From Oscillospiraceae bacterium (GTDB lineage Bacteria > Bacillota > Clostridia > Oscillospirales > Ruminococcaceae): a stretch of DNA of 64,000 nucleotides. The position numbers and the translations under genes are program-made. Position 1 is the stretch's first letter. Each line of letters begins with the position of its first letter. The DNA lies in assembly GCA_021200565.1 (NCBI GenBank), contig JAJQGJ010000024.1, positions 1-64,000 on the forward strand. Reading direction: 5' to 3'. Below, piece after piece: positions 1 through 64,000 of this stretch. Under the pieces are notes generated by a model, which saw only the letters and a list, made by a program, of their open reading frames with translations, was not told the DNA's origin and searched no databases.

Positions 1-74
1 GATTCCTTCTTATTTTTCTTCTATTTTGCTATTGACTTTTTATAGCTGGTCTTTCCAAAAATGCTTATCCGTCT

Positions 75-103
75 ATTATACACCAAAATATTATTTATTT
101 CAA
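75..103 (-). promoter_or_regulatory. Leftward sigma-A-type promoter
   Basis: Read on the minus strand there is TTGAAA, a 17-base spacer and a perfect TATAAT. It points off the left edge, so a leftward gene probably begins before base 1. No coding sequence belonging to it is visible in the window. Confidence 0.6.
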
Positions 104-187
104 CCCCCAAGGCTGGGACAATAGTCCAAAGCTGTGTTCAAATAGTTACAAGTCGGTTACAACTGAGTGACAGTTTCAAAAACCTCA

Positions 188-216
188 TTGACAAGTCGGG
201 GTTCTGTTGGTAAAAT
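188..216 (+). promoter_or_regulatory. Sigma-A-type promoter of the pseudokinase gene
   Basis: TTGACA (188-193), a 17-base spacer and TAAAAT (211-216) lie about 58 bases before the ATG at 274. Apart from the two promoters, nothing else is seen in bases 1-273. Confidence 0.7.
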
Positions 217-273
217 AATATCATGTATCATTGTGGACTTCTATACTGAGGTCTGAAAGGAACGAATCAACTG

Positions 274-2055
274 ATGAGTGAATATAAAACGCTGTGTATG
301 GGCTGTATGGAGCCTTTGATGGAGGGTCAGGATGTCTGTCCGAATTGCGGACTGAGTGTCAATGCCGGAAATCTGCCCTCGTATCTCCAGCCCAAAACAG
401 TTCTGGATTCGAGATATATTGTAGGAAAACTTATCAAGAGTAACGGCGAGTCCGCCACCTATATAGGATACGACAACACAGAATCCCATAAGGTCACAAT
501 AAAGGAGTATATGCCTGATGTTCTCTGCCAGAGGGCTAAAGGCAGCACCGAGCTTATCGTCGATCAGAATTATGTCGTCAAGTATAAGAATTATATGTCC
601 GAGTTTGCTGAGCTGAATAAGTCTCTGGCAAGGCTCAGAACCATGTCCCATATCGTAGCGCCCACAGACATGTTCACGGCAAATAACACTGTCTATGCAG
701 TCTTCCCGAATGTTGAGGGAATAACCCTCAGGCAGTATCTGCAGGACAATGCCGGAGAGCTCACCTGGGATCAGGTCAAAAAGCTTTTTCCTCCGCTCTT
801 AACAACTCTGGCGTGCATACATAACGCCGGAATCCTGCACAGAGGAATCTGCCTTGATAACATCATCGTTACCGATAGAAATGAGCTCATGCTCACAGGC
901 TTTGCAATCCCTGAGATAAGAACCGCCAACACCGACCTGGCGCCCGAGCTTTATGACGGCTTCTCCGCTCCAGAGCAGTATTCAGCAAGCGAGTGGGAGG
1001 GCACATGGACGGATGTCTATGCAGTAGCAGCTGTCATGTACCGGCTTCTCACCGGCTGCATGCCTCCTGAGCCAATGTCAAGAATCGGCAATGACTCCCT
1101 CATGGAGCCTAACAAGATTAATCCTCATGTTCCTGCAAACGTTTCAAAGGTCATAACCCAGGCCATGCGCCTTTCCTGCGAGCAGAGAATCCAGACGATA
1201 ACCGATTTCGTAACGAAGCTTTTCGAGCAGCCGAGCTATATGACCCAGCTCCCGAGAGGCGCAACCCAGACAATTCCCATTCAGGATACCAATAAAGACA
1301 GGCGCAGCACAAGCGGCAGTAAAAAGAAGAAAAAGAAAAAGGGAAATGGCGGCAATATCGCAATGATAATCGGCGCAGTATTCCTTGTTGCGATAGTAGT
1401 TGCGGCGTTCTTAGCCCTTATCTCAATGCTTCTTCCTGACAATTCGAGCGGCACCGAGACAACGACAGCTTCAACCTACTCAACAACAGCTGCTCCTGTA
1501 ACAACTGCAGCAACCACTGAGGCGACAGAAGCAACCGATGCTACGACTGTCTCTTCCGAAGAAGCCGAAACCACCACTGCAACAAGCGGAACGCTCTTTG
1601 TAATGCCGAATCTTGTCGGAAAGAAGTACACCTCCGTTGCAGACAGCGAAACCTGGAAGGGAAGGCTCGAATTCGAGGTCATCTATGATTATTCCGACGA
1701 ATACGAGCGTGGAATCATCTATGACCAGGATATTCCCGGGGGCACCGACCTCTATCCCGTCACAACGGTCAAGCTCTATGTCAGCCAGGGTCTTGCAGTC
1801 GTTGAAATCCCCGACTATATGAATGACGACGGAACCAGAATGACAAAGGAAGAGTATGTAGCGCTTCTTGACGAACTCAACATCAAGTATGAGTGCCGTG
1901 ACCTCGAAACTCCTCTGGTGCTTTCCGGCTATGTCATGGACGTCTACTGCGCACAGACTGGCGAAGGTGTCGGCGGCGAGATAAATGTCAAGGATGGCAA
2001 CACTCTCTATGTCGATATATCGGTATTTTCACCTTTGGCTGATGCAGCCGGTTAG
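274..2055 (+). CDS. Zinc-ribbon, pseudokinase, PASTA membrane protein
   Basis: This 593-residue protein reads in order as an N-terminal zinc ribbon (Cys 8, 11, 22, 25), a Ser/Thr kinase-like fold (about 40-320), a Lys-rich stretch, one membrane helix (about 362-387), a Thr-rich linker and one clear plus one degenerate PASTA domain (about 440-590). PASTA domains in this family bind peptidoglycan fragments outside the cell. The ATP-binding Lys is kept (VTIKEY, Lys 77), but the catalytic HRD is HRG (189-191) and the Mg-binding DFG is TGF (208-210). I therefore read it as a pseudokinase sensor rather than an active PrkC/Stk1 enzyme. No PP2C phosphatase lies beside it, unlike typical prkC loci. 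A GAAAGGA ribosome site lies about 12 bases before the ATG, slightly far. It has its own promoter. Confidence 0.85.
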   Translation: MSEYKTLCMGCMEPLMEGQDVCPNCGLSVNAGNLPSYLQPKTVLDSRYIVGKLIKSNGESATYIGYDNTESHKVTIKEYMPDVLCQRAKGSTELIVDQNYVVKYKNYMSEFAELNKSLARLRTMSHIVAPTDMFTANNTVYAVFPNVEGITLRQYLQDNAGELTWDQVKKLFPPLLTTLACIHNAGILHRGICLDNIIVTDRNELMLTGFAIPEIRTANTDLAPELYDGFSAPEQYSASEWEGTWTDVYAVAAVMYRLLTGCMPPEPMSRIGNDSLMEPNKINPHVPANVSKVITQAMRLSCEQRIQTITDFVTKLFEQPSYMTQLPRGATQTIPIQDTNKDRRSTSGSKKKKKKKGNGGNIAMIIGAVFLVAIVVAAFLALISMLLPDNSSGTETTTASTYSTTAAPVTTAATTEATEATDATTVSSEEAETTTATSGTLFVMPNLVGKKYTSVADSETWKGRLEFEVIYDYSDEYERGIIYDQDIPGGTDLYPVTTVKLYVSQGLAVVEIPDYMNDDGTRMTKEEYVALLDELNIKYECRDLETPLVLSGYVMDVYCAQTGEGVGGEINVKDGNTLYVDISVFSPLADAAG

Positions 2056-2387
2056 AGCCTTAACCCAGTTCCAGCCGAGCCGGAAAATGCCAAGTGAAAA
2101 ATGCCGTAATATCCCGCATCAAATATGATTTTGTACAGAATATCGGCTTAATACGCACCTTTTTTTGGCGCGTATTTTGGCGTAAAATGATTGACATCTC
2201 GCTCGTAAAATGTTATTCTATAAGGAAGGACAGTTTTTGTGTAGCCGTGGCTGCATGTCGCTGTCACGCAATGCGAGATGCATATCAATAAAATCTTGTG
2301 ATTATATGAATATTTTCGCTGATTTTACTGAGCGCAGTCTGCATCGCTTAATATAAATTTGCTTTGAATTGTTTTGGAGGTACTTGT
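2056..2387. other. Intergenic region and pfkA leader
   Basis: This 332-base gap holds a stem AATACGC/GCGTATT (2150-2176), the pfkA promoter, and a roughly 165-base leader. The leader contains a hairpin TGCAT-TCGC/GCGA-ATGCA (2252-2282). The listed 65-codon ORF here has no ribosome site or recognisable content, so I do not call it. I do not recognise a known riboswitch class. Confidence 0.5.
2191..2219 (+). promoter_or_regulatory. pfkA promoter
   Basis: TTGACA (2191-2196), a 17-base spacer and TATTCT (2214-2219). It lies about 170 bases before the pfkA start, so the mRNA would carry a long leader. Confidence 0.7.
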
Positions 2388-3350
2388 ATGTCAAGAACAA
2401 TCGGAATACTAACAAGCGGAGGAGACGCTCCCGGAATGAACGCCGCAATTCGTGCGGTAGTAAGAGCTTCTATAGCCAAGGGCTTTAAGGCTGTCGGCAT
2501 CAGGAGAGGTTATCAGGGTCTTATCGACGGCGATATGTACGAAATGAACGCAAGAGACGTTTCGGATATTGTCCAGAGAGGTGGCACGATTCTCTACACT
2601 GCAAGAAGCAAGAAGTTCATGACCGAGGAAGGTCTTGATATAGCTAAGAATAACTGCGACAAGTTCGGAATCGACAGCCTGGTCTGCATCGGCGGCGACG
2701 GAACCTTCAGAGGCGCTCTTGACCTTTCTAAGAAAGGCGTAAAGTGCATCGGAATCCCCGGCACAATCGATAACGACATTGCCTGCACCGATTACACTAT
2801 CGGCTTCGACACCGCACTCAACACCGCACTCGGCATGATCGACAAGATCAAGGACACTGAAATGTCCCATAGCCGCTGCTCAGTAGTTGAGGTTATGGGC
2901 AGACGTGCTGGTCACATCGCTGTAAATGTCGGCGTAGCAACCGGAGCCACCGAGGTTATCACCGTCGAGAAGGAATTCAATCTTGCTGAGACATGCGCTA
3001 AGATGCTCGAGCAGAAGAAGACCGGCAAGCGTCACTTCGAGATAGTTGTCGCCGAGGGTGTCGGACATTCCGATGACATCGGTGCATACATCCAGGAGCA
3101 CACCGGAATCGAAACAAGAGTAACAGTACTTGGACATGTTCAGAGAGGCGGAGCACCTACATGTACTGACAGAGTCATGGCTGCAAGAATGGGCTGCTAT
3201 GCTGTTGACCTCCTTGCAAACGGTCTCACCAACAGAGTCGTTGCTCTCAAGAACGGTCATCTCGTTGATTATGATATAGTCGAAGCTCTCGGAATGAGGA
3301 AGAGCTATGATGAGCACTTACATAATCTTCTGAGCGACTTGTCTCTGTAA
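2388..3350 (+). CDS. pfkA: ATP-dependent 6-phosphofructokinase
   Basis: This cytoplasmic enzyme phosphorylates fructose 6-phosphate to fructose 1,6-bisphosphate in glycolysis. The N-terminus ILTSGGDAPGMNA is the classic PfkA glycine-rich opening. GGDGT (102-106) and PGTIDND (124-130) carry the Gly residues that mark the ATP-using rather than the pyrophosphate-using type. At 320 residues it is full length for the bacterial short form. The ORF track start at 2364 is eight codons too early; the ATG at 2388 follows GGAGG at the right distance. It is transcribed from its own promoter with a long leader. Confidence 0.95.
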   Translation: MSRTIGILTSGGDAPGMNAAIRAVVRASIAKGFKAVGIRRGYQGLIDGDMYEMNARDVSDIVQRGGTILYTARSKKFMTEEGLDIAKNNCDKFGIDSLVCIGGDGTFRGALDLSKKGVKCIGIPGTIDNDIACTDYTIGFDTALNTALGMIDKIKDTEMSHSRCSVVEVMGRRAGHIAVNVGVATGATEVITVEKEFNLAETCAKMLEQKKTGKRHFEIVVAEGVGHSDDIGAYIQEHTGIETRVTVLGHVQRGGAPTCTDRVMAARMGCYAVDLLANGLTNRVVALKNGHLVDYDIVEALGMRKSYDEHLHNLLSDLSL

Positions 3351-3365
3351 ATTTTCACTAACCCC

Positions 3366-3466
3366 AAAAGAGTAGAAAGCCGAGCGTTATAGTGCCACAG
3401 GAACGGGGAGTTGTCCTGCGGACGAAATGGTGTAGCCCTGCGGTTCGGTTTTCGCATCCCGCTTAT
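3366..3466 (+). promoter_or_regulatory. Tetrahydrofolate (THF-I) riboswitch
   Basis: The run contains the landmarks of the THF riboswitch as known from Eubacterium siraeum and Streptococcus mutans. These are GAGTAGA, then GAGCGTTA, a stem CAGGA/TCCTG closing a loop with GGGGAGTT, then GACGAA, GCGGT and GCATCC-CGCT at the 3' side. It stands directly before a folT-type transporter gene, the usual target of this class. The expected effect is reduced expression when folate is plentiful. The match is by eye, not by a covariance model. Confidence 0.85.
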
Positions 3467-3519
3467 CTGTGCACACAGTTTCTCATGAGAAATTTAAAAT
3501 TTCTCATTCGAAGCTGAAC

Positions 3520-3580
3520 AAGTTCGCAAGCGAACTTGCAGTTTTGCAAGCAAACCTGATGGTTTTGCAAGTGAATCTGA
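3520..3580 (+). repeat. Three imperfect 20-21 base repeats in the folT leader
   Basis: Three units of roughly TTYGCAAGYRAAYYTG begin at 3523, 3543 and 3564. The first forms a near-perfect hairpin, AAGTTCGCAAGCGAACTT (3520-3537). A second palindrome, TTTCTCATGAGAAA, lies just upstream at 3480-3493. These hairpins lie between the THF aptamer and the folT start. They could be part of its expression platform or an unrelated small repeat expansion. Confidence 0.55.
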
Positions 3581-3642
3581 GGAATGGCAAAAACAATAAT
3601 CCTTCTGCACTTGTAAGTAAAATAGTGTAGGAGGATTTTATT

Positions 3643-4422
3643 ATGAAAGGTTTTATTAATCTGTTCGTCCGCTCTGCAAAAGAGCTCAAAAGCGTCCGCA
3701 ATCTGTGCGTTATAGCCATGCTGATAGCTCTCGACCTGGTCCTGAAGCTGACAATAAGCATCAAGGTCTCTAACTATATGACCATTTCGTTTGCATTCAT
3801 CGCAATGGCGGCAATAGGCATGCTATATGGACCGACGGTTGGCTTCACAGCTGGAATGATAACCGACATTTTGGGCTACATCATCAAACCGGATGGTGCG
3901 TTTGATATAAGGTTCACGCTTATAGAAGCATTGGGCGGACTTCTCTATGGTCTTTTCCTCTATAACGCCAAAAATGACAAATGGCTTATAGTCAGAATCG
4001 TTTCGGCAAAGGCAACAGTAATCGTAATCTGCAACCTGCTCTTAACAAACTGGGCGATCTCCGCACTCTATGGAAGCGGCTTCATGGCGATTCTTCCTGC
4101 AAGAATCATAAAGAACTTAGCTCAGTTCCCAGTTGATGTGATACTTCTTTCAATCTTCCTGCCGCTGGTCCTGAAAGCCTACACAAGCGTCTTCAAGGGA
4201 GCGAGAACGGTTGATAAAGGCATCTTCAGCGATGAGAATTTTATGCACGGCATGACCTATGTTGTCTGCCTTCTGATTCTGCTCATCGGCTGCACCGGAA
4301 TTGCCGCACAGTATCTCAAGAATAAGTACGATAGCCAGAGCGACACAATAGAAGCTCAGCAGGAGGAAATCGACTATCTCTATGAGATACTTGAAATAGA
4401 AAAGCCTGTTGCAAAAGAATAA
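3643..4422 (+). CDS. folT: Folate ECF transporter S component (FolT family)
   Basis: This membrane protein would bind folate and, with the shared EcfA/EcfA'/EcfT module (not in this window), import it. About six hydrophobic helices follow the start RNLCVIAMLIALDLVLKL, and the pattern MLYGPTVGFTAGMITDILGY is typical of the FolT family. The THF riboswitch upstream supports the substrate. At 259 residues it is longer than usual for an S component. The last 65 residues add a further membrane helix (MTYVVCLLILLIGCTGIAA) and a short coiled coil rich in Glu and Gln. The ribosome site is AGGAGG. A hairpin terminator follows the stop. Confidence 0.85.
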   Translation: MKGFINLFVRSAKELKSVRNLCVIAMLIALDLVLKLTISIKVSNYMTISFAFIAMAAIGMLYGPTVGFTAGMITDILGYIIKPDGAFDIRFTLIEALGGLLYGLFLYNAKNDKWLIVRIVSAKATVIVICNLLLTNWAISALYGSGFMAILPARIIKNLAQFPVDVILLSIFLPLVLKAYTSVFKGARTVDKGIFSDENFMHGMTYVVCLLILLIGCTGIAAQYLKNKYDSQSDTIEAQQEEIDYLYEILEIEKPVAKE

Positions 4423-4460
4423 AAAAATCGTCGGGTTTCATTGCCCGACGAAATTTATTT
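4421..4460. terminator. Bidirectional terminator between convergent genes
   Basis: TCGTCGGG (4428-4435) pairs with CCCGACGA (4444-4451). A run of A precedes the stem and a T-rich run follows it, so it can end folT rightward and the minus-strand gene leftward. Confidence 0.85.
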
Positions 4461-4462
4461 AT

Positions 4463-4996
4463 TCAGAATTCATCAACCTCATACTCATACTCGCCACTCT
4501 CAAACTTGTGAAGATAAACCCTTCTTGCAATGATATAGGTGAGAATGCAGAGCGCAACCCAGAATACAGTTCCCAAAAGCGCATAAATTTCAAGCCTTTC
4601 GCTCACAAACGAGAGCCAGTAGCTGGTGAAATAGAGCTGAGTGATGGCGTCAACCGCACGCTCTTCCGTCAGATACCCTGCAACCACCGCAGGAATGTAA
4701 TAGACAATTCCGGTGACGAGCATAACGCAGGTGACAAAAAGAGGTCTGTAGCTTCTGTAAGCCGTGTGCCTCTTTGCGTCGTCCGCAAAAAGCATGATGA
4801 GCATGACTCCAGGAATAATGCAGGATATAAGGCTTAAAAGCTCAGTGTTGTTGTAGAGCTGAAGCCTCGGAATTATCGTCCCGACAACTCCTAAAACTGC
4901 AGTTCTTCCCATGATAATTCCGAAAACAGTTATCGCCCAGAACAGTCCGAACCGGCTGAGGCAGTATAATAAATCCTTGAGGGAATCTCTTTCCAT
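4463..4996 (-). CDS. Hypothetical four-helix membrane protein
   Basis: I do not recognise this 177-residue protein. It has four strongly hydrophobic segments (about 13-38, 50-70, 84-108 and 136-160) and a short acidic C-terminal tail ending EYEYEVDEF. No catalytic motif is visible. The start is well supported by AGGAGG seven bases before the ATG and by a promoter (5035-5063) just upstream. It is monocistronic, converging on folT with a shared terminator. The plus-strand 142-codon ORF over it is a shadow. Confidence 0.75.
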   Translation of the reverse strand: MERDSLKDLLYCLSRFGLFWAITVFGIIMGRTAVLGVVGTIIPRLQLYNNTELLSLISCIIPGVMLIMLFADDAKRHTAYRSYRPLFVTCVMLVTGIVYYIPAVVAGYLTEERAVDAITQLYFTSYWLSFVSERLEIYALLGTVFWVALCILTYIIARRVYLHKFESGEYEYEVDEF

Positions 4997-5034
4997 AAAA
5001 TATCCTCCTGAATGGGTAAAAGTTCTCCACCTAT

Positions 5035-5063
5035 ATTATCGTCCATTTCACCCGTTTTGTCAA
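5035..5063 (-). promoter_or_regulatory. Promoter of the minus-strand membrane protein
   Basis: On the minus strand there is TTGACA, a 17-base spacer and GATAAT. It lies about 40 bases upstream of the ATG at 4996. Confidence 0.75.
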
Positions 5064-5079
5064 GTGTTTTAGACATGAC

Positions 5080-5120
5080 AAAAGCGTCCCACCGTCTGAT
5101 AAGTGGGACGCTTTTGTTGT
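5080..5120 (-). terminator. Terminator after the Cys-rich peptide gene
   Basis: AAAAGCGTCCCAC (5080-5092) pairs perfectly with GTGGGACGCTTTT (5103-5115). Its position suits ending the minus-strand micropeptide transcript before the next minus-strand promoter. Confidence 0.8.
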
Positions 5121-5146
5121 TTTTACTTTACCCGAAGGGTGAAGTG

Positions 5147-5281
5147 TCAGCATCCGCAGCTGTTGCAGCTATTGCAGCTGTCGCAGCTTGAGCATCCGCA
5201 GTTTCCATTGCATGCAAAGAGAATGATGAGGATGAGGATGATAATCCACCAGTAGCCACTGAAGCATGATGAGCAGTTCAT
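5147..5281 (-). CDS. 44-residue Cys-rich membrane micropeptide
   Basis: This gene is too short for the ORF track. The translation opens MNCSSCFSGYWW, continues with one hydrophobic helix (about 10-23, Ile/Leu-rich) and ends in a tail of eight Cys in 21 residues, including SCDSCNSCNSCGC. In all there are 10 Cys in 44 residues. AAAGGAG lies seven bases before the ATG, and a strong terminator follows the stop, so I believe it is expressed. A short hairpin (AAGCAAG/CTTGCTT, 5307-5323) lies in its leader. I do not recognise a family. The periodic Cys tail could bind metal or form disulfides at the membrane face, and small Cys-rich spore proteins are another possibility; both are inferences. Confidence 0.7.
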   Translation of the reverse strand: MNCSSCFSGYWWIIILILIILFACNGNCGCSSCDSCNSCNSCGC

Positions 5282-5410
5282 AATCTGTCTCCTTTAAGAA
5301 TTATTAAAGCAAGCGTCTTGCTTATAGTTCAGTTTATTCGGAAGCAAGAAATGTGTTACTGGTTACTGTTTATTGTCCCACCGGCATATCTTTAGAATGT
5401 CGGTTTTGTA

Positions 5411-5440
5411 TTCGCAGTGTAAGACCGTCTGCGCTGCGAA
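5411..5440 (+). other. Hairpin upstream of the Clp-like gene
   Basis: TTCGCAGTG (5411-5419) pairs with CGCTGCGAA (5432-5440), with one G-T pair. It lies about 80 bases before the Clp-like start in a 238-base intergenic stretch. No CIRCE or CtsR heat-shock operator was seen here. Confidence 0.35.
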
Positions 5441-5519
5441 TCGCCGACGGCAAATGAATATTCAAGAAAAAACTGTCAAAGCTTGAAATAGAATATCAGA
5501 GATAGTGAGGCAAATTACA

Positions 5520-7841
5520 GTGACCAATTTTGATAGAGCATACCCCTCATCCGACTTCACCGACGAGGCGCTTGCAGCGATAAGACAGGCGATGAACTCA
5601 GCGATGGATTCAGGACACACCTACGTCGGCACCGAGCATCTCATACTGGCTTTTTTGAAGGATGAGAATTCCGCCAGCGAAATCCTTTCAAGCTTCGGCG
5701 TCAGCTATCAGGCTGTCAGTAAAAAGATATGCGAGCTTGCAGGAAAGGGAACCAAGCGCACAAGCCTTGATGTCGATTCGTTCACCCCCGCCGCAAAACG
5801 CTGCCTGAAATTCGCAAGAAAAACAGCGTCTGATCACGCCAGACCGAAAGCCGGAACCGAGCATATCCTCTATGCTATTTTAGGTCAGCAGAATTCGACA
5901 GCCGGCTGTATCCTGAGCGAGCTCACCGGCAACTCCTCCCGTATATTTGCCGCAACAGCAGACCTCATCGAGCGTGACAGCCGTGTTCAGTCTTCGTTTC
6001 ACCCGGAGCGCAAAGCTCCGAATCTCGAAAAGTTCGGTTTCGATATGGTCAGGAAAGCGAGCCTCGGCGAGTTCGATCCGTGCGCAATGCGTGATGCCGA
6101 GATCGAAAGAATTATCGGAATCCTGCTTCGACGCCAGAAAAACAATCCATGTCTCGTCGGTGAAGCAGGAGTCGGAAAAACCGCAGTCGTCGAAGCCCTT
6201 GCCGGGAGAATTGCCGATGGAAACGTCCCCGAACAGCTCAGGAATGTGAGAATATATTCACTCAGCCTGACGCAGCTTTTGGCGGGAGCGAAATACCGTG
6301 GCGATTTCGAGGAACGCCTGAAATACTGCATAGATGAAGCGGCAACCATCGACGGCATCATCTTATTCATCGACGAGATTCATATGCTCATAGGAGCAGG
6401 AGCGGCGGAGGGAGCAATCGACGCCGCAAATATCTTAAAGCCTATGCTTGCCCGAGGCGAAATCCGTGTAATCGGAGCCACAACCTTTGACGAATACCGC
6501 AAAACTATAGAAAAGGACAAAGCGCTTGACAGGAGATTTTCGCTGGTTCACATAAACGAGCCTGATGAAGAAACAGCCATCACGATGCTCACTCGCCTCA
6601 AACCAAGCTACGAGTCACACCATGGCGTCAGAATAACCGATGAAGCGGTAAGAAAGGCAGTCGAGCTTTCAAGCCGCTGTATTCCCGACAGATATTTGCC
6701 GGATAAGGCTATCGACATTCTGGACGAAGCCTGTTCATCTGTCAAGCTTAGCAGCTTTGCAAGAAGGCAGAGCATGAGAAAATCTGATAATGCGCTTGCC
6801 GGAATAACCGCAGAGGGACTGACAGAGCGCTATCTGAGCGAACTAAGCAGCCGCATATCCGTCCCGACGGTAACCGGCTCAGATATAGCAAGGTGCATAG
6901 CTTTACAGACTTCTGTTCCTGATGAACGGGAGATCATCACCGGCATCTCCCATATCGAAAGCGTTCTGAGGACCCGTGTCATAGGTCAGGACGAAGCCAT
7001 TGCAGAGGTCATAAACGCTCTCAGGCGTTCCGGCTCCGGACTCCGTGACAGAAGCCGCCCGATAGCAACTCTGATGTTTTCAGGACCCACAGGAGTAGGA
7101 AAGACCTCGCTTGCAAAAGCTGTGTGCGAAGCGCTATTCGGAAGTGATGACAAGCTCATCCGTCTTGACATGTCCGAATTCTCCGAGAAATACTCGCTTT
7201 CCAGACTCATCGGTTCTCCTCCCGGCTATGTCGGAAGCGAAAACGGCGGCGAGCTCACTGAAAGAGTCCGGAAGTCTCCATGTAGCGTAGTTCTCTTCGA
7301 CGAGCTTGAAAAAGCTGACCGTGATGTCATCTCGATACTTCTTCAGATTTGCGACAACGGCAGCCTCACCGACTCCCAGGGCAGACACGTCTCGTTCAGA
7401 AATACAATAGTAATCATGACTACAAATGTCATGAGCACTAAGTCGACATCCTGCGGCTTCATCCCAAGCGAAGGTTCAGACCGCACCGCTCTTGCAAGAC
7501 AGTTCTCAAGCGAGCTGATAAACCGAATCGATGCCGTCTGCTGCTTCAACCGGCTTTCAACAGAATCCTGCAAAGAGCTGACAAGGCAGATGCTTTTACA
7601 GCTGTCGAAGCGTGCATCTTCAGCCGGTGTCCGCCTCAGCTATTCCGACGGCATAGAGGATTTTATTCTCTTAAAATCATACACCCAGGAATTCGGTGCA
7701 CGGGAGCTAAGGCGTGTCATCATGACTGAAATTGAAAACCCTCTTGCCTATGAACTCTCAATAGGCAGAAGAGGGGAGCTCATGTGTGAAATAAATAACG
7801 GCAAGGCTCTTTTCAGAAGAAGCCTCACCGTTTCTGCATAA
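5520..7841 (+). CDS. ClpA/ClpC-type AAA+ unfoldase
   Basis: This is a two-ring Hsp100 ATPase that unfolds substrates, usually for ClpP. In order it has a Clp N repeat domain (about 10-150), AAA-1 with GEAGVGKT (about 214) and [12 protein letters not shown]-2 with GPTGVGKT (about 522) and [10 protein letters not shown], and a C-terminal D2-small domain. Little lies between the two AAA modules, so the ClpC/ClpB middle coiled coil is missing and the layout is ClpA-like. A candidate ClpP-docking tripeptide CGF sits where ClpA and ClpC have IGF/LGF. The ORF track begins at GTG 5505, but GAGG at 5507-5510 stands properly before the second GTG at 5520, which I prefer. No clpP, clpS, ctsR or mcsAB is nearby. 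Confidence 0.88.
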
Positions 7842-7849
7842 AGTTATAT

Positions 7850-9235
7850 TCAGTCTAGAGCCACACTGAAAGCCTGCCGGAGATTGGAAACCGGGACGAT
7901 CTGAATCTTATGACCGCCCTGAATACCGCTCATTCCGCTTTTCGGGACGATGCACTTCTCAAATCCAAGCCTTTCGGCCTCTTTGATTCTCTGCTCGAGG
8001 TGGGAGACTGATCTCAGCTCTCCTCCAAGCCCGATCTCTCCGAAAGCGATGACGTCGTCGCCGATAGGTTTGTCTTTAAGCGAGGAGTAGAGCGCCAGTG
8101 CCACCGGCAAATCGGCAGCCGGTTCGTTGATCCGAAGACCGCCGATGATGTTCACATAAATGTCAAGGTTTCCGAAATAGAATCCGATTCGCTTTTCGAG
8201 AACAGCGGTTATGAGCCACACTCTGTTGTAGTCAAATCCTGAAGCTGACCGTCTCGGAACCTGCAGCCCCGATTTCGTGACAAGAGCCTGAACCTCGGCT
8301 AAGATAGGACGTGAGCCCTCCATTACGCATGCAACACAGCATCCGGAAACTCCTTTTGGTCTCCCTTCAAGAAGCATCTGTGAAAGATTTTTCACCTCGA
8401 CGAGCCCGGAATTCTGCATGTCGAACATTCCGATTTCATTTGTAGAACCAAATCTGTTCTTTGCAGCTCTTAAGATGCGGTATGAAAGATTTCTTTCGCC
8501 CTCAAAATAGAGCACCGCATCTACAATATGCTCCATAACCTTAGGACCGGCAATGGCGCCATCCTTGTTGACATGTCCGACGATGAAGAAGGGAATCTCT
8601 TCGGCTTTAGCTGTCCTCATAAACAGCGAGGTGCACTCCCTTACCTGTGTGATTGAGCCAGCCGACGAGTTCAGGTCGCTTATAGACATTGTCTGAATCG
8701 AGTCAATAATAACGATTTCAGGCTTGTTCTTTGAGATAGTTTCGCAGATAGAGCGTGCGTCCGACTCAGCTAAAAGATAGAGATTTTCTGTGGTGACTCC
8801 AAGCCTTGAAGCTCTCAGTTTAATCTGCCTCACCGATTCCTCACCGGAAACATACAAAATTTCTTTGTCACGCCCCAAGTATTCGCAAATCTGCAGAAGC
8901 AGCGTCGACTTTCCTATTCCCGGCTCGCCGCCTATGAGAACCACCGAACCCTTCACGAGACCTCCGCCCAGAACTCTGTCGAGCTCTGAAATACCTGTGT
9001 GGTATCTCGTTTCGTTATCGCTGTCGATAGGCTCACTCAGGTTCACAATCCTGTCTATCAGATCCACTCCGCCGGATTTTCCTTTTGAAAGGCTTGACGA
9101 CTTCGCAGCCGGCATCAATGTCACTTCTTCAAGAGTGTTCCAGAGCCCGCAGCTTGTGCATTGACCGCTCCATTTCGAGGTTTCTGCGCCGCATTCACGG
9201 CAGACATAGGCTGTAGACTTAGCCAATTCAAACAT
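7850..9235 (-). CDS. radA: DNA repair protein RadA (Sms)
   Basis: RadA is a RecA-like ATPase and helicase that processes branched intermediates in recombination and transformation. The protein has an N-terminal zinc finger (Cys 12, 15, 26, 29), a RecA-type core with Walker A GEPGIGKS (103-110), the family-defining KNRFG motif, and a C-terminal Lon-protease-like domain. At 461 residues it is full length. It is the second gene of a minus-strand pair with cwlD, 21 bases downstream, so it is probably cotranscribed. It converges on the Clp-like gene with only eight bases between the stops. Confidence 0.95.
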   Translation of the reverse strand: MFELAKSTAYVCRECGAETSKWSGQCTSCGLWNTLEEVTLMPAAKSSSLSKGKSGGVDLIDRIVNLSEPIDSDNETRYHTGISELDRVLGGGLVKGSVVLIGGEPGIGKSTLLLQICEYLGRDKEILYVSGEESVRQIKLRASRLGVTTENLYLLAESDARSICETISKNKPEIVIIDSIQTMSISDLNSSAGSITQVRECTSLFMRTAKAEEIPFFIVGHVNKDGAIAGPKVMEHIVDAVLYFEGERNLSYRILRAAKNRFGSTNEIGMFDMQNSGLVEVKNLSQMLLEGRPKGVSGCCVACVMEGSRPILAEVQALVTKSGLQVPRRSASGFDYNRVWLITAVLEKRIGFYFGNLDIYVNIIGGLRINEPAADLPVALALYSSLKDKPIGDDVIAFGEIGLGGELRSVSHLEQRIKEAERLGFEKCIVPKSGMSGIQGGHKIQIVPVSNLRQAFSVALD

Positions 9236-9256
9236 CCCTTTCTCTCTCAGACCGGT

Positions 9257-9994
9257 TCAGACCCCGTAATCCGAGAAGATATATTCACATATGCCAGAGA
9301 AGAGTACGAATGCCACCTCGCTCTGGTATTCTTCAGTTTCCAGTTTATCCGCTTCCTCCTGATTCGAAAGGAAGCCGCACTCCGCCATGACAGCAGGGCA
9401 ATTTGCAAAATGCAGAAGATATATCTCGCTTCCGACAGGCTTCGTTTCCCGCTCGTTGTCCGGCTGAAGATACCTGACAAAGCTGCTTTGGAGAATCCCC
9501 GCCAGCTTTGCGCTCTCAGAGCTTTCCACAGTATAAAACATCTGCGCTCCCGAGTATTTCGAGTCGGTATAAGTATTCTGGTGGACAGAGATAAAAATCG
9601 CATTTTCGACAGAATTCACAATCGCCAGTCGGTTTTCCATGTCCGATTTTTTCTGGTTTCCAAGTCCCGTGATGCCGGGATCGTGGATGGAGGTGTCGGT
9701 TGAGCGTGTGACAATGGTGTCAAATCCAGCTGCTTCAAGCATCCCCTGAAGCCTCAGCATGATGCTGAGGTTGATGTCTTTTTCCTCAACACCGTTTATA
9801 CTGACGCACCCGCTGTCGATTCCGCCGTGACCGGCATCTAAGATGATAGTCGGATAGACACTTTCTGCTTCTGCATCTGCGGGGATAACCGCAATCGGCT
9901 CATCAGCCGTGCTTACAAATCCAAAAACCAGGAGAAAAGCGCAGAGCATCACGATAAGCGCACCAACCCGGTTAGTCCAAAGCTTCTTCAACAT
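9257..9994 (-). CDS. cwlD: N-acetylmuramoyl-L-alanine amidase, CwlD type
   Basis: Amidase_3 zinc enzymes cut the amide bond between muramic acid and the peptide stem. CwlD acts in spore cortex muramic-lactam formation. The protein has an N-terminal membrane anchor or signal helix (11-29), then LDAGHGG with zinc ligand His 56, a Glu in GVEEKD (about 70), SVHQN, and the catalytic Glu of MAECGFLSN near the C-terminus. At 245 residues it is a single-domain enzyme without cell-wall-binding repeats, as in CwlD. GGAGG precedes the ATG. An inverted repeat upstream (10021-10038) may be an operator. The sporulation role is inferred from the family and from spoIIR elsewhere in the window. Confidence 0.85.
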   Translation of the reverse strand: MLKKLWTNRVGALIVMLCAFLLVFGFVSTADEPIAVIPADAEAESVYPTIILDAGHGGIDSGCVSINGVEEKDINLSIMLRLQGMLEAAGFDTIVTRSTDTSIHDPGITGLGNQKKSDMENRLAIVNSVENAIFISVHQNTYTDSKYSGAQMFYTVESSESAKLAGILQSSFVRYLQPDNERETKPVGSEIYLLHFANCPAVMAECGFLSNQEEADKLETEEYQSEVAFVLFSGICEYIFSDYGV

Positions 9995-10020
9995 AAGAAA
10001 ACCTCCGAAATCTGTTTTTA

Positions 10021-10038
10021 GTACAAACTTGTTTGTAC
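10021..10038. promoter_or_regulatory. Perfect inverted repeat, possible operator
   Basis: GTACAAACTTGTTTGTAC is an 8-base inverted repeat around a TT centre, 27 bases before the cwlD ATG. ACAAACTT recurs immediately beside it. The symmetry and place suit a dimeric repressor site of TetR or MarR kind. No such regulator gene is in the window. Confidence 0.45.
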
Positions 10039-10076
10039 AAACTTATGAGGTTGTCTTATAAATTATTCCGGACGGA

Positions 10077-10643
10077 TCACTTTCCGTAGACTATCTTTGC
10101 CTTCATATCATAGTTCTTGTACCCGACGTAGAATCCAATATAGCAGGTAGCAAGGAATGTAAGAGGCAGAATCGTTATGATAAGCAGCCCATACCAAGGC
10201 AAATCAACTGCCGCCATAGTGGTGCTGACTCCGTCAACTATAGTATTAGGAGCAAAAAGATACGTCCATGGCATGAAATAGAAGGTCAGAGTCTTATAGA
10301 GCGGGTAGAAGTCATACGAAACAACCCTGAATTTCGAGAGATAGACAAGTATCACATAGACATAGTTGATAAGAGTCGGGACAAGTCCCATAATAAATCC
10401 GAAATAGGAGTTGTCGACGCCGTCGAGCCTTGCATCCTTGACACCGGCTTTCTTTCCCGATTTCCAGGCAAAGTCGCCGTAAAGACAGACGCAGGCACCG
10501 GTTGAACATATTCCGAACACAACGCTCATGCCGACACCGATGCTCTGATAAGCCATCGGGAAGAACATGACAATTACAAATGCGGCAAGCTCACACACGA
10601 TAAGATAGAGTGCCGACTGAACCAAAAGCTTGGGTTTATTCAT
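10077..10643 (-). CDS. Hypothetical multi-helix membrane protein
   Basis: I do not recognise this protein. From the preferred ATG it has 188 residues and about five hydrophobic segments separated by short loops, ending with VYGK. No catalytic motif is visible. The ORF track begins 24 codons earlier, but the ATG at 10643 follows a GGGTGATG ribosome site and lies about 37 bases after a good promoter, whereas the longer start would lie upstream of the expected transcript start. It is separated from cwlD by 82 bases and is divergent from the next small gene. Confidence 0.7.
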   Translation of the reverse strand: MNKPKLLVQSALYLIVCELAAFVIVMFFPMAYQSIGVGMSVVFGICSTGACVCLYGDFAWKSGKKAGVKDARLDGVDNSYFGFIMGLVPTLINYVYVILVYLSKFRVVSYDFYPLYKTLTFYFMPWTYLFAPNTIVDGVSTTMAAVDLPWYGLLIITILPLTFLATCYIGFYVGYKNYDMKAKIVYGK

Positions 10644-10679
10644 AGTGGTATCATCACCCTTGAGAAAAGTAGTACCTAC

Positions 10680-10708
10680 ATTATATATCATTTTTCCTGA
10701 AAGCACAA
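10680..10708 (-). promoter_or_regulatory. Promoter of the 188-residue membrane protein
   Basis: Minus strand: TTGTGC, a 17-base spacer and TATAAT. This places the transcript start between the two candidate start codons and supports the shorter protein. Confidence 0.65.
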
Positions 10709-10771
10709 TCCACAAATAGAATTTTTCTGTCCGATTCGGGAATAATAGTCGAAGAAATGGAGGATTTCACT

Positions 10772-10951
10772 ATGAAGAAGATCAAAAAAGGCGATAACGT
10801 TCGCATCTACCAACCAAAAGGCGAGGTGATTCCTGTCTTCAAAGAAAACACAATAGTGGATAACTATACCGATGAGAATGGCAGAGTTTATAACCGTTCG
10901 GAAGAGAATATCCTTTTAGCCAGAGATGAAGTCGACGCCAACAAAAAATGA
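10772..10951 (+). CDS. Small hypothetical protein
   Basis: This 59-residue, Lys- and Glu-rich soluble protein (MKKIKKGDNVRIYQPKG and on) has no motif I can name. The opening GDNVRIYQPKGEVIPVF could form a small beta-barrel like SH3-type domains, which is only a guess. GGAGG seven bases before the ATG at 10772 makes this start better than the track's 10757. It stands alone, with a new promoter immediately after its stop. Confidence 0.6.
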   Translation: MKKIKKGDNVRIYQPKGEVIPVFKENTIVDNYTDENGRVYNRSEENILLARDEVDANKK

Positions 10952-10980
10952 TTGCAAACCCGTGCGCAAAGTAGTATAAT
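10952..10980 (+). promoter_or_regulatory. Promoter of the recD2 operon
   Basis: TTGCAA (10952-10957), a 17-base spacer and TATAAT (10975-10980). It starts one base after the previous stop codon and reads into the small ORF-recD2-comF-mreB-like run. Confidence 0.7.
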
Positions 10981-11046
10981 CACAGTAACGCTTTCTGACG
11001 AATCCACATATTTTAGCATTAACGAAAAGTGTATGGAGGAGTCAGA

Positions 11047-11349
11047 ATGGTACTTATAAAGTTAGCGATAGGGCTTGTGTTTGTTTTGGTGGTGTTCCTG
11101 GCGGTGGAGCTGATAAATGAGAACTATTGCCGAAAAGAAACAACATTTAAGCCGCAGGCGGAGATAAGAATATACTATGAGTCAGACTGCGAATGCTTCG
11201 AATGGCTGGTAGAAAGAATGAAAGAGTCGAAAGCTGTCCGGGACAGCAAGGCAAGGCTCATCGTAGTTGACACGGTCAGAACCGAAGAATCGAGAAAGTG
11301 GCTTATGAGCCTGCAGAAAAAGATGAACGGCGCATTTGAAATTGAGTAG
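11047..11349 (+). CDS. Small membrane-anchored hypothetical protein
   Basis: This 100-residue protein has an N-terminal membrane helix (about 3-22) and then a charged domain with ESDCECFEWL and RLIVVDTVRTEESRKW. I do not recognise a family. GGAGG precedes the ATG at 11047, which is preferred to the track's ATG at 11029 because that upstream ATG is itself part of the ribosome-site region. It is the first gene of the recD2 operon, 18 bases before recD2. The Cys pair with alternating strands and helices recalls small thioredoxin-like folds, but no CxxC is present. Confidence 0.65.
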   Translation: MVLIKLAIGLVFVLVVFLAVELINENYCRKETTFKPQAEIRIYYESDCECFEWLVERMKESKAVRDSKARLIVVDTVRTEESRKWLMSLQKKMNGAFEIE

Positions 11350-11367
11350 AACCGAGGGGGTGAGAAG

Positions 11368-13620
11368 ATGGCGAAGCAGATGTCAAAGACAGAGGGCACA
11401 GAAGTTAAAGTTTCAGGAACCGTTGACAGCGTGACCTACCGCAACGACCAGAACGGTTTTGCCGTCATCACTCTCGACCTGGGCGATGAGCTGCTGACAG
11501 TTGTCGGCGACCTCGGAAATGTCGATGAAGGAGAAGAGCTGGAATTAACCGGCACTTTCAGCGAACACCCGAAGTTCGGTCATCAGTTCAAAGCGGCAAG
11601 CTGCATCCGCTCGCTTCCCGTCGAGGTCTCCCAGATTCAGAGATACTTAGCCAGCGGAGTCGTCAAGGGCATAGGACCGGTCACGGCGAAAGCGCTTGTC
11701 AAGAAGTTCGGCGCCGAAACCCTTGACATACTTGAAAATCACCCGGAACGCCTGACTGAGGTTAACGGAGTGACTGCGGATAAAGCCAAAAAGTATTCGG
11801 AAGAATTTCTTAAGGTAATCGGCTTCCGTAACGTAATCGGCTACTTCTCGAAGCTCGGAACACCGACAATGTACGGCGTCAAAGCCTGGAAGAGATACGG
11901 AGACAAAACCATCTCTCTCATTGACCATAACCCGTATATCCTCTGCGGCTCCGGTGTTGAGCTCCCGTTCATGACTGCCGAAGAGATAGCGAAAGACAAA
12001 GGCATTGCTCCCGACAACTACTTAAGGCTTTCAGCCGGAATCAAGTATGTCCTGAACGAAAACGCTTTTTCTGGTCACACCTGCCTTCCGAAAGAAAAGC
12101 TCATCGATATAGCATCCGATTTCTTAAAGTGCGATAAAGAGCTCATAAACAAGACAATAGTCTCCGAAGCCGAGGACGAATACTTATACATCTACATAAA
12201 AAAAGGCAAGCAATACGTCATGCTGAAGGAGTATTTCACCGCTGAGGATTATATTTCCCGCCGCCTTTCCATCATGAATTCCCTTGCATTCGACACCGGA
12301 ATCAACTATGATGAGGTAATAGACCTTGCCGAGGAAGAATTCGATATTACATATGAGGAAAAGCAACGTCTTGCCATCAATACAGCACTCTCAAAAGGCT
12401 TTATGATTTTAACAGGCGGACCCGGAACCGGCAAAACTACAACACTGAACGCAATAATCTCGCTTTTGGAGCAGCAGGGACAGAACGTCTTCATCTGCGC
12501 TCCCACCGGCAGAGCCGCCAAGCGTGCATCAGAGCTCACCGGCAGGGAAGCTATGACCATCCACAGGCTTTTAGGTGTAATCCCCTCTTCTGACAATCAG
12601 TTCCGATTCGAGCATGATGAAGAAAACCTCCTCGACTGCGACGCACTTGTAATAGATGAGATGTCTATGGTGGACGTTTTGCTGTTCGAATCGCTTCTTC
12701 GGGCAACCAAAATTAACTGCAAGCTCATAATGGTCGGCGACAGCGACCAGCTCCCGAGTGTCGGCGCCGGAAACCTTCTGCACGACATCATAAAGAGTGA
12801 CACAGTTCCCGTAATCGCATTGACCGAGATTTTTCGTCAGGCGAGCGAAAGCGCAATAGTCACAAATGCACATAAGATAGTCCGTGGCGAAATGCCCGAT
12901 CTTAGCCGGAATAACAGCGATTTCTTCTTCATGCAACGCCTCGATTTCCAGTCCTGTGCAGAGTTGACGGTGGATCTCTGCTTAAACCGGCTTCCGAAAA
13001 CCTACGGCTTCTCGCCGATAGACGACATCCAGGTTCTCACCCCCACAAGAAAGGGACCACTCGGAACGGTGGAGCTCAATAAGCTTCTCCAAGCCGAACT
13101 CAATCCACCGTCATATGAGAAGTCGGAGATAAAAACTCCTCAGTACACTTTCAGACTCGGCGACAAGGTTATGCAGGTCAAAAACGATTATGAGCTCGAG
13201 TGGAAGAAGGGCAAGGAGGAGGGCTCCGGAATCTTCAATGGTGACATCGGTGTCATAACCAAGCTCAACCGCATTTTAGGCGTCATGGAGATAGATTTCG
13301 ACGGAAGAATCTGCAAGTACGGCACCAAAAATCTTGACAACCTTGAGCTTTCCTATGCCGCAACGGTACATAAAAGCCAGGGCTGCGAGTTCGACGCTGT
13401 CATAATCCCGATTTTAGGCGGCTATGACAGGCTGTACTTTAGAAATCTCCTCTACACAGCCGTTACCCGTGCAAAAAAACTCCTTGTGATAGTCGGCTCT
13501 GCAAAGCGTCTTGAATTCATGGTCAGTAATAACCGAAGAATGAACCGCTACACCTGCCTTGAGGACATGCTCCGAAATGACAGCTTTGGCGGCGATAAAG
13601 AGGCTGAGCCGGATGAATAG
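11368..13620 (+). CDS. recD2: SF1B DNA helicase RecD2
   Basis: RecD2 is a 5'-to-3' helicase of organisms without RecBCD, linked to replication-fork and repair work. The protein has an N-terminal OB-like domain (about 10-90), helix-hairpin-helix motifs (KGIGPVTAKALVKKFG), Walker A GGPGTGKTTT (about 350), VIDEMSMVD as motif II, and a C-terminal SH3-like insert and UvrD_C2 domain ending in VTRAKKLLVIV. The 750 residues match the RecD2/YrrC length. GAGGGGGTG precedes the ATG. Its stop overlaps the comF start by eight bases. Confidence 0.93.
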   Translation: MAKQMSKTEGTEVKVSGTVDSVTYRNDQNGFAVITLDLGDELLTVVGDLGNVDEGEELELTGTFSEHPKFGHQFKAASCIRSLPVEVSQIQRYLASGVVKGIGPVTAKALVKKFGAETLDILENHPERLTEVNGVTADKAKKYSEEFLKVIGFRNVIGYFSKLGTPTMYGVKAWKRYGDKTISLIDHNPYILCGSGVELPFMTAEEIAKDKGIAPDNYLRLSAGIKYVLNENAFSGHTCLPKEKLIDIASDFLKCDKELINKTIVSEAEDEYLYIYIKKGKQYVMLKEYFTAEDYISRRLSIMNSLAFDTGINYDEVIDLAEEEFDITYEEKQRLAINTALSKGFMILTGGPGTGKTTTLNAIISLLEQQGQNVFICAPTGRAAKRASELTGREAMTIHRLLGVIPSSDNQFRFEHDEENLLDCDALVIDEMSMVDVLLFESLLRATKINCKLIMVGDSDQLPSVGAGNLLHDIIKSDTVPVIALTEIFRQASESAIVTNAHKIVRGEMPDLSRNNSDFFFMQRLDFQSCAELTVDLCLNRLPKTYGFSPIDDIQVLTPTRKGPLGTVELNKLLQAELNPPSYEKSEIKTPQYTFRLGDKVMQVKNDYELEWKKGKEEGSGIFNGDIGVITKLNRILGVMEIDFDGRICKYGTKNLDNLELSYAATVHKSQGCEFDAVIIPILGGYDRLYFRNLLYTAVTRAKKLLVIVGSAKRLEFMVSNNRRMNRYTCLEDMLRNDSFGGDKEAEPDE

Positions 13621-14296
13621 AGTGCTGTCAAAGATTATAAGCTTCGTCTATCCCAACAGATGCGGCTTCTGTGGCTCTGTCATCCAGCATGACAAGCTCG
13701 TATGTGCAAGATGCGCTGACAGAGTTGGACGTGAGATCGAACGCTCAAAGGCTCAGTTTCCTTTGTATCTCAGCGTCGGCGAAGTCAACTTTTCCGGATG
13801 TGTAGCGGCTGGTAGCTATGATGGAGCGATCAGAGACGGTGTTCTTCGGCTGAAGTACCATTTCGGGATGAACGCAGCAAAATATCTCGTGCCGGAGCTT
13901 CGGGACAATCTTCTGCGGGCAGGCATAGTCTCTCAGTGCGACATGATAACCTTCGTCCCGATGACTATGACCCGCAAAAATAAATACGGCTACAATCAGG
14001 CGGAAGTGATAGCCAGGCTTTTGTCAAAAGAGCTTGGAATCCCGGTTGAAAGAAATCTCATCAAAAAGAAGCACACAAGAAAAGCTCAGCATGAGCAGAC
14101 TCTGGAAAACCGCAGAATTTTAGCATCGAAGGTATATAAATCCGGAAGGAGCAGAATGGATCTTAACGGCAAAACGGTTCTTCTCTGCGACGATATAATC
14201 ACCAGTGGAAGCACCCTTTCCGAGTGTGCAAGGGTTTTAAAAGCCAGAGGAGCCGAAAAGGTCTACTGTGCTGTTCTGGCTCAGTTGGCGGAATGA
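13613..14296 (+). CDS. comF: ComF family phosphoribosyltransferase-like protein
   Basis: ComF proteins are needed for uptake of transforming single-stranded DNA in naturally competent bacteria. An N-terminal zinc-binding part with CGFCG and CARC is followed by a PRTase domain whose signature VLLCDDIITSGSTL is intact. At 227 residues the length is typical. The ATG at 13613 overlaps the recD2 stop (ATGAATAG) and follows GAGG; the track start is 18 codons too early. The operon position after recD2 suggests translational coupling. Many ComF homologues occur in non-competent bacteria, so activity in uptake is not assured. Confidence 0.88.
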   Translation: MNRVLSKIISFVYPNRCGFCGSVIQHDKLVCARCADRVGREIERSKAQFPLYLSVGEVNFSGCVAAGSYDGAIRDGVLRLKYHFGMNAAKYLVPELRDNLLRAGIVSQCDMITFVPMTMTRKNKYGYNQAEVIARLLSKELGIPVERNLIKKKHTRKAQHEQTLENRRILASKVYKSGRSRMDLNGKTVLLCDDIITSGSTLSECARVLKARGAEKVYCAVLAQLAE

Positions 14297-14318
14297 AAAG
14301 AAAGTAAGGAGGTGCCAC

Positions 14319-15326
14319 ATGTCGAGGCTTGATCTTGGAATAGACCTTGGTACAGCAAACATAATAATCATGACCGGCGGCAAGGCAGTCCTCAATGAAC
14401 CGACGGTAATCGCATTCAACAGAAATACTGAAGAGGTAGTCGCATTCGGCAACGACGCCTACAAGATGATAGGCAGAAATCCTCCCCATATAGCGGTCAT
14501 CAAGCCACTCAAGGATGGCGTCATCTCGAATAATGACATGGCGCAGGAGCTTATCCGGCTCTGCATTCTGAAAGTCATTGGTCATCGTCTCATCAACCCC
14601 CGGATCGTCATGTGCGTTCCGTCCGGAATAACAACCGTTGAGAGAAAGGCAGTTGTCGAAAGCGCAGTATCAGCCGGCGCCCGAACTGTCTACTTAATAG
14701 AAGAGCCTGTGGCAGCCCTCCTGGGAGCGGGAGCCGACATTCTCAAGCCATATGGACAGATGGTAGTCGATATAGGAGGAGGAACCACCGACATAGCCGT
14801 CACTTCTCTTGGAGGAGTAGTTGCATCAGCATCGGTGAAGTGTGCCGGAAACACCCTCGACAAAGCGATAGCAAAGCATGTTGCCGATAAATATCGGCTT
14901 CTGATAGGGGAGAAAGCTGCTGAGGAGCTGAAAAAGAGCACTGCAAACGTCTTCTGGTCGTCTGATGAACCCACAGCCACCGTCACCGGGAGAAGCCTCA
15001 TAAACGGGCTTCCAGCCTCAGTCAAAGTAAGCGAGCAGGACATAACCATGGCTATCCAGGAGAATATCGACACGATAATCGAAGCCATAATGTCTGTATT
15101 CGAAAAAACGCCACCCGAGCTTGCCGGAGACATAATAGAGTCGGGAATCATCCTGACCGGAGGCGGTGCGCTTATCAAGGGCTTGGATCTCTACATAACC
15201 CGTGAAACGGGCGTCCAATGCCACATAGCCGAAGATCCGATGGGCTGTGTCGCAAGGGGAACTTATCGAGTTTTCTCCATCCAGGATAAACTCCGCAACG
15301 GCTTTGAAAAAGTATCTGTATTTTAA
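14319..15326 (+). CDS. MreB/Mbl-like actin-family cell shape protein
   Basis: MreB proteins form membrane-bound filaments that guide peptidoglycan synthesis. The actin-fold phosphate and nucleotide motifs are visible: IDLGTANIIIM at the N-terminus, EEPVAALLGAGA, VVDIGGGTTDIAV, TGRSLINGLP and GIILTGGGALIKG. The length of 335 residues fits the family. GGAGG stands before the ATG at 14319; the track start is 17 codons too early. It ends the recD2 operon and is followed by a strong terminator. No mreC, mreD or rodA is adjacent, so it may be an additional Mbl- or MreBH-like copy. Confidence 0.9.
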   Translation: MSRLDLGIDLGTANIIIMTGGKAVLNEPTVIAFNRNTEEVVAFGNDAYKMIGRNPPHIAVIKPLKDGVISNNDMAQELIRLCILKVIGHRLINPRIVMCVPSGITTVERKAVVESAVSAGARTVYLIEEPVAALLGAGADILKPYGQMVVDIGGGTTDIAVTSLGGVVASASVKCAGNTLDKAIAKHVADKYRLLIGEKAAEELKKSTANVFWSSDEPTATVTGRSLINGLPASVKVSEQDITMAIQENIDTIIEAIMSVFEKTPPELAGDIIESGIILTGGGALIKGLDLYITRETGVQCHIAEDPMGCVARGTYRVFSIQDKLRNGFEKVSVF

Positions 15327-15356
15327 AAGGACTCGTGACGTAGCGAGTCCTTTTCT
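15325..15356 (+). terminator. Terminator of the recD2-comF-mreB-like operon
   Basis: AAAAGGACTCG (15325-15335) pairs with CGAGTCCTTTT (15344-15354), ending in a T run. Confidence 0.88.
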
Positions 15357-15358
15357 TG

Positions 15359-15388
15359 TGAATAATATTGCCAATTTCCGCCAATAAT
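15359..15388 (+). promoter_or_regulatory. Possible forespore sigma-F/G-type promoter
   Basis: TGAATA, 15 bases, then GCCAATAAT resembles the sigma-F pattern of spore formers and stands before spoIIR, a sigma-F gene in Bacillus subtilis. The match is partial, and the GG of the -10 element is GC here. Confidence 0.3.
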
Positions 15389-15410
15389 CCTTCCAGAAAG
15401 GCGGGATAAC

Positions 15411-16007
15411 ATGCGGAAAATCACAATAAGCATACTTTTGGCACTGATACTATCTCTGATAGCCCGAGGAGTAGCTGGAGCTGCAGAGGTAGGGAACACC
15501 ACCTCGAAGCTAATCCGTCTCCACGTCGTCGCCAACTCAGACAGCGAGGAAGACCAGTCAGAAAAGCTCGAAGTCCGTGATGCCGTTCTGGAATACGTTT
15601 CAGAGCTGACTAAGGATGCCGCTTCCAAATCAGATGCAGTAGAGCTGATAAACTCTCATATTGATAATATTACAAGCGTAGCCAAATCGGTCACATATAA
15701 GAACATCTCAGTCTCATACGAAACCGTATTAGTCGACAAGCGGGAATACGACAATTTCACTCTGCCTTGCGGCTACTACGACGCTCTCTGCATCCTGATA
15801 GGTGAAGGGAAAGGCAGAAACTGGTGGTGTGTCCTCTATCCCTCACTCTGCGTCTCAGGAGCGATTTCGATAGAGGAGACGCTTGACGAAGAAGACCTGA
15901 TAATCATCCAACAACCTGAGAAGGTTCAGTACAAGCTCTTCTGCTTTGAACTTTGGCAGAAGGTAAAAAGCCTCTTCACCGACAGTAAAAGTCTTGTTGG
16001 GACATAG
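15411..16007 (+). CDS. spoIIR: Stage II sporulation protein R
   Basis: SpoIIR is secreted from the forespore and triggers SpoIIGA to process pro-sigma-E in the mother cell. A signal peptide (1-24) is followed by the family core LIRLHVVANSDSEEDQ, VRDAVL, and near the C-terminus IGEGKGRNWWCVLYPSLC. The 198 residues fit the family. The gene is monocistronic between the recD2-operon terminator and the addB promoter. It is the clearest evidence in the window that the organism belongs to an endospore-forming lineage. Confidence 0.93.
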   Translation: MRKITISILLALILSLIARGVAGAAEVGNTTSKLIRLHVVANSDSEEDQSEKLEVRDAVLEYVSELTKDAASKSDAVELINSHIDNITSVAKSVTYKNISVSYETVLVDKREYDNFTLPCGYYDALCILIGEGKGRNWWCVLYPSLCVSGAISIEETLDEEDLIIIQQPEKVQYKLFCFELWQKVKSLFTDSKSLVGT

Positions 16008-16013
16008 TACACA

Positions 16014-16042
16014 TTGACAATATTCAAATCTCGATGTAAAAT
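16014..16042 (+). promoter_or_regulatory. addBA promoter
   Basis: TTGACA (16014-16019), a 17-base spacer and TAAAAT (16037-16042), 26 bases before the addB ATG. Confidence 0.78.
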
Positions 16043-16068
16043 AGAAATAAATGAAAGGAGCGAGGACA

Positions 16069-19000
16069 ATGCTAAGAATAGTAACCGGCGAATACCCGGA
16101 TGAAAAAATGGTCATGTACGGGCGTGAAATCAAGACTTTACTCGAAGACAGTAAAGACGTTTTATGCGTCATCCCCGACCAGTTCTCGTTCCAGTTCGAC
16201 AAGATGCTCTATAGTGAACTTGGAGCAAAGGATTTCAATAGGGTGGAAGTCAAGAGCTTCCGCAGGCTTTCCGATGAGATACTGACCTCAGCTTTAGCTG
16301 GCGGTGCGCAGCCAAGCGGCACAATAATGCGTCCGGAAGAGAAAATCCCGATAATATACCTGACCCTGAAAGAAGTTCGCCGCAAGAAAGCCTTGAAAGC
16401 CCTGACCAGGTTCTTAGACAAGCCCGCATTCATAGATGAAATCGGTTCTGTTATAGAATCCCTCATCCGTTCCGAAACAACAGTCGAGCAGCTATATTCT
16501 GGTGCCGAGCGAATAGAGGGAACAGCCGGCGACAAGCTTTTCGACATCGCCTTAATTTATGAGGAGTATCTAAGAAAGCTTTCCGAGCGGGGATTGCGTG
16601 ACGAAAGCTCAATAATCTCTGCCGGAGCGGTCATAGCCGACACTCATGAAGCTTTCAGAGGCAAATACATATATGTTGACCGCTTCAATAATTTCTCCCA
16701 GGACGAGCTTTCGATGCTCAGATGCATGATTCGTGATGCCATCGAAGTCAGCGTCTCGGTCACCCTTCCCGAAGGTGAAAAGCACACCCCCACATCGGTA
16801 TATTCCCAGTCGTTCGAAACGAAAGACAGCCTTACATCTCTTTGCAGGAGCCTTGACAAGAGCTGTCGCCTTGCCTCCTGCACAAGTAAGCCTGTAAAGC
16901 AAAACGGCATTACAGAGCTTTCCGATTGTGTCAACGGCAACTTCGCTGCCGGAAAGAATAGCAGTTTTTCTGAGCCCGACGGCAGCGTCAGGATTTATTC
17001 CTGCCGTTCAATCTATGATGAAGCCGATTTCGTTGCTGCAAGCATACGGGAGCTTGTTTCATCTGGAAAGTATACATATAACGATATTTCGGTAATCGCA
17101 AGCGACATTTCCAATTACGAAGACGCAATCGAAGCGTCCTTCGAAAAGTACGACATCCCATACTTCTTAGATCAGAAGCATAAGGCATCGGACATGTCTG
17201 TAATGCTCTTTGCCTTTGCACTTATAGATGCTGCCTCCACCCGCAAGCCGGACACCGACAGGATTATGAAATATGTCCGTTCACCATTTTCCGAGTTCGA
17301 CGAGCTTGAAACCTCACTTATCGAAGACTACACCGTCCGCTGGAACGTCGACGGTGAAATGTGGCTAAGCGATTTCACGGTAGGTGAAGAAAAAGAGCTT
17401 TCCACGCTCAATTCCCTCAGATCAAGAATAATTGAACCGCTAAGGAAGCTCCACGATGCCTGCAGGTCAGCCGACGCCAGGACAGTAGCCGCCGCATTCA
17501 GCGACTGCCTTGAGGAAAGCCGTCTGACCAAGCGTGCCAGAGACATAATCGAGAGCTACTATGACGAGGATGAAAAGTTAGAAGCCGCAAGACAGTTCAA
17601 GCAGCTCTGGAATGCGCTGATGAATTCAGTCGCCGCCATCTACAACACAATCGGCGACGATAAGCTCACCCTTAAGGAATTCGGCGAGCTCCTCAAGCTC
17701 TCGCTTTCCGACAGCGGAATCTCGAACCCTCCGCAGAAGCTTTCCTGTGTCGTAATCTCCGATCTCGCACGCTCAGTGATAACCTCGCCCAAGGTCGCAT
17801 TCACTATGGGAGCAAACGACGGCATCTTTCCGAACGACTCGAAGAAAACCGGAATTTTCAGTGGGCGTGACGCTGAGCTTCTGGAGAGGGAAGGGCTCAA
17901 GTTTGAAATAAGCGACGAGCACAGGCTTTCTGGCAGCAGATTTGATTGCTACACAGCCCTCACCTGCCCGAGCGACCTTGAAATTATTTCCTACGCAGTT
18001 TCCGACACCACCGGACGGCACTTAAGACCATCGATAACCGTCACAAGAGCTATCAAGCGCCTCGATATACAACCTGTAAAGGCAGACAGCTTGCCACTAT
18101 CCTTCTACTGCTCTGCACCCGAAGCAGCGTTTTATCGCTACTGCATCGGCGAAAGCACAGACGAAACCGAGCTCGTTGCAGTTAGGAAATCCCTTGAAAC
18201 TCTGCCTGAGTTCAGAGAGCGGCTTCATCGCCTCGAAGCTTCCAAAAATCCTCATGGTCACCGCCTGTCACCGGCAGTTGCAAAAGAAACATTCGCCAAG
18301 CATGACATAAACGTCACCGCTAGCAGAATCGATACATATAATCACTGTCCTTTCAGCTATTTCATCCGCTATGGCTTAGGAATAGAGCCAGTTGAGCCGA
18401 TGACAATCAACCCTGCCAACCGTGGCTCGGTTATGCATTTCGTCTTTGAAAATGTTCTCGAGCGTTTCGGTGATGGCTTCGATAAGGCAACCGACAGCGA
18501 AATAGAATCTGCAGTTTCTGAGTTTCTTGAAATCTATGAGAAGGAGAACTTAGGTGGTGATTTCGGCAAAAACTTCAAGTTCAAAGCCGACTATGAACGC
18601 CTGGCGTCCGCATGCTGCGAAATTCTCTTCAACATCCGTGAAGAATACGAGGTGTCAAGGTTCCGACCTGTACGCTTTGAATATGACCTTTCCCGTGAAA
18701 ACGGCGAAAGCGTTCTCTCAATTCCGATAAATCAGAACCTTAAAATAAACATCCGTGGCATAGTTGACCGAATCGACGCTTATGAGGCGGAAGACAGCAA
18801 GAAGTATATCCGTGTAGTCGATTACAAAACCGGCAGCAAAGCATTCAGATTTGAGGACATCTATAACGGTCTCAACCTCCAGCTGCTTCTCTACATGGTT
18901 GCCCTGACCGAGGGAACGGATGAGAGCTTCCGTGATTGCACACCAGCCGGAATTTTTTATATGAAAGCCGGATTCTTAGAGTGTGATGACGACTATTCGC

Positions 19001-19434
19001 CGCTTTCAGACAGCGCAGAAGACCGCCTAAGACGCCGTGCCGAACAGCTGAAACGCTCCGGGCTCATTCTTGAAAATGACGACGCAGTCACCGCCATGGA
19101 TGAAAATATTTCTGGGAAATACGTCCCTGTCAAGAAGAAGCGTGACGGAAGCTATACCAAGCAGTCATGCCTCATTTCGGAAGAGAGCTTCAGACTTCTG
19201 CGCAACTTTGCCAAAAGCAAGACCGTTCAGTTCGGAAATGATCTTTTGAACGGCAAAATAGATGCGGTTCCAGTCGGACCCGATTCTATACACGTCAGAT
19301 GTTCAAATTGCGGTTATCAGTCGGTCTGCGCCCGTGCGGGATACATCTATAAGCCAGTAACCGAAGAAGACGGTGATAAACTGAAAGCCGAGATAAAATA
19401 TGGAGGTGAACCCGATGCCGAACTGGACACCTGA
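16069..19434 (+). CDS. addB: ATP-dependent nuclease subunit AddB
   Basis: AddB is the partner of AddA in the double-strand break resection complex that loads RecA in Firmicutes. The 1121-residue protein has the AddB N-terminal pattern CVIPDQFSF, and a C-terminal RecB-like nuclease domain with GIVDRID and VVDYKTG. The four iron-sulfur Cys are seen as one in NHCPFSYF and the CSNCGYQSVC group with the usual spacing. Oddly, the N-terminal P-loop is not present: the position reads VTGEYPDEKM rather than GxxxxGK(S/T). AAAGGAG precedes ATG 16069, preferred to the track start. Its end overlaps addA by 20 bases. Confidence 0.9.
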   Translation: MLRIVTGEYPDEKMVMYGREIKTLLEDSKDVLCVIPDQFSFQFDKMLYSELGAKDFNRVEVKSFRRLSDEILTSALAGGAQPSGTIMRPEEKIPIIYLTLKEVRRKKALKALTRFLDKPAFIDEIGSVIESLIRSETTVEQLYSGAERIEGTAGDKLFDIALIYEEYLRKLSERGLRDESSIISAGAVIADTHEAFRGKYIYVDRFNNFSQDELSMLRCMIRDAIEVSVSVTLPEGEKHTPTSVYSQSFETKDSLTSLCRSLDKSCRLASCTSKPVKQNGITELSDCVNGNFAAGKNSSFSEPDGSVRIYSCRSIYDEADFVAASIRELVSSGKYTYNDISVIASDISNYEDAIEASFEKYDIPYFLDQKHKASDMSVMLFAFALIDAASTRKPDTDRIMKYVRSPFSEFDELETSLIEDYTVRWNVDGEMWLSDFTVGEEKELSTLNSLRSRIIEPLRKLHDACRSADARTVAAAFSDCLEESRLTKRARDIIESYYDEDEKLEAARQFKQLWNALMNSVAAIYNTIGDDKLTLKEFGELLKLSLSDSGISNPPQKLSCVVISDLARSVITSPKVAFTMGANDGIFPNDSKKTGIFSGRDAELLEREGLKFEISDEHRLSGSRFDCYTALTCPSDLEIISYAVSDTTGRHLRPSITVTRAIKRLDIQPVKADSLPLSFYCSAPEAAFYRYCIGESTDETELVAVRKSLETLPEFRERLHRLEASKNPHGHRLSPAVAKETFAKHDINVTASRIDTYNHCPFSYFIRYGLGIEPVEPMTINPANRGSVMHFVFENVLERFGDGFDKATDSEIESAVSEFLEIYEKENLGGDFGKNFKFKADYERLASACCEILFNIREEYEVSRFRPVRFEYDLSRENGESVLSIPINQNLKINIRGIVDRIDAYEAEDSKKYIRVVDYKTGSKAFRFEDIYNGLNLQLLLYMVALTEGTDESFRDCTPAGIFYMKAGFLECDDDYSPLSDSAEDRLRRRAEQLKRSGLILENDDAVTAMDENISGKYVPVKKKRDGSYTKQSCLISEESFRLLRNFAKSKTVQFGNDLLNGKIDAVPVGPDSIHVRCSNCGYQSVCARAGYIYKPVTEEDGDKLKAEIKYGGEPDAELDT

Positions 19435-22400
19435 ACAGCTTGAAGCAATAAACGCCATAGACGAGCCGGTAATTGTATCCGCAGCAGCCGGTTCTGGCAA
19501 GACAGCCGTCCTGGTTGAGAGAACAATCCGCCTTCTATGTGATGAAAAAAAGCACATTCCTGCCGATAAGCTCCTTGCGGTGACGTTTACAAACGATGCC
19601 GCTTCACAGATGCGTGAAAAGCTATCTGATGCACTCGAAAAGAAAGCTACGGAAGAACCTGACAACTTGTGGATCCAGAAGCAGCAGTCGCTTCTGAAGC
19701 TTGCTGACATATGCACCATCAACTCTTTTTGCTTTGACATGCTGAGAAACCATCTCGAAGAAACCGATTTCCAGAGCGGTGTCCGAATCATGGAGGAGAA
19801 TGAGTCGGGGATGCTGACAGAGCGTGCGCTGACCGCAGTTCTGGAAAACGCCTATCGTGACCGCCCTGAAGAGACAGAGCGGCTCATCTCGCTCTTCTGC
19901 AAGGAAAACGACTCAACCCTCCGTGGCATGATCCTCAAGCTCTATAGCTTCTTGAGAACACTTCCGTTCAAGGACATCTGGGCTGATAAAATCCTCACGT
20001 CCCTGAAAGACGGCACAGCTGTGCAGAGCGTCATCCGGGAGAGAACCGAGGACGCTGTACATCTCTGCAAGAATTTAAGGACCGTCAGTCTCCGCCTCCG
20101 CAGCTTAGCCGAAAGCCTTTCCTGCCATAAATCCGCTCAGGAAATCTTTCTTAATGCCTGCGATCAGGCAGACGACCTTTGCAAAATTCCAAAGGGCTAC
20201 GACTGGGACGAATGCCGGGAAATCTTCATGAGCGTTTCGTGGAAGGGCTTGCAGTCCGCACGCCAGACGAAAGCTGAAAAGGCAGAATCTACAGCTGCTG
20301 AAGACGAGCTCTATCAGACTGCAAAAGACTGCTACACCCGCCTCAAGGAAGTTGCCGCAGAAATTTCCGGAATCTATTTCTGTACTACCGCCGATGCCGA
20401 AAAAGATGCAGCTCTCACTGACGAGTGCTTCACATCACTCATGAAGCTCACAAACGAGCTCTGGGATGAAGTTCTGCGCATGAAGATTGAGAAAAACGCC
20501 GTCGACTTTGCCGACACCGAGCTGATAACCGTTCGGCTTTTGGCTGAATGCGACTCTGACGGCAAGCTTCACCGCACCAAGCTCTCAGAAGAAATCCGTA
20601 ACAGCGGCAGATATAGCCTGATTCTCATTGATGAGTTTCAGGATGTCAACAACCTCCAGGAAGTCATCTTCAAGTCAATTTCAGATACGGATAATTTAGG
20701 CGAAATCGGTTCAAATGTCTTCTGCGTGGGCGACGTGAAGCAGGCGATCTATCGCTTCCGCCAGGCAAACCCGATGATTTTCATGAACACGAGGCTCCAA
20801 GGCAAATCGCCCGACAGCCCGGTGCGTGAGATAATACTTTCTAAGAACTTCCGAAGCCGTGCCTCAGTTCTCGACTTCTCGAACTATATCTTTTCATCTC
20901 TCATGACAAACGACCTGGGCGAGGTGGAGTATACCCGTGAAGAGGAGCTTGTTCCGGGAGCCGAATATCCCGGCGAAGACCAGCCCTGCACAATAATCGA
21001 AGTGGACTCTGAGGGCAAAAACTCCGCCGAAGTGGAAGAGCTCGAATACACTGCCATCGCAAGGCGCATAAGGAAAATGATAAATGACGGCGTCACAGTC
21101 ACAGACGGGGGAGTGCAAAGACCATGCCGTGCAGGCGACTTCTGCGTCTTGTCAAGAAACAATCCCGATGGCGAATTAGCTGTTGGGTGCTTCGAAGCTG
21201 AGGGCTTGAAGATAGCCTCAACCAGCGTTTCCGGTTACCTGGGCTCCCGTGAAATCTCGCTACTTATCAATCTTTTGTCCATCACTGTCAGTCCGATGCG
21301 TGACATTCCGATGTCGAGCATCATGCTCTCTCCGATAATGGGCTTCACAGATGATGAGCTCGCCCGGGTGAAGCTAACAGACAAAAAGCACCGGCTCTAT
21401 CGCAATATGCTCGATATTTCGGAGGACAATTCTGATCCGGTTCTCAGGGACAAATGTCGCTCCGCAGTTGCGCTTGTAAAAAAGCTCCGTCTCTATTCGT
21501 CGAGCATGACTCTGACACGCCTCATAAAGAAGATATACGACATCACCGACCTTATAAGCCTTGCCGCATCCTATGAAGACGGCGACAAGAAGATTGCCAA
21601 CTTATATCTCATGCTCGAATATGCCAAGAGCTATGAAGAATCATCAAAGGACGGTCTGAACGGCTTCCTCAGATACATAGACTACATTTCCCAGAACGGC
21701 GGCGACTTCAACGAAGCCGTCACAGTAACAGAATCCTCCGATTCCGTCAGCTTCAAGACAATCCACAAGTCGAAAGGTCTTGAATACCCGTTTGTCTTCA
21801 TCTGCCGCCTCTCAAAAAAGTTCAATAAAACCGACCTCTACGGCAGACTCATCCTGAATACGGACGCCGGAGTCGGAATGAGCTTCCTTGATTATGGCAG
21901 CCTCACAAAGCGCAAAACCATCTTCTCCGAGTACGTAGAATCGAAAAATCTTTCAGAAATGCTTTCAGAAGAGCTCCGGCTTCTCTATGTCGCAATGACC
22001 CGAGCCAAAGAGCGGCTCTTCATCGTCTATGACATCGATGAAAAGACCGCCGGGCGTGCCGCTCAGTTCTCATATGAGATTGATGGAGCAAAGATTCCGT
22101 CATCGCTTTCAAGCCGTGCCCAATGCATGCAGGACTGGCTCACAATGGCGCTGTGCAAACACCCGCATTTCAGGCTTTTAAGAGAAGTTCTTCCGGACGA
22201 CGCCTATACTGACCCGGGAAGAGTGCCGGATATTTCCGAGGAAATCCCTCTTGAAAAAAGCCAGCTCGAAGACGCCGCAGGTATATCAGGCGATGTCCAG
22301 CCGGACGAAAATCTCAGGCAGAAGCTTCTTCATTCGTTTGAATTCAGAAATGACCCGATTCTCACCTCCACCGAAGCCAAGGTCACTGTAACAGAGCTCG

Positions 22401-22978
22401 CCGCCGACGACCCGGTCAACTTCTTCCCGAAGGTTCCGAGGCTCAAGGAAACTGTCACCGAGCTCACTGCCGCACAGAAGGGAACGCTTATGCACCGTTT
22501 CATGCAGTGTGCCGACTATTCTCTTGCTGCTAGTGATGTGGCATCTGAAATAAGTCGCCTGACCAGCTCCGGCATCTTCGCAGAGCACGAGGCAAAATCT
22601 CTCGACACCGCTTCACTTTCCAGGTTCTTTGAAAGCGATATTTACCAGAGAATGAGCCGGAGCCCGAATGTCAGCCGTGAAAGAAGCTTTATAGTCAAAT
22701 TTTCCGACATAGATGAGCCGGAGGACATAAAAGCTATCTATGGCAACACCGACGGCATGATGCAGGGAATTGCCGACTGCATTTTTGAAGAGCCCGACGG
22801 CTATGTCATCGTTGACTACAAGACCGACAGAGTCAATACGGTTGAAGAGCTCGCCGAGCGGTACTCAATGCAGCTCTCGCTCTATAAAGCGGCATTCGAC
22901 GTGCTTTTAGACAAGCCGGTCAAATCCTGCTATATCTACTCTCTGAGGCTCGCAAGCGGCTCGGAGATTCGGTTCTGA
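19415..22978 (+). CDS. addA: ATP-dependent helicase/nuclease subunit AddA
   Basis: AddA is the motor and 3'-strand nuclease of AddAB. The UvrD-type helicase has Walker A AAGSGKTA near residue 24, LTVTFTNDAA-like motif Ia (VTFTNDAA), motif II LIDEFQD, motif VI VAMTRAKERLF, and a C-terminal RecB-family nuclease with GIADCI and VIVDYKTDRV. At about 1187 residues it is full length. The ATG at 19415 follows GGAGG, inside the end of addB, so the two subunits are translationally coupled. No terminator is obvious before the infC promoter. Confidence 0.94.
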   Translation: MPNWTPEQLEAINAIDEPVIVSAAAGSGKTAVLVERTIRLLCDEKKHIPADKLLAVTFTNDAASQMREKLSDALEKKATEEPDNLWIQKQQSLLKLADICTINSFCFDMLRNHLEETDFQSGVRIMEENESGMLTERALTAVLENAYRDRPEETERLISLFCKENDSTLRGMILKLYSFLRTLPFKDIWADKILTSLKDGTAVQSVIRERTEDAVHLCKNLRTVSLRLRSLAESLSCHKSAQEIFLNACDQADDLCKIPKGYDWDECREIFMSVSWKGLQSARQTKAEKAESTAAEDELYQTAKDCYTRLKEVAAEISGIYFCTTADAEKDAALTDECFTSLMKLTNELWDEVLRMKIEKNAVDFADTELITVRLLAECDSDGKLHRTKLSEEIRNSGRYSLILIDEFQDVNNLQEVIFKSISDTDNLGEIGSNVFCVGDVKQAIYRFRQANPMIFMNTRLQGKSPDSPVREIILSKNFRSRASVLDFSNYIFSSLMTNDLGEVEYTREEELVPGAEYPGEDQPCTIIEVDSEGKNSAEVEELEYTAIARRIRKMINDGVTVTDGGVQRPCRAGDFCVLSRNNPDGELAVGCFEAEGLKIASTSVSGYLGSREISLLINLLSITVSPMRDIPMSSIMLSPIMGFTDDELARVKLTDKKHRLYRNMLDISEDNSDPVLRDKCRSAVALVKKLRLYSSSMTLTRLIKKIYDITDLISLAASYEDGDKKIANLYLMLEYAKSYEESSKDGLNGFLRYIDYISQNGGDFNEAVTVTESSDSVSFKTIHKSKGLEYPFVFICRLSKKFNKTDLYGRLILNTDAGVGMSFLDYGSLTKRKTIFSEYVESKNLSEMLSEELRLLYVAMTRAKERLFIVYDIDEKTAGRAAQFSYEIDGAKIPSSLSSRAQCMQDWLTMALCKHPHFRLLREVLPDDAYTDPGRVPDISEEIPLEKSQLEDAAGISGDVQPDENLRQKLLHSFEFRNDPILTSTEAKVTVTELAADDPVNFFPKVPRLKETVTELTAAQKGTLMHRFMQCADYSLAASDVASEISRLTSSGIFAEHEAKSLDTASLSRFFESDIYQRMSRSPNVSRERSFIVKFSDIDEPEDIKAIYGNTDGMMQGIADCIFEEPDGYVIVDYKTDRVNTVEELAERYSMQLSLYKAAFDVLLDKPVKSCYIYSLRLASGSEIRF

Positions 22979-22998
22979 AAAATTTTTTCAAAAAACGC

Positions 22999-23027
22999 TT
23001 GACAAACCGACACTCACGGTATATAAT
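22999..23027 (+). promoter_or_regulatory. infC-rpmI-rplT promoter
   Basis: TTGACA (22999-23004), a 17-base spacer and a perfect TATAAT (23022-23027). This is one of the strongest promoters in the window. Confidence 0.9.
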
Positions 23028-23030
23028 GAC

Positions 23031-23200
23031 AACCGTAAAGAAAGTAGCAACGTTTACGTTCTCACCTCAAGCATTTGTGAAGAGGTCGATAAGGTTGATT
23101 TTCGGAGAGGGAATTCCCGAACCGTGAGTGATTTTATGAGCGTAAACCATGTGTTTGCGCTTTTTTGTTGGGTTAAGACAACAATTATTTTTCGGAGGTG
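23031..23200 (+). promoter_or_regulatory. L20-type leader with attenuator
   Basis: The leader of infC holds a stem CGTAAA/TTTACG (about 23034-23058) and, downstream, a terminator hairpin GCGTAAAC/GTTTGCGC (23140-23160) followed by six T. The early CGTTTACG can also pair with the left arm of the terminator, giving the mutually exclusive folds expected of an attenuator. In Bacillus the leader of this operon binds L20 to cause termination. I infer the same autoregulation here. Confidence 0.75.
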
Positions 23201-23207
23201 TAGCACC

Positions 23208-23732
23208 ATAGCTAACATAGCTCATCAAATCAATGAAGAAATCCGTGACAAGGAAGTTCGTGTAATCGACTCAGACGGCACACAATTAGGTATCATCTCT
23301 TCGAAGGAAGCTCAGAAAATAGCGAATTCGAAAGAGCTGGACCTTGTTAAAATTGCGCCCACGGCGAATCCGCCGGTCTGCAAAATCATGGATTACGGCA
23401 AGTATTGCTTCGAGCAGTCCAAGCGTGAAAAGGAAGCCAGGAAGAACCAGAAGATAGTTGAAATCAAAGAGGTCAGAATGACGTCAAAGATTGACGGTGG
23501 TGACTTCAATACCAAGGTCAATCAGGCTATCAAGTTCCTGAAGGGCGGAGATAAGGTCAAAGTTTCTGTCAGACTTCAGTTCCGCAAGGGCGTCCCACTT
23601 CATTCTGAGCTGAGCGACAAGCTTCTTGATGAGTTCAAGGAAGCAGTCGCAGAATATGGCACATTCGATAAGCCCAGCAAGGTCGAGGGCAGAAACATCA
23701 CTCTGATGATTTCCCCCAAAGCGAGTAAGTAA
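23208..23732 (+). CDS. infC: Translation initiation factor IF-3 (ATA start)
   Basis: IF-3 binds the 30S subunit and checks the start codon. The 174-residue protein carries the IF3 N-domain (INEEIRDKEVRVIDSDG), the linker, and the C-domain (KIVEIKEVRMTSKI, FLKGGDKVKVSVRLQFRKG). The track begins at 23124, but that ATG lies inside the attenuator hairpin. The only good ribosome site, GGAGGTG (23194-23200), points to ATA at 23208, giving MANIAHQINEEIR. No ATG, GTG or TTG lies near it in frame. Rare start codons on infC are known (AUU in E. coli) and make IF-3 limit its own synthesis, so ATA is plausible. Confidence 0.9.
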   Translation: MANIAHQINEEIRDKEVRVIDSDGTQLGIISSKEAQKIANSKELDLVKIAPTANPPVCKIMDYGKYCFEQSKREKEARKNQKIVEIKEVRMTSKIDGGDFNTKVNQAIKFLKGGDKVKVSVRLQFRKGVPLHSELSDKLLDEFKEAVAEYGTFDKPSKVEGRNITLMISPKASK

Positions 23733-23760
23733 ATAATTCATTAAGGAGGATATTTCCAAA

Positions 23761-23964
23761 ATGGCAAAGAATAAGATCAAAACCCATTCCGGCACCAAGA
23801 AGCGTTTCAGCCTCACAGGAACCGGCAAGGTAAAGTTCCAGCACGCAAACAAGAGACATCGTCTCGTATCGAAAGATCATAAGGCAAAGAGAATCGCCAG
23901 AGGCACAGCATATGCCAGCAACGCAAATGTTGAGGCACTCAAGAAGACAATTCCATACAAATAA
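23761..23964 (+). CDS. rpmI: Large ribosomal subunit protein bL35
   Basis: The 67-residue, very basic protein (KIKTHSGTKKRFSLTGTGKVKF) is a full-length bL35. AAGGAGG precedes the ATG. It lies 28 bases after infC and 18 before rplT in the classic infC-rpmI-rplT operon. Confidence 0.98.
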   Translation: MAKNKIKTHSGTKKRFSLTGTGKVKFQHANKRHRLVSKDHKAKRIARGTAYASNANVEALKKTIPYK

Positions 23965-23982
23965 TAGGGGAGGTAAAAGATT

Positions 23983-24339
23983 ATGGCTCGTGTAAAGGGC
24001 GCAATGATGACCCGTAAGAGAAGAAACGCAACCCTCAAGCTCGCCAAGGGCTACTGGGGTTCAAAGAGCACCCACTTCAAGATGGCTAAGCAGGCTGTCA
24101 TGAAGAGTGGCAACTATGCATATATCGGAAGAAAGCAGAAAAAGCGCCAGTTCAGACAGCTCTGGATTGCAAGAATCTCTGCAGCAGCAAAGGCAAACGG
24201 AATGAACTATTCCACACTTATGAACGGTCTTAAGAAGGCTGACATCACAATCAACAGAAAGATGCTCTCCGAAATCGCAATCAATGATCCTGCTGGCTTC
24301 ACAGCAATCACTGAAAAGGCAAAGGCAGCTTTGAACTAA
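23983..24339 (+). CDS. rplT: Large ribosomal subunit protein bL20
   Basis: The 118-residue protein ([19 protein letters not shown]) is a full-length bL20, needed for early 50S assembly. In related operons it is also the repressor acting on the infC leader. GGGGAGG precedes the ATG. A hairpin follows the stop. Confidence 0.98.
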
Positions 24340-24348
24340 TGAAATAAG

Positions 24349-24388
24349 GTAACCACGCTCCGCGCGGGCGTGGTTATTTGTAATTTAG
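24349..24388 (+). terminator. Terminator of the infC operon
   Basis: AACCACGC (24351-24358) pairs with GCGTGGTT (24368-24375). The following T run is broken (ATTTGTAATTT), so readthrough into the next gene is possible. Confidence 0.7.
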
Positions 24389-24411
24389 AAAGACTGAAAA
24401 TTTTGACGAAA

Positions 24412-25200
24412 ATGGATTTTAAGCTCATTTCAAGCAGGGATAACTCACTCATAAAAGAATATATAAAGCTCCGTGATAATAAAAAATACCGCACATTCCA
24501 GCATAGATTTGTTTTGGAGGGAGCAAGACTGTCGGGCGATGCCGTAAAATCAGGCGTTACGCTTCACAGCGTCTTCCTGACCGAGCAGGCGATGGAAAAG
24601 TACCCTGAAACGGCAGCACTTCTGGGCGAAAGCTCCGAGATATATCTGATTCCGGATAAGCTCGCCCGTGATCTTGAGGACACAAAAAACTCCCAGGGAA
24701 TCTTTTCTGTCGCATCAGTACTTGACAAAAATCTTGACGCTGGTAAAATAAAAAGCGGAAGTCGTTTTGCAGTCCTCGACAGTCTTCAGGATCCCGGCAA
24801 CGTTGGAACCATTCTCAGGGTAGCTGATGCAGTCGGATTGGATGGAGTTTTTCTCTGCAACTGCTGCGACGTCTATAACCCAAAAACAATCCGCTCTACA
24901 ATGGGCTCTGTATTTCGAGTTCCGTTCAGGGATGATCTGAGCTTTCCCGAGGCGGCGGAGCTTCTGAAAAGCTGTGGCGTCACTCTCTATGCCGCAGTTG
25001 TTGACAAGGACGCTGAAAGCATCAGGGAAACCATATTCTGCGACAGCTCCTGTGCAGTAATAGGAAACGAAGGCAACGGTCTCAGCGAGCAGGATGTCGG
25101 GCTCTGCGACAAGCGTATAACAATCAGAATGAACGGCACAATAGAATCCCTGAATGCTGCAACAGCTGCGGGAATAATACTCTGGGAAATGACAAAATAA
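24412..25200 (+). CDS. SpoU/TrmH family RNA ribose methyltransferase
   Basis: This enzyme uses S-adenosylmethionine to 2'-O-methylate rRNA or tRNA. An N-terminal RNA-substrate-binding part (SRDNSLIKEYIKL) is followed by a SPOUT knot domain with LDSLQDPGNVGTILR, VIGNEGNGLS and ESLNAATAAGIILWEM. The 262 residues from the ATG at 24412 fit the TrmH/RlmB group; the exact target nucleotide cannot be told. The start has a weak ribosome site. It follows the infC operon and begins a long co-directional run. Confidence 0.85.
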   Translation: MDFKLISSRDNSLIKEYIKLRDNKKYRTFQHRFVLEGARLSGDAVKSGVTLHSVFLTEQAMEKYPETAALLGESSEIYLIPDKLARDLEDTKNSQGIFSVASVLDKNLDAGKIKSGSRFAVLDSLQDPGNVGTILRVADAVGLDGVFLCNCCDVYNPKTIRSTMGSVFRVPFRDDLSFPEAAELLKSCGVTLYAAVVDKDAESIRETIFCDSSCAVIGNEGNGLSEQDVGLCDKRITIRMNGTIESLNAATAAGIILWEMTK

Positions 25201-25219
25201 ATAAAAAGGGGAATGACTC

Positions 25220-26443
25220 ATGACGGAATCGACGAAACACTGGCTCTGGCTTACATTAGCCTATGGACCTGCAAATTCAAGAAAGTGGAATCTCATGTCC
25301 CACTACAGCTCCGTCACGGAAGCATATGAGCATGTCACCTCCGGCGACTTCACTAATGTTCTTCCCCAGGACAGAAAGTCGTTCGAGCTCGCCACTCCGG
25401 CAAAAATAGATGAGCTTGTCTCAGAATGTGAGAAGCAGAGAATCAACATCTATTCCTATGATGACCCGGAATTTCCCGACAGACTCCGTGAAATCTACAA
25501 TCCGCCGTCAGTTCTCTTCACGCTTGGAAGACTTGAATCGATAGACGAAAGCGTAATCATAACTGCAGTCGGAACAAGAAATCCCGATGACTACTCAAGA
25601 GCCATCGCTTCACGGCTTATAAGAGAGCTCGCCCATGCCGGAGTCACTATAGCGAGCGGCTGTGCCTCAGGTCTTGATTCGGTGTCACTTGTGTCGGCAA
25701 TAAAAGGCGGTGGCAGAGTCTACACAGTGATGCCCTGCGGGCTTCTCTGCGACTATCCCAGAAATTCTGCGGCTATGAAGAAGGCAGTCTCCGCTCACGG
25801 CGCAGTAATCAGTGAATACCTTCCTCACTCCGGCTCAACAGCACTTAATTTCAGAATGAGAAACAGAATCCTTTCAGCAATAGGCTTGGGAACACTCATA
25901 CTTCAGGCTGGCTCGTCAAGCGGCTCACTCAGTACAGCTGCATTTGCGCTTTCTCAGGGAAAGGACATTTTCTGCATTCCTCCACATAACCTGTATGATG
26001 ATTCCTACTCTGGCGTCATTTCGCTCCTTCGTGATGGCGCAATCCCGGTTTTTGATTCGAGAGACATTCTGAATGAATACTACAGCGTCTACGCCCATCG
26101 GCTCAACTACAGCGCAGACGTATTTTCCCAGAGAAGCGAAAGCGGACTTTTCGGAATCAACAAACAAGCCGAGCCAGCACCCGTCCGTCAGACCCGCAGA
26201 AAAGCAAATCCGGAGCCAGAAGAGCATCCTGAGCCTATAGCGAAGCCAAGACCAGCTCCTGATTTATCAGGACTCACGGAAGAAAGACGCAGAATCGTCG
26301 AATATATCCTCTCGAACGGAATAGTTCTGTTCGATGAAATAGCCGAAAATGTCGACGGAACCACCGACCTCGAAACATCATTGACAGAGCTCGAGCTTGA
26401 TGGTATAATCCGTTCGCTTTCCGGAAACAGATACACAGTCTGA
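25220..26443 (+). CDS. dprA: DNA-processing protein DprA
   Basis: DprA binds incoming single-stranded DNA and loads RecA during transformation. The protein shows an N-terminal helical part, the Rossmann core with VGTRNPDDYSR, GVTIASGCASGLDSV and RNRILSAIGLGTLI, then a Pro-rich linker and a C-terminal winged helix (ILSNGIVLFDEIAENV). The 407 residues are slightly longer than usual because of the linker. GGGG lies just before the ATG. It sits directly upstream of topA, as in many Firmicutes. Confidence 0.92.
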   Translation: MTESTKHWLWLTLAYGPANSRKWNLMSHYSSVTEAYEHVTSGDFTNVLPQDRKSFELATPAKIDELVSECEKQRINIYSYDDPEFPDRLREIYNPPSVLFTLGRLESIDESVIITAVGTRNPDDYSRAIASRLIRELAHAGVTIASGCASGLDSVSLVSAIKGGGRVYTVMPCGLLCDYPRNSAAMKKAVSAHGAVISEYLPHSGSTALNFRMRNRILSAIGLGTLILQAGSSSGSLSTAAFALSQGKDIFCIPPHNLYDDSYSGVISLLRDGAIPVFDSRDILNEYYSVYAHRLNYSADVFSQRSESGLFGINKQAEPAPVRQTRRKANPEPEEHPEPIAKPRPAPDLSGLTEERRRIVEYILSNGIVLFDEIAENVDGTTDLETSLTELELDGIIRSLSGNRYTV

Positions 26444-26498
26444 GAAAGAAAGCTCAGATCTATAAGCTTTAAGCTTAATCAGAAAGGCAATATCACAA

Positions 26499-28580
26499 AT
26501 GTCAGATTTAATTATAGTAGAGTCGCCTACTAAGATCCATACAGTCAAAGGAACCCTGGGAAGCGGCTACGATGTGGTTGCTTGTGTAGGTCACGTCCGT
26601 GATCTGCCCAAGTCAAAGCTCGGTGTAGATATAGAGCACGGCTTTGAGCCTACCTATGTCGACATCAAGGGCAAGGAAAAGGTCATCGAAGACATAAAAA
26701 AGCGTGCCAAAAAAGCCGACCACGTCTATTTTGCAACCGACCCTGACCGTGAGGGAGAAGCCATTTCGTGGCACCTGGCAACAATCTTAGGCTTTGATCC
26801 TGACGACAGAAACAGAGTCACCTTCAATGAGATAACAAAAACCGGAGTGGAAGCAGGAATCGCCAAGCCCCGGAAAATAGATATGGATATAGTGAACGCT
26901 CAGCAGGCAAGGCGAATTCTTGACAGAATCGTCGGCTATAAGCTTTCACCGTTCCTTTGGAGAAAGGTGCGCAAGGGTCTCTCTGCCGGACGTGTCCAGT
27001 CTGTCGCTGTCAGGATGATAGTTGACCGTGAAGAGGAGATAAAAAGATTCTCTCCTGAGGAATACTGGACAGTAGAAGCGAAGCTTCTGGGAAAAGCCTC
27101 CCGAAAAGCGTTCACAGCCCGCCTCACGGCTATTGACGGCAAGAAAGCTGAACTCAAAACCAAAGAGGAAACCGATGCAGTCTTAGCAAAAATTGACGGC
27201 GGAGATTTCGTTGTAACTGCTCTCAGAAAGGGCACACGTTCAAAAGCTCCGGCTGCACCTTTCTCGACAGCGTCGCTTCTCCAGGACACAGCACAGCGTT
27301 ACAACTTCAATTCAAGAAGAACCATGAACATCGCCCAGGAGCTCTATGAGGGCGTAGAAATCGAGGGCTTGGGGGCGGTAGGTCTTATCACCTATATGCG
27401 TACAGATTCACTGAGAATCTCCGATGAAGCGAAGGCTTCCGCCGCACAGTTCATAACAGACAATTTCGGCAATCAGTATCTCCCTGAAAAGCCACGTAAC
27501 TACAGATCCGGCGGCAATAATGTCCAGGACGCCCACGAAGCCATCAGACCCACAATGATTGAGCTGACGCCGGAAAAGGCAAAACCAAGCCTCACAAACG
27601 ACCAATATAAGCTCTATAAGCTCATCTGGTCGAGATTCTTGGCAAGCCAGATGGCTGACTGCGTGATGGATACCCAGAGCGTCACTGCAGAAGTAAACGG
27701 CTGCACCTTCAAGGCTTCCGGCTTCGCAGTCAAATTCGACGGTTTCACAGTTCTGTACGAAGAATCAAAGGACGACGACTCGGAGAAAATCCCTATTCTT
27801 GCAAAAGGCGACATCCTCAGGACAAAGTCAGTCGACGGCATCCAGCACTTCACCCAGCCGCCGGCAAGATATACTGAAGCTACTCTCATCAAAGCCTTCA
27901 AGGAGTATGGCATAGCCCGTCCGTCAACCTACGCTTCAACAATAACGACTATCCTGCAGCGTTCCTATGTCGAACGTGATGGCAAGCAGCTCAAGCCGAC
28001 AGCCTTGGGCGAAGTCACTACGGAGCTCATGAAAGACCACTTTGAGGACATAGTCGACGTCCAGTTCACCGCTCAGATGGAGTCAAATCTTGACGATATA
28101 GAGGCAGGCAAAGCTGATTGGCGGCAGACCTTGCAAATCTTCTATGATGGCTTCGACAAAGACCTTAAGCAGGCAGAAACCGATCTTGACGGCAAGCGCA
28201 TAAAGGTTCCTGATGAGCCTACAGATCAGATCTGCGAGCTTTGCGGGAAGCCGATGGTCATAAAAATAGGAAAATACGGCAAATTCCTTGCATGCTCCGG
28301 CTTCCCTGAATGTACAAACACCAAGACTATAGTCATCGAAGCCCCCGGCAAGTGCCCATATTGCGGAAAGAAAATACTCCAGAAGAAGACTCAGAAAGGC
28401 AAGAAGTACTTCGGCTGTGAGGACAACCCAAATTGCGAATTCATGACATGGGATACCCCCACAAACGAAATCTGTCCGAAATGCGGCTCAACGCTCTTCC
28501 AGAAGGGCTCAGCAAAGACGGGCAAGCTCCTCTGCCATCAGAAGAATTGCGACTACGAAAAGGACTTGAGCAGTGAATAA
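26499..28580 (+). CDS. topA: DNA topoisomerase I
   Basis: This type IA enzyme relaxes negative supercoils through a 5'-phosphotyrosine link. The Toprim domain opens with LIIVESPTK and has DPDREGEAISWHL; the active-site Tyr is in GLITYMRTDS. Three C-terminal zinc ribbons follow (CELCGKP, CPYCGKK, CPKCGST). The 693 residues match Firmicute TopA. The AGAAAGG ribosome site is weak to moderate. It overlaps trmFO by eight bases. Confidence 0.96.
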   Translation: MSDLIIVESPTKIHTVKGTLGSGYDVVACVGHVRDLPKSKLGVDIEHGFEPTYVDIKGKEKVIEDIKKRAKKADHVYFATDPDREGEAISWHLATILGFDPDDRNRVTFNEITKTGVEAGIAKPRKIDMDIVNAQQARRILDRIVGYKLSPFLWRKVRKGLSAGRVQSVAVRMIVDREEEIKRFSPEEYWTVEAKLLGKASRKAFTARLTAIDGKKAELKTKEETDAVLAKIDGGDFVVTALRKGTRSKAPAAPFSTASLLQDTAQRYNFNSRRTMNIAQELYEGVEIEGLGAVGLITYMRTDSLRISDEAKASAAQFITDNFGNQYLPEKPRNYRSGGNNVQDAHEAIRPTMIELTPEKAKPSLTNDQYKLYKLIWSRFLASQMADCVMDTQSVTAEVNGCTFKASGFAVKFDGFTVLYEESKDDDSEKIPILAKGDILRTKSVDGIQHFTQPPARYTEATLIKAFKEYGIARPSTYASTITTILQRSYVERDGKQLKPTALGEVTTELMKDHFEDIVDVQFTAQMESNLDDIEAGKADWRQTLQIFYDGFDKDLKQAETDLDGKRIKVPDEPTDQICELCGKPMVIKIGKYGKFLACSGFPECTNTKTIVIEAPGKCPYCGKKILQKKTQKGKKYFGCEDNPNCEFMTWDTPTNEICPKCGSTLFQKGSAKTGKLLCHQKNCDYEKDLSSE

Positions 28581-29898
28581 GGTAACAGTAATCGGAGCCG
28601 GTCTCGCCGGCTGTGAAGCGGCATGGCGTCTTGGCAATATGGGAATTCACGTTAAGCTATATGACATGAAGCCGGAAAAGTTCACACCTGCTCATAAATA
28701 CAGCGGTCTGTGCGAGCTTGTCTGCTCAAATTCCCTCAAGGCTGAAAGACCGGATTCTGCAGCAGGACTATTGAAGCTTGAAATGAGACGCTTAGGCTCT
28801 GTCACAATGCCGGTAGCCGATAAAACACGTGTTCCTGCAGGAGGAGCCTTAGCGGTTTCAAGAAAAGACTTTTCCGACAAGGTAACCGAAAAGATTCTTG
28901 GGCATCCGAATATAGAATTCATCTCAGGCGAGATAACCGAAATCCCCGATGGCTATGTCATAATAGCAACAGGACCGCTGACGAGCGACGCACTGTCAGA
29001 CAGCATAAAATCCCTCATCGGCGAGGATTACCTCTATTTCCACGATGCCGCAGCTCCGATTGTGACCCGTGACAGCCTTGATATGTCATGCGTTTTCGAA
29101 GCTTCAAGATATGATAAAGGCGAAGCGGATTATCTCAACTGCCCGATGAGTAAGGATGAATATCTCGCTTTCTATAACGAGCTTATCCATGCCGAAACCG
29201 CACCTCTTCATGAGTTTGAGAAATCCGGTAGCGACAATTATAAAGTCTATGAGGGCTGCATGCCGATTGAGGCTCTCGCCAAGCGTGGCGAGGACACAAT
29301 GCGCTTCGGACCTATGAAACCAGTTGGGTTGATTGATCCGAATACTGGTCGCAGACCCTACGCCGTAGTTCAGCTGAGAAAAGAGAATGTTGACGGAACG
29401 ATGTTCAACCTCGTCGGTTTTCAGACAAATCTTAAGTTCGGCGAGCAGAAGCGGGTATTCTCAATGATTCCTGGACTAAAGGAAGCCGAATTCATGCGCT
29501 ATGGCGTCATGCACAGAAACACCTACCTGAATTCTCCGATGCTCCTCGACAAGCATTTCTGCCTTAGAAAAGACCCTCGGATCTACTTTGCAGGTCAGAT
29601 GACCGGAGTCGAGGGCTACACCGAATCTGCAGCAAGCGGAATCTATGCCGCAATGAGTCTCGGAAGAAAGCTCTTGGGGCTCAGAGAGATAACTCTTCCC
29701 GTCGAGACGATGATTGGAGCACTCGCAAACTACGTCGAAACCGGTTCACCCTCTGGCTTCCAGCCGATGGGCGCAAATATGGGAATTCTTCCGGAACTGC
29801 CGGATAGAATAAAGAACAAACAATTAAAATATCAGGCACTTTCTGAGAGAGCAATGAACGCTCTTGAAAGAGCACTGACAGAGAATCAGGAGGCTTAA
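28573..29898 (+). CDS. trmFO: Folate-dependent tRNA (uracil-54) methyltransferase TrmFO
   Basis: TrmFO makes ribothymidine at position 54 of tRNA using methylenetetrahydrofolate and FADH2. The FAD-binding N-terminus VTVIGAGLAGCEAAWRL is clear, as are CSNSLKAE, the GCMPIEALA stretch with its conserved Cys, and FAGQMTGVEGYTESAASG. At 441 residues it is full length. It starts at GTG inside the topA stop region, after AAAAGGA. Together with the folT riboswitch locus it marks folate use in this genome. Confidence 0.95.
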   Translation: MNKVTVIGAGLAGCEAAWRLGNMGIHVKLYDMKPEKFTPAHKYSGLCELVCSNSLKAERPDSAAGLLKLEMRRLGSVTMPVADKTRVPAGGALAVSRKDFSDKVTEKILGHPNIEFISGEITEIPDGYVIIATGPLTSDALSDSIKSLIGEDYLYFHDAAAPIVTRDSLDMSCVFEASRYDKGEADYLNCPMSKDEYLAFYNELIHAETAPLHEFEKSGSDNYKVYEGCMPIEALAKRGEDTMRFGPMKPVGLIDPNTGRRPYAVVQLRKENVDGTMFNLVGFQTNLKFGEQKRVFSMIPGLKEAEFMRYGVMHRNTYLNSPMLLDKHFCLRKDPRIYFAGQMTGVEGYTESAASGIYAAMSLGRKLLGLREITLPVETMIGALANYVETGSPSGFQPMGANMGILPELPDRIKNKQLKYQALSERAMNALERALTENQEA

Positions 29899-29899
29899 A

Positions 29900-30922
29900 A
29901 TGGCTGATAAAATCCGTGTAATAGTTGACGCTTTCGGCGGCGATAACGCTCCGCTTGAAGTAATCAAGGGCGCAATCAGGGCTGTAAATGAACTTGGTGT
30001 CGACATAACCCTCGTTGGCGACGAGGAGAAGATACGTAAATGCGCAAAGGATAACGAACTTGATATATCTAAGATAGCCGTTCATCACGCTCCCTCAGTC
30101 ATGGCTGTTGAAACCGAGCCTACAAAGATTCTGAAAGAATACTCTGACAGCTCAATGGCAGTTGGTCTTAAGATGCTTCACGACGGCGAGGGCGACGCTT
30201 TCGTCTCAGGTGGCTCAACAGGTGCTCTCACAGTCGGTGCCACGTTCATTGTCAAGCGTATGAAAGGCATCAAGAGATGCGCTATAGGAATGGTTCTCCC
30301 GACAACCAAGGCTCCCTGCATGGTTCTTGACATCGGCGCAAATTCCGAATGCCGTCCTGACATGCTTGTCCAGTTTGCAATAATGGGCTCAGCCTATATG
30401 AATAAGCTTCAGGGAGTAGAAAAACCAAGAACCGCCCTCATCAATATCGGTGCCGAGCCGACAAAGGGCAGAGACCAGGAGGTCGAAACCTATAAGCAGC
30501 TTGGAACCGCTCCAGTCAACTTTATCGGCAATATAGAAGCCCGTGAGATTCCCTTAGGCGGAGCAGATGTCGCCGTAACCGACGGCTTTTCAGGCAACCT
30601 GGTGCTTAAAACCTACGAAGGAATGGGCAAGCTCATCTCGGCATACTTAAAGGACATGTTCAGTGGCGTAACCGGAAAGATTGCCGGTCTGTTCGTGCTC
30701 AAGAGAATCAATGCTATGAGAAAGAAGCTCGACTATTCTGAATACGGCGGAGCGCCGCTACTTGGTGCTGCGAAGCCAGTAATCAAGGCTCACGGCTCAT
30801 CGAATGCAACTGCTTTTTATAATGCCATCCGCCAGGCAAAGCTCTACATAGAAAATAACGTAACCGAAGAGATAGCAACCGCTCTTGAAGAACTGAAAGC
30901 GAAAGAGGCTGAGGAGAAGTAA
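29900..30922 (+). CDS. plsX: Phosphate acyltransferase PlsX
   Basis: PlsX converts acyl-ACP to acyl-phosphate at the start of phospholipid synthesis. The N-terminus VIVDAFGGDNAPLEVIKG and the block FVSGGSTGALTVGATF are diagnostic; VLDIGAN and GFSGNLVLKTYEG follow. Its 340 residues are normal. Only one base separates it from trmFO, and rnc begins right after its stop. The fabD, fabG and acpP genes often found between plsX and rnc are absent here. Confidence 0.95.
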   Translation: MADKIRVIVDAFGGDNAPLEVIKGAIRAVNELGVDITLVGDEEKIRKCAKDNELDISKIAVHHAPSVMAVETEPTKILKEYSDSSMAVGLKMLHDGEGDAFVSGGSTGALTVGATFIVKRMKGIKRCAIGMVLPTTKAPCMVLDIGANSECRPDMLVQFAIMGSAYMNKLQGVEKPRTALINIGAEPTKGRDQEVETYKQLGTAPVNFIGNIEAREIPLGGADVAVTDGFSGNLVLKTYEGMGKLISAYLKDMFSGVTGKIAGLFVLKRINAMRKKLDYSEYGGAPLLGAAKPVIKAHGSSNATAFYNAIRQAKLYIENNVTEEIATALEELKAKEAEEK

Positions 30923-31627
30923 ATGGAACTTTCTAAATTAGAAGAATTTGAACAGAAGCTTGGCTATACTTTTAAGGATCAGGAACTTCTCATCGAGGCT
31001 CTCACTCATTCGTCATACGCCAATGAGTCTCATCATACGAGAAATTCGAACGAACGCCTTGAATTCCTGGGTGATTCCGTCCTGTCAATAGTCGTTTCCG
31101 AGTATCTTTTTGAAGAGTGTCAGGACTACCCCGAGGGCGAGCTGAGCAAAACCCGTGCAACTCTTGTCTGCGAGAAATCGCTTGCAAAGTTCGCAGAGCA
31201 GATTGATCTTAAAGAGTATATTTTCCTGGGAAAAGGCGAGCTTGCAAACGGCGGCAAAAATCGTCCGTCGATAATTTCCGACGCATTTGAGGCGGTAATC
31301 GCCGCAGTCTATCTCGATGGCGGCTTCGAAGCGGCAAAGAAATATGTCCTCCGGTTTATCCCCGAGAACGTAGAAGAAGCTGCCGCCAAGGAGTATGATG
31401 ACTACAAGACCGTCCTGCAGGAGATAATTCAGAAGAATCCTGAGGAATCGGTTGAATATGAGCTGGTTTCCGAGTCGGGACCTGCGCACAGACGCTCGTT
31501 CACAGTTGATGTCATGCTGAATTCAAACGTCATCGGCACAGGCACTGCGAGCTCCAAGAAGCGAGCCGAGCAGCTTGCGGCAAAGGAAGCTCTTAAGCTT
31601 ATGGGAGCACTTCCCGATGATCACTGA
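30923..31627 (+). CDS. rnc: Ribonuclease III
   Basis: RNase III cuts double-stranded RNA in rRNA processing and mRNA turnover. The catalytic signature ERLEFLGDSVL and the second acidic site DAFEAVIAAVYLDGG are intact, followed by a C-terminal double-stranded RNA-binding domain (GTGTASSKKRAEQLAAKEAL). The 234 residues are standard. GAGGAG precedes the ATG, and its end overlaps the radical SAM gene. Confidence 0.97.
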   Translation: MELSKLEEFEQKLGYTFKDQELLIEALTHSSYANESHHTRNSNERLEFLGDSVLSIVVSEYLFEECQDYPEGELSKTRATLVCEKSLAKFAEQIDLKEYIFLGKGELANGGKNRPSIISDAFEAVIAAVYLDGGFEAAKKYVLRFIPENVEEAAAKEYDDYKTVLQEIIQKNPEESVEYELVSESGPAHRRSFTVDVMLNSNVIGTGTASSKKRAEQLAAKEALKLMGALPDDH

Positions 31628-32618
31628 GATGCGCCGGGGGAGACATGCCAATCTGAGCATCTTCGTCCCGCATATCGGCTGCCCGCACAAGTGCTCATTC
31701 TGCAACCAGAATACCATCACCGGTCAGACCTTCATCCCGCACTCCAAAGACGTAATCGACACATGTGAAAAAGCTATTTCCGACGGCGTTGATATTTCGA
31801 ACACCGAAATCGCATTTTTCGGAGGAAGCTTCACGGCAATCCCACGGAGCTATATGCTTGAGCTCCTTGAACCAGCAAAGAAGTACGTCGATAAGGGATT
31901 TAAGGGCATCCGCCTCTCTACCAGACCTGATGCTATTAATGAAGAAATTCTTTCGATACTTAAAAGCTACGGCGTCACGACAATAGAACTCGGTGCGCAG
32001 TCGATGTTTGACGATGTGCTAGAATTGAACGAACGTGGGCACACGTCGGAAGATGTCGAAAACGCTTCACATCTCATCAAGCAGCATGGTTTTAATCTTG
32101 GACTGCAGATGATGCTTGGCTTATATGGTTCTACACCTGAAAAAGACTATGAAACCGCCCTTAAAATCGCAGGTTTGGAGCCCAGAGAAGTAAGAATATA
32201 TCCGACAGTAGTTCTTAAGGACACAAAGCTTGGCGAGCTTTATACCGAGGGAAAATATAAAACCTATGGGCTTTCCGAAGCAGTCGAGCTTTCAGCGAAG
32301 CTACTTGATTTATTTGAAGGCAGGGGTATAACCGTCATCAAGCTCGGGCTTCATTCGTCAACCGATGTCGAGAGCTCCATGCTTGGAGGCATTTACCATC
32401 CGGCATTTCGTGAACTCTGTGAAAGCGTCCGGGCAAGAAACAAAATGGAAAAGCTTATGGGCAATGGGGCATCTTATACTTTCACCGTTCGTCCCGATTA
32501 TCTTTCAAAAGCACTCGGGCACAAGAAAAGCAACATAGAATATTTCCGTTCAAAAGGCATAGAAGTCACGATAAAAGCAGAGCCATCTCAGACGGAGAAT
32601 ATTCTCATTAAGGAATGA
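31617..32618 (+). CDS. Radical SAM protein, Elp3-like
   Basis: The iron-sulfur/S-adenosylmethionine site is CPHKCSFC. FFGGSFTAIP, RLSTRPDAI and the ELGAQSM block place it in the Elp3/MiaB-like radical SAM group found before smc in many Clostridia. No acetyltransferase domain is present, so it is not a full Elp3. The substrate is not known to me. The ATG at 31617 lies within rnc and follows GGGAG, giving 333 residues; the track start is 14 codons too early. It is seven bases from smc. Confidence 0.85.
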   Translation: MITEMRRGRHANLSIFVPHIGCPHKCSFCNQNTITGQTFIPHSKDVIDTCEKAISDGVDISNTEIAFFGGSFTAIPRSYMLELLEPAKKYVDKGFKGIRLSTRPDAINEEILSILKSYGVTTIELGAQSMFDDVLELNERGHTSEDVENASHLIKQHGFNLGLQMMLGLYGSTPEKDYETALKIAGLEPREVRIYPTVVLKDTKLGELYTEGKYKTYGLSEAVELSAKLLDLFEGRGITVIKLGLHSSTDVESSMLGGIYHPAFRELCESVRARNKMEKLMGNGASYTFTVRPDYLSKALGHKKSNIEYFRSKGIEVTIKAEPSQTENILIKE

Positions 32619-32625
32619 TAAAAGC

Positions 32626-35600
32626 GTGTATTTGAAATCTATTGAGCTTCACGGCTTCAAATCCTTTCCGGACAAGGTCAAGCTTGAGTTCGGAAAAGGC
32701 TTGACAGCTGTTGTAGGTCCCAACGGAAGCGGGAAAAGCAATATAGGCGACGCAGTCAGATGGGTTTTGGGAGAGCAGTCCTCCAAAACTCTTCGTGGCG
32801 GCAAGATGGAGGACGTAATTTTCGGAGGAACCGAAAAGCGTAGCCCCATGAGCTTTGCTTCCGTAACACTGAATATATCAAACGAAGACCGCACCCTCGA
32901 AATAGATTCCGATGAAGTCAGCGTAATGCGCCGCCTTTGGAGAAGCGGCGAAAGCGAGTACCTGATAAACGGAGCCCAGGTCAGACTCAGGGATGTTGTC
33001 GAGCTCTTCATGGACACAGGCTTGGGTCGTGACGGCTACTCCATAATCGGACAGGGCAAGGTCGCAGACATAGTGAGCTCTAAATCGGGTGATCGCCGGG
33101 AGATATTCGACGAAGCCGCAGGAATCTCAAAGTTCCGCTACAAAAAAGCCGAGTCCGAAAGACGCTTGGCATCTGCCGAAGAAAATATTCTGAGACTAAA
33201 AGATATACTCTCAGAGCTTGAGGGAAGAGTAGAGCCTTTAAGAATCCAGTCAGAAAAGGCAAAAAAGTATCTTAAGTTAGCCGACGAAAGAAAGCACCTC
33301 GAAATCTCCGTCTGGGCTGACAGATTGGAAGAGCTTAAGACCAGCGAAAGTGAAACCGGAAATCTTCTTCTCTCGTCCCAGGGCGAGTATGAGCACTTAA
33401 CCAATGAAATTTCCCGTTATGAAGCGGAAATAGAAGAGCTCGCCGCAAAGCGCAGGCAATCAGCAGCAGCGGCTGAGGAATACAGATCGAGAATAGCAGA
33501 GCTCAGCTCCCGCAGTGCTGAAGCGGCATCCGACATCGCTGTCTACAAAAACAACATCATGCACTATGAAAGCGAGATTTCGGAAGCCGAAAGAAAACGC
33601 CAGGAGCTTCTTGAGGCTGAAAAAGAGGTCGAAAAGAGCATCTCAGAAAAGCTTTCAGAATCTGAGCGAATCAGGTCTGAGCTATCCTCACTCAGCGAAG
33701 AGGTATCTTCACTCGAGCGGGAGCTCACCGGCTTGAACTTAGAGGAGAACGAGCATGAAAGCGACCTTGGCAGCTTCCGTGAAAAGCTCAATCGTGCATA
33801 TGTCGAACGCTCCGAGCTCAAGTTCGCAATAGCAAGTGCCTTAAGAGACAAAAGCGAAGCGGAAGCTGCAATCAAAGAAGCATCAGCCCAAATTGATACA
33901 CTTAAGTTGCAGATAACACGGACTGAAAATGATGAGCAGTCGGCGTTAGACGGCGTTTCCGACATCTTAAGACAGATTTCCGAGCATCAGAACCGTTTGA
34001 CCGGCTTCAATATGCTCTACCAGAAGAAAACCGAGCAGCAAAAGAAACTTTCGGCTGAATATAACGACGCAGAACTAAATAAGCGCTCTCTCGAATCCCG
34101 CCGTCAGATGCTCATCGACTTGGAGAACAGCATGGAGGGCTTTGCGGGAAGCGTCAAGAGCGTCATAAAAGCCGGCAAGTCAGGAAGGCTCCAGGGCGTC
34201 AGAGGCACAGTTTCCCAGCTCGTCTCAGCAGATTCAAAATACAGCCTCGCAATCGAAACTGCCTTGGGCGGTGCAATGCAGAATATTGTCGTCTCAAATG
34301 AAGAGTCCGCAAAAGCCTGCATCAGATTCCTGAAAGAAACCAACGGCGGCAGAGCGACATTTCTGCCGATAACCTCAGTCAAGGGCAACACTCTTAATGA
34401 GCGTGGTCTTGATATGGAAGAGGGCTTCGTTGCAATGGCTGACGAGCTGCTCGATTGCGACGAAGAGTATTCCGGAATAATCCGCTCACTCTTAGGCAGA
34501 ACAGCAGTCGCCGAGAATATCGACCTGGCATCAAACATTGCAAAAAAGCACGGTTACCGTTTCAGAATAGTCACTCTCGACGGTCAGGTCATCAATGCTG
34601 GCGGCTCCTTCACCGGGGGAAGCTCATCAAAGAATTCGGGCGTACTTTCGAGAAAGAACGAAATCTCGAAGCTTTCCGCCCAGTTAAATAAGCTTGAATC
34701 CGACCTTTCGAGGCTGAAAGAACGTCTTTCCTCTGTCAATGCCGAAGCCGAAAAGCTAGGCTTTGACTTAGACGGCGAAAAGGACATTATCTCTTCGATG
34801 GAAGCGGATAGAATAAGATTTGAATCAGAAGCCGAACGCTTGAGACTTTCCGCAGAACAGCTGAGAGCCCGTGTCTCAGATATTGAGAAATCTGCACTTG
34901 CAAGCAAGAACAGGATTTCCTCTTCAGAAGAATCCAAGGCTTCCTCAGAAATAAGACTTGCCGAGCTCGAAGCCGAAATTTCGGTGATTGAGGGCAGGAT
35001 AAGCGCAGCAGGCGAGGAAAGTGTAGCTTTAAGAAGCCGCCGTGAGGAGATTTCGAATGAGATTTCTAAGAAACGCCTCCATTCGACAGAGCTTGCAAAG
35101 GACATCGAGGCTGCAAATCAGTTTATAGAGCAGCTTAGAGCCGGCATCGAAAGCTCGCATGCATCTGCAGGTGAGTATCTTGCAAGAAAAGCCGAACTCG
35201 AACGTGAAATAGTCGCTGAGCAGGAGAATATCGCCGAGCGTGAGCATGAAGCTGAAGAATCCAAGCTTACAGCTGAAAGATACAATGAGCGCATCCGTCA
35301 GGAAACCGACAGCTCTCTTGAATATGAGCGTCAGGAAAATCTGACACGTGCTAAATCTAAAGAGACTTCATCTCTGAAAGAATCGGTCATGAGTGAAATT
35401 TCACGGCTTTCGGAAAGACTCGAAACCATCCGCCGTGACAGCTCAGATATAATCGGAAGCCTCTGGGAATCCTATTCGATGACCGCCGAAGAAGCGGCAG
35501 CCCAGGCTGAAAAGCTCACCGACGTTTCCGAAGCGACAAAGCGACTGACCGAAATCAAAAACAAAATCCGTGCACTCGGCTCTGTCAATACCGACGCAGT

Positions 35601-36198
35601 CGACGAGTATAAGGAAGTCTCCGAACGCTACGAATTTCTTTCGAAGCAGCTCACCGACGTCACAAAATCGAAGTCAGAGCTCGAAGCACTTATCGATGAC
35701 CTGACAGTCAATATGCGCAGGATGTTCTCTGAGAGCTTCGAGAAGATCAACGAGAACTTCAAGCAGACATTCTCTGAGCTATTCGGAGGAGGAAGAGGTG
35801 AGCTGATTCTCACAGATCCCGACAACGTCCTTGAATCGGGAATCGAGATAAATGTCGCACCTCCCGGAAAGGTCATCAAGAACCTATCGCTTCTTTCCGG
35901 AGGCGAGCAGGCTTTCGTTGCAATAGCAATATACTTTGCAATACTCATGCTCCGCCCGTCGCCTTTCTGTATCCTTGATGAGATAGAGGCAGCCCTCGAC
36001 GACGTGAATGTCACAAAGTATGCGCAATATCTACGGCACTTCACCGACACAACCCAGTTTATACTTATCACCCACCGCCGTGGCACGATGGAGGAAGCAG
36101 ACGTTCTCTATGGTGTCACTATGCAGGAAAAGGGTGTCTCTAAGCTTCTCAAGATGGACGTTCACGATGTGTCGTTCAGCGACGATGAGATTAACTAA
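32626..36198 (+). CDS. smc: Chromosome segregation protein SMC
   Basis: SMC forms the condensin ring with ScpA and ScpB (not in this window). The N-terminal ATPase half has VVGPNGSGKSNI (about 30-41). Long coiled coils flank a hinge domain (about 500-680), and the C-terminal half has LSGGEQAFVAIAIYFAIL and FCILDEIEAALDDVNV. At 1190 residues it is full length. It starts with GTG after AAGGA. The smc-ftsY order is classic for Firmicutes. Confidence 0.97.
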   Translation: MYLKSIELHGFKSFPDKVKLEFGKGLTAVVGPNGSGKSNIGDAVRWVLGEQSSKTLRGGKMEDVIFGGTEKRSPMSFASVTLNISNEDRTLEIDSDEVSVMRRLWRSGESEYLINGAQVRLRDVVELFMDTGLGRDGYSIIGQGKVADIVSSKSGDRREIFDEAAGISKFRYKKAESERRLASAEENILRLKDILSELEGRVEPLRIQSEKAKKYLKLADERKHLEISVWADRLEELKTSESETGNLLLSSQGEYEHLTNEISRYEAEIEELAAKRRQSAAAAEEYRSRIAELSSRSAEAASDIAVYKNNIMHYESEISEAERKRQELLEAEKEVEKSISEKLSESERIRSELSSLSEEVSSLERELTGLNLEENEHESDLGSFREKLNRAYVERSELKFAIASALRDKSEAEAAIKEASAQIDTLKLQITRTENDEQSALDGVSDILRQISEHQNRLTGFNMLYQKKTEQQKKLSAEYNDAELNKRSLESRRQMLIDLENSMEGFAGSVKSVIKAGKSGRLQGVRGTVSQLVSADSKYSLAIETALGGAMQNIVVSNEESAKACIRFLKETNGGRATFLPITSVKGNTLNERGLDMEEGFVAMADELLDCDEEYSGIIRSLLGRTAVAENIDLASNIAKKHGYRFRIVTLDGQVINAGGSFTGGSSSKNSGVLSRKNEISKLSAQLNKLESDLSRLKERLSSVNAEAEKLGFDLDGEKDIISSMEADRIRFESEAERLRLSAEQLRARVSDIEKSALASKNRISSSEESKASSEIRLAELEAEISVIEGRISAAGEESVALRSRREEISNEISKKRLHSTELAKDIEAANQFIEQLRAGIESSHASAGEYLARKAELEREIVAEQENIAEREHEAEESKLTAERYNERIRQETDSSLEYERQENLTRAKSKETSSLKESVMSEISRLSERLETIRRDSSDIIGSLWESYSMTAEEAAAQAEKLTDVSEATKRLTEIKNKIRALGSVNTDAVDEYKEVSERYEFLSKQLTDVTKSKSELEALIDDLTVNMRRMFSESFEKINENFKQTFSELFGGGRGELILTDPDNVLESGIEINVAPPGKVIKNLSLLSGGEQAFVAIAIYFAILMLRPSPFCILDEIEAALDDVNVTKYAQYLRHFTDTTQFILITHRRGTMEEADVLYGVTMQEKGVSKLLKMDVHDVSFSDDEIN

Positions 36199-36219
36199 TA
36201 TAAAACAAAGGAGAATAAT

Positions 36220-37137
36220 ATGGGCTTTTTTGACAAGCTGAAAGCAGGACTTTCAAAGACAAAATCCGGTCTTATGAGCGGCATAAACAAGCTGTTCTCG
36301 AGAGGAAACCTCGATGACGACTTCTATGACGAGCTCGAAGAGCTTCTGATCCTTTCCGATTTAGGCGGCAAGACCTCAGAGGAAATCGTCGAGTCGCTCA
36401 AGGAAAGGGTTAAAGAGAATAAAATCAAAGATCCGATGGAGGCAAGACAAGCTCTCAAAGACATAATCACTGAAATGCTTGGTGAAGACGTGCCTCTCGA
36501 CTTAAGCACAAAGCCATCAGTAATCCTTGTAATCGGCGTAAACGGAGCCGGCAAGACCACCACAATCGGAAAGCTTTCTAACCAGCTTAAAAACCAAGGG
36601 AAGAAAGTGCTTGTGGCAGCCGCCGACACCTTCCGGGCCGCAGCAGTCGACCAGCTCCAGGTCTGGTGTGACCGTGCCGGAGTCGACATCGTCAAGCACG
36701 CAGAGGGTAGCGACCCTGCGGCAGTAGTCTTTGACGCAATGGATGCCGCTAAGGCGAGAAATGTCGATGTAGTAATAGTCGACACAGCCGGAAGACTCCA
36801 GACCAAGAAGAATCTCATGGCGGAGCTCTCAAAGATTTCAAGAATCGTCCACACCAAGGCAGAGGGTTGCGCACTCGAAGTGCTCATCGCTCTTGATGCC
36901 ACCACCGGTCAGAACGCCGTCAACCAGGCTCGTGAATTCAACGAAGCCGCCGACATCACCGGAATAATCCTCACAAAGCTCGACAGCACCGCCAAGGGTG
37001 GAATCGTAATCCCGATAGTGAATGAGCTCAAAGTTCCCGTAAAGATAGTAACAGTCGGCGAGAAGATCGACGACATCCAGCCGTTCATCGCAAAGGACTT
37101 CGTAAATGCACTGTTTGACGAGGGAGGGGAGTCGTAA
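36220..37137 (+). CDS. ftsY: Signal recognition particle receptor FtsY
   Basis: FtsY is the membrane-associated GTPase receptor for the SRP-ribosome complex. The NG domain shows GVNGAGKTTTIGKL (about 106), DTFRAAA, VDTAGR and TKLDSTAKGG. The protein is 305 residues, so the acidic A domain is nearly absent, as in many Gram-positives. AAAGGAG precedes the ATG. Its stop shares a base with the next start (TAATG). Confidence 0.97.
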   Translation: MGFFDKLKAGLSKTKSGLMSGINKLFSRGNLDDDFYDELEELLILSDLGGKTSEEIVESLKERVKENKIKDPMEARQALKDIITEMLGEDVPLDLSTKPSVILVIGVNGAGKTTTIGKLSNQLKNQGKKVLVAAADTFRAAAVDQLQVWCDRAGVDIVKHAEGSDPAAVVFDAMDAAKARNVDVVIVDTAGRLQTKKNLMAELSKISRIVHTKAEGCALEVLIALDATTGQNAVNQAREFNEAADITGIILTKLDSTAKGGIVIPIVNELKVPVKIVTVGEKIDDIQPFIAKDFVNALFDEGGES

Positions 37138-38027
37138 TGAAGATGATACTTGCTTCCAACAACCCCGAAAAGCTCAGAGAAGTGAGAGAAATCCTGACTC
37201 CATACGGCATAACCGTCATCTCCCAGTCAGAAGCTGGAATTAAATTAGAAGTAGAAGAAACCGGCACTACCTTTGCCGAGAACTCCGAGCTCAAGGCTAA
37301 AGCTGTATTTGATTTGACGCATATGCCAGTAGTTGCCGACGACTCCGGAATCGTGGTCGACGCTCTTAACGGTGAACCCGGAATTTATTCCGCAAGATAC
37401 GGCGGCGAAGGTCTCGACGACGTCGACAGATGCCACTTGCTTCTTAAGAATATGAAAGACGTTCCCGACGAAGAGAGGACAGCTCGTTTCGTCTGCGTCA
37501 TAACCTATTTCGACGAAAACGGCACTAAGCACCAGTTTGACGGCAAGATTGAGGGAAAAATCGGCTATGAAATGATAGGTTCTAATGGCTTCGGCTATGA
37601 CCCACTCTTCATTGTCGGTGACCGTTCGCTTGCTCAATATACCGACGAAGAAAAGAACAGCGTCAGCCACCGTGGCAACGCCTTGAGAAAGCTGGAAGCT
37701 TACCTTGCTGAAAACCATAAGCCAAAGAGGGTGTCAAAACTGAATTCCAAACAGCGTTCATACTTAAAAGCCTACGCCGCCAATATCGAGCCCAGCTTCC
37801 AGATAGGCAAGGGCGGCATCAGTGAAGCACAGGTCAAGTCGATAGACGACTACCTCACAGCACACGAGATAATCAAGGTGAAGTGCCTTGAAAACAGCCT
37901 CTATACTGCCAGAGAAGCCGCAGAAGAGCTCGCCGACAAGACAAATTCCGAAGTAGTAATTACCATCGGCTCGAAAGCGGTTCTCTATCGCAGGAACCCG
38001 AAGAAGCCGGTTATCGATTTCAAATGA
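37137..38027 (+). CDS. RdgB nucleotide pyrophosphatase fused to YhbY RNA-binding domain
   Basis: Residues 1-195 form a complete Ham1/RdgB enzyme, which removes dITP and XTP from the nucleotide pool (ILASNNPEKLREVREIL, VVADDSGIVVDALNGEPGIYSARY, and NSVSHRGNAL). After a short basic linker (NHKPKRVSK), residues 202-296 are a CRS1-YhbY domain (SKQRSYLKAYAANIEP, FQIGKGGISEAQV, VVITIGSKAVLYRRN), a ribosome-assembly RNA-binding fold. The frame is open throughout and no ribosome site of the usual kind stands at the junction, so I read a true fusion. In related genomes the two genes are separate neighbours before nadD. Confidence 0.9.
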   Translation: MKMILASNNPEKLREVREILTPYGITVISQSEAGIKLEVEETGTTFAENSELKAKAVFDLTHMPVVADDSGIVVDALNGEPGIYSARYGGEGLDDVDRCHLLLKNMKDVPDEERTARFVCVITYFDENGTKHQFDGKIEGKIGYEMIGSNGFGYDPLFIVGDRSLAQYTDEEKNSVSHRGNALRKLEAYLAENHKPKRVSKLNSKQRSYLKAYAANIEPSFQIGKGGISEAQVKSIDDYLTAHEIIKVKCLENSLYTAREAAEELADKTNSEVVITIGSKAVLYRRNPKKPVIDFK

Positions 38028-39220
38028 TGAAGATAGCAATATTCGGGGGCACATTCAACCCCATTCATAATGGACACCTGAATGCCATAGAGAACGTGCA
38101 GAAAGCCCTGTCTCCTGACAAGCTGATTCTCATGCCAACCCATATCCCGCCACACAAGGCTGTGAAAGATTTAGCTTCCGACGAAGCAAGGCTCGAAATG
38201 TGCCGGATTGTGGCATCGCTCTATGAAAACGTCATCGTCAGCGATTTTGAACTTAAGTCTGCCGGCAAGAGCTACACGGTAACAACGATGGAGCATCTTA
38301 AGAGCGTCTATCCTGGTGATGATCTCTATTTCGTTATGGGAAGCGACATGCTCAATACTTTCTTAACCTGGTACCAACCGGAGAGAATAATGGAGCTCTG
38401 CACCCTCGTCTGTGTCTGCCGTTCAGAAGCAGACAAAAAGCAAGCTGTAGTCAAGGCCGAAGAGATTCGCACCTGTGGCGGCAGATGTATTCTCATAGAC
38501 TGCGAAGCTGTAGAGGCATCATCAACCGAGATAAGAGCTGACCTGATAGCCTATAACAGCTCATTCGGACGGATTCCAGATTCTGTTGAACACTATATTT
38601 CTGAAAACGGTCTTTATAATTTTGACAAAACGAAGTATAATAGCTACAGGGAATATTTAGCTGGAATTCTTTCCGAAAAGCGGTTCAACCATAGCTTGAA
38701 TGTCGCTGATGAGGCCTTGAAGCTTGCGGTCTTATATGATTGTGACAGAGAGAAAGCCTATTTTGCCGGACTTGTCCACGACATCTGCAAAGAGATTCCA
38801 ATAGAGGATCAGTATGCACTCACTCTGAGATGCCCTCTTGACGTCACCGATGTCGAGCTCCATGCTCCTAAAACCTATCACGGCATAGCCGGCTCGGTCT
38901 TTCTTAAAGAGCATTTCGGAGTAACCGATCCCAATATTCTCTCGGCAGTACGTTACCACACAGTCGCCAAGGGCGGGATGAACCTCCTTGAGAAGATAAT
39001 CTACATGGCAGACCTCATATCGAAAGAGCGTCACTATCCGGATGTCGAATACTATAGAGACGTCACCCATAAGGACCTTGATTTGGGACTATACGAGGCG
39101 ATGAAGTTCTCGATTGAGGATTCTATATCCAAAACAAGAACCATTCCGACGCTGACGCTTGATGCCTATAACGAATACACCCTTTATAAGCTGAGCCTTC
39201 AGGGCGAGACAAAAAAGTAG
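38024..39220 (+). CDS. NadD nicotinate-nucleotide adenylyltransferase fused to YqeK HD hydrolase
   Basis: The first 200 residues are NadD, which makes deamido-NAD from nicotinate mononucleotide and ATP: GGTFNPIHNGHL is the nucleotidyltransferase HxGH region and SSTEIR the C-terminal motif. The remainder (about 205-398) is a YqeK-type HD domain, with RFNHSLNVADEA and GLVHDICKEIP, known to cleave diadenosine tetraphosphate. Fused NadD-YqeK proteins are known in Clostridia. The start ATGATG overlaps the upstream stop by four bases. Confidence 0.92.
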   Translation: MMKIAIFGGTFNPIHNGHLNAIENVQKALSPDKLILMPTHIPPHKAVKDLASDEARLEMCRIVASLYENVIVSDFELKSAGKSYTVTTMEHLKSVYPGDDLYFVMGSDMLNTFLTWYQPERIMELCTLVCVCRSEADKKQAVVKAEEIRTCGGRCILIDCEAVEASSTEIRADLIAYNSSFGRIPDSVEHYISENGLYNFDKTKYNSYREYLAGILSEKRFNHSLNVADEALKLAVLYDCDREKAYFAGLVHDICKEIPIEDQYALTLRCPLDVTDVELHAPKTYHGIAGSVFLKEHFGVTDPNILSAVRYHTVAKGGMNLLEKIIYMADLISKERHYPDVEYYRDVTHKDLDLGLYEAMKFSIEDSISKTRTIPTLTLDAYNEYTLYKLSLQGETKK

Positions 39221-39254
39221 GAACCAAAGGATTCAACGCCCTTTATGAGTAATT

Positions 39255-40118
39255 ATGAAAGAGCGTTTGAAGAAAATCCTGTCGAAATTCGAAAGAGAAG
39301 AGCGACCAAGGCTCAGGCTTCGCCGTGGGGACAAGCTTCCGCTTATGATGGCTGTTGCCTGCATCATAACGGCGACGGCAACCTACATGATATTAAGTGG
39401 CACTGCGGCATATGCCAAAAAGCTTGTGGCATTGCGAGCTATAACGCCTGAAATTCAGGACTATGAGCTTGGAAACTACTCTTTTGAACCGGTCACCACA
39501 AAGAGAAATATTCTCTTTTCGATAACCAATGAGGAAGAACTGTGCCGTGTGCATGTATTATCTTTCGATGAGGACAAGCACACTCTTGACATCTCAGACA
39601 TTCCGCCAGATACTCTTGTCTCCTGCGGAGGCTTTGAGGGAACGCTTGCGGAAGCTTACGAAACCGAAGTCTATGCAGAAATAGTCTCGATGGCATTAAG
39701 TCTCCATCTTGATGGAAGCATGGCAACGGACGTCGAAACAATTTCTGACTGTATAAATCTTCTCGGCGGAGTGAAACTGACTCTTGACAAAGAGATAAAA
39801 ATCGGCGAAAATATATTAAGTAAGGGTAAAAGAACTGTAATGGGAAGTGTAGCAAAGATTATCTTCTCTGACGGTCAAGCCTACACTGACGGCGACATAG
39901 ATCGTATCACCGCATATCATAATCTTCTAATATCGCTTATTTCAACTCTTAAAGAAAAAGGCGCAGTCGAGTGGGTCAGTCTCACTCTTAACCTCATTGT
40001 AAACAAAGTCGAAACCGATATGACTGTCAGCGAGATTATAGAGCTTATAAATCTCCTGAACAGGATACAGACAGAGAACATTAATATCAATTTGATAACA
40101 ATAGAAAATTCAAAGTAA
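39255..40118 (+). CDS. Divergent LytR-CpsA-Psr (LCP)-like protein
   Basis: LCP proteins attach glycopolymers to peptidoglycan outside the cell. This 287-residue protein has a basic cytoplasmic N-terminus, one membrane helix (about 30-53) and an extracytoplasmic domain that aligns by eye with LCP folds (RNILFSI, VLSFDEDKHTLDISDIPPDT). Its place between nadD-yqeK and rsfS is where Clostridia carry a LytR gene. However, the conserved Asp after NILLLG and the Arg of IPRDT are missing (IPPDT). It is therefore probably catalytically inactive or altered. The ribosome site is weak. Confidence 0.65.
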   Translation: MKERLKKILSKFEREERPRLRLRRGDKLPLMMAVACIITATATYMILSGTAAYAKKLVALRAITPEIQDYELGNYSFEPVTTKRNILFSITNEEELCRVHVLSFDEDKHTLDISDIPPDTLVSCGGFEGTLAEAYETEVYAEIVSMALSLHLDGSMATDVETISDCINLLGGVKLTLDKEIKIGENILSKGKRTVMGSVAKIIFSDGQAYTDGDIDRITAYHNLLISLISTLKEKGAVEWVSLTLNLIVNKVETDMTVSEIIELINLLNRIQTENININLITIENSK

Positions 40119-40129
40119 AGGAGCTCGAA

Positions 40130-40483
40130 ATGACAGAATTAGAAAAAATCACGGCAATAGTGAAAGCACTCGACTCAAAGAAAGCGGAGGACATCCGGGT
40201 AATCAAGATAACCGACCTGACGATAATCGCTGACTACTTCGTTATCGCCGGTGGCACCTCCACAACCCACACCAAGGCTCTTGCCGACGAGACGGAATTC
40301 AAATTAGGCGAGCTTGGAATCAAGCCCAGCCATATTGAGGGCGTCGACGGTGCGAGCTGGATAGCAATGGACTTCGGCGACATCATTGTGCATGTATTTT
40401 GTAAAGATACCCGTGCGCAATATTCGCTTGAAAAGCTCTGGAGCGATGGAGAAGTTATTGACATATCGGGGATGCTGTGTTAA
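40130..40483 (+). CDS. rsfS: Ribosomal silencing factor RsfS
   Basis: RsfS binds L14 and blocks subunit joining when nutrients are short. The 117-residue Iojap domain is complete (KITDLTIIADYFVIAGG, EGVDGASWIAMDFGDIIVHVF). AAAGGAG precedes the ATG. It is the last gene of the long trmH-like-to-rsfS run; its stop codon overlaps the -10 box of the leuS promoter. Confidence 0.95.
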   Translation: MTELEKITAIVKALDSKKAEDIRVIKITDLTIIADYFVIAGGTSTTHTKALADETEFKLGELGIKPSHIEGVDGASWIAMDFGDIIVHVFCKDTRAQYSLEKLWSDGEVIDISGMLC

Positions 40484-40486
40484 AAT
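40458..40486 (+). promoter_or_regulatory. leuS promoter inside the end of rsfS
   Basis: TTGACA (40458-40463), a 17-base spacer and TAAAAT (40481-40486). The TAA stop of rsfS is the first half of the -10 box. Confidence 0.7.
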
Positions 40487-40536
40487 ACAGTAGATTGACA
40501 AAGGGTCACCCAAGTAAATTATAAGGACTGATAACA

Positions 40537-42942
<2,406 letters not shown>

Positions 42943-42965
42943 TTTTCGAAACTTGCAAATTTCTC

Positions 42966-42994
42966 TTGACTTCCATTAGCATTTGTTCTATAAT
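42966..42994 (+). promoter_or_regulatory. rpsU promoter
   Basis: TTGACT (42966-42971), a 17-base spacer and a perfect TATAAT (42989-42994), 93 bases before the rpsU ATG. Confidence 0.85.
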
Positions 42995-43033
42995 GTAAGA
43001 AGTTACATTGTGCGTAAATGTAAGTATAATCCT

Positions 43034-43054
43034 CAGCCAGCCTCAGGCTAGCTG
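43034..43054 (+). other. Hairpin in the rpsU leader
   Basis: CAGCCAGCC pairs with GGCTAGCTG with one mismatch around a three-base loop. It sits in the roughly 85-base leader just before the GGGGGG ribosome site and could bear on translation of S21. Confidence 0.45.
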
Positions 43055-43086
43055 CCTGACCATGTGGCAAAAGGGGGGAACATCAA

Positions 43087-43260
43087 ATGGCAGAAATACA
43101 CGTCGGCAAAAACGAATCACTGGACACCGCTCTTAAACGCTTCAAGAGATCATGCGCTCGAGATGGTGTTATCGCCGAGGTACGTAAAAGAGAACACTAC
43201 GAAAAGCCTTCTGTAAAGCGTAAGAAGAAGTCGGAAGCTGCTCGTAAGCGTAAGTACTGA
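43087..43260 (+). CDS. rpsU: Small ribosomal subunit protein bS21
   Basis: This gene is too short for the ORF track. The 57-residue translation opens [19 protein letters not shown] and ends in a Lys/Arg-rich tail ([12 protein letters not shown]), a full bS21. AAGGGGGG lies before the ATG. It has its own strong promoter and a terminator after the stop, so it is monocistronic. Confidence 0.97.
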
Positions 43261-43273
43261 TCAGTAAGAAAAT

Positions 43274-43323
43274 CAAAGGCGAGCAGTTGCCGATAGCATA
43301 TCGGTCTGCCCGCTTTTGTTTTT
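43274..43323 (+). terminator. rpsU terminator
   Basis: A long stem AAAGGCGAGCAG/CTGCCCGCTTTT with an inner perfect CCGATA/TATCGG arm ends in a T-rich run (about 43275-43323). Confidence 0.8.
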
Positions 43324-43338
43324 GATTGAGGAGAATTG

Positions 43339-43833
43339 ATGCTTTTCAAACCGAAATACGTATTCAACACTATAGCCGACATTGATGTCGAATTCCTGCA
43401 GCGTGAGAACATCAAAGCCCTGATTCTGGACCTGGACAACACTCTGACCACGCATAACAATCCGATTCCAAACGAGAAGATAGCTGGTTGGCTGGCTAAA
43501 ATGAAGGCAGAGGGTGTCCCGATGCTGATAATGTCAAACAATCACTATGAACGTGTCAAGCCTTTTTCGGAATCTTTGGGGCTCGACTTTGTCTGTGACG
43601 CCGGAAAGCCGCTCGGCAAAGGCTATAAGGAAGCTATCGGGCGTTTGGAACTACCGAAGAAAGAAGTCGCCACGGTTGGTGATCAGATCTATACCGATGT
43701 TTTAGGTTCAAATTTTCACGGAATCCGCTGTATATTCACGTTTCCGATAGTCTATGAAACCGGCTTCTGGTTCAGAGTAAAGAGAACTCTCGAAAAGCCA
43801 TTACTACCCAAGAAAGAGAGGGCACTGAAATGA
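43339..43833 (+). CDS. YqeG family HAD phosphatase
   Basis: This 164-residue HAD IIIA-type hydrolase has the catalytic LILDLDNTLT and VGDQIYTDVLGSN motifs of the YqeG/YrrB-like family, whose physiological substrate is not established. The N-terminus LFKPKYVFNTIADI is also typical of the family. GAGGAG precedes the ATG at 43339; the track start one codon earlier is a TTG. It overlaps the next gene by four bases. Confidence 0.85.
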   Translation: MLFKPKYVFNTIADIDVEFLQRENIKALILDLDNTLTTHNNPIPNEKIAGWLAKMKAEGVPMLIMSNNHYERVKPFSESLGLDFVCDAGKPLGKGYKEAIGRLELPKKEVATVGDQIYTDVLGSNFHGIRCIFTFPIVYETGFWFRVKRTLEKPLLPKKERALK

Positions 43834-44708
43834 CAGCACTATTCGGACCAGCCGGCAGCTCGGAAGCTTTTTCAAAGATATATAAGAAGTCATCCGACAT
43901 GCCAAAGTACTTAAGCGAAATGAGTCTTGATGCCTTTGAGTATCAGTGCGGACAGGGAGTCCGTGTCACCGAAGCCACAGGAATAGCTCTTAAGTCCGAA
44001 GCCGAAAAGTGGGGAATCAGGCTCTCGCTTCATTCGCCATATTTTATCTCGCTTTCAAGTGTAGAACCGGAAAAGCGAGACAAGAGTATCGACTACATAT
44101 TGCAGTCATGTCGGGCAGCAAAGCTCATCGGTGCTGACAGAATCGTCATCCACTCCGGCTCCTGTGCAAAAATATCACGTGAATATGCGCTTGAGCTTGC
44201 CTGCGAAACCCTTTCAAGAGCGAGACAGGCTGCTATCGCTGAAGGCTTTGAAGACATCCACTTCTGCCCTGAAACAATGGGAAAGGTAAACCAGCTTGGA
44301 ACTCTTGACGAGGTTCTGACTCTTTGCAGGCTTGATGACACATTCCTGCCAACAGTCGATTTCGGGCACCTCAACGCAAGGACGTTTGGAGCTGTGAATT
44401 CAAAAGAAGCCTTCTCCGAAATCCTTGACAAAATAGAAAACGAGCTCGGAAGTGATCGCCTGAAAATCTTCCACTCTCATTTCTCAAAGATTGAGTACAC
44501 CAATCCGGGAGGCGAGAAGCGGCATCTGACTTTTGAGGACACAGTTTATGGTCCTGAGTGTGAGCCACTTATGGAGCTTATCGCAAAGAAGGGTCTTGCG
44601 CCCACGTTTATCTGCGAGAGCGCAGGAACACAGGACAAGGACGCACTGACTATGAAACAAATCTATAATAATTATTTATCGGGAGGAAATACATATGAGC
44701 AAATTTGA
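43830..44708 (+). CDS. Endonuclease IV-like TIM barrel protein
   Basis: AP endonuclease family 2 enzymes cut DNA at abasic sites. The metal-binding motifs are present: LHSPYF, IVIHSGS, FCPETMGK, TVDFGHLNA and FHSHFSK, in the order seen in Nfo. At 292 residues the length fits. The HPGS of classical Nfo is HSGS here, so it may belong to the wider endonuclease IV-like branch. The ATG overlaps the yqeG-like stop by four bases and it overlaps the next gene by 14. Confidence 0.8.
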   Translation: MTALFGPAGSSEAFSKIYKKSSDMPKYLSEMSLDAFEYQCGQGVRVTEATGIALKSEAEKWGIRLSLHSPYFISLSSVEPEKRDKSIDYILQSCRAAKLIGADRIVIHSGSCAKISREYALELACETLSRARQAAIAEGFEDIHFCPETMGKVNQLGTLDEVLTLCRLDDTFLPTVDFGHLNARTFGAVNSKEAFSEILDKIENELGSDRLKIFHSHFSKIEYTNPGGEKRHLTFEDTVYGPECEPLMELIAKKGLAPTFICESAGTQDKDALTMKQIYNNYLSGGNTYEQI

Positions 44709-45762
44709 AAGACTGTTTGAAGTGATGCCGGCTGGCATAGATTGCGCTTTAGTAACGGCTGACGTCAACCGCAGATACTTCACCGGCATGAAGTCATCAG
44801 CCGGAACCATCCTTGCCTTCAAGGACAAGGCTTATCTCATCATCGATTCAAGATATTTCGAGGTAGCTTCACTCACCGTCAAGGACGCAGAGGTAATCCT
44901 TCAGGGCAAGCTCTTCGAGCAGATCAATGAGCTTCTCACGAAGCACGGCGCAAAGACTGTCGCTATAGAAAGCGACTATGTAACTGTCTCTCAGCTGAAT
45001 TCTTTCAAGGAGAGAATCACTGCTGCAGAGGTAGTATCTTCAAACGACTTAAGCAAGGCAATAGGTGAGCTCAGAATCGTCAAGACCCAGGACGAAATCG
45101 ACAAGATGATCAAAGCTCAGAGAATCGCTGAGAAAGCATTCGACAACGTCCTTAATTTCATCAAGGTCGGCGTCACCGAGAAAGAAATTGGTCTTTGCCT
45201 CGACTATTTCATGCTTAATAACGGAGCTGAGGATTTGTCATTCGAGACTATAGCCCTCACTGGTTCAAATACTTCCCGCCCTCACGGCGTAGGCGGCGAC
45301 ACCAAGGTCACTGAACATAGCTTTGTACTCATGGATTATGGTGCTACATATGACGGCTACCACAGCGACATGACCAGAACTGTTTGTGTGGGAACTCCTA
45401 CCGATAAGATGGCTGAAGTCTATGACATCGTCCTGAGAGCCCAGCTCGAAGCTATGAAGCACATCAAGGCTGGCGTCAATGCAAGCGATGTTGACAAAGT
45501 TGCACGTGATATAATCACCGAAGCCGGCTATGGCGACAAATTCGGACATTCTCTCGGACATGGAGTTGGACTCGAAATTCACGAAGCACCCGCAGCAGCG
45601 CCGTCGAGCAAGCATGTCCTGAAAGAGAACATGATAGTTACCGACGAACCAGGAATCTATCTTCCCGGAGAGTTCGGAGTCAGAATCGAAGACTTTGTAA
45701 TAGTCAAGAATGACGGCTGCATAGACATGACAGAGGCGAAAAAGTCGCTTATAGTGCTGTAA
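44695..45762 (+). CDS. M24 family Xaa-Pro aminopeptidase
   Basis: This cytoplasmic metallopeptidase removes an N-terminal residue before Pro or cleaves X-Pro dipeptides. A creatinase-like N-domain is followed by the pita-bread catalytic domain, with metal ligands in MDYGATYDGYHSDMTRT, the His of GHSLGHGVGLEIHEAP, and the Glu residues of DEPGIYLPG and RIEDF. The 355 residues match the PepP/PepQ group of Firmicutes, often found directly before efp, as here. The ribosome site is GGGAGG. Confidence 0.93.
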   Translation: MSKFERLFEVMPAGIDCALVTADVNRRYFTGMKSSAGTILAFKDKAYLIIDSRYFEVASLTVKDAEVILQGKLFEQINELLTKHGAKTVAIESDYVTVSQLNSFKERITAAEVVSSNDLSKAIGELRIVKTQDEIDKMIKAQRIAEKAFDNVLNFIKVGVTEKEIGLCLDYFMLNNGAEDLSFETIALTGSNTSRPHGVGGDTKVTEHSFVLMDYGATYDGYHSDMTRTVCVGTPTDKMAEVYDIVLRAQLEAMKHIKAGVNASDVDKVARDIITEAGYGDKFGHSLGHGVGLEIHEAPAAAPSSKHVLKENMIVTDEPGIYLPGEFGVRIEDFVIVKNDGCIDMTEAKKSLIVL

Positions 45763-45806
45763 ATGTAAAAAATTCGGTGCAAATTGCACATATTTCGAAT
45801 TAGTAC

Positions 45807-45835
45807 TTGCATTATTGACGATTATCGGTTAAAAT
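45807..45835 (+). promoter_or_regulatory. efp promoter
   Basis: TTGCAT (45807-45812), a 17-base spacer and TAAAAT (45830-45835). A hairpin follows in the leader (about 45862-45893, CTTCGG..ATGTTG pairing with CAGCAT.CCGAAAG). Confidence 0.65.
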
Positions 45836-45911
45836 AGAATTACTAAAGACAGAATTATCCTTCGGATGTTGTATGTAAACAGCATGCCGAAAGAATTGGA
45901 GGAAAATTTAA

Positions 45912-46469
45912 ATGATTTCAGCAGGTGAATTCAGAAACGGCGTAACCTTCGAGGAAGATGGCAACGTCATGCAGGTCATAGAGTTCCAGCACGTCAAGCC
46001 TGGTAAAGGTGCTGCATTTGTAAGAACCAAAACAAAGAACGTACTTACAGGTGCCGTAGTCGAAAAATCTTACAACCCCACCGCAAAGTTCCCGACAGCT
46101 TATATCGAAAGACGTGATATGGAGTATTCCTACTCTGATGGCGAGCTCTACTACTTCATGGATTCGGAAACCTATGAGCAGATTCCTGTAAGCCCTAACG
46201 ACGTCGGCGACAACTTCAAGTTTGTCAAGGAAAACATGGTCTGCACAATCCTTTCCTACAAGGGTAAGGTATTTGGCGTAGAGCCCCCGTTCTTTGTAGA
46301 TCTCGTTGTAACCCAGACCGATCCTGGCTTTGCAGGCAACACCGCAACAAATGCGCAGAAGCCCGCAACCCTCGAAACCGGCGCAGAGATCAAGGTTCCG
46401 CTCTTCATCAATGAGGGCGAAACGATCAGAATCGACACCAGAACCGGTGAATACATGGGTCGTGCATAA
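45912..46469 (+). CDS. efp: Elongation factor P
   Basis: EF-P helps ribosomes through polyproline runs. The 185-residue protein has the three beta-barrel domains of the family ([36 protein letters not shown]; the Lys of PGKG is the tip residue). The tail [16 protein letters not shown] is typical. GGAGG precedes the ATG. The next gene encodes a protein with Pro-rich runs (HGPHHGPHDP), though not long Pro-Pro stretches. Confidence 0.97.
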
Positions 46470-46521
46470 AAAAGTACATCTCTATTTCAACACTAAAATT
46501 TAAACCAGAGGAGGATTTGTT

Positions 46522-47040
46522 ATGAACTTATCAGAAAAGGTACAGTACCTGAGCGGTCTTATGGACGGCTTGGGAATTGACGAGTCAACCGACACCGGAA
46601 AGGTACTTCTTGCAATGAAGGACATTCTGGACGAGGTGTGCGAGGCTGTTGACGGAATTGACAGCGACGTCGACGATATTGTCGACTTCTGCAACGCAAT
46701 GGACGAGGATCTTCACCATGTGGAGGAGGCTATCTTTGATGAGCCTTATGACGAACCGCCTCACGGTCCTCACCACGGTCCTCATGATCCTCACGGACCT
46801 CACGACGGTCCACACCATGGTCCACATCCAGGTCCGCATCATCCTGACCACGACCATTGCTGCTGCCATCACCACGAGATGGAGGAAGATGATCTCCCTT
46901 TTGAACATGCCTTCCCGTTCTTTGATGACGACCCGCTTCCAGTCTGGGATGACGACGAGGAAGTCGATATTCCTGACGAAGAAGACGAAGACGAGAGCGA
47001 AGCTTCCGAGGCTGGTGGAGAGGACAAACCCGAGGAGTAA
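46522..47040 (+). CDS. CD1247-type protein with His/Pro/Cys and acidic tail
   Basis: The N-terminal 70 residues (NLSEKVQYLSGLMDGLGIDESTDTGKVL) match the short helical domain of Clostridia proteins named after CD1247, commonly next to efp. The function is unknown to me. Here it is followed by a His-Gly-Pro repeat region (PHGPHHGPHDPHG), then DHDHCCCHHH, and a strongly acidic tail. The His/Cys/Asp content would suit metal binding, which is an inference. AGGAGG precedes the ATG, and a strong terminator follows. The Cys-His cluster sits in the middle, so this is not a purification-tag-like end. Confidence 0.75.
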   Translation: MNLSEKVQYLSGLMDGLGIDESTDTGKVLLAMKDILDEVCEAVDGIDSDVDDIVDFCNAMDEDLHHVEEAIFDEPYDEPPHGPHHGPHDPHGPHDGPHHGPHPGPHHPDHDHCCCHHHEMEEDDLPFEHAFPFFDDDPLPVWDDDEEVDIPDEEDEDESEASEAGGEDKPEE

Positions 47041-47064
47041 TCCTTATAAGCTAAACAGGCAAAC

Positions 47065-47100
47065 AGCTCTCCCGTAGGAGTTCTTACGGGAGAGCTTTGA
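47065..47100 (+). terminator. Terminator after the CD1247-like gene
   Basis: AGCTCTCCCGTA (47065-47076) pairs with TACGGGAGAGCT (47085-47096). Only three T follow, so it may be leaky. Confidence 0.75.
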
Positions 47101-47123
47101 ATGAAAGAATATGGGTAATAAAT

Positions 47124-47798
47124 ATGGCTACATCAACCAAAAAAATTGATACAAAAAAATTAGTATTAGCAGCACTGTTTTCCGCACTTGCATATCTTAT
47201 TTCACTGGTATTTCGAGTTCCTTTCGTCCCGGCAGTCAGCTTTTTGAGGTATGATGCCAAGGACGTTATTATAGCTCTTGAGGGCTTCATCTTAGGACCA
47301 TGGTACTCGGTTGCAACATCAGTTATTGTCTCGCTTATCGAGATGGTAACCATCAGCTCAACCGGCATTATAGGCGCAGTAATGAACGTCCTCTCAACGC
47401 TCTCATTCGTAGTTCCGGCAACAGTAATTTATAAGTACAATCGTAAGGTTTATGGCGCAGTTATGGGACTCGCTGTCGGAGTATTCGCAATGACCGGCTG
47501 CATGCTCCTTTGGAACTACTTCATCACGCCTCTTTATATGGGCGTTTCAAGAGAAGCGGTTGCCGCACTACTCCTCCCGGCATTCTTCCCGTTCAACTTC
47601 ATCAAAGGCTTGATCAACGCTTGTTTGACATTTATTTTGTATAAACCCATAATGAATGCCCTGAGACACGCTAAAGTACTTCCCGCATCATCAGGAAGCG
47701 CACCGAAGAAGGGCACTGCAGTTGCAATCAATATAGCAATGATAGCTGTTTTAGCGTGCGCCTTAGGAATAGCAATCTGGCTCAGCACCAGAAGTTAA
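47124..47798 (+). CDS. ECF transporter S component, RibU-like
   Basis: This is a membrane S component of an energy-coupling factor importer. About six helices are visible, and the block FLRYDAKDVIIALEGFILGPWYSV resembles the RibU pattern (FLxxDxxDxxxxxxGFxxGP), as does the asparagine-rich WNYF near helix five. Riboflavin is therefore the likely substrate, but no FMN riboswitch is seen upstream. The ATG at 47124 gives 224 residues; the track start is a TTG inside the terminator. The ribosome site is weak. It lies 10 bases before the GH13 gene. Confidence 0.75.
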   Translation: MATSTKKIDTKKLVLAALFSALAYLISLVFRVPFVPAVSFLRYDAKDVIIALEGFILGPWYSVATSVIVSLIEMVTISSTGIIGAVMNVLSTLSFVVPATVIYKYNRKVYGAVMGLAVGVFAMTGCMLLWNYFITPLYMGVSREAVAALLLPAFFPFNFIKGLINACLTFILYKPIMNALRHAKVLPASSGSAPKKGTAVAINIAMIAVLACALGIAIWLSTRS

Positions 47799-47808
47799 GG
47801 AGAAAATC

Positions 47809-49341
47809 ATGCCTAGTTGGCTTAAAAACGCAATTTTTTATGAGATATACCCACAGTCGTTTATGGATACCAATGGCGACGGAATCGGCGATTTTATAGG
47901 CATAATTTCAAAGCTACCCTACATAAAAAACCTTGGTTGCAATGCAATCTGGATAAATCCATGCTTCAAGTCTCCTTTCGGCGACGCTGGTTATGACGTC
48001 TCCGATTACTATGAGGTCGCCCCGAGATACGGCACCAATGACGACTTAAAGAGACTTTTTGAGGAAGCCCACAAGCTCGACATGCATGTGCTTCTCGATT
48101 TAGTCCCCGGGCACACCTCCTGGGATCACGAGTGGTTCAAGCGCTCATGTGAAGCTGAGCATAACGAATATTCCGACAGATATATCTGGACGGATTCCAT
48201 CTGGGAGCAGCCTAAAGACCTTGCCTGCCTTGCTGGAATTGCACCACGTGACGGATGCTGCGCTGTCAACTTCTTCTCTCATCAGCCAGCACTTAATTAT
48301 GGCTATGAGGAGATAACCCGCCCATGGCAACAGCCAACCGACGCTGAAGGACCAAAAGCAACTCTCGAAGAGATGAAGAACATCATGCGCTTCTGGCTTA
48401 ATATGGGCTGCGACGGCTTCCGTGTCGACATGGCGGGATCTTTGGTTAAAAATGACCCCGAAAGCAAGGGCACAATCCGCCTCTGGCAGAACGTAAGAGG
48501 ATTTCTCGACAAGGAATTTCCGAATGCCGCTCTTATTTCCGAGTGGGGAGACCCTGACAAGTCGCTTGCCGGCGGATTCCATATGGACTTCCTGCTCCAC
48601 TTTGGACCTATGAAGTATTGGGAACTCTTCCGCGGCGATAAGGCTTTCTTTTCTGGCAAGGGAGATATTTCCGAATTCTTTGAGAAGTATATGGAGAGCT
48701 ACAATAAAGCCTACGGCAAGGGACTCATCTGCATCCCATCCGGCAACCACGACATGCAGAGAATTTCCCACGACCTTACCGAAGAGGAAATAAAGCTTGC
48801 GTTCGCATTTATCCTCAGCATGCCCGGCGCCCCGTTCATCTACTATGGCGACGAAATCGGCATGAGAAACCTTGATGGTTTGGTTTCAGTCGAAGGCGGC
48901 TATGGCAGAACTGCTGCCAGAACTCCCATGCAGTGGGACGAAACTAAGAACGCCGGCTTCAGTACAGCGGAGTCCGATAAGCTTTATATCACAATAGACC
49001 CTGACGAAAATCGCCCGACTGTTTCAAAGCAGGAAGCTGACGAAAGCTCAATCTTAAACGAACTGAAGCGAATTACATCGGTTCGCAAGACCCATCCGGC
49101 TCTCAGCTCCGAAAGCGATTTCGAGCTCGTCTATGTTAAGAAGAACGACCCTGTAATTGCATATATCCGCAAGAGCGAATCTGAAAAGCTTCTTGTCGTG
49201 ATAAATACATCCGATAAGCCCGAAGCTATTGCTTGCGATTATCTCCCAGAAGAGACAATCTACGAGCAGGGAAGCCCGGCAGAATTCGACGGCAAAAAAT
49301 CACTTGTACAAGCAAAATCCTGCGGTTTTTACCGCATTTAA
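47809..49341 (+). CDS. GH13 alpha-amylase family glycosidase, intracellular
   Basis: This enzyme acts on alpha-glucans or alpha-glucosides. The (beta/alpha)8 barrel carries all three catalytic acids: nucleophile Asp 207 in GFRVDMA, acid/base Glu 245 in LISEWG, and Asp 315 in GNHDMQ. IYPQSFMDTNGDGIGD is close to the oligo-1,6-glucosidase/sucrase subfamilies. A C-terminal beta domain completes 510 residues. No signal peptide is present, so it should act on imported oligosaccharides. AGGAG precedes the ATG, 10 bases after the transporter gene. Confidence 0.88.
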   Translation: MPSWLKNAIFYEIYPQSFMDTNGDGIGDFIGIISKLPYIKNLGCNAIWINPCFKSPFGDAGYDVSDYYEVAPRYGTNDDLKRLFEEAHKLDMHVLLDLVPGHTSWDHEWFKRSCEAEHNEYSDRYIWTDSIWEQPKDLACLAGIAPRDGCCAVNFFSHQPALNYGYEEITRPWQQPTDAEGPKATLEEMKNIMRFWLNMGCDGFRVDMAGSLVKNDPESKGTIRLWQNVRGFLDKEFPNAALISEWGDPDKSLAGGFHMDFLLHFGPMKYWELFRGDKAFFSGKGDISEFFEKYMESYNKAYGKGLICIPSGNHDMQRISHDLTEEEIKLAFAFILSMPGAPFIYYGDEIGMRNLDGLVSVEGGYGRTAARTPMQWDETKNAGFSTAESDKLYITIDPDENRPTVSKQEADESSILNELKRITSVRKTHPALSSESDFELVYVKKNDPVIAYIRKSESEKLLVVINTSDKPEAIACDYLPEETIYEQGSPAEFDGKKSLVQAKSCGFYRI

Positions 49342-49365
49342 ATCGACAAAGAAGGACAGATAGAA

Positions 49366-50577
49366 ATGCTTACACTTGATAAGTTTGAAGAAGCCTCAGA
49401 AGTAGTTAAACAGGCAACCCAGGAAACCAAACTGGTCTATAGCCCCTACTTCAGTGAAAGAACCGGCAATAAGGTCTACCTGAAGCCTGAAAATATGCAG
49501 GTCACAGGAGCCTATAAAGTCCGTGGTGCTTACTATAAGATAAGCACTTTGACTCAGGAAGAAAGGAACAAAGGCTTGATAACTGCCTCTGCCGGCAACC
49601 ATGCCCAGGGAGTCGCCTACGCTGCAAAAGCCTATGGCTGCAAAGCCGTTATAGTCATGCCGACAACCACTCCGCTTATCAAGGTAAACCGCACCAAGAG
49701 CTACGGCGCAGAAGTTGTCCTATATGGCAACGTCTATGACGAAGCATGCGACTATGCCCTCGAACTGGCGGAAAAAGAAGGCTACACCTTCATCCATCCA
49801 TTCGATGACCTCACAGTCGCAACCGGACAAGGCACAATAGCAATGGAAATCGTGAAAGAGCTCCCACTGGTAGACTGCATTCTCGTCCCAATCGGAGGAG
49901 GAGGACTCGCCACAGGCGTTTCCACCCTCGCAAAGCTCCTGAATCCGAATATCCATGTAGTAGGCGTCGAGCCTGCAGGCGCTGCTTGCTTAACAGCTTC
50001 TTTCAAGGCTGGCGAAGTAGTGACCCTCCCGACGGTAAGCACCATCGCTGACGGCACAGCAGTAAAGACTCCCGGCAAAGAGATATTCCCATATCTTCAG
50101 AAAAATCTCGATGATATTATCACCGTCGAAGATGATGAACTTATAGTCGCATTCCTCGACATGGTTGAGAATCACAAGATGATAGTCGAGAATTCCGGCT
50201 TACTTTCAGTAGCCGCACTCAACCACCTTGGCTTTAAGGGCAAGAAGGTTGTGTCAGTCCTTAGCGGCGGCAACATGGACGTCATCACAATGAGCTCAGT
50301 CGTCCAGCATGGACTTATTCAGAGAGACAGAATCTTCACAGTTTCCGTACTTCTTCCGGACAGAGCAGGAGAGCTTGTCCGAGTAGCAACCGTCATCGCC
50401 AACGAGCAGGGCAACGTCATCAAGCTCGACCATAACCAGTTTGTCAGCACCAATAGAAACGCTGCAGTAGAGCTCAAGATCACGATGGAAGCTTTCGGCA
50501 CCGACCATAAGCAGAGAATCGTGAAAGCTCTCGAAGACAGCGGCTTCAATCCGAAGGTTATAACACCTAATCTGTAA
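49366..50577 (+). CDS. ilvA: Threonine ammonia-lyase (IlvA/TdcB type with ACT domain)
   Basis: This PLP enzyme turns threonine into 2-oxobutanoate. The PLP Lys lies in GAYKVRGAYY, with SAGNHAQGVAYAA and PIGGGGLATG binding the cofactor phosphate. A C-terminal ACT-like domain (IFTVSVLLPDRAGELVRVATVIA) of about 75 residues gives 403 in all, the short one-ACT form common in Clostridia. GAAGGAC precedes the ATG. The next gene, metK, has its own promoter and riboswitch. Confidence 0.92.
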   Translation: MLTLDKFEEASEVVKQATQETKLVYSPYFSERTGNKVYLKPENMQVTGAYKVRGAYYKISTLTQEERNKGLITASAGNHAQGVAYAAKAYGCKAVIVMPTTTPLIKVNRTKSYGAEVVLYGNVYDEACDYALELAEKEGYTFIHPFDDLTVATGQGTIAMEIVKELPLVDCILVPIGGGGLATGVSTLAKLLNPNIHVVGVEPAGAACLTASFKAGEVVTLPTVSTIADGTAVKTPGKEIFPYLQKNLDDIITVEDDELIVAFLDMVENHKMIVENSGLLSVAALNHLGFKGKKVVSVLSGGNMDVITMSSVVQHGLIQRDRIFTVSVLLPDRAGELVRVATVIANEQGNVIKLDHNQFVSTNRNAAVELKITMEAFGTDHKQRIVKALEDSGFNPKVITPNL

Positions 50578-50615
50578 ATTTAGCCACAATAGTTAGTTTG
50601 TCCATTTCAAAAAGC

Positions 50616-50644
50616 TTGACAAGCTAATTGTGAGTTGCTATAAT
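50616..50644 (+). promoter_or_regulatory. metK promoter
   Basis: TTGACA (50616-50621), a 17-base spacer and a perfect TATAAT (50639-50644). It lies in the 313-base gap between ilvA and metK, the rest of which is the riboswitch. Confidence 0.9.
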
Positions 50645-50660
50645 CAAAACATAATAAAAC

Positions 50661-50803
50661 CCTTATCAAGAGCGGCGACAGGAACCTCCGGTTACAGGAA
50701 CCTTTGGTTCCTGGGGAAATTGGTCCTATGTAGCCCGGCAACCTGTTTTCTAGGTGCATAGCTGCGTAGCAGCTGTATCCAGCGGTCTAACCGAAAGATG
50801 AGG
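50661..50803 (+). promoter_or_regulatory. SAM-I (S-box) riboswitch
   Basis: The S-box landmarks are in order: CTTATCAAGAG at the 5' side, the long P2/P3 arms, AGCCCGGCAACC, GGTGC, GCGGT and CCGAAAGATGAGG. The ends pair to form P1 (CCTTATC with GATGAGG). It precedes metK, a usual S-box target, so high S-adenosylmethionine should favour termination at the hairpin downstream. Confidence 0.92.
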
Positions 50804-50806
50804 AAA

Positions 50807-50866
50807 TTCGAACACTGTTCGAAAAGTCTTTACTTTCCGCACTCGGTTATCCGGGTGCGGTTTTTA
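50807..50866 (+). terminator. Riboswitch expression platform and terminator
   Basis: A small hairpin TTCGAAC/GTTCGAA (50807-50823) is followed by a strong stem CCGCAC-CGG/CCG-GTGCGG (50837-50860) and five T. It is the terminator of the S-box switch, 25 bases before metK. Confidence 0.85.
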
Positions 50867-50890
50867 TGATTCTATGAAAGGACAATACAT

Positions 50891-52063
50891 ATGAGAAGTT
50901 TATTCACTTCCGAATCAGTTACCGAGGGACATCCTGACAAAATCTGTGACCAGATTTCCGATGCCGTTCTCGATGAATGTCTCCGGCAGGACCCTGAGTC
51001 AAGGGTTGCCTGCGAAACGACATGCGCTTCCAGCCTCGTTATGTGCATAGGAGAGATAACAACAAACGCCACAATCGATATTCAGAGCATCGCCCGTGAT
51101 GTCATCAGCGACATAGGCTATAATAAGCCGGAATACGGCTTCGACTCCGAGGGCTGCACCATCTTGACCTCAATCCGCAAGCAGTCTCCTGATATAGCTA
51201 TGGGCGTCGACAATTCGCTTGAGGGAAGAGATACAAACGATTCTGATATAGGAGCCGGTGACCAGGGCATGATGTTCGGTTATGCATGCGATGAGACTCC
51301 TGTTCTGATGCCGATGCCGATATATTATGCCCATAAGCTCACCCGCAAGCTTGCAAGCCTCAGAAAGAGCGGAGAGCTTGGCTACTTAAGACCAGACGGC
51401 AAGAGCCAGGTTACAGTTGAATACGAGGACGGCAGACCCGTCAGAATCCATACAGTAGTCATTTCCACCCAGCACGACCCGGACGTCTCTCAGGAGCAGA
51501 TTCATGCCGATATAATTGAAAAGTGCATAAAGTCAGTGATCCCCGCAGAGCTAATGGACGAAAAAACAGTGTTCTATGTCAATCCAACCGGCAGGTTCGT
51601 AATAGGCGGACCCTGCGGCGACAGTGGACTCACCGGTAGAAAGATTATTGTAGACACCTATGGCGGTTATTCCCGTCACGGCGGCGGCTGCTTCAGCGGA
51701 AAAGACCCAACCAAGGTGGATCGCAGTGCAGCTTATGCCGCAAGATACGCAGCAAAGAACGTAGTAGCGGCTGGCTTGGCGTCAAAGTGTGAAATCCAGC
51801 TTGCCTATGCGATAGGAGTAGCACGCCCGGTTTCGCTTCTTGTGGATACATTCGGAACAGGCAAGCTCAGCGATGATATTCTGGCAAATGCAATCGGCGA
51901 GGTTTTTGATTTCAGACCGTCTCATATAATAAGCGACCTCGACCTTCGCAAACCGATATATCGGAGCATATCCGCCTATGGTCACATGGGCAGAGAGGAC
52001 ATTGAGCTGCCATGGGAAAGAACGGACAAGACAACCGAGCTTCTTCAGGCTTTGAAGCCGTAG
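50891..52063 (+). CDS. metK: S-adenosylmethionine synthetase
   Basis: MetK makes S-adenosylmethionine from methionine and ATP. The N-terminus [24 protein letters not shown], the [12 protein letters not shown] motif and the glycine loop [21 protein letters not shown] are all intact. The 390 residues match bacterial MetK. AAAGGAC precedes the ATG. Expression is governed by the SAM-I riboswitch upstream. The last 52 bases overlap the following ORF. Confidence 0.97.
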
Positions 52064-52440
52064 ATTTAAACGTAAATTCCCGGGAGGAAAGTGAGCTCCT
52101 CAAGCTGAGGGAAAAGATATACCTCTTGGTTATTCTTATGCTTTCGCTTCTTGCAATAATCGGCATGTTCGCCATGAGAAATAGCAGCAGCGACTCATTC
52201 AGCCTGCTTCTGGCGGATGAAACGGAGCTATATGATCTGAGCATCATAAACTCCGCCACGGTTGAAGACTTCATGGAGGTTGATGGAATAGGCGAGGTGA
52301 GGGCAACCTCAATCGTTAATTTCCGTGAATCGATAGGCGGCTTCACTGATATAAGCCAGATCGCCTATATTGACGGAATCTCAGACTCGACATTAGAAAG
52401 CATAATCGAATACTTCTATGGAGAAGATTCCGGAGACTAA
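52012..52440 (+). CDS. ComEA-like membrane protein with helix-hairpin-helix domain
   Basis: The 142-residue protein has a charged N-terminus, one membrane helix (about 37-58), and a C-terminal pair of HhH motifs ([27 protein letters not shown]) like the DNA-binding end of ComEA. ComEA receives DNA outside the membrane during transformation. The only in-frame ATG upstream of the membrane helix is at 52012, inside metK, giving a 52-base overlap, with a poor ribosome site. A start further down at a rare codon after GGGAGG (52080-52085) is possible. No comEC is adjacent. Confidence 0.75.
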
Positions 52441-52453
52441 AAATAAAAGCACA

Positions 52454-52495
52454 ACAAAAATCGCTCTTTCAAAAAAATGAAAGGGCGATTTTGTA
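52454..52495 (+). terminator. Terminator after the metK/ComEA-like genes
   Basis: AAAATCGCTCTTTC pairs with GAAAGGGCGATTTT (about 52457-52492) with one G-T pair and an A/T-rich flank. It separates the rightward genes from the leftward tRNA. Confidence 0.85.
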
Positions 52496-52524
52496 ATGCT
52501 TAGGAGACTCTTCAAGATAAAAAG

Positions 52525-52600
<76 letters not shown>

Positions 52601-52636
52601 ACCATCTGACACGATTCATCCGTGCCACGATTTGAT

Positions 52637-52665
52637 ATTATAGACTATTCGAGCCGGTTTGTCAA
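52637..52665 (-). promoter_or_regulatory. tRNA-Thr promoter
   Basis: Minus strand: TTGACA, a 17-base spacer and TATAAT, 36 bases upstream of the mature tRNA 5' end. Confidence 0.88.
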
Positions 52666-52706
52666 GACCTTTTTTGAAATTTTTTTGAGAATTCGTATAT
52701 TAACTT

Positions 52707-54008
52707 TTACTCCTCACTAGAGCTCTCATTTGAAACTTCTTTTTCATCCTGTTCATCACTTGCGGTTTCGCTTTCTTCAGAATCGGCTGAAACTTCAACA
52801 GCCGGGATAATGGTGCCTTCTGAGCCTATATTCACTCCTGCCATCGAATAGTAGCTTGTTTCCGTGGGCATATTTTTCCTTGTCAGATTTCTTTTCACTA
52901 TTGCCGAGAGAATGTCGAATACAACCGCAAACAGCGGAACGCCGATAATCATGCCGACAATTCCGAAGAGATTTCCGCATACAATGATGGAGATAAGAAC
53001 CCAGAAAGATGAAATACCGATTCTGTTGCCTAAAATCTTCGGACCGATGATATTGCCATCAATCTGCTGAAGAACCAGAATAAATATTATGAACCATATA
53101 ACTTTTTTCGGCTCTGCGATAAGAACCAATAGTGCCGACGGGATCGCACCGATAAACGGACCGAATATCGGGATAATGTTTGTAATTCCGATTATAATTG
53201 AGATGATCATGCCATATGGCATCTGGAGAATAAGCATACCGACGGCGCAAAGGCATCCTATTATGATTGAGTCAAGAATCTTGCCATAGATGAATCCCAA
53301 AAGTGCATGGTTGGTGCTCGAAGTGAATGTAAAGAGTGAGTGATAGACTCTTTCAGGGAAGATACCGACAATAAGCTTCTTCGCTTGTGCCTGCAAAATT
53401 TCCTTGCTCGCAAGGAAGTAGATAGCTACAAAGAATCCTAAGATGAAGTTCTTGACTGAATTTGCAAAGCTGAGAAGGCTTGTCAGCAGAGTTGAAAGCT
53501 GTGAAGCAAGATTAGATACAAATGAACTCAGATATGAGGTTATGTTGTTGAGCTCATTGTTGACAGCAGTTGCAATGCTCGGATAGTCATCCAAAAGCTT
53601 CGTCAACCAGCTTTCAACCGCCGGATAGACCTCGTTTACAAGACCGTCATAAATTCCTGGAATGCTCGTGATAATCTGCGGTATAACCGCCATGATAACA
53701 AGAACGATTACAGCAATTATAATAACCGAAGCAACAGCAATGCCGATGGCTCTTGAGACTTTAGGATGAGGCTTTTTGCGGAAAATTGTTTTTCCAAGAA
53801 TTATCTCGGTTCTCTTCACCATCGAATTCATGATGAATGCGATAACAAGTCCCCATATCACAGGCTCAAGAACGCTCAGGATATTTTTGAAGAACGAGCT
53901 CACCGTGTCCCACTGGAACAGAATCAGTACCACCAAAAGAACGACAGTGATAAAAGCGAAGCAGTATCCGAATATTTTGTTGTATCGTTTGTTGTCAAAG
54001 AATCTCAA
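52707..54008 (-). CDS. AI-2E family transporter (PF01594 permease)
   Basis: This polytopic membrane protein has about eight helices. The family pattern is visible in the C-terminal half (GFIYGKILDSIIIG, PIFGPFIGAIPSALLVLI, GNLFGIVGMIIGVPLFAV). The family is named for autoinducer-2 export, but members also do Na/H exchange or unknown transport, so the substrate is open. A Ser/Glu-rich cytoplasmic tail ends the protein. The track starts at an ATG that lies before the ribosome site; GGAGG points to TTG at 54008, giving 433 residues. A promoter-like TGGACA...TATACT lies at about 54058-54087. Confidence 0.85.
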   Translation of the reverse strand: MRFFDNKRYNKIFGYCFAFITVVLLVVLILFQWDTVSSFFKNILSVLEPVIWGLVIAFIMNSMVKRTEIILGKTIFRKKPHPKVSRAIGIAVASVIIIAVIVLVIMAVIPQIITSIPGIYDGLVNEVYPAVESWLTKLLDDYPSIATAVNNELNNITSYLSSFVSNLASQLSTLLTSLLSFANSVKNFILGFFVAIYFLASKEILQAQAKKLIVGIFPERVYHSLFTFTSSTNHALLGFIYGKILDSIIIGCLCAVGMLILQMPYGMIISIIIGITNIIPIFGPFIGAIPSALLVLIAEPKKVIWFIIFILVLQQIDGNIIGPKILGNRIGISSFWVLISIIVCGNLFGIVGMIIGVPLFAVVFDILSAIVKRNLTRKNMPTETSYYSMAGVNIGSEGTIIPAVEVSADSEESETASDEQDEKEVSNESSSEE

Positions 54009-54201
54009 GTAAATTCCTCCAGGCATATGTGTTATGTATTAAGGGAAAGCTTTCTTATAGTATAAACCATACTGATGTTAAATGTCCATACCCAAAAGTG
54101 AAATTTTTAGAAAAAGATAAAAATCGTCGCCGTGGTATTTTCTTTTTCGAGTGTTTGTGATATACTTACAAGGTGTAAACTTTGAACACGGAGGAAAGAA
54201 A

Positions 54202-56550
54202 GTGGCAGATAACTTTACAGAGTTAAAAAGAAAAGCTCTTACAAAATATTTTTCGCATCTTAACGACATGCAACGTGAGGCTGTATTCACAGTTGACGGA
54301 CCGGTTCTCATCCTTGCAGGAGCAGGAAGCGGAAAGACGACAGTACTCGTCAACCGTGTTGCCAACATGATTTATTTCGGCAACGCATATCAGGACACCT
54401 ACAGATATTCGGGCGTAACCCCAGATGATGAGAAGTTCTTGCAGGATTTCGCCGATGGAAAGACCGACGACCAGGAACGCTTGAGAACCATAACCGCAGT
54501 GAACTGCGTAAACCCGTGGAATATCCTCGCAATTACATTTACAAACAAAGCAGCAGGCGAGCTCAAGGATAGGCTTCACCAGATGCTTGGCTCAGTTGCG
54601 GACGGCATAACGGCTGCAACCTTCCATTCGGCATGTGTCCGCATCTTAAGAAGAGAGATTGACAAGCTTGGTTATGCTTCGAGCTTCACAATCTATGATA
54701 CAGATGACACCCAGAGAGTTATAAAGGCGTGCTTGCAGGACTATAATATCTCAGACAAGAGATTCCCACCGAAAGAGATCATGCGTGAGATTTCAGCTTC
54801 TAAAGAATCTCAGGTCGATGAAAACGAATATGCGAAACTCTCAATGGGAGACTATCGCAAGCAGACTATTGCAAAAATTTATTCCGAATACCAGCAAAGG
54901 CTTCGCACAGCCAATGCTCTCGATTTTGACGACATAATTTTACTCACAGTCAGGCTTTTTGAACAGTTCCCGGATGTTCTCGACCATTATCAGAACCTCT
55001 ATAAGTACATACTAGTAGACGAGTATCAGGACACCAACATGGTGCAGTATCGCCTCATTTCGATGCTGAGCGCAAAAAGAAAGAACCTATGCGTAGTAGG
55101 AGACGATGACCAGAGTATCTACAAGTTCCGTGGGGCAACAATCGAGAATATCCTCTCGTTTGAGCACCAGTATGAGAACGCAAAGGTCATCCGCCTAGAG
55201 CAAAACTACCGCTCAACCCAGAACATTCTGACATGTGCCAACGAAGTTATCAAAAACAACCGCAGCCGAAAGGGCAAGAAGCTCTGGACATCAGCTGGCG
55301 ACGGCGAAAAGGTTACTGTCTATGGCGCCTCAACCGAGCAGGGTGAATCAAGGTATGTCGCCGAAACGGTTTTGGGCTACATCAAGGATGGCGGCAAGTA
55401 TTCCGACAATGCAGTTCTGTACCGAATGAACGCACAGTCGAACTCGATAGAAAACGCCTTCATGCGAAGCGGAATTCCATATAAAGTCATCGGAGGTCTT
55501 AAGTTCTTCGATAGAAAAGAAGTCAAGGACATAGTTGCCTACCTGTCAGTGCTGAATAACGAAAACGACCTTCTCAGGCTCAAGCGCATCATCAACGAGC
55601 CAAAGCGTGGCATCGGAACGGCAACAGTCGACGCACTTGAGAGCATTTCAAGAGACTTAGGCGAGTCGCCGCTTCAGGTTATGCGAATGGCAAAGGATTA
55701 CCCGATTCTCTCACGTTCCGCACCGAAGCTTATGAGTTTAGCCGACATGTTCGATGAGCTGAGAGACCACTCTGAACTGATACCACTTCCTGACCTCTTG
55801 GATGAACTGATGGACAAATCCGGCTACCGGGCATTCTTGGAAACCCAGGGCGATGAGGGACTGACCCGACTTGAGAACATCAACGAGCTCAAATCCTCCA
55901 TGGTGAACTATATCGATGAAGCCGAAGAGCCGTCGCTTTCAGGATTCCTTGAGGACGTTGCGCTGATTTCAGACATCGACTCGATGGACTCATCCGACAG
56001 CGTAACCCTCATGACCGTTCACTCTGCAAAGGGACTCGAGTTCAATAATGTTTTTGTAGTTGGAATGGAGGAAAACATCTTCCCATCTTCCCGCAGCATG
56101 GACTCTGAAGAGGATGTGGAGGAGGAACGCAGACTCGCCTATGTCGCAATAACGAGAGCCCGGAAGCATCTGAGCTTAAGCTATGCAAGACAGAGACTTC
56201 TCTTCGGTTCGACCAACTTCAACCGACCATCAAGATTCATTTCCGAGCTCCCAGACAGTTCAATCGAAAAGCGCCAGGAGAAAACCTCCGACGACTACCA
56301 GAGAAGAACTGTCCCGCAGAATCGCACATCAACCACCACGTCATATCTCCAGAATGCAAGAAAGCCTCAGCCTGAGAAATCCGCAAACATCGATTTCTCA
56401 GTCGGTGACAGAGTCCATCACAACGTTTTTGGCGACGGAACAGTATTAAAAGTCACCAGGATGTCAAACGACATGCTCTTGGAGGTTGCCTTTGACACCG
56501 TCGGCACCAAGAAGATAATGGCGGCATTCGCTAAAATTTCAAAAATCTAA
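54202..56550 (+). CDS. pcrA: UvrD/PcrA-type DNA helicase
   Basis: This SF1A 3'-to-5' helicase acts in repair and in clearing replication conflicts. Walker A AGAGSGKTTVL, TFTNKAAGELK, VDEYQDTN, VVGDDDQSIYKFRGA, LEQNYRS and VAITRARKHL are all present in order, and a C-terminal tudor-like part (VGDRVHHNVFGDGTVLKV) is typical of PcrA. A family-typical insert between motifs I and Ia is longer than usual. GGAGG points to GTG 54202, giving 782 residues; the track start is 17 codons too early. It is distinct from addA. Confidence 0.93.
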   Translation: MADNFTELKRKALTKYFSHLNDMQREAVFTVDGPVLILAGAGSGKTTVLVNRVANMIYFGNAYQDTYRYSGVTPDDEKFLQDFADGKTDDQERLRTITAVNCVNPWNILAITFTNKAAGELKDRLHQMLGSVADGITAATFHSACVRILRREIDKLGYASSFTIYDTDDTQRVIKACLQDYNISDKRFPPKEIMREISASKESQVDENEYAKLSMGDYRKQTIAKIYSEYQQRLRTANALDFDDIILLTVRLFEQFPDVLDHYQNLYKYILVDEYQDTNMVQYRLISMLSAKRKNLCVVGDDDQSIYKFRGATIENILSFEHQYENAKVIRLEQNYRSTQNILTCANEVIKNNRSRKGKKLWTSAGDGEKVTVYGASTEQGESRYVAETVLGYIKDGGKYSDNAVLYRMNAQSNSIENAFMRSGIPYKVIGGLKFFDRKEVKDIVAYLSVLNNENDLLRLKRIINEPKRGIGTATVDALESISRDLGESPLQVMRMAKDYPILSRSAPKLMSLADMFDELRDHSELIPLPDLLDELMDKSGYRAFLETQGDEGLTRLENINELKSSMVNYIDEAEEPSLSGFLEDVALISDIDSMDSSDSVTLMTVHSAKGLEFNNVFVVGMEENIFPSSRSMDSEEDVEEERRLAYVAITRARKHLSLSYARQRLLFGSTNFNRPSRFISELPDSSIEKRQEKTSDDYQRRTVPQNRTSTTTSYLQNARKPQPEKSANIDFSVGDRVHHNVFGDGTVLKVTRMSNDMLLEVAFDTVGTKKIMAAFAKISKI

Positions 56551-56565
56551 AGATAGGAAACACTT

Positions 56566-57162
56566 ATGGCATATACGTATGACGATTACCTCACAGAGGA
56601 TATGTTAAGCCTCCATGACGAAATGGCGGTAAAGATTCTCATCTGCTATTTTCTGAGGCAGATTAACCGCCCGATAACTCCAACCCAGCTCGCAGAGATA
56701 GCCACTACCGACGGCATAGTGAATTACTTCACCTATTCTTCGGTGGTTGAGAGCATGCTTGAAAGCGGAATGCTCTCTTTGAGAAAAGACGGCGATGAGG
56801 AATATTATGTCCTCTCCGAAGCCGCAAGAGCCGGCGCAGACAGCTTCAAGCAGCAGGTTCCCCAGAGATTCCGCAACAAGATTCTTTCAGCTGGTCTCAA
56901 GTTCTTCGCCAGACTCAAGAACGAGAACGATGTCAAAGTCACTGTCTCCAAGCAGGAAAAGGGCTATCTTGTTGGGATCAACTGCCAGGACTCTGGCACA
57001 ACTCTTATGGATCTCAAGCTCTTCGCTCCTGACGAGGAGCAGGCGAATCTTCTTGCAGAGAAGATTAAGCTCAACCCGACTGACTTTTACGCCAAGGTGA
57101 TAGATTTCGCAACCGAAAACGAAGAATACCAGCCGGAAGTAAAGGAGGTCGACGATCTGTGA
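56566..57162 (+). CDS. DUF4364 family protein
   Basis: The 198-residue protein has a predicted winged-helix start (MAVKILICYFLRQINRPITPTQLAEI) and a beta-rich C-terminal half. This fits the DUF4364 family of Clostridia, whose role is not known to me; a transcription regulator is suggested only by the N-terminal fold. AGGAAA precedes the ATG. It lies 15 bases after pcrA and overlaps the next start by four bases. Confidence 0.78.
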   Translation: MAYTYDDYLTEDMLSLHDEMAVKILICYFLRQINRPITPTQLAEIATTDGIVNYFTYSSVVESMLESGMLSLRKDGDEEYYVLSEAARAGADSFKQQVPQRFRNKILSAGLKFFARLKNENDVKVTVSKQEKGYLVGINCQDSGTTLMDLKLFAPDEEQANLLAEKIKLNPTDFYAKVIDFATENEEYQPEVKEVDDL

Positions 57163-57758
57163 CAACATTTGCAGACGCAAGCGAAAACAACAGCTTCTTT
57201 GCGCTCACTTCCCGAATGAAGTACATAAACCGCTGGGGACTGATGCGCAACACCCGCAACGAAAACATCGCCGAGCACTCTCTGGATACGGCGATAATAG
57301 CGCACCTTCTGTGCATTCTCCGGAATGACCGCTTCAGAGGAAATGTCGACCCGGACAGAGCAGCAGTTCTTGCCATCTTCCATGACACAACCGAGATAAT
57401 AACCGGAGACCTCCCGACACCTGTCAAATACCTCAATCCTGAGATAAGAACCGCTTATAAGGACGTTGAAGCTGCAGCGGTTGAAAAGCTTTTAGGCTGC
57501 ATTCCTGAAGACATCAGGGGAGAGTATGACGGAATATTCAAGTCGGAAGACAAAGAGCTCCTGAAGCTCGTCAAAGCTGCCGACAAAATCTCAGCTTTGA
57601 TAAAGTGCATAGAGGAACGCAAATCCGGCAACCGTGACTTTGAGGAAGCGGAAAAGCAGACTTTTGAATCAATCAGGGCTATGGGAATTCCCGAGGCTGA
57701 CATGTTCCTTGACGAATTTCTGCCTGCATATGAGCTTACTCTTGACGAGCAGGCTTGA
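57159..57758 (+). CDS. HD-domain 5'-deoxynucleotidase, YfbR-like
   Basis: YfbR enzymes dephosphorylate deoxynucleoside monophosphates. The HD ligands are in AEHSLDTAIIAHLL and IFHDTTEIITGDLPTPVKY, and SRMKYINRWGLMRNTRNEN is the family opening. At 199 residues the protein matches E. coli YfbR in length. The GTG start overlaps the DUF4364 stop (GTGA), with AAGGAGG upstream, which indicates translational coupling. Confidence 0.88.
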   Translation: MTTFADASENNSFFALTSRMKYINRWGLMRNTRNENIAEHSLDTAIIAHLLCILRNDRFRGNVDPDRAAVLAIFHDTTEIITGDLPTPVKYLNPEIRTAYKDVEAAAVEKLLGCIPEDIRGEYDGIFKSEDKELLKLVKAADKISALIKCIEERKSGNRDFEEAEKQTFESIRAMGIPEADMFLDEFLPAYELTLDEQA

Positions 57759-57782
57759 TAACCATCACGAAGGGTGATCATA

Positions 57783-58949
57783 TTGCTTAAAAAGCTTTTT
57801 ATCAAGGACTATCAAAACACATCTGAGCAGTCAGTCAGACTGAGATATGGAATTGTTGCCGGAGTTTTCGGAATGCTGACTAATCTCATGCTGTTTCTTT
57901 TTAAGCTTCTTGTCGGACTGATGTCCAATAGTATCACAGTCATTGCCGACGCCGTCAACAACCTGTCCGATGCGTGCTCATCAATACTCACGATGATAGG
58001 CTTCAAGCTCTCAAGCCGTCCTGCCGATAAAGACCATCCCTATGGTCACGCAAGGTACGAAGAAATCACTGCACTCATAGTTGCACTTCTGGTCCTGTGC
58101 GTCGGAGTGCTCTTCGCAAAAAGCTCAATAGACAAGGTAATCACCCCCAGTGAACTTGAAATCAGCGCTGTAACTTACATAGTGCTCATAGCGGCAGTCG
58201 CAATGAAGCTCTGGCAGTACTTCACATACATTGACTTCTCGAAAGCGATCGACTCAGACGCCTTGAAAGCCGATGCAGTCGATTCGAGAAACGATGTCAT
58301 CACGACGTCGTCAGTAATCCTCAGCATGGTTGTCATGCAGGTTTTCAAGGTTAACCTTGACGGCTGGTTCGGACTTATAATCTCAGTATTTGTGATAATT
58401 TCCGCTGTGAGAACGCTTTCCGAGGTCATCAGCCCTATGCTGGGCGAGCACCCGGACGAAAAGCTTGTCGAATCCATCTATTCGCTAGTCAGAGACAGAG
58501 AAAACGTTGTAGGCTACCACGACCTCATCATCCACAGCTATGGGGCAGGGAAGTGCTATGCCTCTTTACACATCGAAGTCGACGCCTCACAGGATATATT
58601 TCTTCTTCACGACATGATCGACACCATCGAGCGTGAAGCTCATGAAAAGCTCGGAATACTTTTAACCATCCATATGGACCCTGTCGACATGAAAGACCCG
58701 CTTCGCATGAAACTTCATGAAATTACTGTCGAAGCGCTTCACGACGAATTCGGAAGCGATCTCGGAATCCACGATTTCCGCATAGTTGCAGGACCCACAC
58801 ACACCAATATTCTATTTGACATTGTAGAGCCGTTCGGAGAACACTATGACATATCCCGCATTAAATCCCTTTTGACCGAGAAGTATCTTGAGGCACACGA
58901 TCCCACAACCTACTACTTCGTCATCAACGTTGATAAGAAGATGGACTGA
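57783..58949 (+). CDS. Cation diffusion facilitator family transporter
   Basis: CDF proteins export zinc, iron or manganese in exchange for protons. Six membrane helices are visible, with NSITVIADAVNNLSDACSS (metal-site Asp residues), the family signature DKDHPYGHARYEEI, and a C-terminal cytoplasmic metal-binding domain extended to 388 residues. The metal cannot be told from sequence. AAGGGTGA points to the TTG at 57783; the track's GTG at 57774 is part of that ribosome site. Its stop overlaps the next ATG. Confidence 0.88.
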   Translation: MLKKLFIKDYQNTSEQSVRLRYGIVAGVFGMLTNLMLFLFKLLVGLMSNSITVIADAVNNLSDACSSILTMIGFKLSSRPADKDHPYGHARYEEITALIVALLVLCVGVLFAKSSIDKVITPSELEISAVTYIVLIAAVAMKLWQYFTYIDFSKAIDSDALKADAVDSRNDVITTSSVILSMVVMQVFKVNLDGWFGLIISVFVIISAVRTLSEVISPMLGEHPDEKLVESIYSLVRDRENVVGYHDLIIHSYGAGKCYASLHIEVDASQDIFLLHDMIDTIEREAHEKLGILLTIHMDPVDMKDPLRMKLHEITVEALHDEFGSDLGIHDFRIVAGPTHTNILFDIVEPFGEHYDISRIKSLLTEKYLEAHDPTTYYFVINVDKKMD

Positions 58950-60088
58950 TGAAAAAATCTGAATTCAAAAAATCCGACATAGCTCTGATAGCCGTTTTTG
59001 CTCTGGCGATTCTACTAAATGTGATAGCCAGGCTTTCGACCACAATTTCCGACTTCTATGTTCAGAAAATATACCCGGTAATCTCGACGCCATTCATCTG
59101 GCTTTCAGGACTTTTCCCGTTCTCAGTCGGCGAGGTTATGATAGTTCTTGCGGTTATACTCGTTCTCATCGGGCTGCCGGCGTTCATTATCTTCATGATA
59201 GTGAAGCGAAAAAACAAGGCTCTCACCTCGAAGGTCAGCGGCTTTTCACTCCGATTTGTTGCCTGGATAGTGGCATATGTCCTGATGACCGAAACTCTCA
59301 ACTGCTTCATAATGTATCAGTGCACGCCGTTCTCGGAGAGATACTTTGAAGAGACTGAACATACCGAAGAACTTCTTATAGAAACAATAGGCGCAGTAGC
59401 TGATGGCTTGGCAGAGCTCAGCGACAGCTTCTCACGTGGCGATGACGGCTACATAGAGCTTGACGATGATTATATCGACGAGTGCAAAGCTGCCCTCACG
59501 GCAATATCAGAGGACTATTCCCAGCTTTCCGGATACTATCCGAATCCAAAAGGCATCTTCTTCTCATTCTTTATGTCTCAGGAAAGCATAATCGGCTTAT
59601 ACATCCCGTTTGCGTTCGAAGCCACATACAATCGTGATCCGCAGGACATCTCAAAGCCTGCAACCATCTGTCATGAGCTCGCCCACCTCAAGGGAATAAT
59701 TCAGGAGGATGAAGCAAGCTTTGTCGCTATGGTAGCCTGCTTCAATTCCGACTGTGATGCCGTCCGCTATAGCGGTCTTCTGGATGCATTCTACTATCTC
59801 TATTCCGATGCAAGTGAGCTTATTGGCACTTCCTATGAAGACGCTTTAAGGGAAGCTATTGCCAATGTCCCGAGTGAAGTCTGGGACTATGATATGTATT
59901 CATTCAAATCCACCTATTGGGAAGAAAACGAGGACAAAGAAATAATCCCGACAGAAACGGTACAAGCCGTCAGTGAAGCGCTTACAGACGCAAATCTCAA
60001 ATTCAACGAAGTCGAAGAGGGAATCGAAATCTATTACAAAGTCACCGAGCTACTTATGGATTACTATGCCTCGGGAGGCACAATCTGA
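58949..60088 (+). CDS. DUF3810 zinc-metallopeptidase-like membrane protein
   Basis: Three N-terminal membrane helices (about 10-32, 50-92, 97-120) precede a large domain with the zinc motif HELAHLKG (His 242-His 246) and a following EDEASF Glu, as in gluzincin peptidases. This layout fits DUF3810 proteins, for which I know no proven substrate. The tail is charged and helical. The ATG overlaps the CDF stop (ATGA-type), so the pair is probably cotranscribed and coupled. Confidence 0.8.
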   Translation: MKKSEFKKSDIALIAVFALAILLNVIARLSTTISDFYVQKIYPVISTPFIWLSGLFPFSVGEVMIVLAVILVLIGLPAFIIFMIVKRKNKALTSKVSGFSLRFVAWIVAYVLMTETLNCFIMYQCTPFSERYFEETEHTEELLIETIGAVADGLAELSDSFSRGDDGYIELDDDYIDECKAALTAISEDYSQLSGYYPNPKGIFFSFFMSQESIIGLYIPFAFEATYNRDPQDISKPATICHELAHLKGIIQEDEASFVAMVACFNSDCDAVRYSGLLDAFYYLYSDASELIGTSYEDALREAIANVPSEVWDYDMYSFKSTYWEENEDKEIIPTETVQAVSEALTDANLKFNEVEEGIEIYYKVTELLMDYYASGGTI

Positions 60089-60113
60089 TTGAGATATACG
60101 GAGGAACACTATA

Positions 60114-61283
60114 ATGAAACCGAAAAGAATCCTTTCCGCAGCCATAGCGTTTGCCATATCGGTAACGGCTTTGACCTCCTGCGGAAGCACTTCGCACCCC
60201 GACCTATATGCCTATGATGAGGATGCACCCTCACTCTATGAAGCCTTTTCGCAGTGGTTCAAGGTCGGAACAGCCATGAACACAAGCGACTTAGTAGAAG
60301 GCTCAGAAGAGATGGAGATCCTTATTAAGCAGTATAACATCTTCACTCTCGAGAACGAGTCGAAGCCGGAGAACATCCATCCGTCCGAAGACGTCTACAA
60401 TTTCGAAGCCCTGGACAAGCTAGTTGAGTTCGCCAACGAGTATGACAAAACCGTCCGTGGACACGTTCTTGTCTGGCACTCTCAGTGCCCCGACTGGTTC
60501 TTCTATGACTACAGCAGCGATGCTGCTGGCGGCAACACCGTCTCGGCAGACGTCCTCATCGAGCGGATGAAAGAGCACATCACGACAATAGTCAGCCACT
60601 ATAAAGGTGAAGTTGACGTCTGGGACGTCGTCAACGAAGTTCTTGGTGACAATGGCGGACTCAGAGATTCCATGTGGTACCAGATTATCGGCGATTATGA
60701 TGGCGACGGCGACAAATACGACTATATCGAAATTGCCTTTGAGACAGCCCACGAAGCCGACCCGGACGCCAGGCTCATCATCAACGACTACAATCTCGAA
60801 TGGTCAGAAGACCGCACCATCACTATGTACATGATGGTCAAGAGTATGCTCGAAGAAGGGATTCCCATCGACGGCATCGGACTTCAGATGCACATCGACA
60901 TTGATTTTGACGTCGAAACCTGCAAGAATAATGTTGAGATTCTCATGAAGCTGAAAGACATCGACCCTGATTTTGTAATCGAAATCACCGAGCTTGACCT
61001 GAGCTGCTACTCCTGGAGTGACGAATCAACCGACATAGAGCTTACAGATGAGTTTGTCGAAATGTTCGACAGCCTCTATTCGGACATTTTTGAAATGTTC
61101 ATTGAATTCTCCGAAGCGGGATACCTCGACTCGGTTGTGATGTGGGGCTATAATGACGGCATGAGCTGGCTCAACGGCTATCCCGTCTCCGGCAGAACCA
61201 ACTATCCGCTCCTGATTGACCGTGACTACAAACTCAAATCAGCCTATTGGAGCCTGATAGACTTGGCGACAGCAAAATCCTGA
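60114..61283 (+). CDS. GH10 endo-1,4-beta-xylanase lipoprotein
   Basis: This enzyme cleaves xylan backbones. The signal peptide ends in a lipobox (TALTSC), so it should be anchored to the outer face of the membrane. The GH10 barrel has HVLVWHSQCPDWFF, the acid/base Glu 175 in WDVVNEV, and the nucleophile Glu 293 in ITELDLS, with the C-terminal WGYNDGMSWL. No carbohydrate-binding module is attached. Its 389 residues are a single catalytic domain. GGAGG precedes the ATG, and a terminator follows. Membrane tethering suggests trimming of xylo-oligosaccharides near the cell. Confidence 0.92.
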   Translation: MKPKRILSAAIAFAISVTALTSCGSTSHPDLYAYDEDAPSLYEAFSQWFKVGTAMNTSDLVEGSEEMEILIKQYNIFTLENESKPENIHPSEDVYNFEALDKLVEFANEYDKTVRGHVLVWHSQCPDWFFYDYSSDAAGGNTVSADVLIERMKEHITTIVSHYKGEVDVWDVVNEVLGDNGGLRDSMWYQIIGDYDGDGDKYDYIEIAFETAHEADPDARLIINDYNLEWSEDRTITMYMMVKSMLEEGIPIDGIGLQMHIDIDFDVETCKNNVEILMKLKDIDPDFVIEITELDLSCYSWSDESTDIELTDEFVEMFDSLYSDIFEMFIEFSEAGYLDSVVMWGYNDGMSWLNGYPVSGRTNYPLLIDRDYKLKSAYWSLIDLATAKS

Positions 61284-61288
61284 CAAAA

Positions 61289-61325
61289 AATGACCCGGCA
61301 TTACCTGTCGGGTCAAATTATTTTA
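61289..61325. terminator. Terminator between the xylanase and BrnA genes
   Basis: TGACCCG (61291-61297) pairs with CGGGTCA (61309-61315), flanked by an A run on the left and AT-rich sequence on the right. It can serve both converging genes. Confidence 0.78.
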
Positions 61326-61517
61326 TCCTGCTTGTTTTGTCATTGACATCCGTCTATTTCTTTGAACCACGGAGGACTGAAACGCCTTTATCATTGCAGG
61401 CGAAAGCTCCGGGCAGTCTTCATCAAACACAATCGGCTTTTTCGCTGCCGCCCTGATTTCTTCACGCTGTTCATCAGTCAACGGCTTCAACTCTTCAAGA
61501 GTTACTGTTTTGGTCAT
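61323..61517 (-). CDS. BrnA-like antitoxin
   Basis: The 64-residue protein opens MTKTVTLEELKPLTDEQ and contains a short acidic/helical middle (VFDEDCPELSPAMIKAF), as in BrnA antitoxins that bind BrnT and repress the operon. AAAGGAG lies nine bases before the ATG at 61517; the track start is ten codons earlier. It overlaps the toxin gene end by 23 bases. The similarity is by pattern and by its toxin neighbour. Confidence 0.75.
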   Translation of the reverse strand: MTKTVTLEELKPLTDEQREEIRAAAKKPIVFDEDCPELSPAMIKAFQSSVVQRNRRMSMTKQAG

Positions 61518-61773
61518 AATAAAGTCTCCTTTCAGTTGGGGTTGCAATTCTTGCGGAAATCAGTCTTATTGATTCTTTTCGTTCGGTAAATACGACAAAC
61601 AGTACGTCGTCAACTTTGCCTATAGCCATATACCTGTCTTCATCAACGCTGTGCTCGAAATCGTACATCTCAATGTAGTAAGGATCATTGAAGACGAGTG
61701 AGGCTACCTCGAACGAGATTCCATGTTTTTCCTTGTTGATTAAGTTCTTGTTTTCATCCCACTCAAATTTCAT
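61495..61773 (-). CDS. BrnT-like ribonuclease toxin
   Basis: BrnT toxins are small RNases of the RelE-like fold that halt translation. The sequence MKFEWDENKNLINKEKHGISFEVASLVF, followed by EDRYMAIGKVDDVLFVVFTER and RLISARIATPTERRLY, is the family pattern. The shorter ATG at 61773 gives 92 residues and fits AGGGG nine bases upstream. Toxin before antitoxin is the usual brnTA order. The promoter is at 61806-61834. Confidence 0.88.
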   Translation of the reverse strand: MKFEWDENKNLINKEKHGISFEVASLVFNDPYYIEMYDFEHSVDEDRYMAIGKVDDVLFVVFTERKESIRLISARIATPTERRLYYDQNSNS

Positions 61774-61805
61774 CGTCATAAGCCCCTGAACACCTTTATG
61801 CTTAT

Positions 61806-61834
61806 ATTATAGTCGATTCTGAGTTAAAAATCAA
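61806..61834 (-). promoter_or_regulatory. brnTA promoter
   Basis: Minus strand: TTGATT, a 17-base spacer and TATAAT, about 33 bases upstream of the toxin start. Confidence 0.78.
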
Positions 61835-61945
61835 CCCCTATTTCTTCCTTAAACAATTTCCTGCTTTTCGTTTCAAATCCTCCCATCCAGTCTTACGGTA
61901 TAAAAAATTTCACAAAAATTTCCCTCGAAATAATGCCTGTTTTGG

Positions 61946-61974
61946 TTGACAAACCTCAGGTTTGGTGTTATCAT
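61946..61974 (+). promoter_or_regulatory. Promoter of the first tandem surface gene
   Basis: TTGACA, a 17-base spacer and TATCAT. The same spacing and place relative to the shared leader recur before the second and third copies. Confidence 0.85.
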
Positions 61975-61980
61975 AGATAT

Positions 61981-62015
61981 GGTTTTATACCAGAATATAT
62001 TTTGGAGGAATTCTA
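61981..62015 (+). promoter_or_regulatory. Shared leader with palindrome over the ribosome site, copy 1
   Basis: GGTTTTATACC is followed by CCAGAATATATTTTGG (61990-62005), a near-palindrome whose right arm ends in the first GG of the GGAGG ribosome site. One mismatch separates it from the perfect palindromes of copies 2 and 3. Confidence 0.7.
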
Positions 62016-62732
62016 ATGAAAAAATTTGTATCAATCGCTCTTGCGATCATCATGATGCTTTCTGTAAGCGTTTCTGTTTTCGCTGTAGATGATGACTATA
62101 TCAACAGCGTTGCAGCTGAAGTCCTTTCCGAGTATGAGCCTCTCTTCCCGATGGACAACGGCTGGTGGACTGAAGATTCTGATCTCGGCAGTTCTACCGA
62201 TGCTGGCGTTGCTTTTGCAGAGGCTATTTTGACCGACGGAGCCAAGATTGTTATCAAGGCTGACGCTGCTGCAGGTTCCACCGAGGATGGCTGTGGTTAC
62301 CAGTATGGCATCCAGACAACCGACACTTGGGTAATGGTTCTTGCTCACTTCAACTATCCTGATGAGGGCGCATGCATTGCTGAGGAAGTTGTTGTTGAAG
62401 GCGACTATGCTTACATCATCATCGATGCAGCTGAGTTTGTTGATGCTCTTACTGCTAACGACGTCGATCTCACTGTTAACACTTGGCAGTGGATCTTTGG
62501 CGCTTGCTCTGGCGCTAAGACCTATGGCGTTTATGTAATCACCACTGGTTCTTCCTCTGACGATTCTTCTGCTGAGGCTGAGACCGAAGAGGCTGAGGCT
62601 TCCTCTGAGTCCACAGAAGCTTCTTCTTCCGAAGAGACCTCTTCCGCTTCTTCTCCTGACACCGGCGTTGCATTGGCACTTCTCCCGATGGCTCTGGCTG
62701 GCATCGCAGTAGTTAGCTCCAAGAGAAAGTAA
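62016..62732 (+). CDS. Secreted surface protein with SPDTG sorting signal, paralogue 1
   Basis: The 238-residue product has a signal peptide (1-23), a compact domain rich in Trp, Tyr and acidic residues (about 24-175, with NTWQWIFGACSGAKTYGVYVIT at its end), a Ser/Glu/Ala linker, and a C-terminal SPDTG (213-217), hydrophobic run and SSKRK, the layout of a sortase substrate. The central domain looks beta-rich and might be a carbohydrate-binding fold, but I cannot name a family. It heads an array of three paralogues with like promoters. Codons favour GCT, GTT and TCT more than neighbouring genes, which suggests high expression. Confidence 0.85.
   Translation: MKKFVSIALAIIMMLSVSVSVFAVDDDYINSVAAEVLSEYEPLFPMDNGWWTEDSDLGSSTDAGVAFAEAILTDGAKIVIKADAAAGSTEDGCGYQYGIQTTDTWVMVLAHFNYPDEGACIAEEVVVEGDYAYIIIDAAEFVDALTANDVDLTVNTWQWIFGACSGAKTYGVYVITTGSSSDDSSAEAETEEAEASSESTEASSSEETSSASSPDTGVALALLPMALAGIAVVSSKRK
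62605..62639 (+). repeat. 35-base tract shared with paralogue 2
   Basis: This tract in the Ser/Glu linker is identical to 63394-63428. Together with near-identical DNA for the sorting signal it points to recent duplication or gene conversion. Confidence 0.85.
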
Positions 62733-62749
62733 TTTCTCCTTAGTTTAAA

Positions 62750-62790
62750 GGTCGAGGCGTTCCCGCTCAGGGTACGCCTCGATTTTTATT
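62750..62790 (+). terminator. Terminator of surface gene 1
   Basis: TCGAGGCGT (62752-62760) pairs with ACGCCTCGA (62774-62782), followed by a T run. Confidence 0.88.
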
Positions 62791-62812
62791 TTCACAAACG
62801 CGCCTTTTTCGG

Positions 62813-62841
62813 TTGACAAACGCTTTCCGAAATGGTATTAT
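62813..62841 (+). promoter_or_regulatory. Promoter of the second tandem surface gene
   Basis: TTGACA, a 17-base spacer and TATTAT. Confidence 0.85.
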
Positions 62842-62847
62842 AAATAT

Positions 62848-62882
62848 GGTTTTGAACCAAAATATATTTTGGAGGAATTGAA
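62848..62882 (+). promoter_or_regulatory. Shared leader with palindrome over the ribosome site, copy 2
   Basis: GGTTTTGAACC is followed by the perfect palindrome CCAAAATATATTTTGG (62857-62872), overlapping the GGAGG. Confidence 0.75.
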
Positions 62883-63521
62883 ATGAAGAAATTCGTATCA
62901 ATCGCTGTCGCACTCGCAATGGTTCTTTCCCTGAGCATCGTTGCTTTTGCTGACACCACAGTTGCTTCAACAGAAATCACTGTTTCCGGCAGCTACACCA
63001 TTGACATTCTCGACGGCGCTGACTTCACCGACGAGACTCTCTATCTCTACATCTACTTCTCTCTTAACGATGATAGCAAGGCTGGTTGGGGACCTGCAGG
63101 TCTTTGCTCTCCTACTGACGGCTCTGTAAACTGCATCGGTTACCAGTCTCCTGGCGGCTATGAGCTCACTGCTAATGCTGACGGCTATGTTTGCTTTGCT
63201 CTGACCGACATCGCTGCTGCTTTCGAGGCTGCTGGCTTTGATGCAAATGATGGTGTTATCCTTAACTGGTGGGAAGCTGAATACTGCACTCCTCTCAGCG
63301 TTGCATTAGTTTCCACTGATGACAACTATGCTGTCGCTGAGGAAGAGACCACTGAGGCTGCTGAGGAATCCGCAGAAGCTGCTGAGGAGACCACTGAGTC
63401 CACAGAAGCTTCTTCTTCCGAAGAGACCGCTTCCGCTGCTTCTCCTTCCACCGGTGTTGCTCTCGCTCTCGTTCCGATGGCTTTGGCTGGCATCGCAGTA
63501 GTTTCTTCTAAGAGAAGATAA
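62883..63521 (+). CDS. Secreted surface protein with SPSTG sorting signal, paralogue 2
   Basis: The 212-residue product has a signal peptide (1-23), a central domain (about 24-155) with GWGPAGLC and VILNWWEAEYCTPLSVALVS, a Glu/Ala/Ser linker, and SPSTG (187-191) before a hydrophobic run and SSKRR. The signal peptide, linker and anchor are very like paralogue 1, while the central domains differ strongly. Aromatic residues spaced on a probable beta-sandwich would suit carbohydrate binding; this is an inference. It has its own promoter and terminator, so each copy can be regulated separately. Confidence 0.85.
   Translation: MKKFVSIAVALAMVLSLSIVAFADTTVASTEITVSGSYTIDILDGADFTDETLYLYIYFSLNDDSKAGWGPAGLCSPTDGSVNCIGYQSPGGYELTANADGYVCFALTDIAAAFEAAGFDANDGVILNWWEAEYCTPLSVALVSTDDNYAVAEEETTEAAEESAEAAEETTESTEASSSEETASAASPSTGVALALVPMALAGIAVVSSKRR
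63394..63428 (+). repeat. 35-base tract shared with paralogue 1
   Basis: Identical to 62605-62639, in the same place relative to the sorting signal. Confidence 0.85.
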
Positions 63522-63540
63522 TCACTTTTCTGTCATAGAT

Positions 63541-63573
63541 CAAGACCGCAGGCTTCGGCTTACGGTCTTTTTC
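63541..63573 (+). terminator. Terminator of surface gene 2
   Basis: AAGACCG (63542-63548) pairs with CGGTCTT (63563-63569), with an inner AGGC/GCTT arm, and ends in a T run. Confidence 0.85.
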
Positions 63574-63606
63574 TGTGTAAATTTTCAGTAAATTTCGAGA
63601 ATTCGG

Positions 63607-63635
63607 TTGACAACGACAAAAGATAGTGGTATGAT
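63607..63635 (+). promoter_or_regulatory. Promoter of the third tandem surface gene
   Basis: TTGACA, a 17-base spacer and TATGAT. Confidence 0.85.
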
Positions 63636-63641
63636 AATAGT

Positions 63642-63677
63642 GGTTTTATACCAAAATATATTTTGGAGGAATTCTAA
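63642..63677 (+). promoter_or_regulatory. Shared leader with palindrome over the ribosome site, copy 3
   Basis: GGTTTTATACC is followed by the perfect palindrome CCAAAATATATTTTGG (63651-63666), overlapping the GGAGG. Confidence 0.75.
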
Positions 63678-64000
63678 ATGAAGAAATTCTTATCAATCGC
63701 TGTAGCACTCGTTATGGTTCTCTCCCTGACTTGTGTTGCTTTTGCTGATGTATCAGTCGATGTTAGCGGCATTGACACTGCTTCCAGCTGGGACACTTAT
63801 GGCGCATCCTATGAGGATGATTCTATGGTAATCTCTCTCGATGACATGAACGCTATTGTTGAAGCTATGAGCGAGGAGGGCTCTGTAATCGTTTACACCC
63901 TCACCAACACTGCTGGTTGGTTCCAAGTTGGTTTCAACTCTGATTCTGCAGCTTATTCCAACACTGGCGATCCTGACGGTACTGGCGGCTATATCGCTTA
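63678..64000 (+). CDS. Secreted surface protein, paralogue 3, cut by the window end
   Basis: This gene is not in the ORF track because it runs off the window. The first 107 codons are open: a signal peptide almost identical to the other two (MKKFLSIAVALVMVLSL, cleavage after AFA), then a new central domain with SLDDMNAIVEAMSEEGSVIVYTL and AGWFQVGFNSDSAAY. The sorting signal is expected beyond base 64000. Promoter, leader and codon use match paralogues 1 and 2. Confidence 0.85.
   Translation, partial: MKKFLSIAVALVMVLSLTCVAFADVSVDVSGIDTASSWDTYGASYEDDSMVISLDDMNAIVEAMSEEGSVIVYTLTNTAGWFQVGFNSDSAAYSNTGDPDGTGGYIA

Follow-up and report, generated by a model that had tools for sequence, protein, structure and literature searches.

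A conserved gene for a cysteine-rich, predicted membrane peptide divergent from clpC in Oscillospiraceae, with a putative role in the spore envelope

Introduction

Does a frame of 44 codons, ten of them for cysteine, encode a real protein at positions 5147..5281 of a 64,000-nucleotide stretch of an Oscillospiraceae genome (GCA_021200565.1, contig JAJQGJ010000024.1; hereafter the window), and if so, in which process would such a peptide take part? An earlier note, made from the letters of the window, had taken the frame for the gene of a small membrane peptide, pointing to its good ribosome site and strong terminator, and had suggested metal binding or disulfide chemistry at the membrane. Here the locus is compared with those of relatives from the genus to the class, and we propose that the peptide probably serves as a small structural element in the envelope of the spore.

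Results

The frame was confirmed and assigned to the minus strand, the earlier note having named no strand, and runs from an ATG at 5281 to a stop codon at 5149-5147, and its translation, MNCSSCFSGYWWIIILILIILFACNGNCGCSSCDSCNSCNSCGC, comprises 44 residues including ten cysteines (~23%). The ribosome site is likewise as described earlier: a Shine-Dalgarno sequence, AAAGGAG, can be read directly at 5295-5289 (minus) and is kept in relatives. A protein match was obtained in 30 of the 31 genomes of the genus, and the remaining genome (G005) has a divergent copy, reading MNGSCFGGGCWWIIILILILLCCCNNGNSC..., which adjoins a divergent clpC and was located via its promoter, the protein search having failed to detect it. 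Across the genus the frames are open, none being broken, and they share the same start methionine and retain the Shine-Dalgarno sequence; the refuting condition set in the earlier note, a frame not conserved in relatives, is thereby ruled out. Among nine close relatives dN/dS was estimated at 0.088 over the 44 codons, with 0.055 for the N-terminal 27 codons and 0.145 for the tail, and within the helix core WWIIILILIILF (26 genomes) it was 0.025, with synonymous third positions varying freely. Judged from these comparisons, the minus-strand ORF 5281..5147 is a genuine gene, because it is present in all 31 genus genomes with its frame open and a dN/dS of 0.09, which upholds the earlier claim that a small membrane peptide is truly encoded here. 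An accidental ORF arising from low-complexity sequence, which the composition taken by itself would suggest, is refuted by the same figures and by the conserved Shine-Dalgarno sequence and promoter, and its probability is negligible.

At E ≤ 0.01 a narrow profile matched 43 of the 299 family genomes, and profile matches were also obtained in 150 of 394 genomes at the order level and in 86 of 391 at the class level; these counts are approximate in both directions because the matches are short and of low complexity. The common layout is a short head (Cys, Asn, Gly, Phe) followed by one hydrophobic helix, typically [YC]WWIIILILI in the relatives, and a Cys-Gly-Cys/Asn-rich tail, with CGC/CxxC-rich tails in nearly all relatives and two or three tandem copies of the peptide in some genomes. 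In the window peptide the hydrophobic stretch covers ~15 consecutive residues, and a single-sequence AlphaFold2 model places a helix at residues 11-27 at low overall confidence (pLDDT 54.9). The tail contains neither Lys nor Arg, which leaves it poor in trypsin sites. Relatives overall range from 40 to 66 aa with up to ~23% cysteine; within the genus the head and helix are nearly invariant, while total length (40-57 aa), cysteine number (7-12) and cysteine spacing vary. The periodic cysteine pattern remarked on earlier is therefore not a conserved property, as tail length, cysteine number and spacing differ even between close species. Since the helix is fixed while the cysteines of the tail vary in number and spacing, one defined metal site is unlikely and a site of fixed spacing was rejected; of the two chemistries first suggested, disulfide formation is retained as possible.

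Searches of Pfam and NCBIfam with the peptide and 33 relatives gave no family match, and hence none to described coat or exosporium families of the CdeC/CdeM/CotY type; the same searches gave no match to described small sporulation families (YjcZ-type), and PHROGs had no matching curated family. Sub-threshold matches to UPF0370, TatA and ODV-E18 (Pfam/NCBIfam/PHROGs) were set aside as chance matches of the hydrophobic helix. Literature searches found no described clostridial small Cys-rich membrane spore peptide.

A promoter block of the form GTAACACATTTT-N9-CATAnnnTGTAnTAT(A/G) precedes the peptide gene in the genus and was found exactly once per genome in 28 of the 31 genomes (≤3 mismatches), as against 0 for a reversed-pattern control, with clpC near every genus locus that matches it. 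Its counterpart in the window, GTAACACATTT-N10-AATAAACTGAACTATAA (5322..5359, minus), is a putative sigma-K-type promoter on the basis of the genus-wide pattern and the published consensus, with AC at 5356-5355 as the -35 element and, after 16 nt, the -10 box AATAAACT at 5338-5331 (minus). Clostridial sigma-K promoters have a -10 box like CATATTAT or CATATAAT, and their -35 AC distinguishes them from sigma-E promoters, which have ATA (PMC3789822); because both its -10 box and its -35 AC agree with this consensus, the block, as AC-N16-CATAnnnT, fits the late mother-cell sigma-K type. The window agrees with the sigma-K regulon pattern AC-N16/17-CATAnnnT apart from one base of the -10 box, a clade-specific change by which AATAAACT starts with A instead of C; most relatives have CATAAACT. 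The shortness of the core consensus weakens the assignment to sigma-K.

The association extends beyond the genus. Among 41 loci selected by protein alone, in which the window was the sole representative of its genus, GTAAC-N15-17-[CA]ATANNNT lay in the 200 nt upstream of 26, whereas local shuffles predict 0.1 and the reverse strand gave 0; the bare core AC-N15-17-CATANNNT was present in 29 (2.1 expected from local shuffles). In an order-wide scan of 388 genomes, off-target matches were few, ~6 above a noise level set by 2 matches of the reversed pattern; these non-peptide matches lay before a small membrane protein with SpoVM encoded next to it downstream (L201; NF033436, 40.4 bits, cutoff 31), before a protein with SpoIID/LytB and peptidoglycan-binding stretches in a SleC-like architecture (L222), before small membrane proteins resembling that of L201 (L203, L207) and before MurA (L209); sleC is sigma-K-dependent in C. 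difficile (PMC3789822). The small membrane proteins of L201 (G578:C16), L203 (G626:C17) and L207 (G555:C15) form a family of ~50 aa whose promoters resemble the one before the Cys peptide; one member lies immediately before spoVM. A similar promoter precedes a 274-aa protein with many cysteines (L202, G641:C13), possibly a coat protein, which has no NCBIfam match.

No strong sigma-70 promoter was found upstream of the peptide gene. An ECF-type reading (GTAAC plus a T tract) is less likely, the sigma-K reading being better on the -10 box and the AC spacing, and the off-target matches preceding sporulation genes. A vegetative reading with TACTAT as the -10 box was rejected, because it has no properly spaced -35 and transcription would begin within the conserved 5' stem. 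Sigma-K recognition by itself does not account for TGTAnTAT, which is conserved immediately downstream of the -10 box and may serve as a second site for binding.

With transcription predicted to start at about 5322-5323, the mRNA of the window would carry at its 5' end a stem-loop, AAGCAAG-ACG-CTTGCTT (5307..5323, minus), which by itself is unexceptional (z -1.4). In the family as a whole this stem-loop begins where the transcript is predicted to start, no more than ~2 bases from where the promoter block ends; the arms change together among relatives (AAGC/GCTT, GAAG/CTTC, AAGG/CCTT, AAAACG/CGTTTT, GAGC/GCTC) and the outer stem averages 5.8 bp over 59 leaders, compared with 4.1 in shuffles. 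The leaders of family f24 have no stem-loop. A protective role would be the likeliest for the 5' stem. At the other end of the gene, the strong terminator described earlier is a real, symmetrical hairpin (5078..5117; -27.3 kcal/mol, z -8.4), but it is bidirectional and by its sequence could serve both strands. The peptide gene forms a unit by itself, because a distinct sigma-70-like promoter, TTGACA-17-GATAAT, precedes the next gene on the minus strand (4996..4463). This neighbour encodes a 177-aa membrane protein, which is conserved after the peptide gene in a large part of the genus and has no Pfam or NCBIfam match.

Divergent from the peptide gene lies clpC (Clp_N, D1, D2; 5520..7841, plus), the probable start of which is a GTG at 5520, the ORF caller having placed it at 5505. 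Its product has S. aureus ClpC as best structure match (583 bits, versus 547 for ClpB and 478 for ClpA) and retains the GF ClpP-type loop, with a middle domain ~26 residues shorter than that of S. aureus ClpC; the next closest Clp of the genome resembles ClpE and carries a Cys zinc motif at its N-terminus. By tblastn, clpC is found within 1.5 kb of the peptide in all 30 genus loci, which with G005 makes 31 of 31 genomes, and in 24 of the 28 loci of a family-wide search, some of the 28 belonging to our own genus. Most sampled relatives from about ten other genera keep the pair, their outer flanks differing and little else being common, and the commonest neighbour in 51 loci with long flanks is a Clp ATPase of 750-812 aa divergent from the peptide. 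In other families the peptide sits beside ctsR-mcsA(-mcsB-clpC) or parts of it (L091/L146, L097/L149, L103, L108/L155, L204); at L146 it adjoins ctsR, mcsA, mcsB and clpC, McsA and McsB being confirmed and CtsR assigned by inspection. The window clpC stands alone, without adjacent ctsR, mcsA or mcsB, whereas in other families the complete operon lies by the same peptide. Many relatives at the level of the order and class keep the peptide without clpC beside it; the association, though ancient, therefore does not hold everywhere. In the region upstream of clpC (window 5400-5520), other members of the genus show a conserved block of their own, approximately CATAGAATT / CATACAATTTA, preceded by GTAAGCAAGCC.

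The genome itself encodes Spo0A, SpoIVA, SigE and SigG, the latter two clustered together, and also SigK, which matches NF004471 with 289.5 bits (cutoff 252) and TIGR02846 with 285, just under its cutoff of 298.65. The window also holds a match to the spore cortex gene cwlD at 9994..9257, scoring 192.6 bits, below the cutoff of 221.6. Among peptide-bearing genomes of the order, SpoIVA is present in ~144 of 148, versus 345 of 388 overall, a hand count confounded by completeness and phylogeny. On contig C17 of the genome (G000) an exact direct repeat of ~360 bp (~9654-10012 and 33982-34340; L229, L230) holds the 5' part of sigK, and the repeats flank ~24 kb with type I restriction-modification-like, tyrosine recombinase and other defence-like genes (by inspection). 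From its sequence, this segment resembles a mobile island with sigK as its integration site, leaving an intact copy at 34009-34692. A skin-like interruption, suggested by the two sigK hits, was rejected because one copy of sigK is intact.

The earlier reading thus holds for the gene, its ribosome site and its frame and fails for the cysteine spacing, and it had overlooked the link to clpC, the promoter of sigma-K type and the setting in sporulation.

Discussion

On balance we favour, with guarded confidence, the view that the gene is under sigma-K control and encodes a spore-envelope peptide that is anchored in a membrane and forms disulfides, because a late-sporulation-like promoter beside clpC is kept in gut Clostridia. 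The mother cell would make the 44-residue peptide late in sporulation from the sigma-K-type promoter, and its one helix, YWWIIILILIILF, would insert into a membrane that faces the mother cell, most probably the outer membrane of the forespore or one on which the coat assembles. The Cys/Gly/Asn/Ser tail would become exposed and, during spore maturation, may become linked by disulfides to itself or to further Cys-rich proteins of the coat or exosporium; such cross-linking in the spore envelope would suit a cysteine tail that is only loosely constrained.

Several known systems offer partial parallels. CdeC and CdeM of C. difficile, CotY/CotZ of B. subtilis and ExsY are Cys-rich proteins built into spore layers (PMC6101409), and they resemble the peptide in high cysteine content (10 of 44 residues in the window, with Cys-rich tails in the relatives also) and in Asn/Gly-rich stretches, CdeM having NGNNGGNNNNC repeats (PMC6101409). 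These proteins are spore-associated, whereas late sporulation expression of the peptide is a prediction; CdeM and CdeC are moreover 161-405 aa long with ~9% cysteine, in contrast to the 40-66 aa, up to ~23% cysteine and single N-terminal hydrophobic helix of the peptide family. SpoVM (26 aa) is likewise a tiny mother-cell peptide at a membrane, the mother cell being predicted for the Cys peptide, and a related promoter precedes the spoVM operon in another genome, but SpoVM is an amphipathic helix without cysteine and its sequence is unlike the Cys peptide. The eukaryotic CYSTM proteins, which are stress-linked (PMC10217909), are also small with one hydrophobic segment and a cysteine cluster; however, they are tail-anchored, whereas the Cys peptide has an N-terminal helix and a C-terminal Cys tail, and the CYSTM profile of Pfam gave no match at E up to 1-10.

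A purely structural role leaves the strong clpC linkage unexplained, and a function connected with ClpC, as the main rival to the spore-envelope reading or an addition to it, would account for that linkage. The peptide might be a membrane-anchored partner or regulator of ClpC, its Cys tail sensing thiol or metal stress or tethering ClpC(P) at the membrane, which we consider unlikely. Divergence from clpC throughout the genus and in most family-level loci while the remaining flanks are shuffled, the adjacency to ctsR-mcsA(-mcsB-clpC) in other families, and the ClpP-type loop and shortened middle domain of the window ClpC all speak for it, as does the precedent of McsA, a CxxC zinc protein that works with ClpC in other Firmicutes. 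McsA resembles the peptide as a small Cys-containing protein encoded at the clpC locus, but it is soluble with fixed CxxC zinc fingers, while the peptide has variable cysteine spacing and lacks the paired CxxC fingers at fixed spacing of McsA/ClpC adaptors; the two genes lie side by side at L146, so the peptide is not McsA. The absence of fixed CxxC pairs from the tail, the many genomes of the order and class that retain the peptide but have lost the linkage, and a promoter that is sporulation-like and not common to clpC argue against a partnership of this kind.

We regard as doubtful the proposal that the peptide binds metal at the membrane, storing or buffering zinc, copper or iron either in the mother cell or in cells growing vegetatively. 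The CGC/CxxC-rich tails of nearly all relatives and the cysteine content of the window peptide are what it would predict, but cysteine number and spacing differ strongly between close species, and none of the recurrent neighbours is a gene for metal transport or a metalloregulator. A combination of the sporulation and ClpC readings, in which a mother-cell membrane component works with divergent ClpC or ClpCP to remodel or degrade proteins of the forespore surface during coat formation, as a dedicated two-gene unit of gut Clostridia, can be drawn from the arrangement of the locus and is improbable in our estimation. That the product is a processed peptide, RiPP-like or a signal peptide, is highly improbable: small size, high cysteine content and tandem copies in some families would be in keeping with it, but no radical SAM, lanthionine or protease gene recurs nearby (by cluster and inspection), and the most conserved part is the helix, not a leader.

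If the spore-envelope reading is true, a family of tiny Cys-rich membrane peptides would join the sporulation programme of gut Clostridia, the spore envelopes of which are poorly known. The family occurs in about one-fifth to two-fifths of the sampled class and order genomes and is absent from Pfam and NCBIfam, and the conservation of its promoter, which sufficed to find the copy in G005 missed by the protein search, provides a practical handle for annotation. The fixed link to clpC raises the testable question of whether regulated proteolysis takes part in spore assembly.
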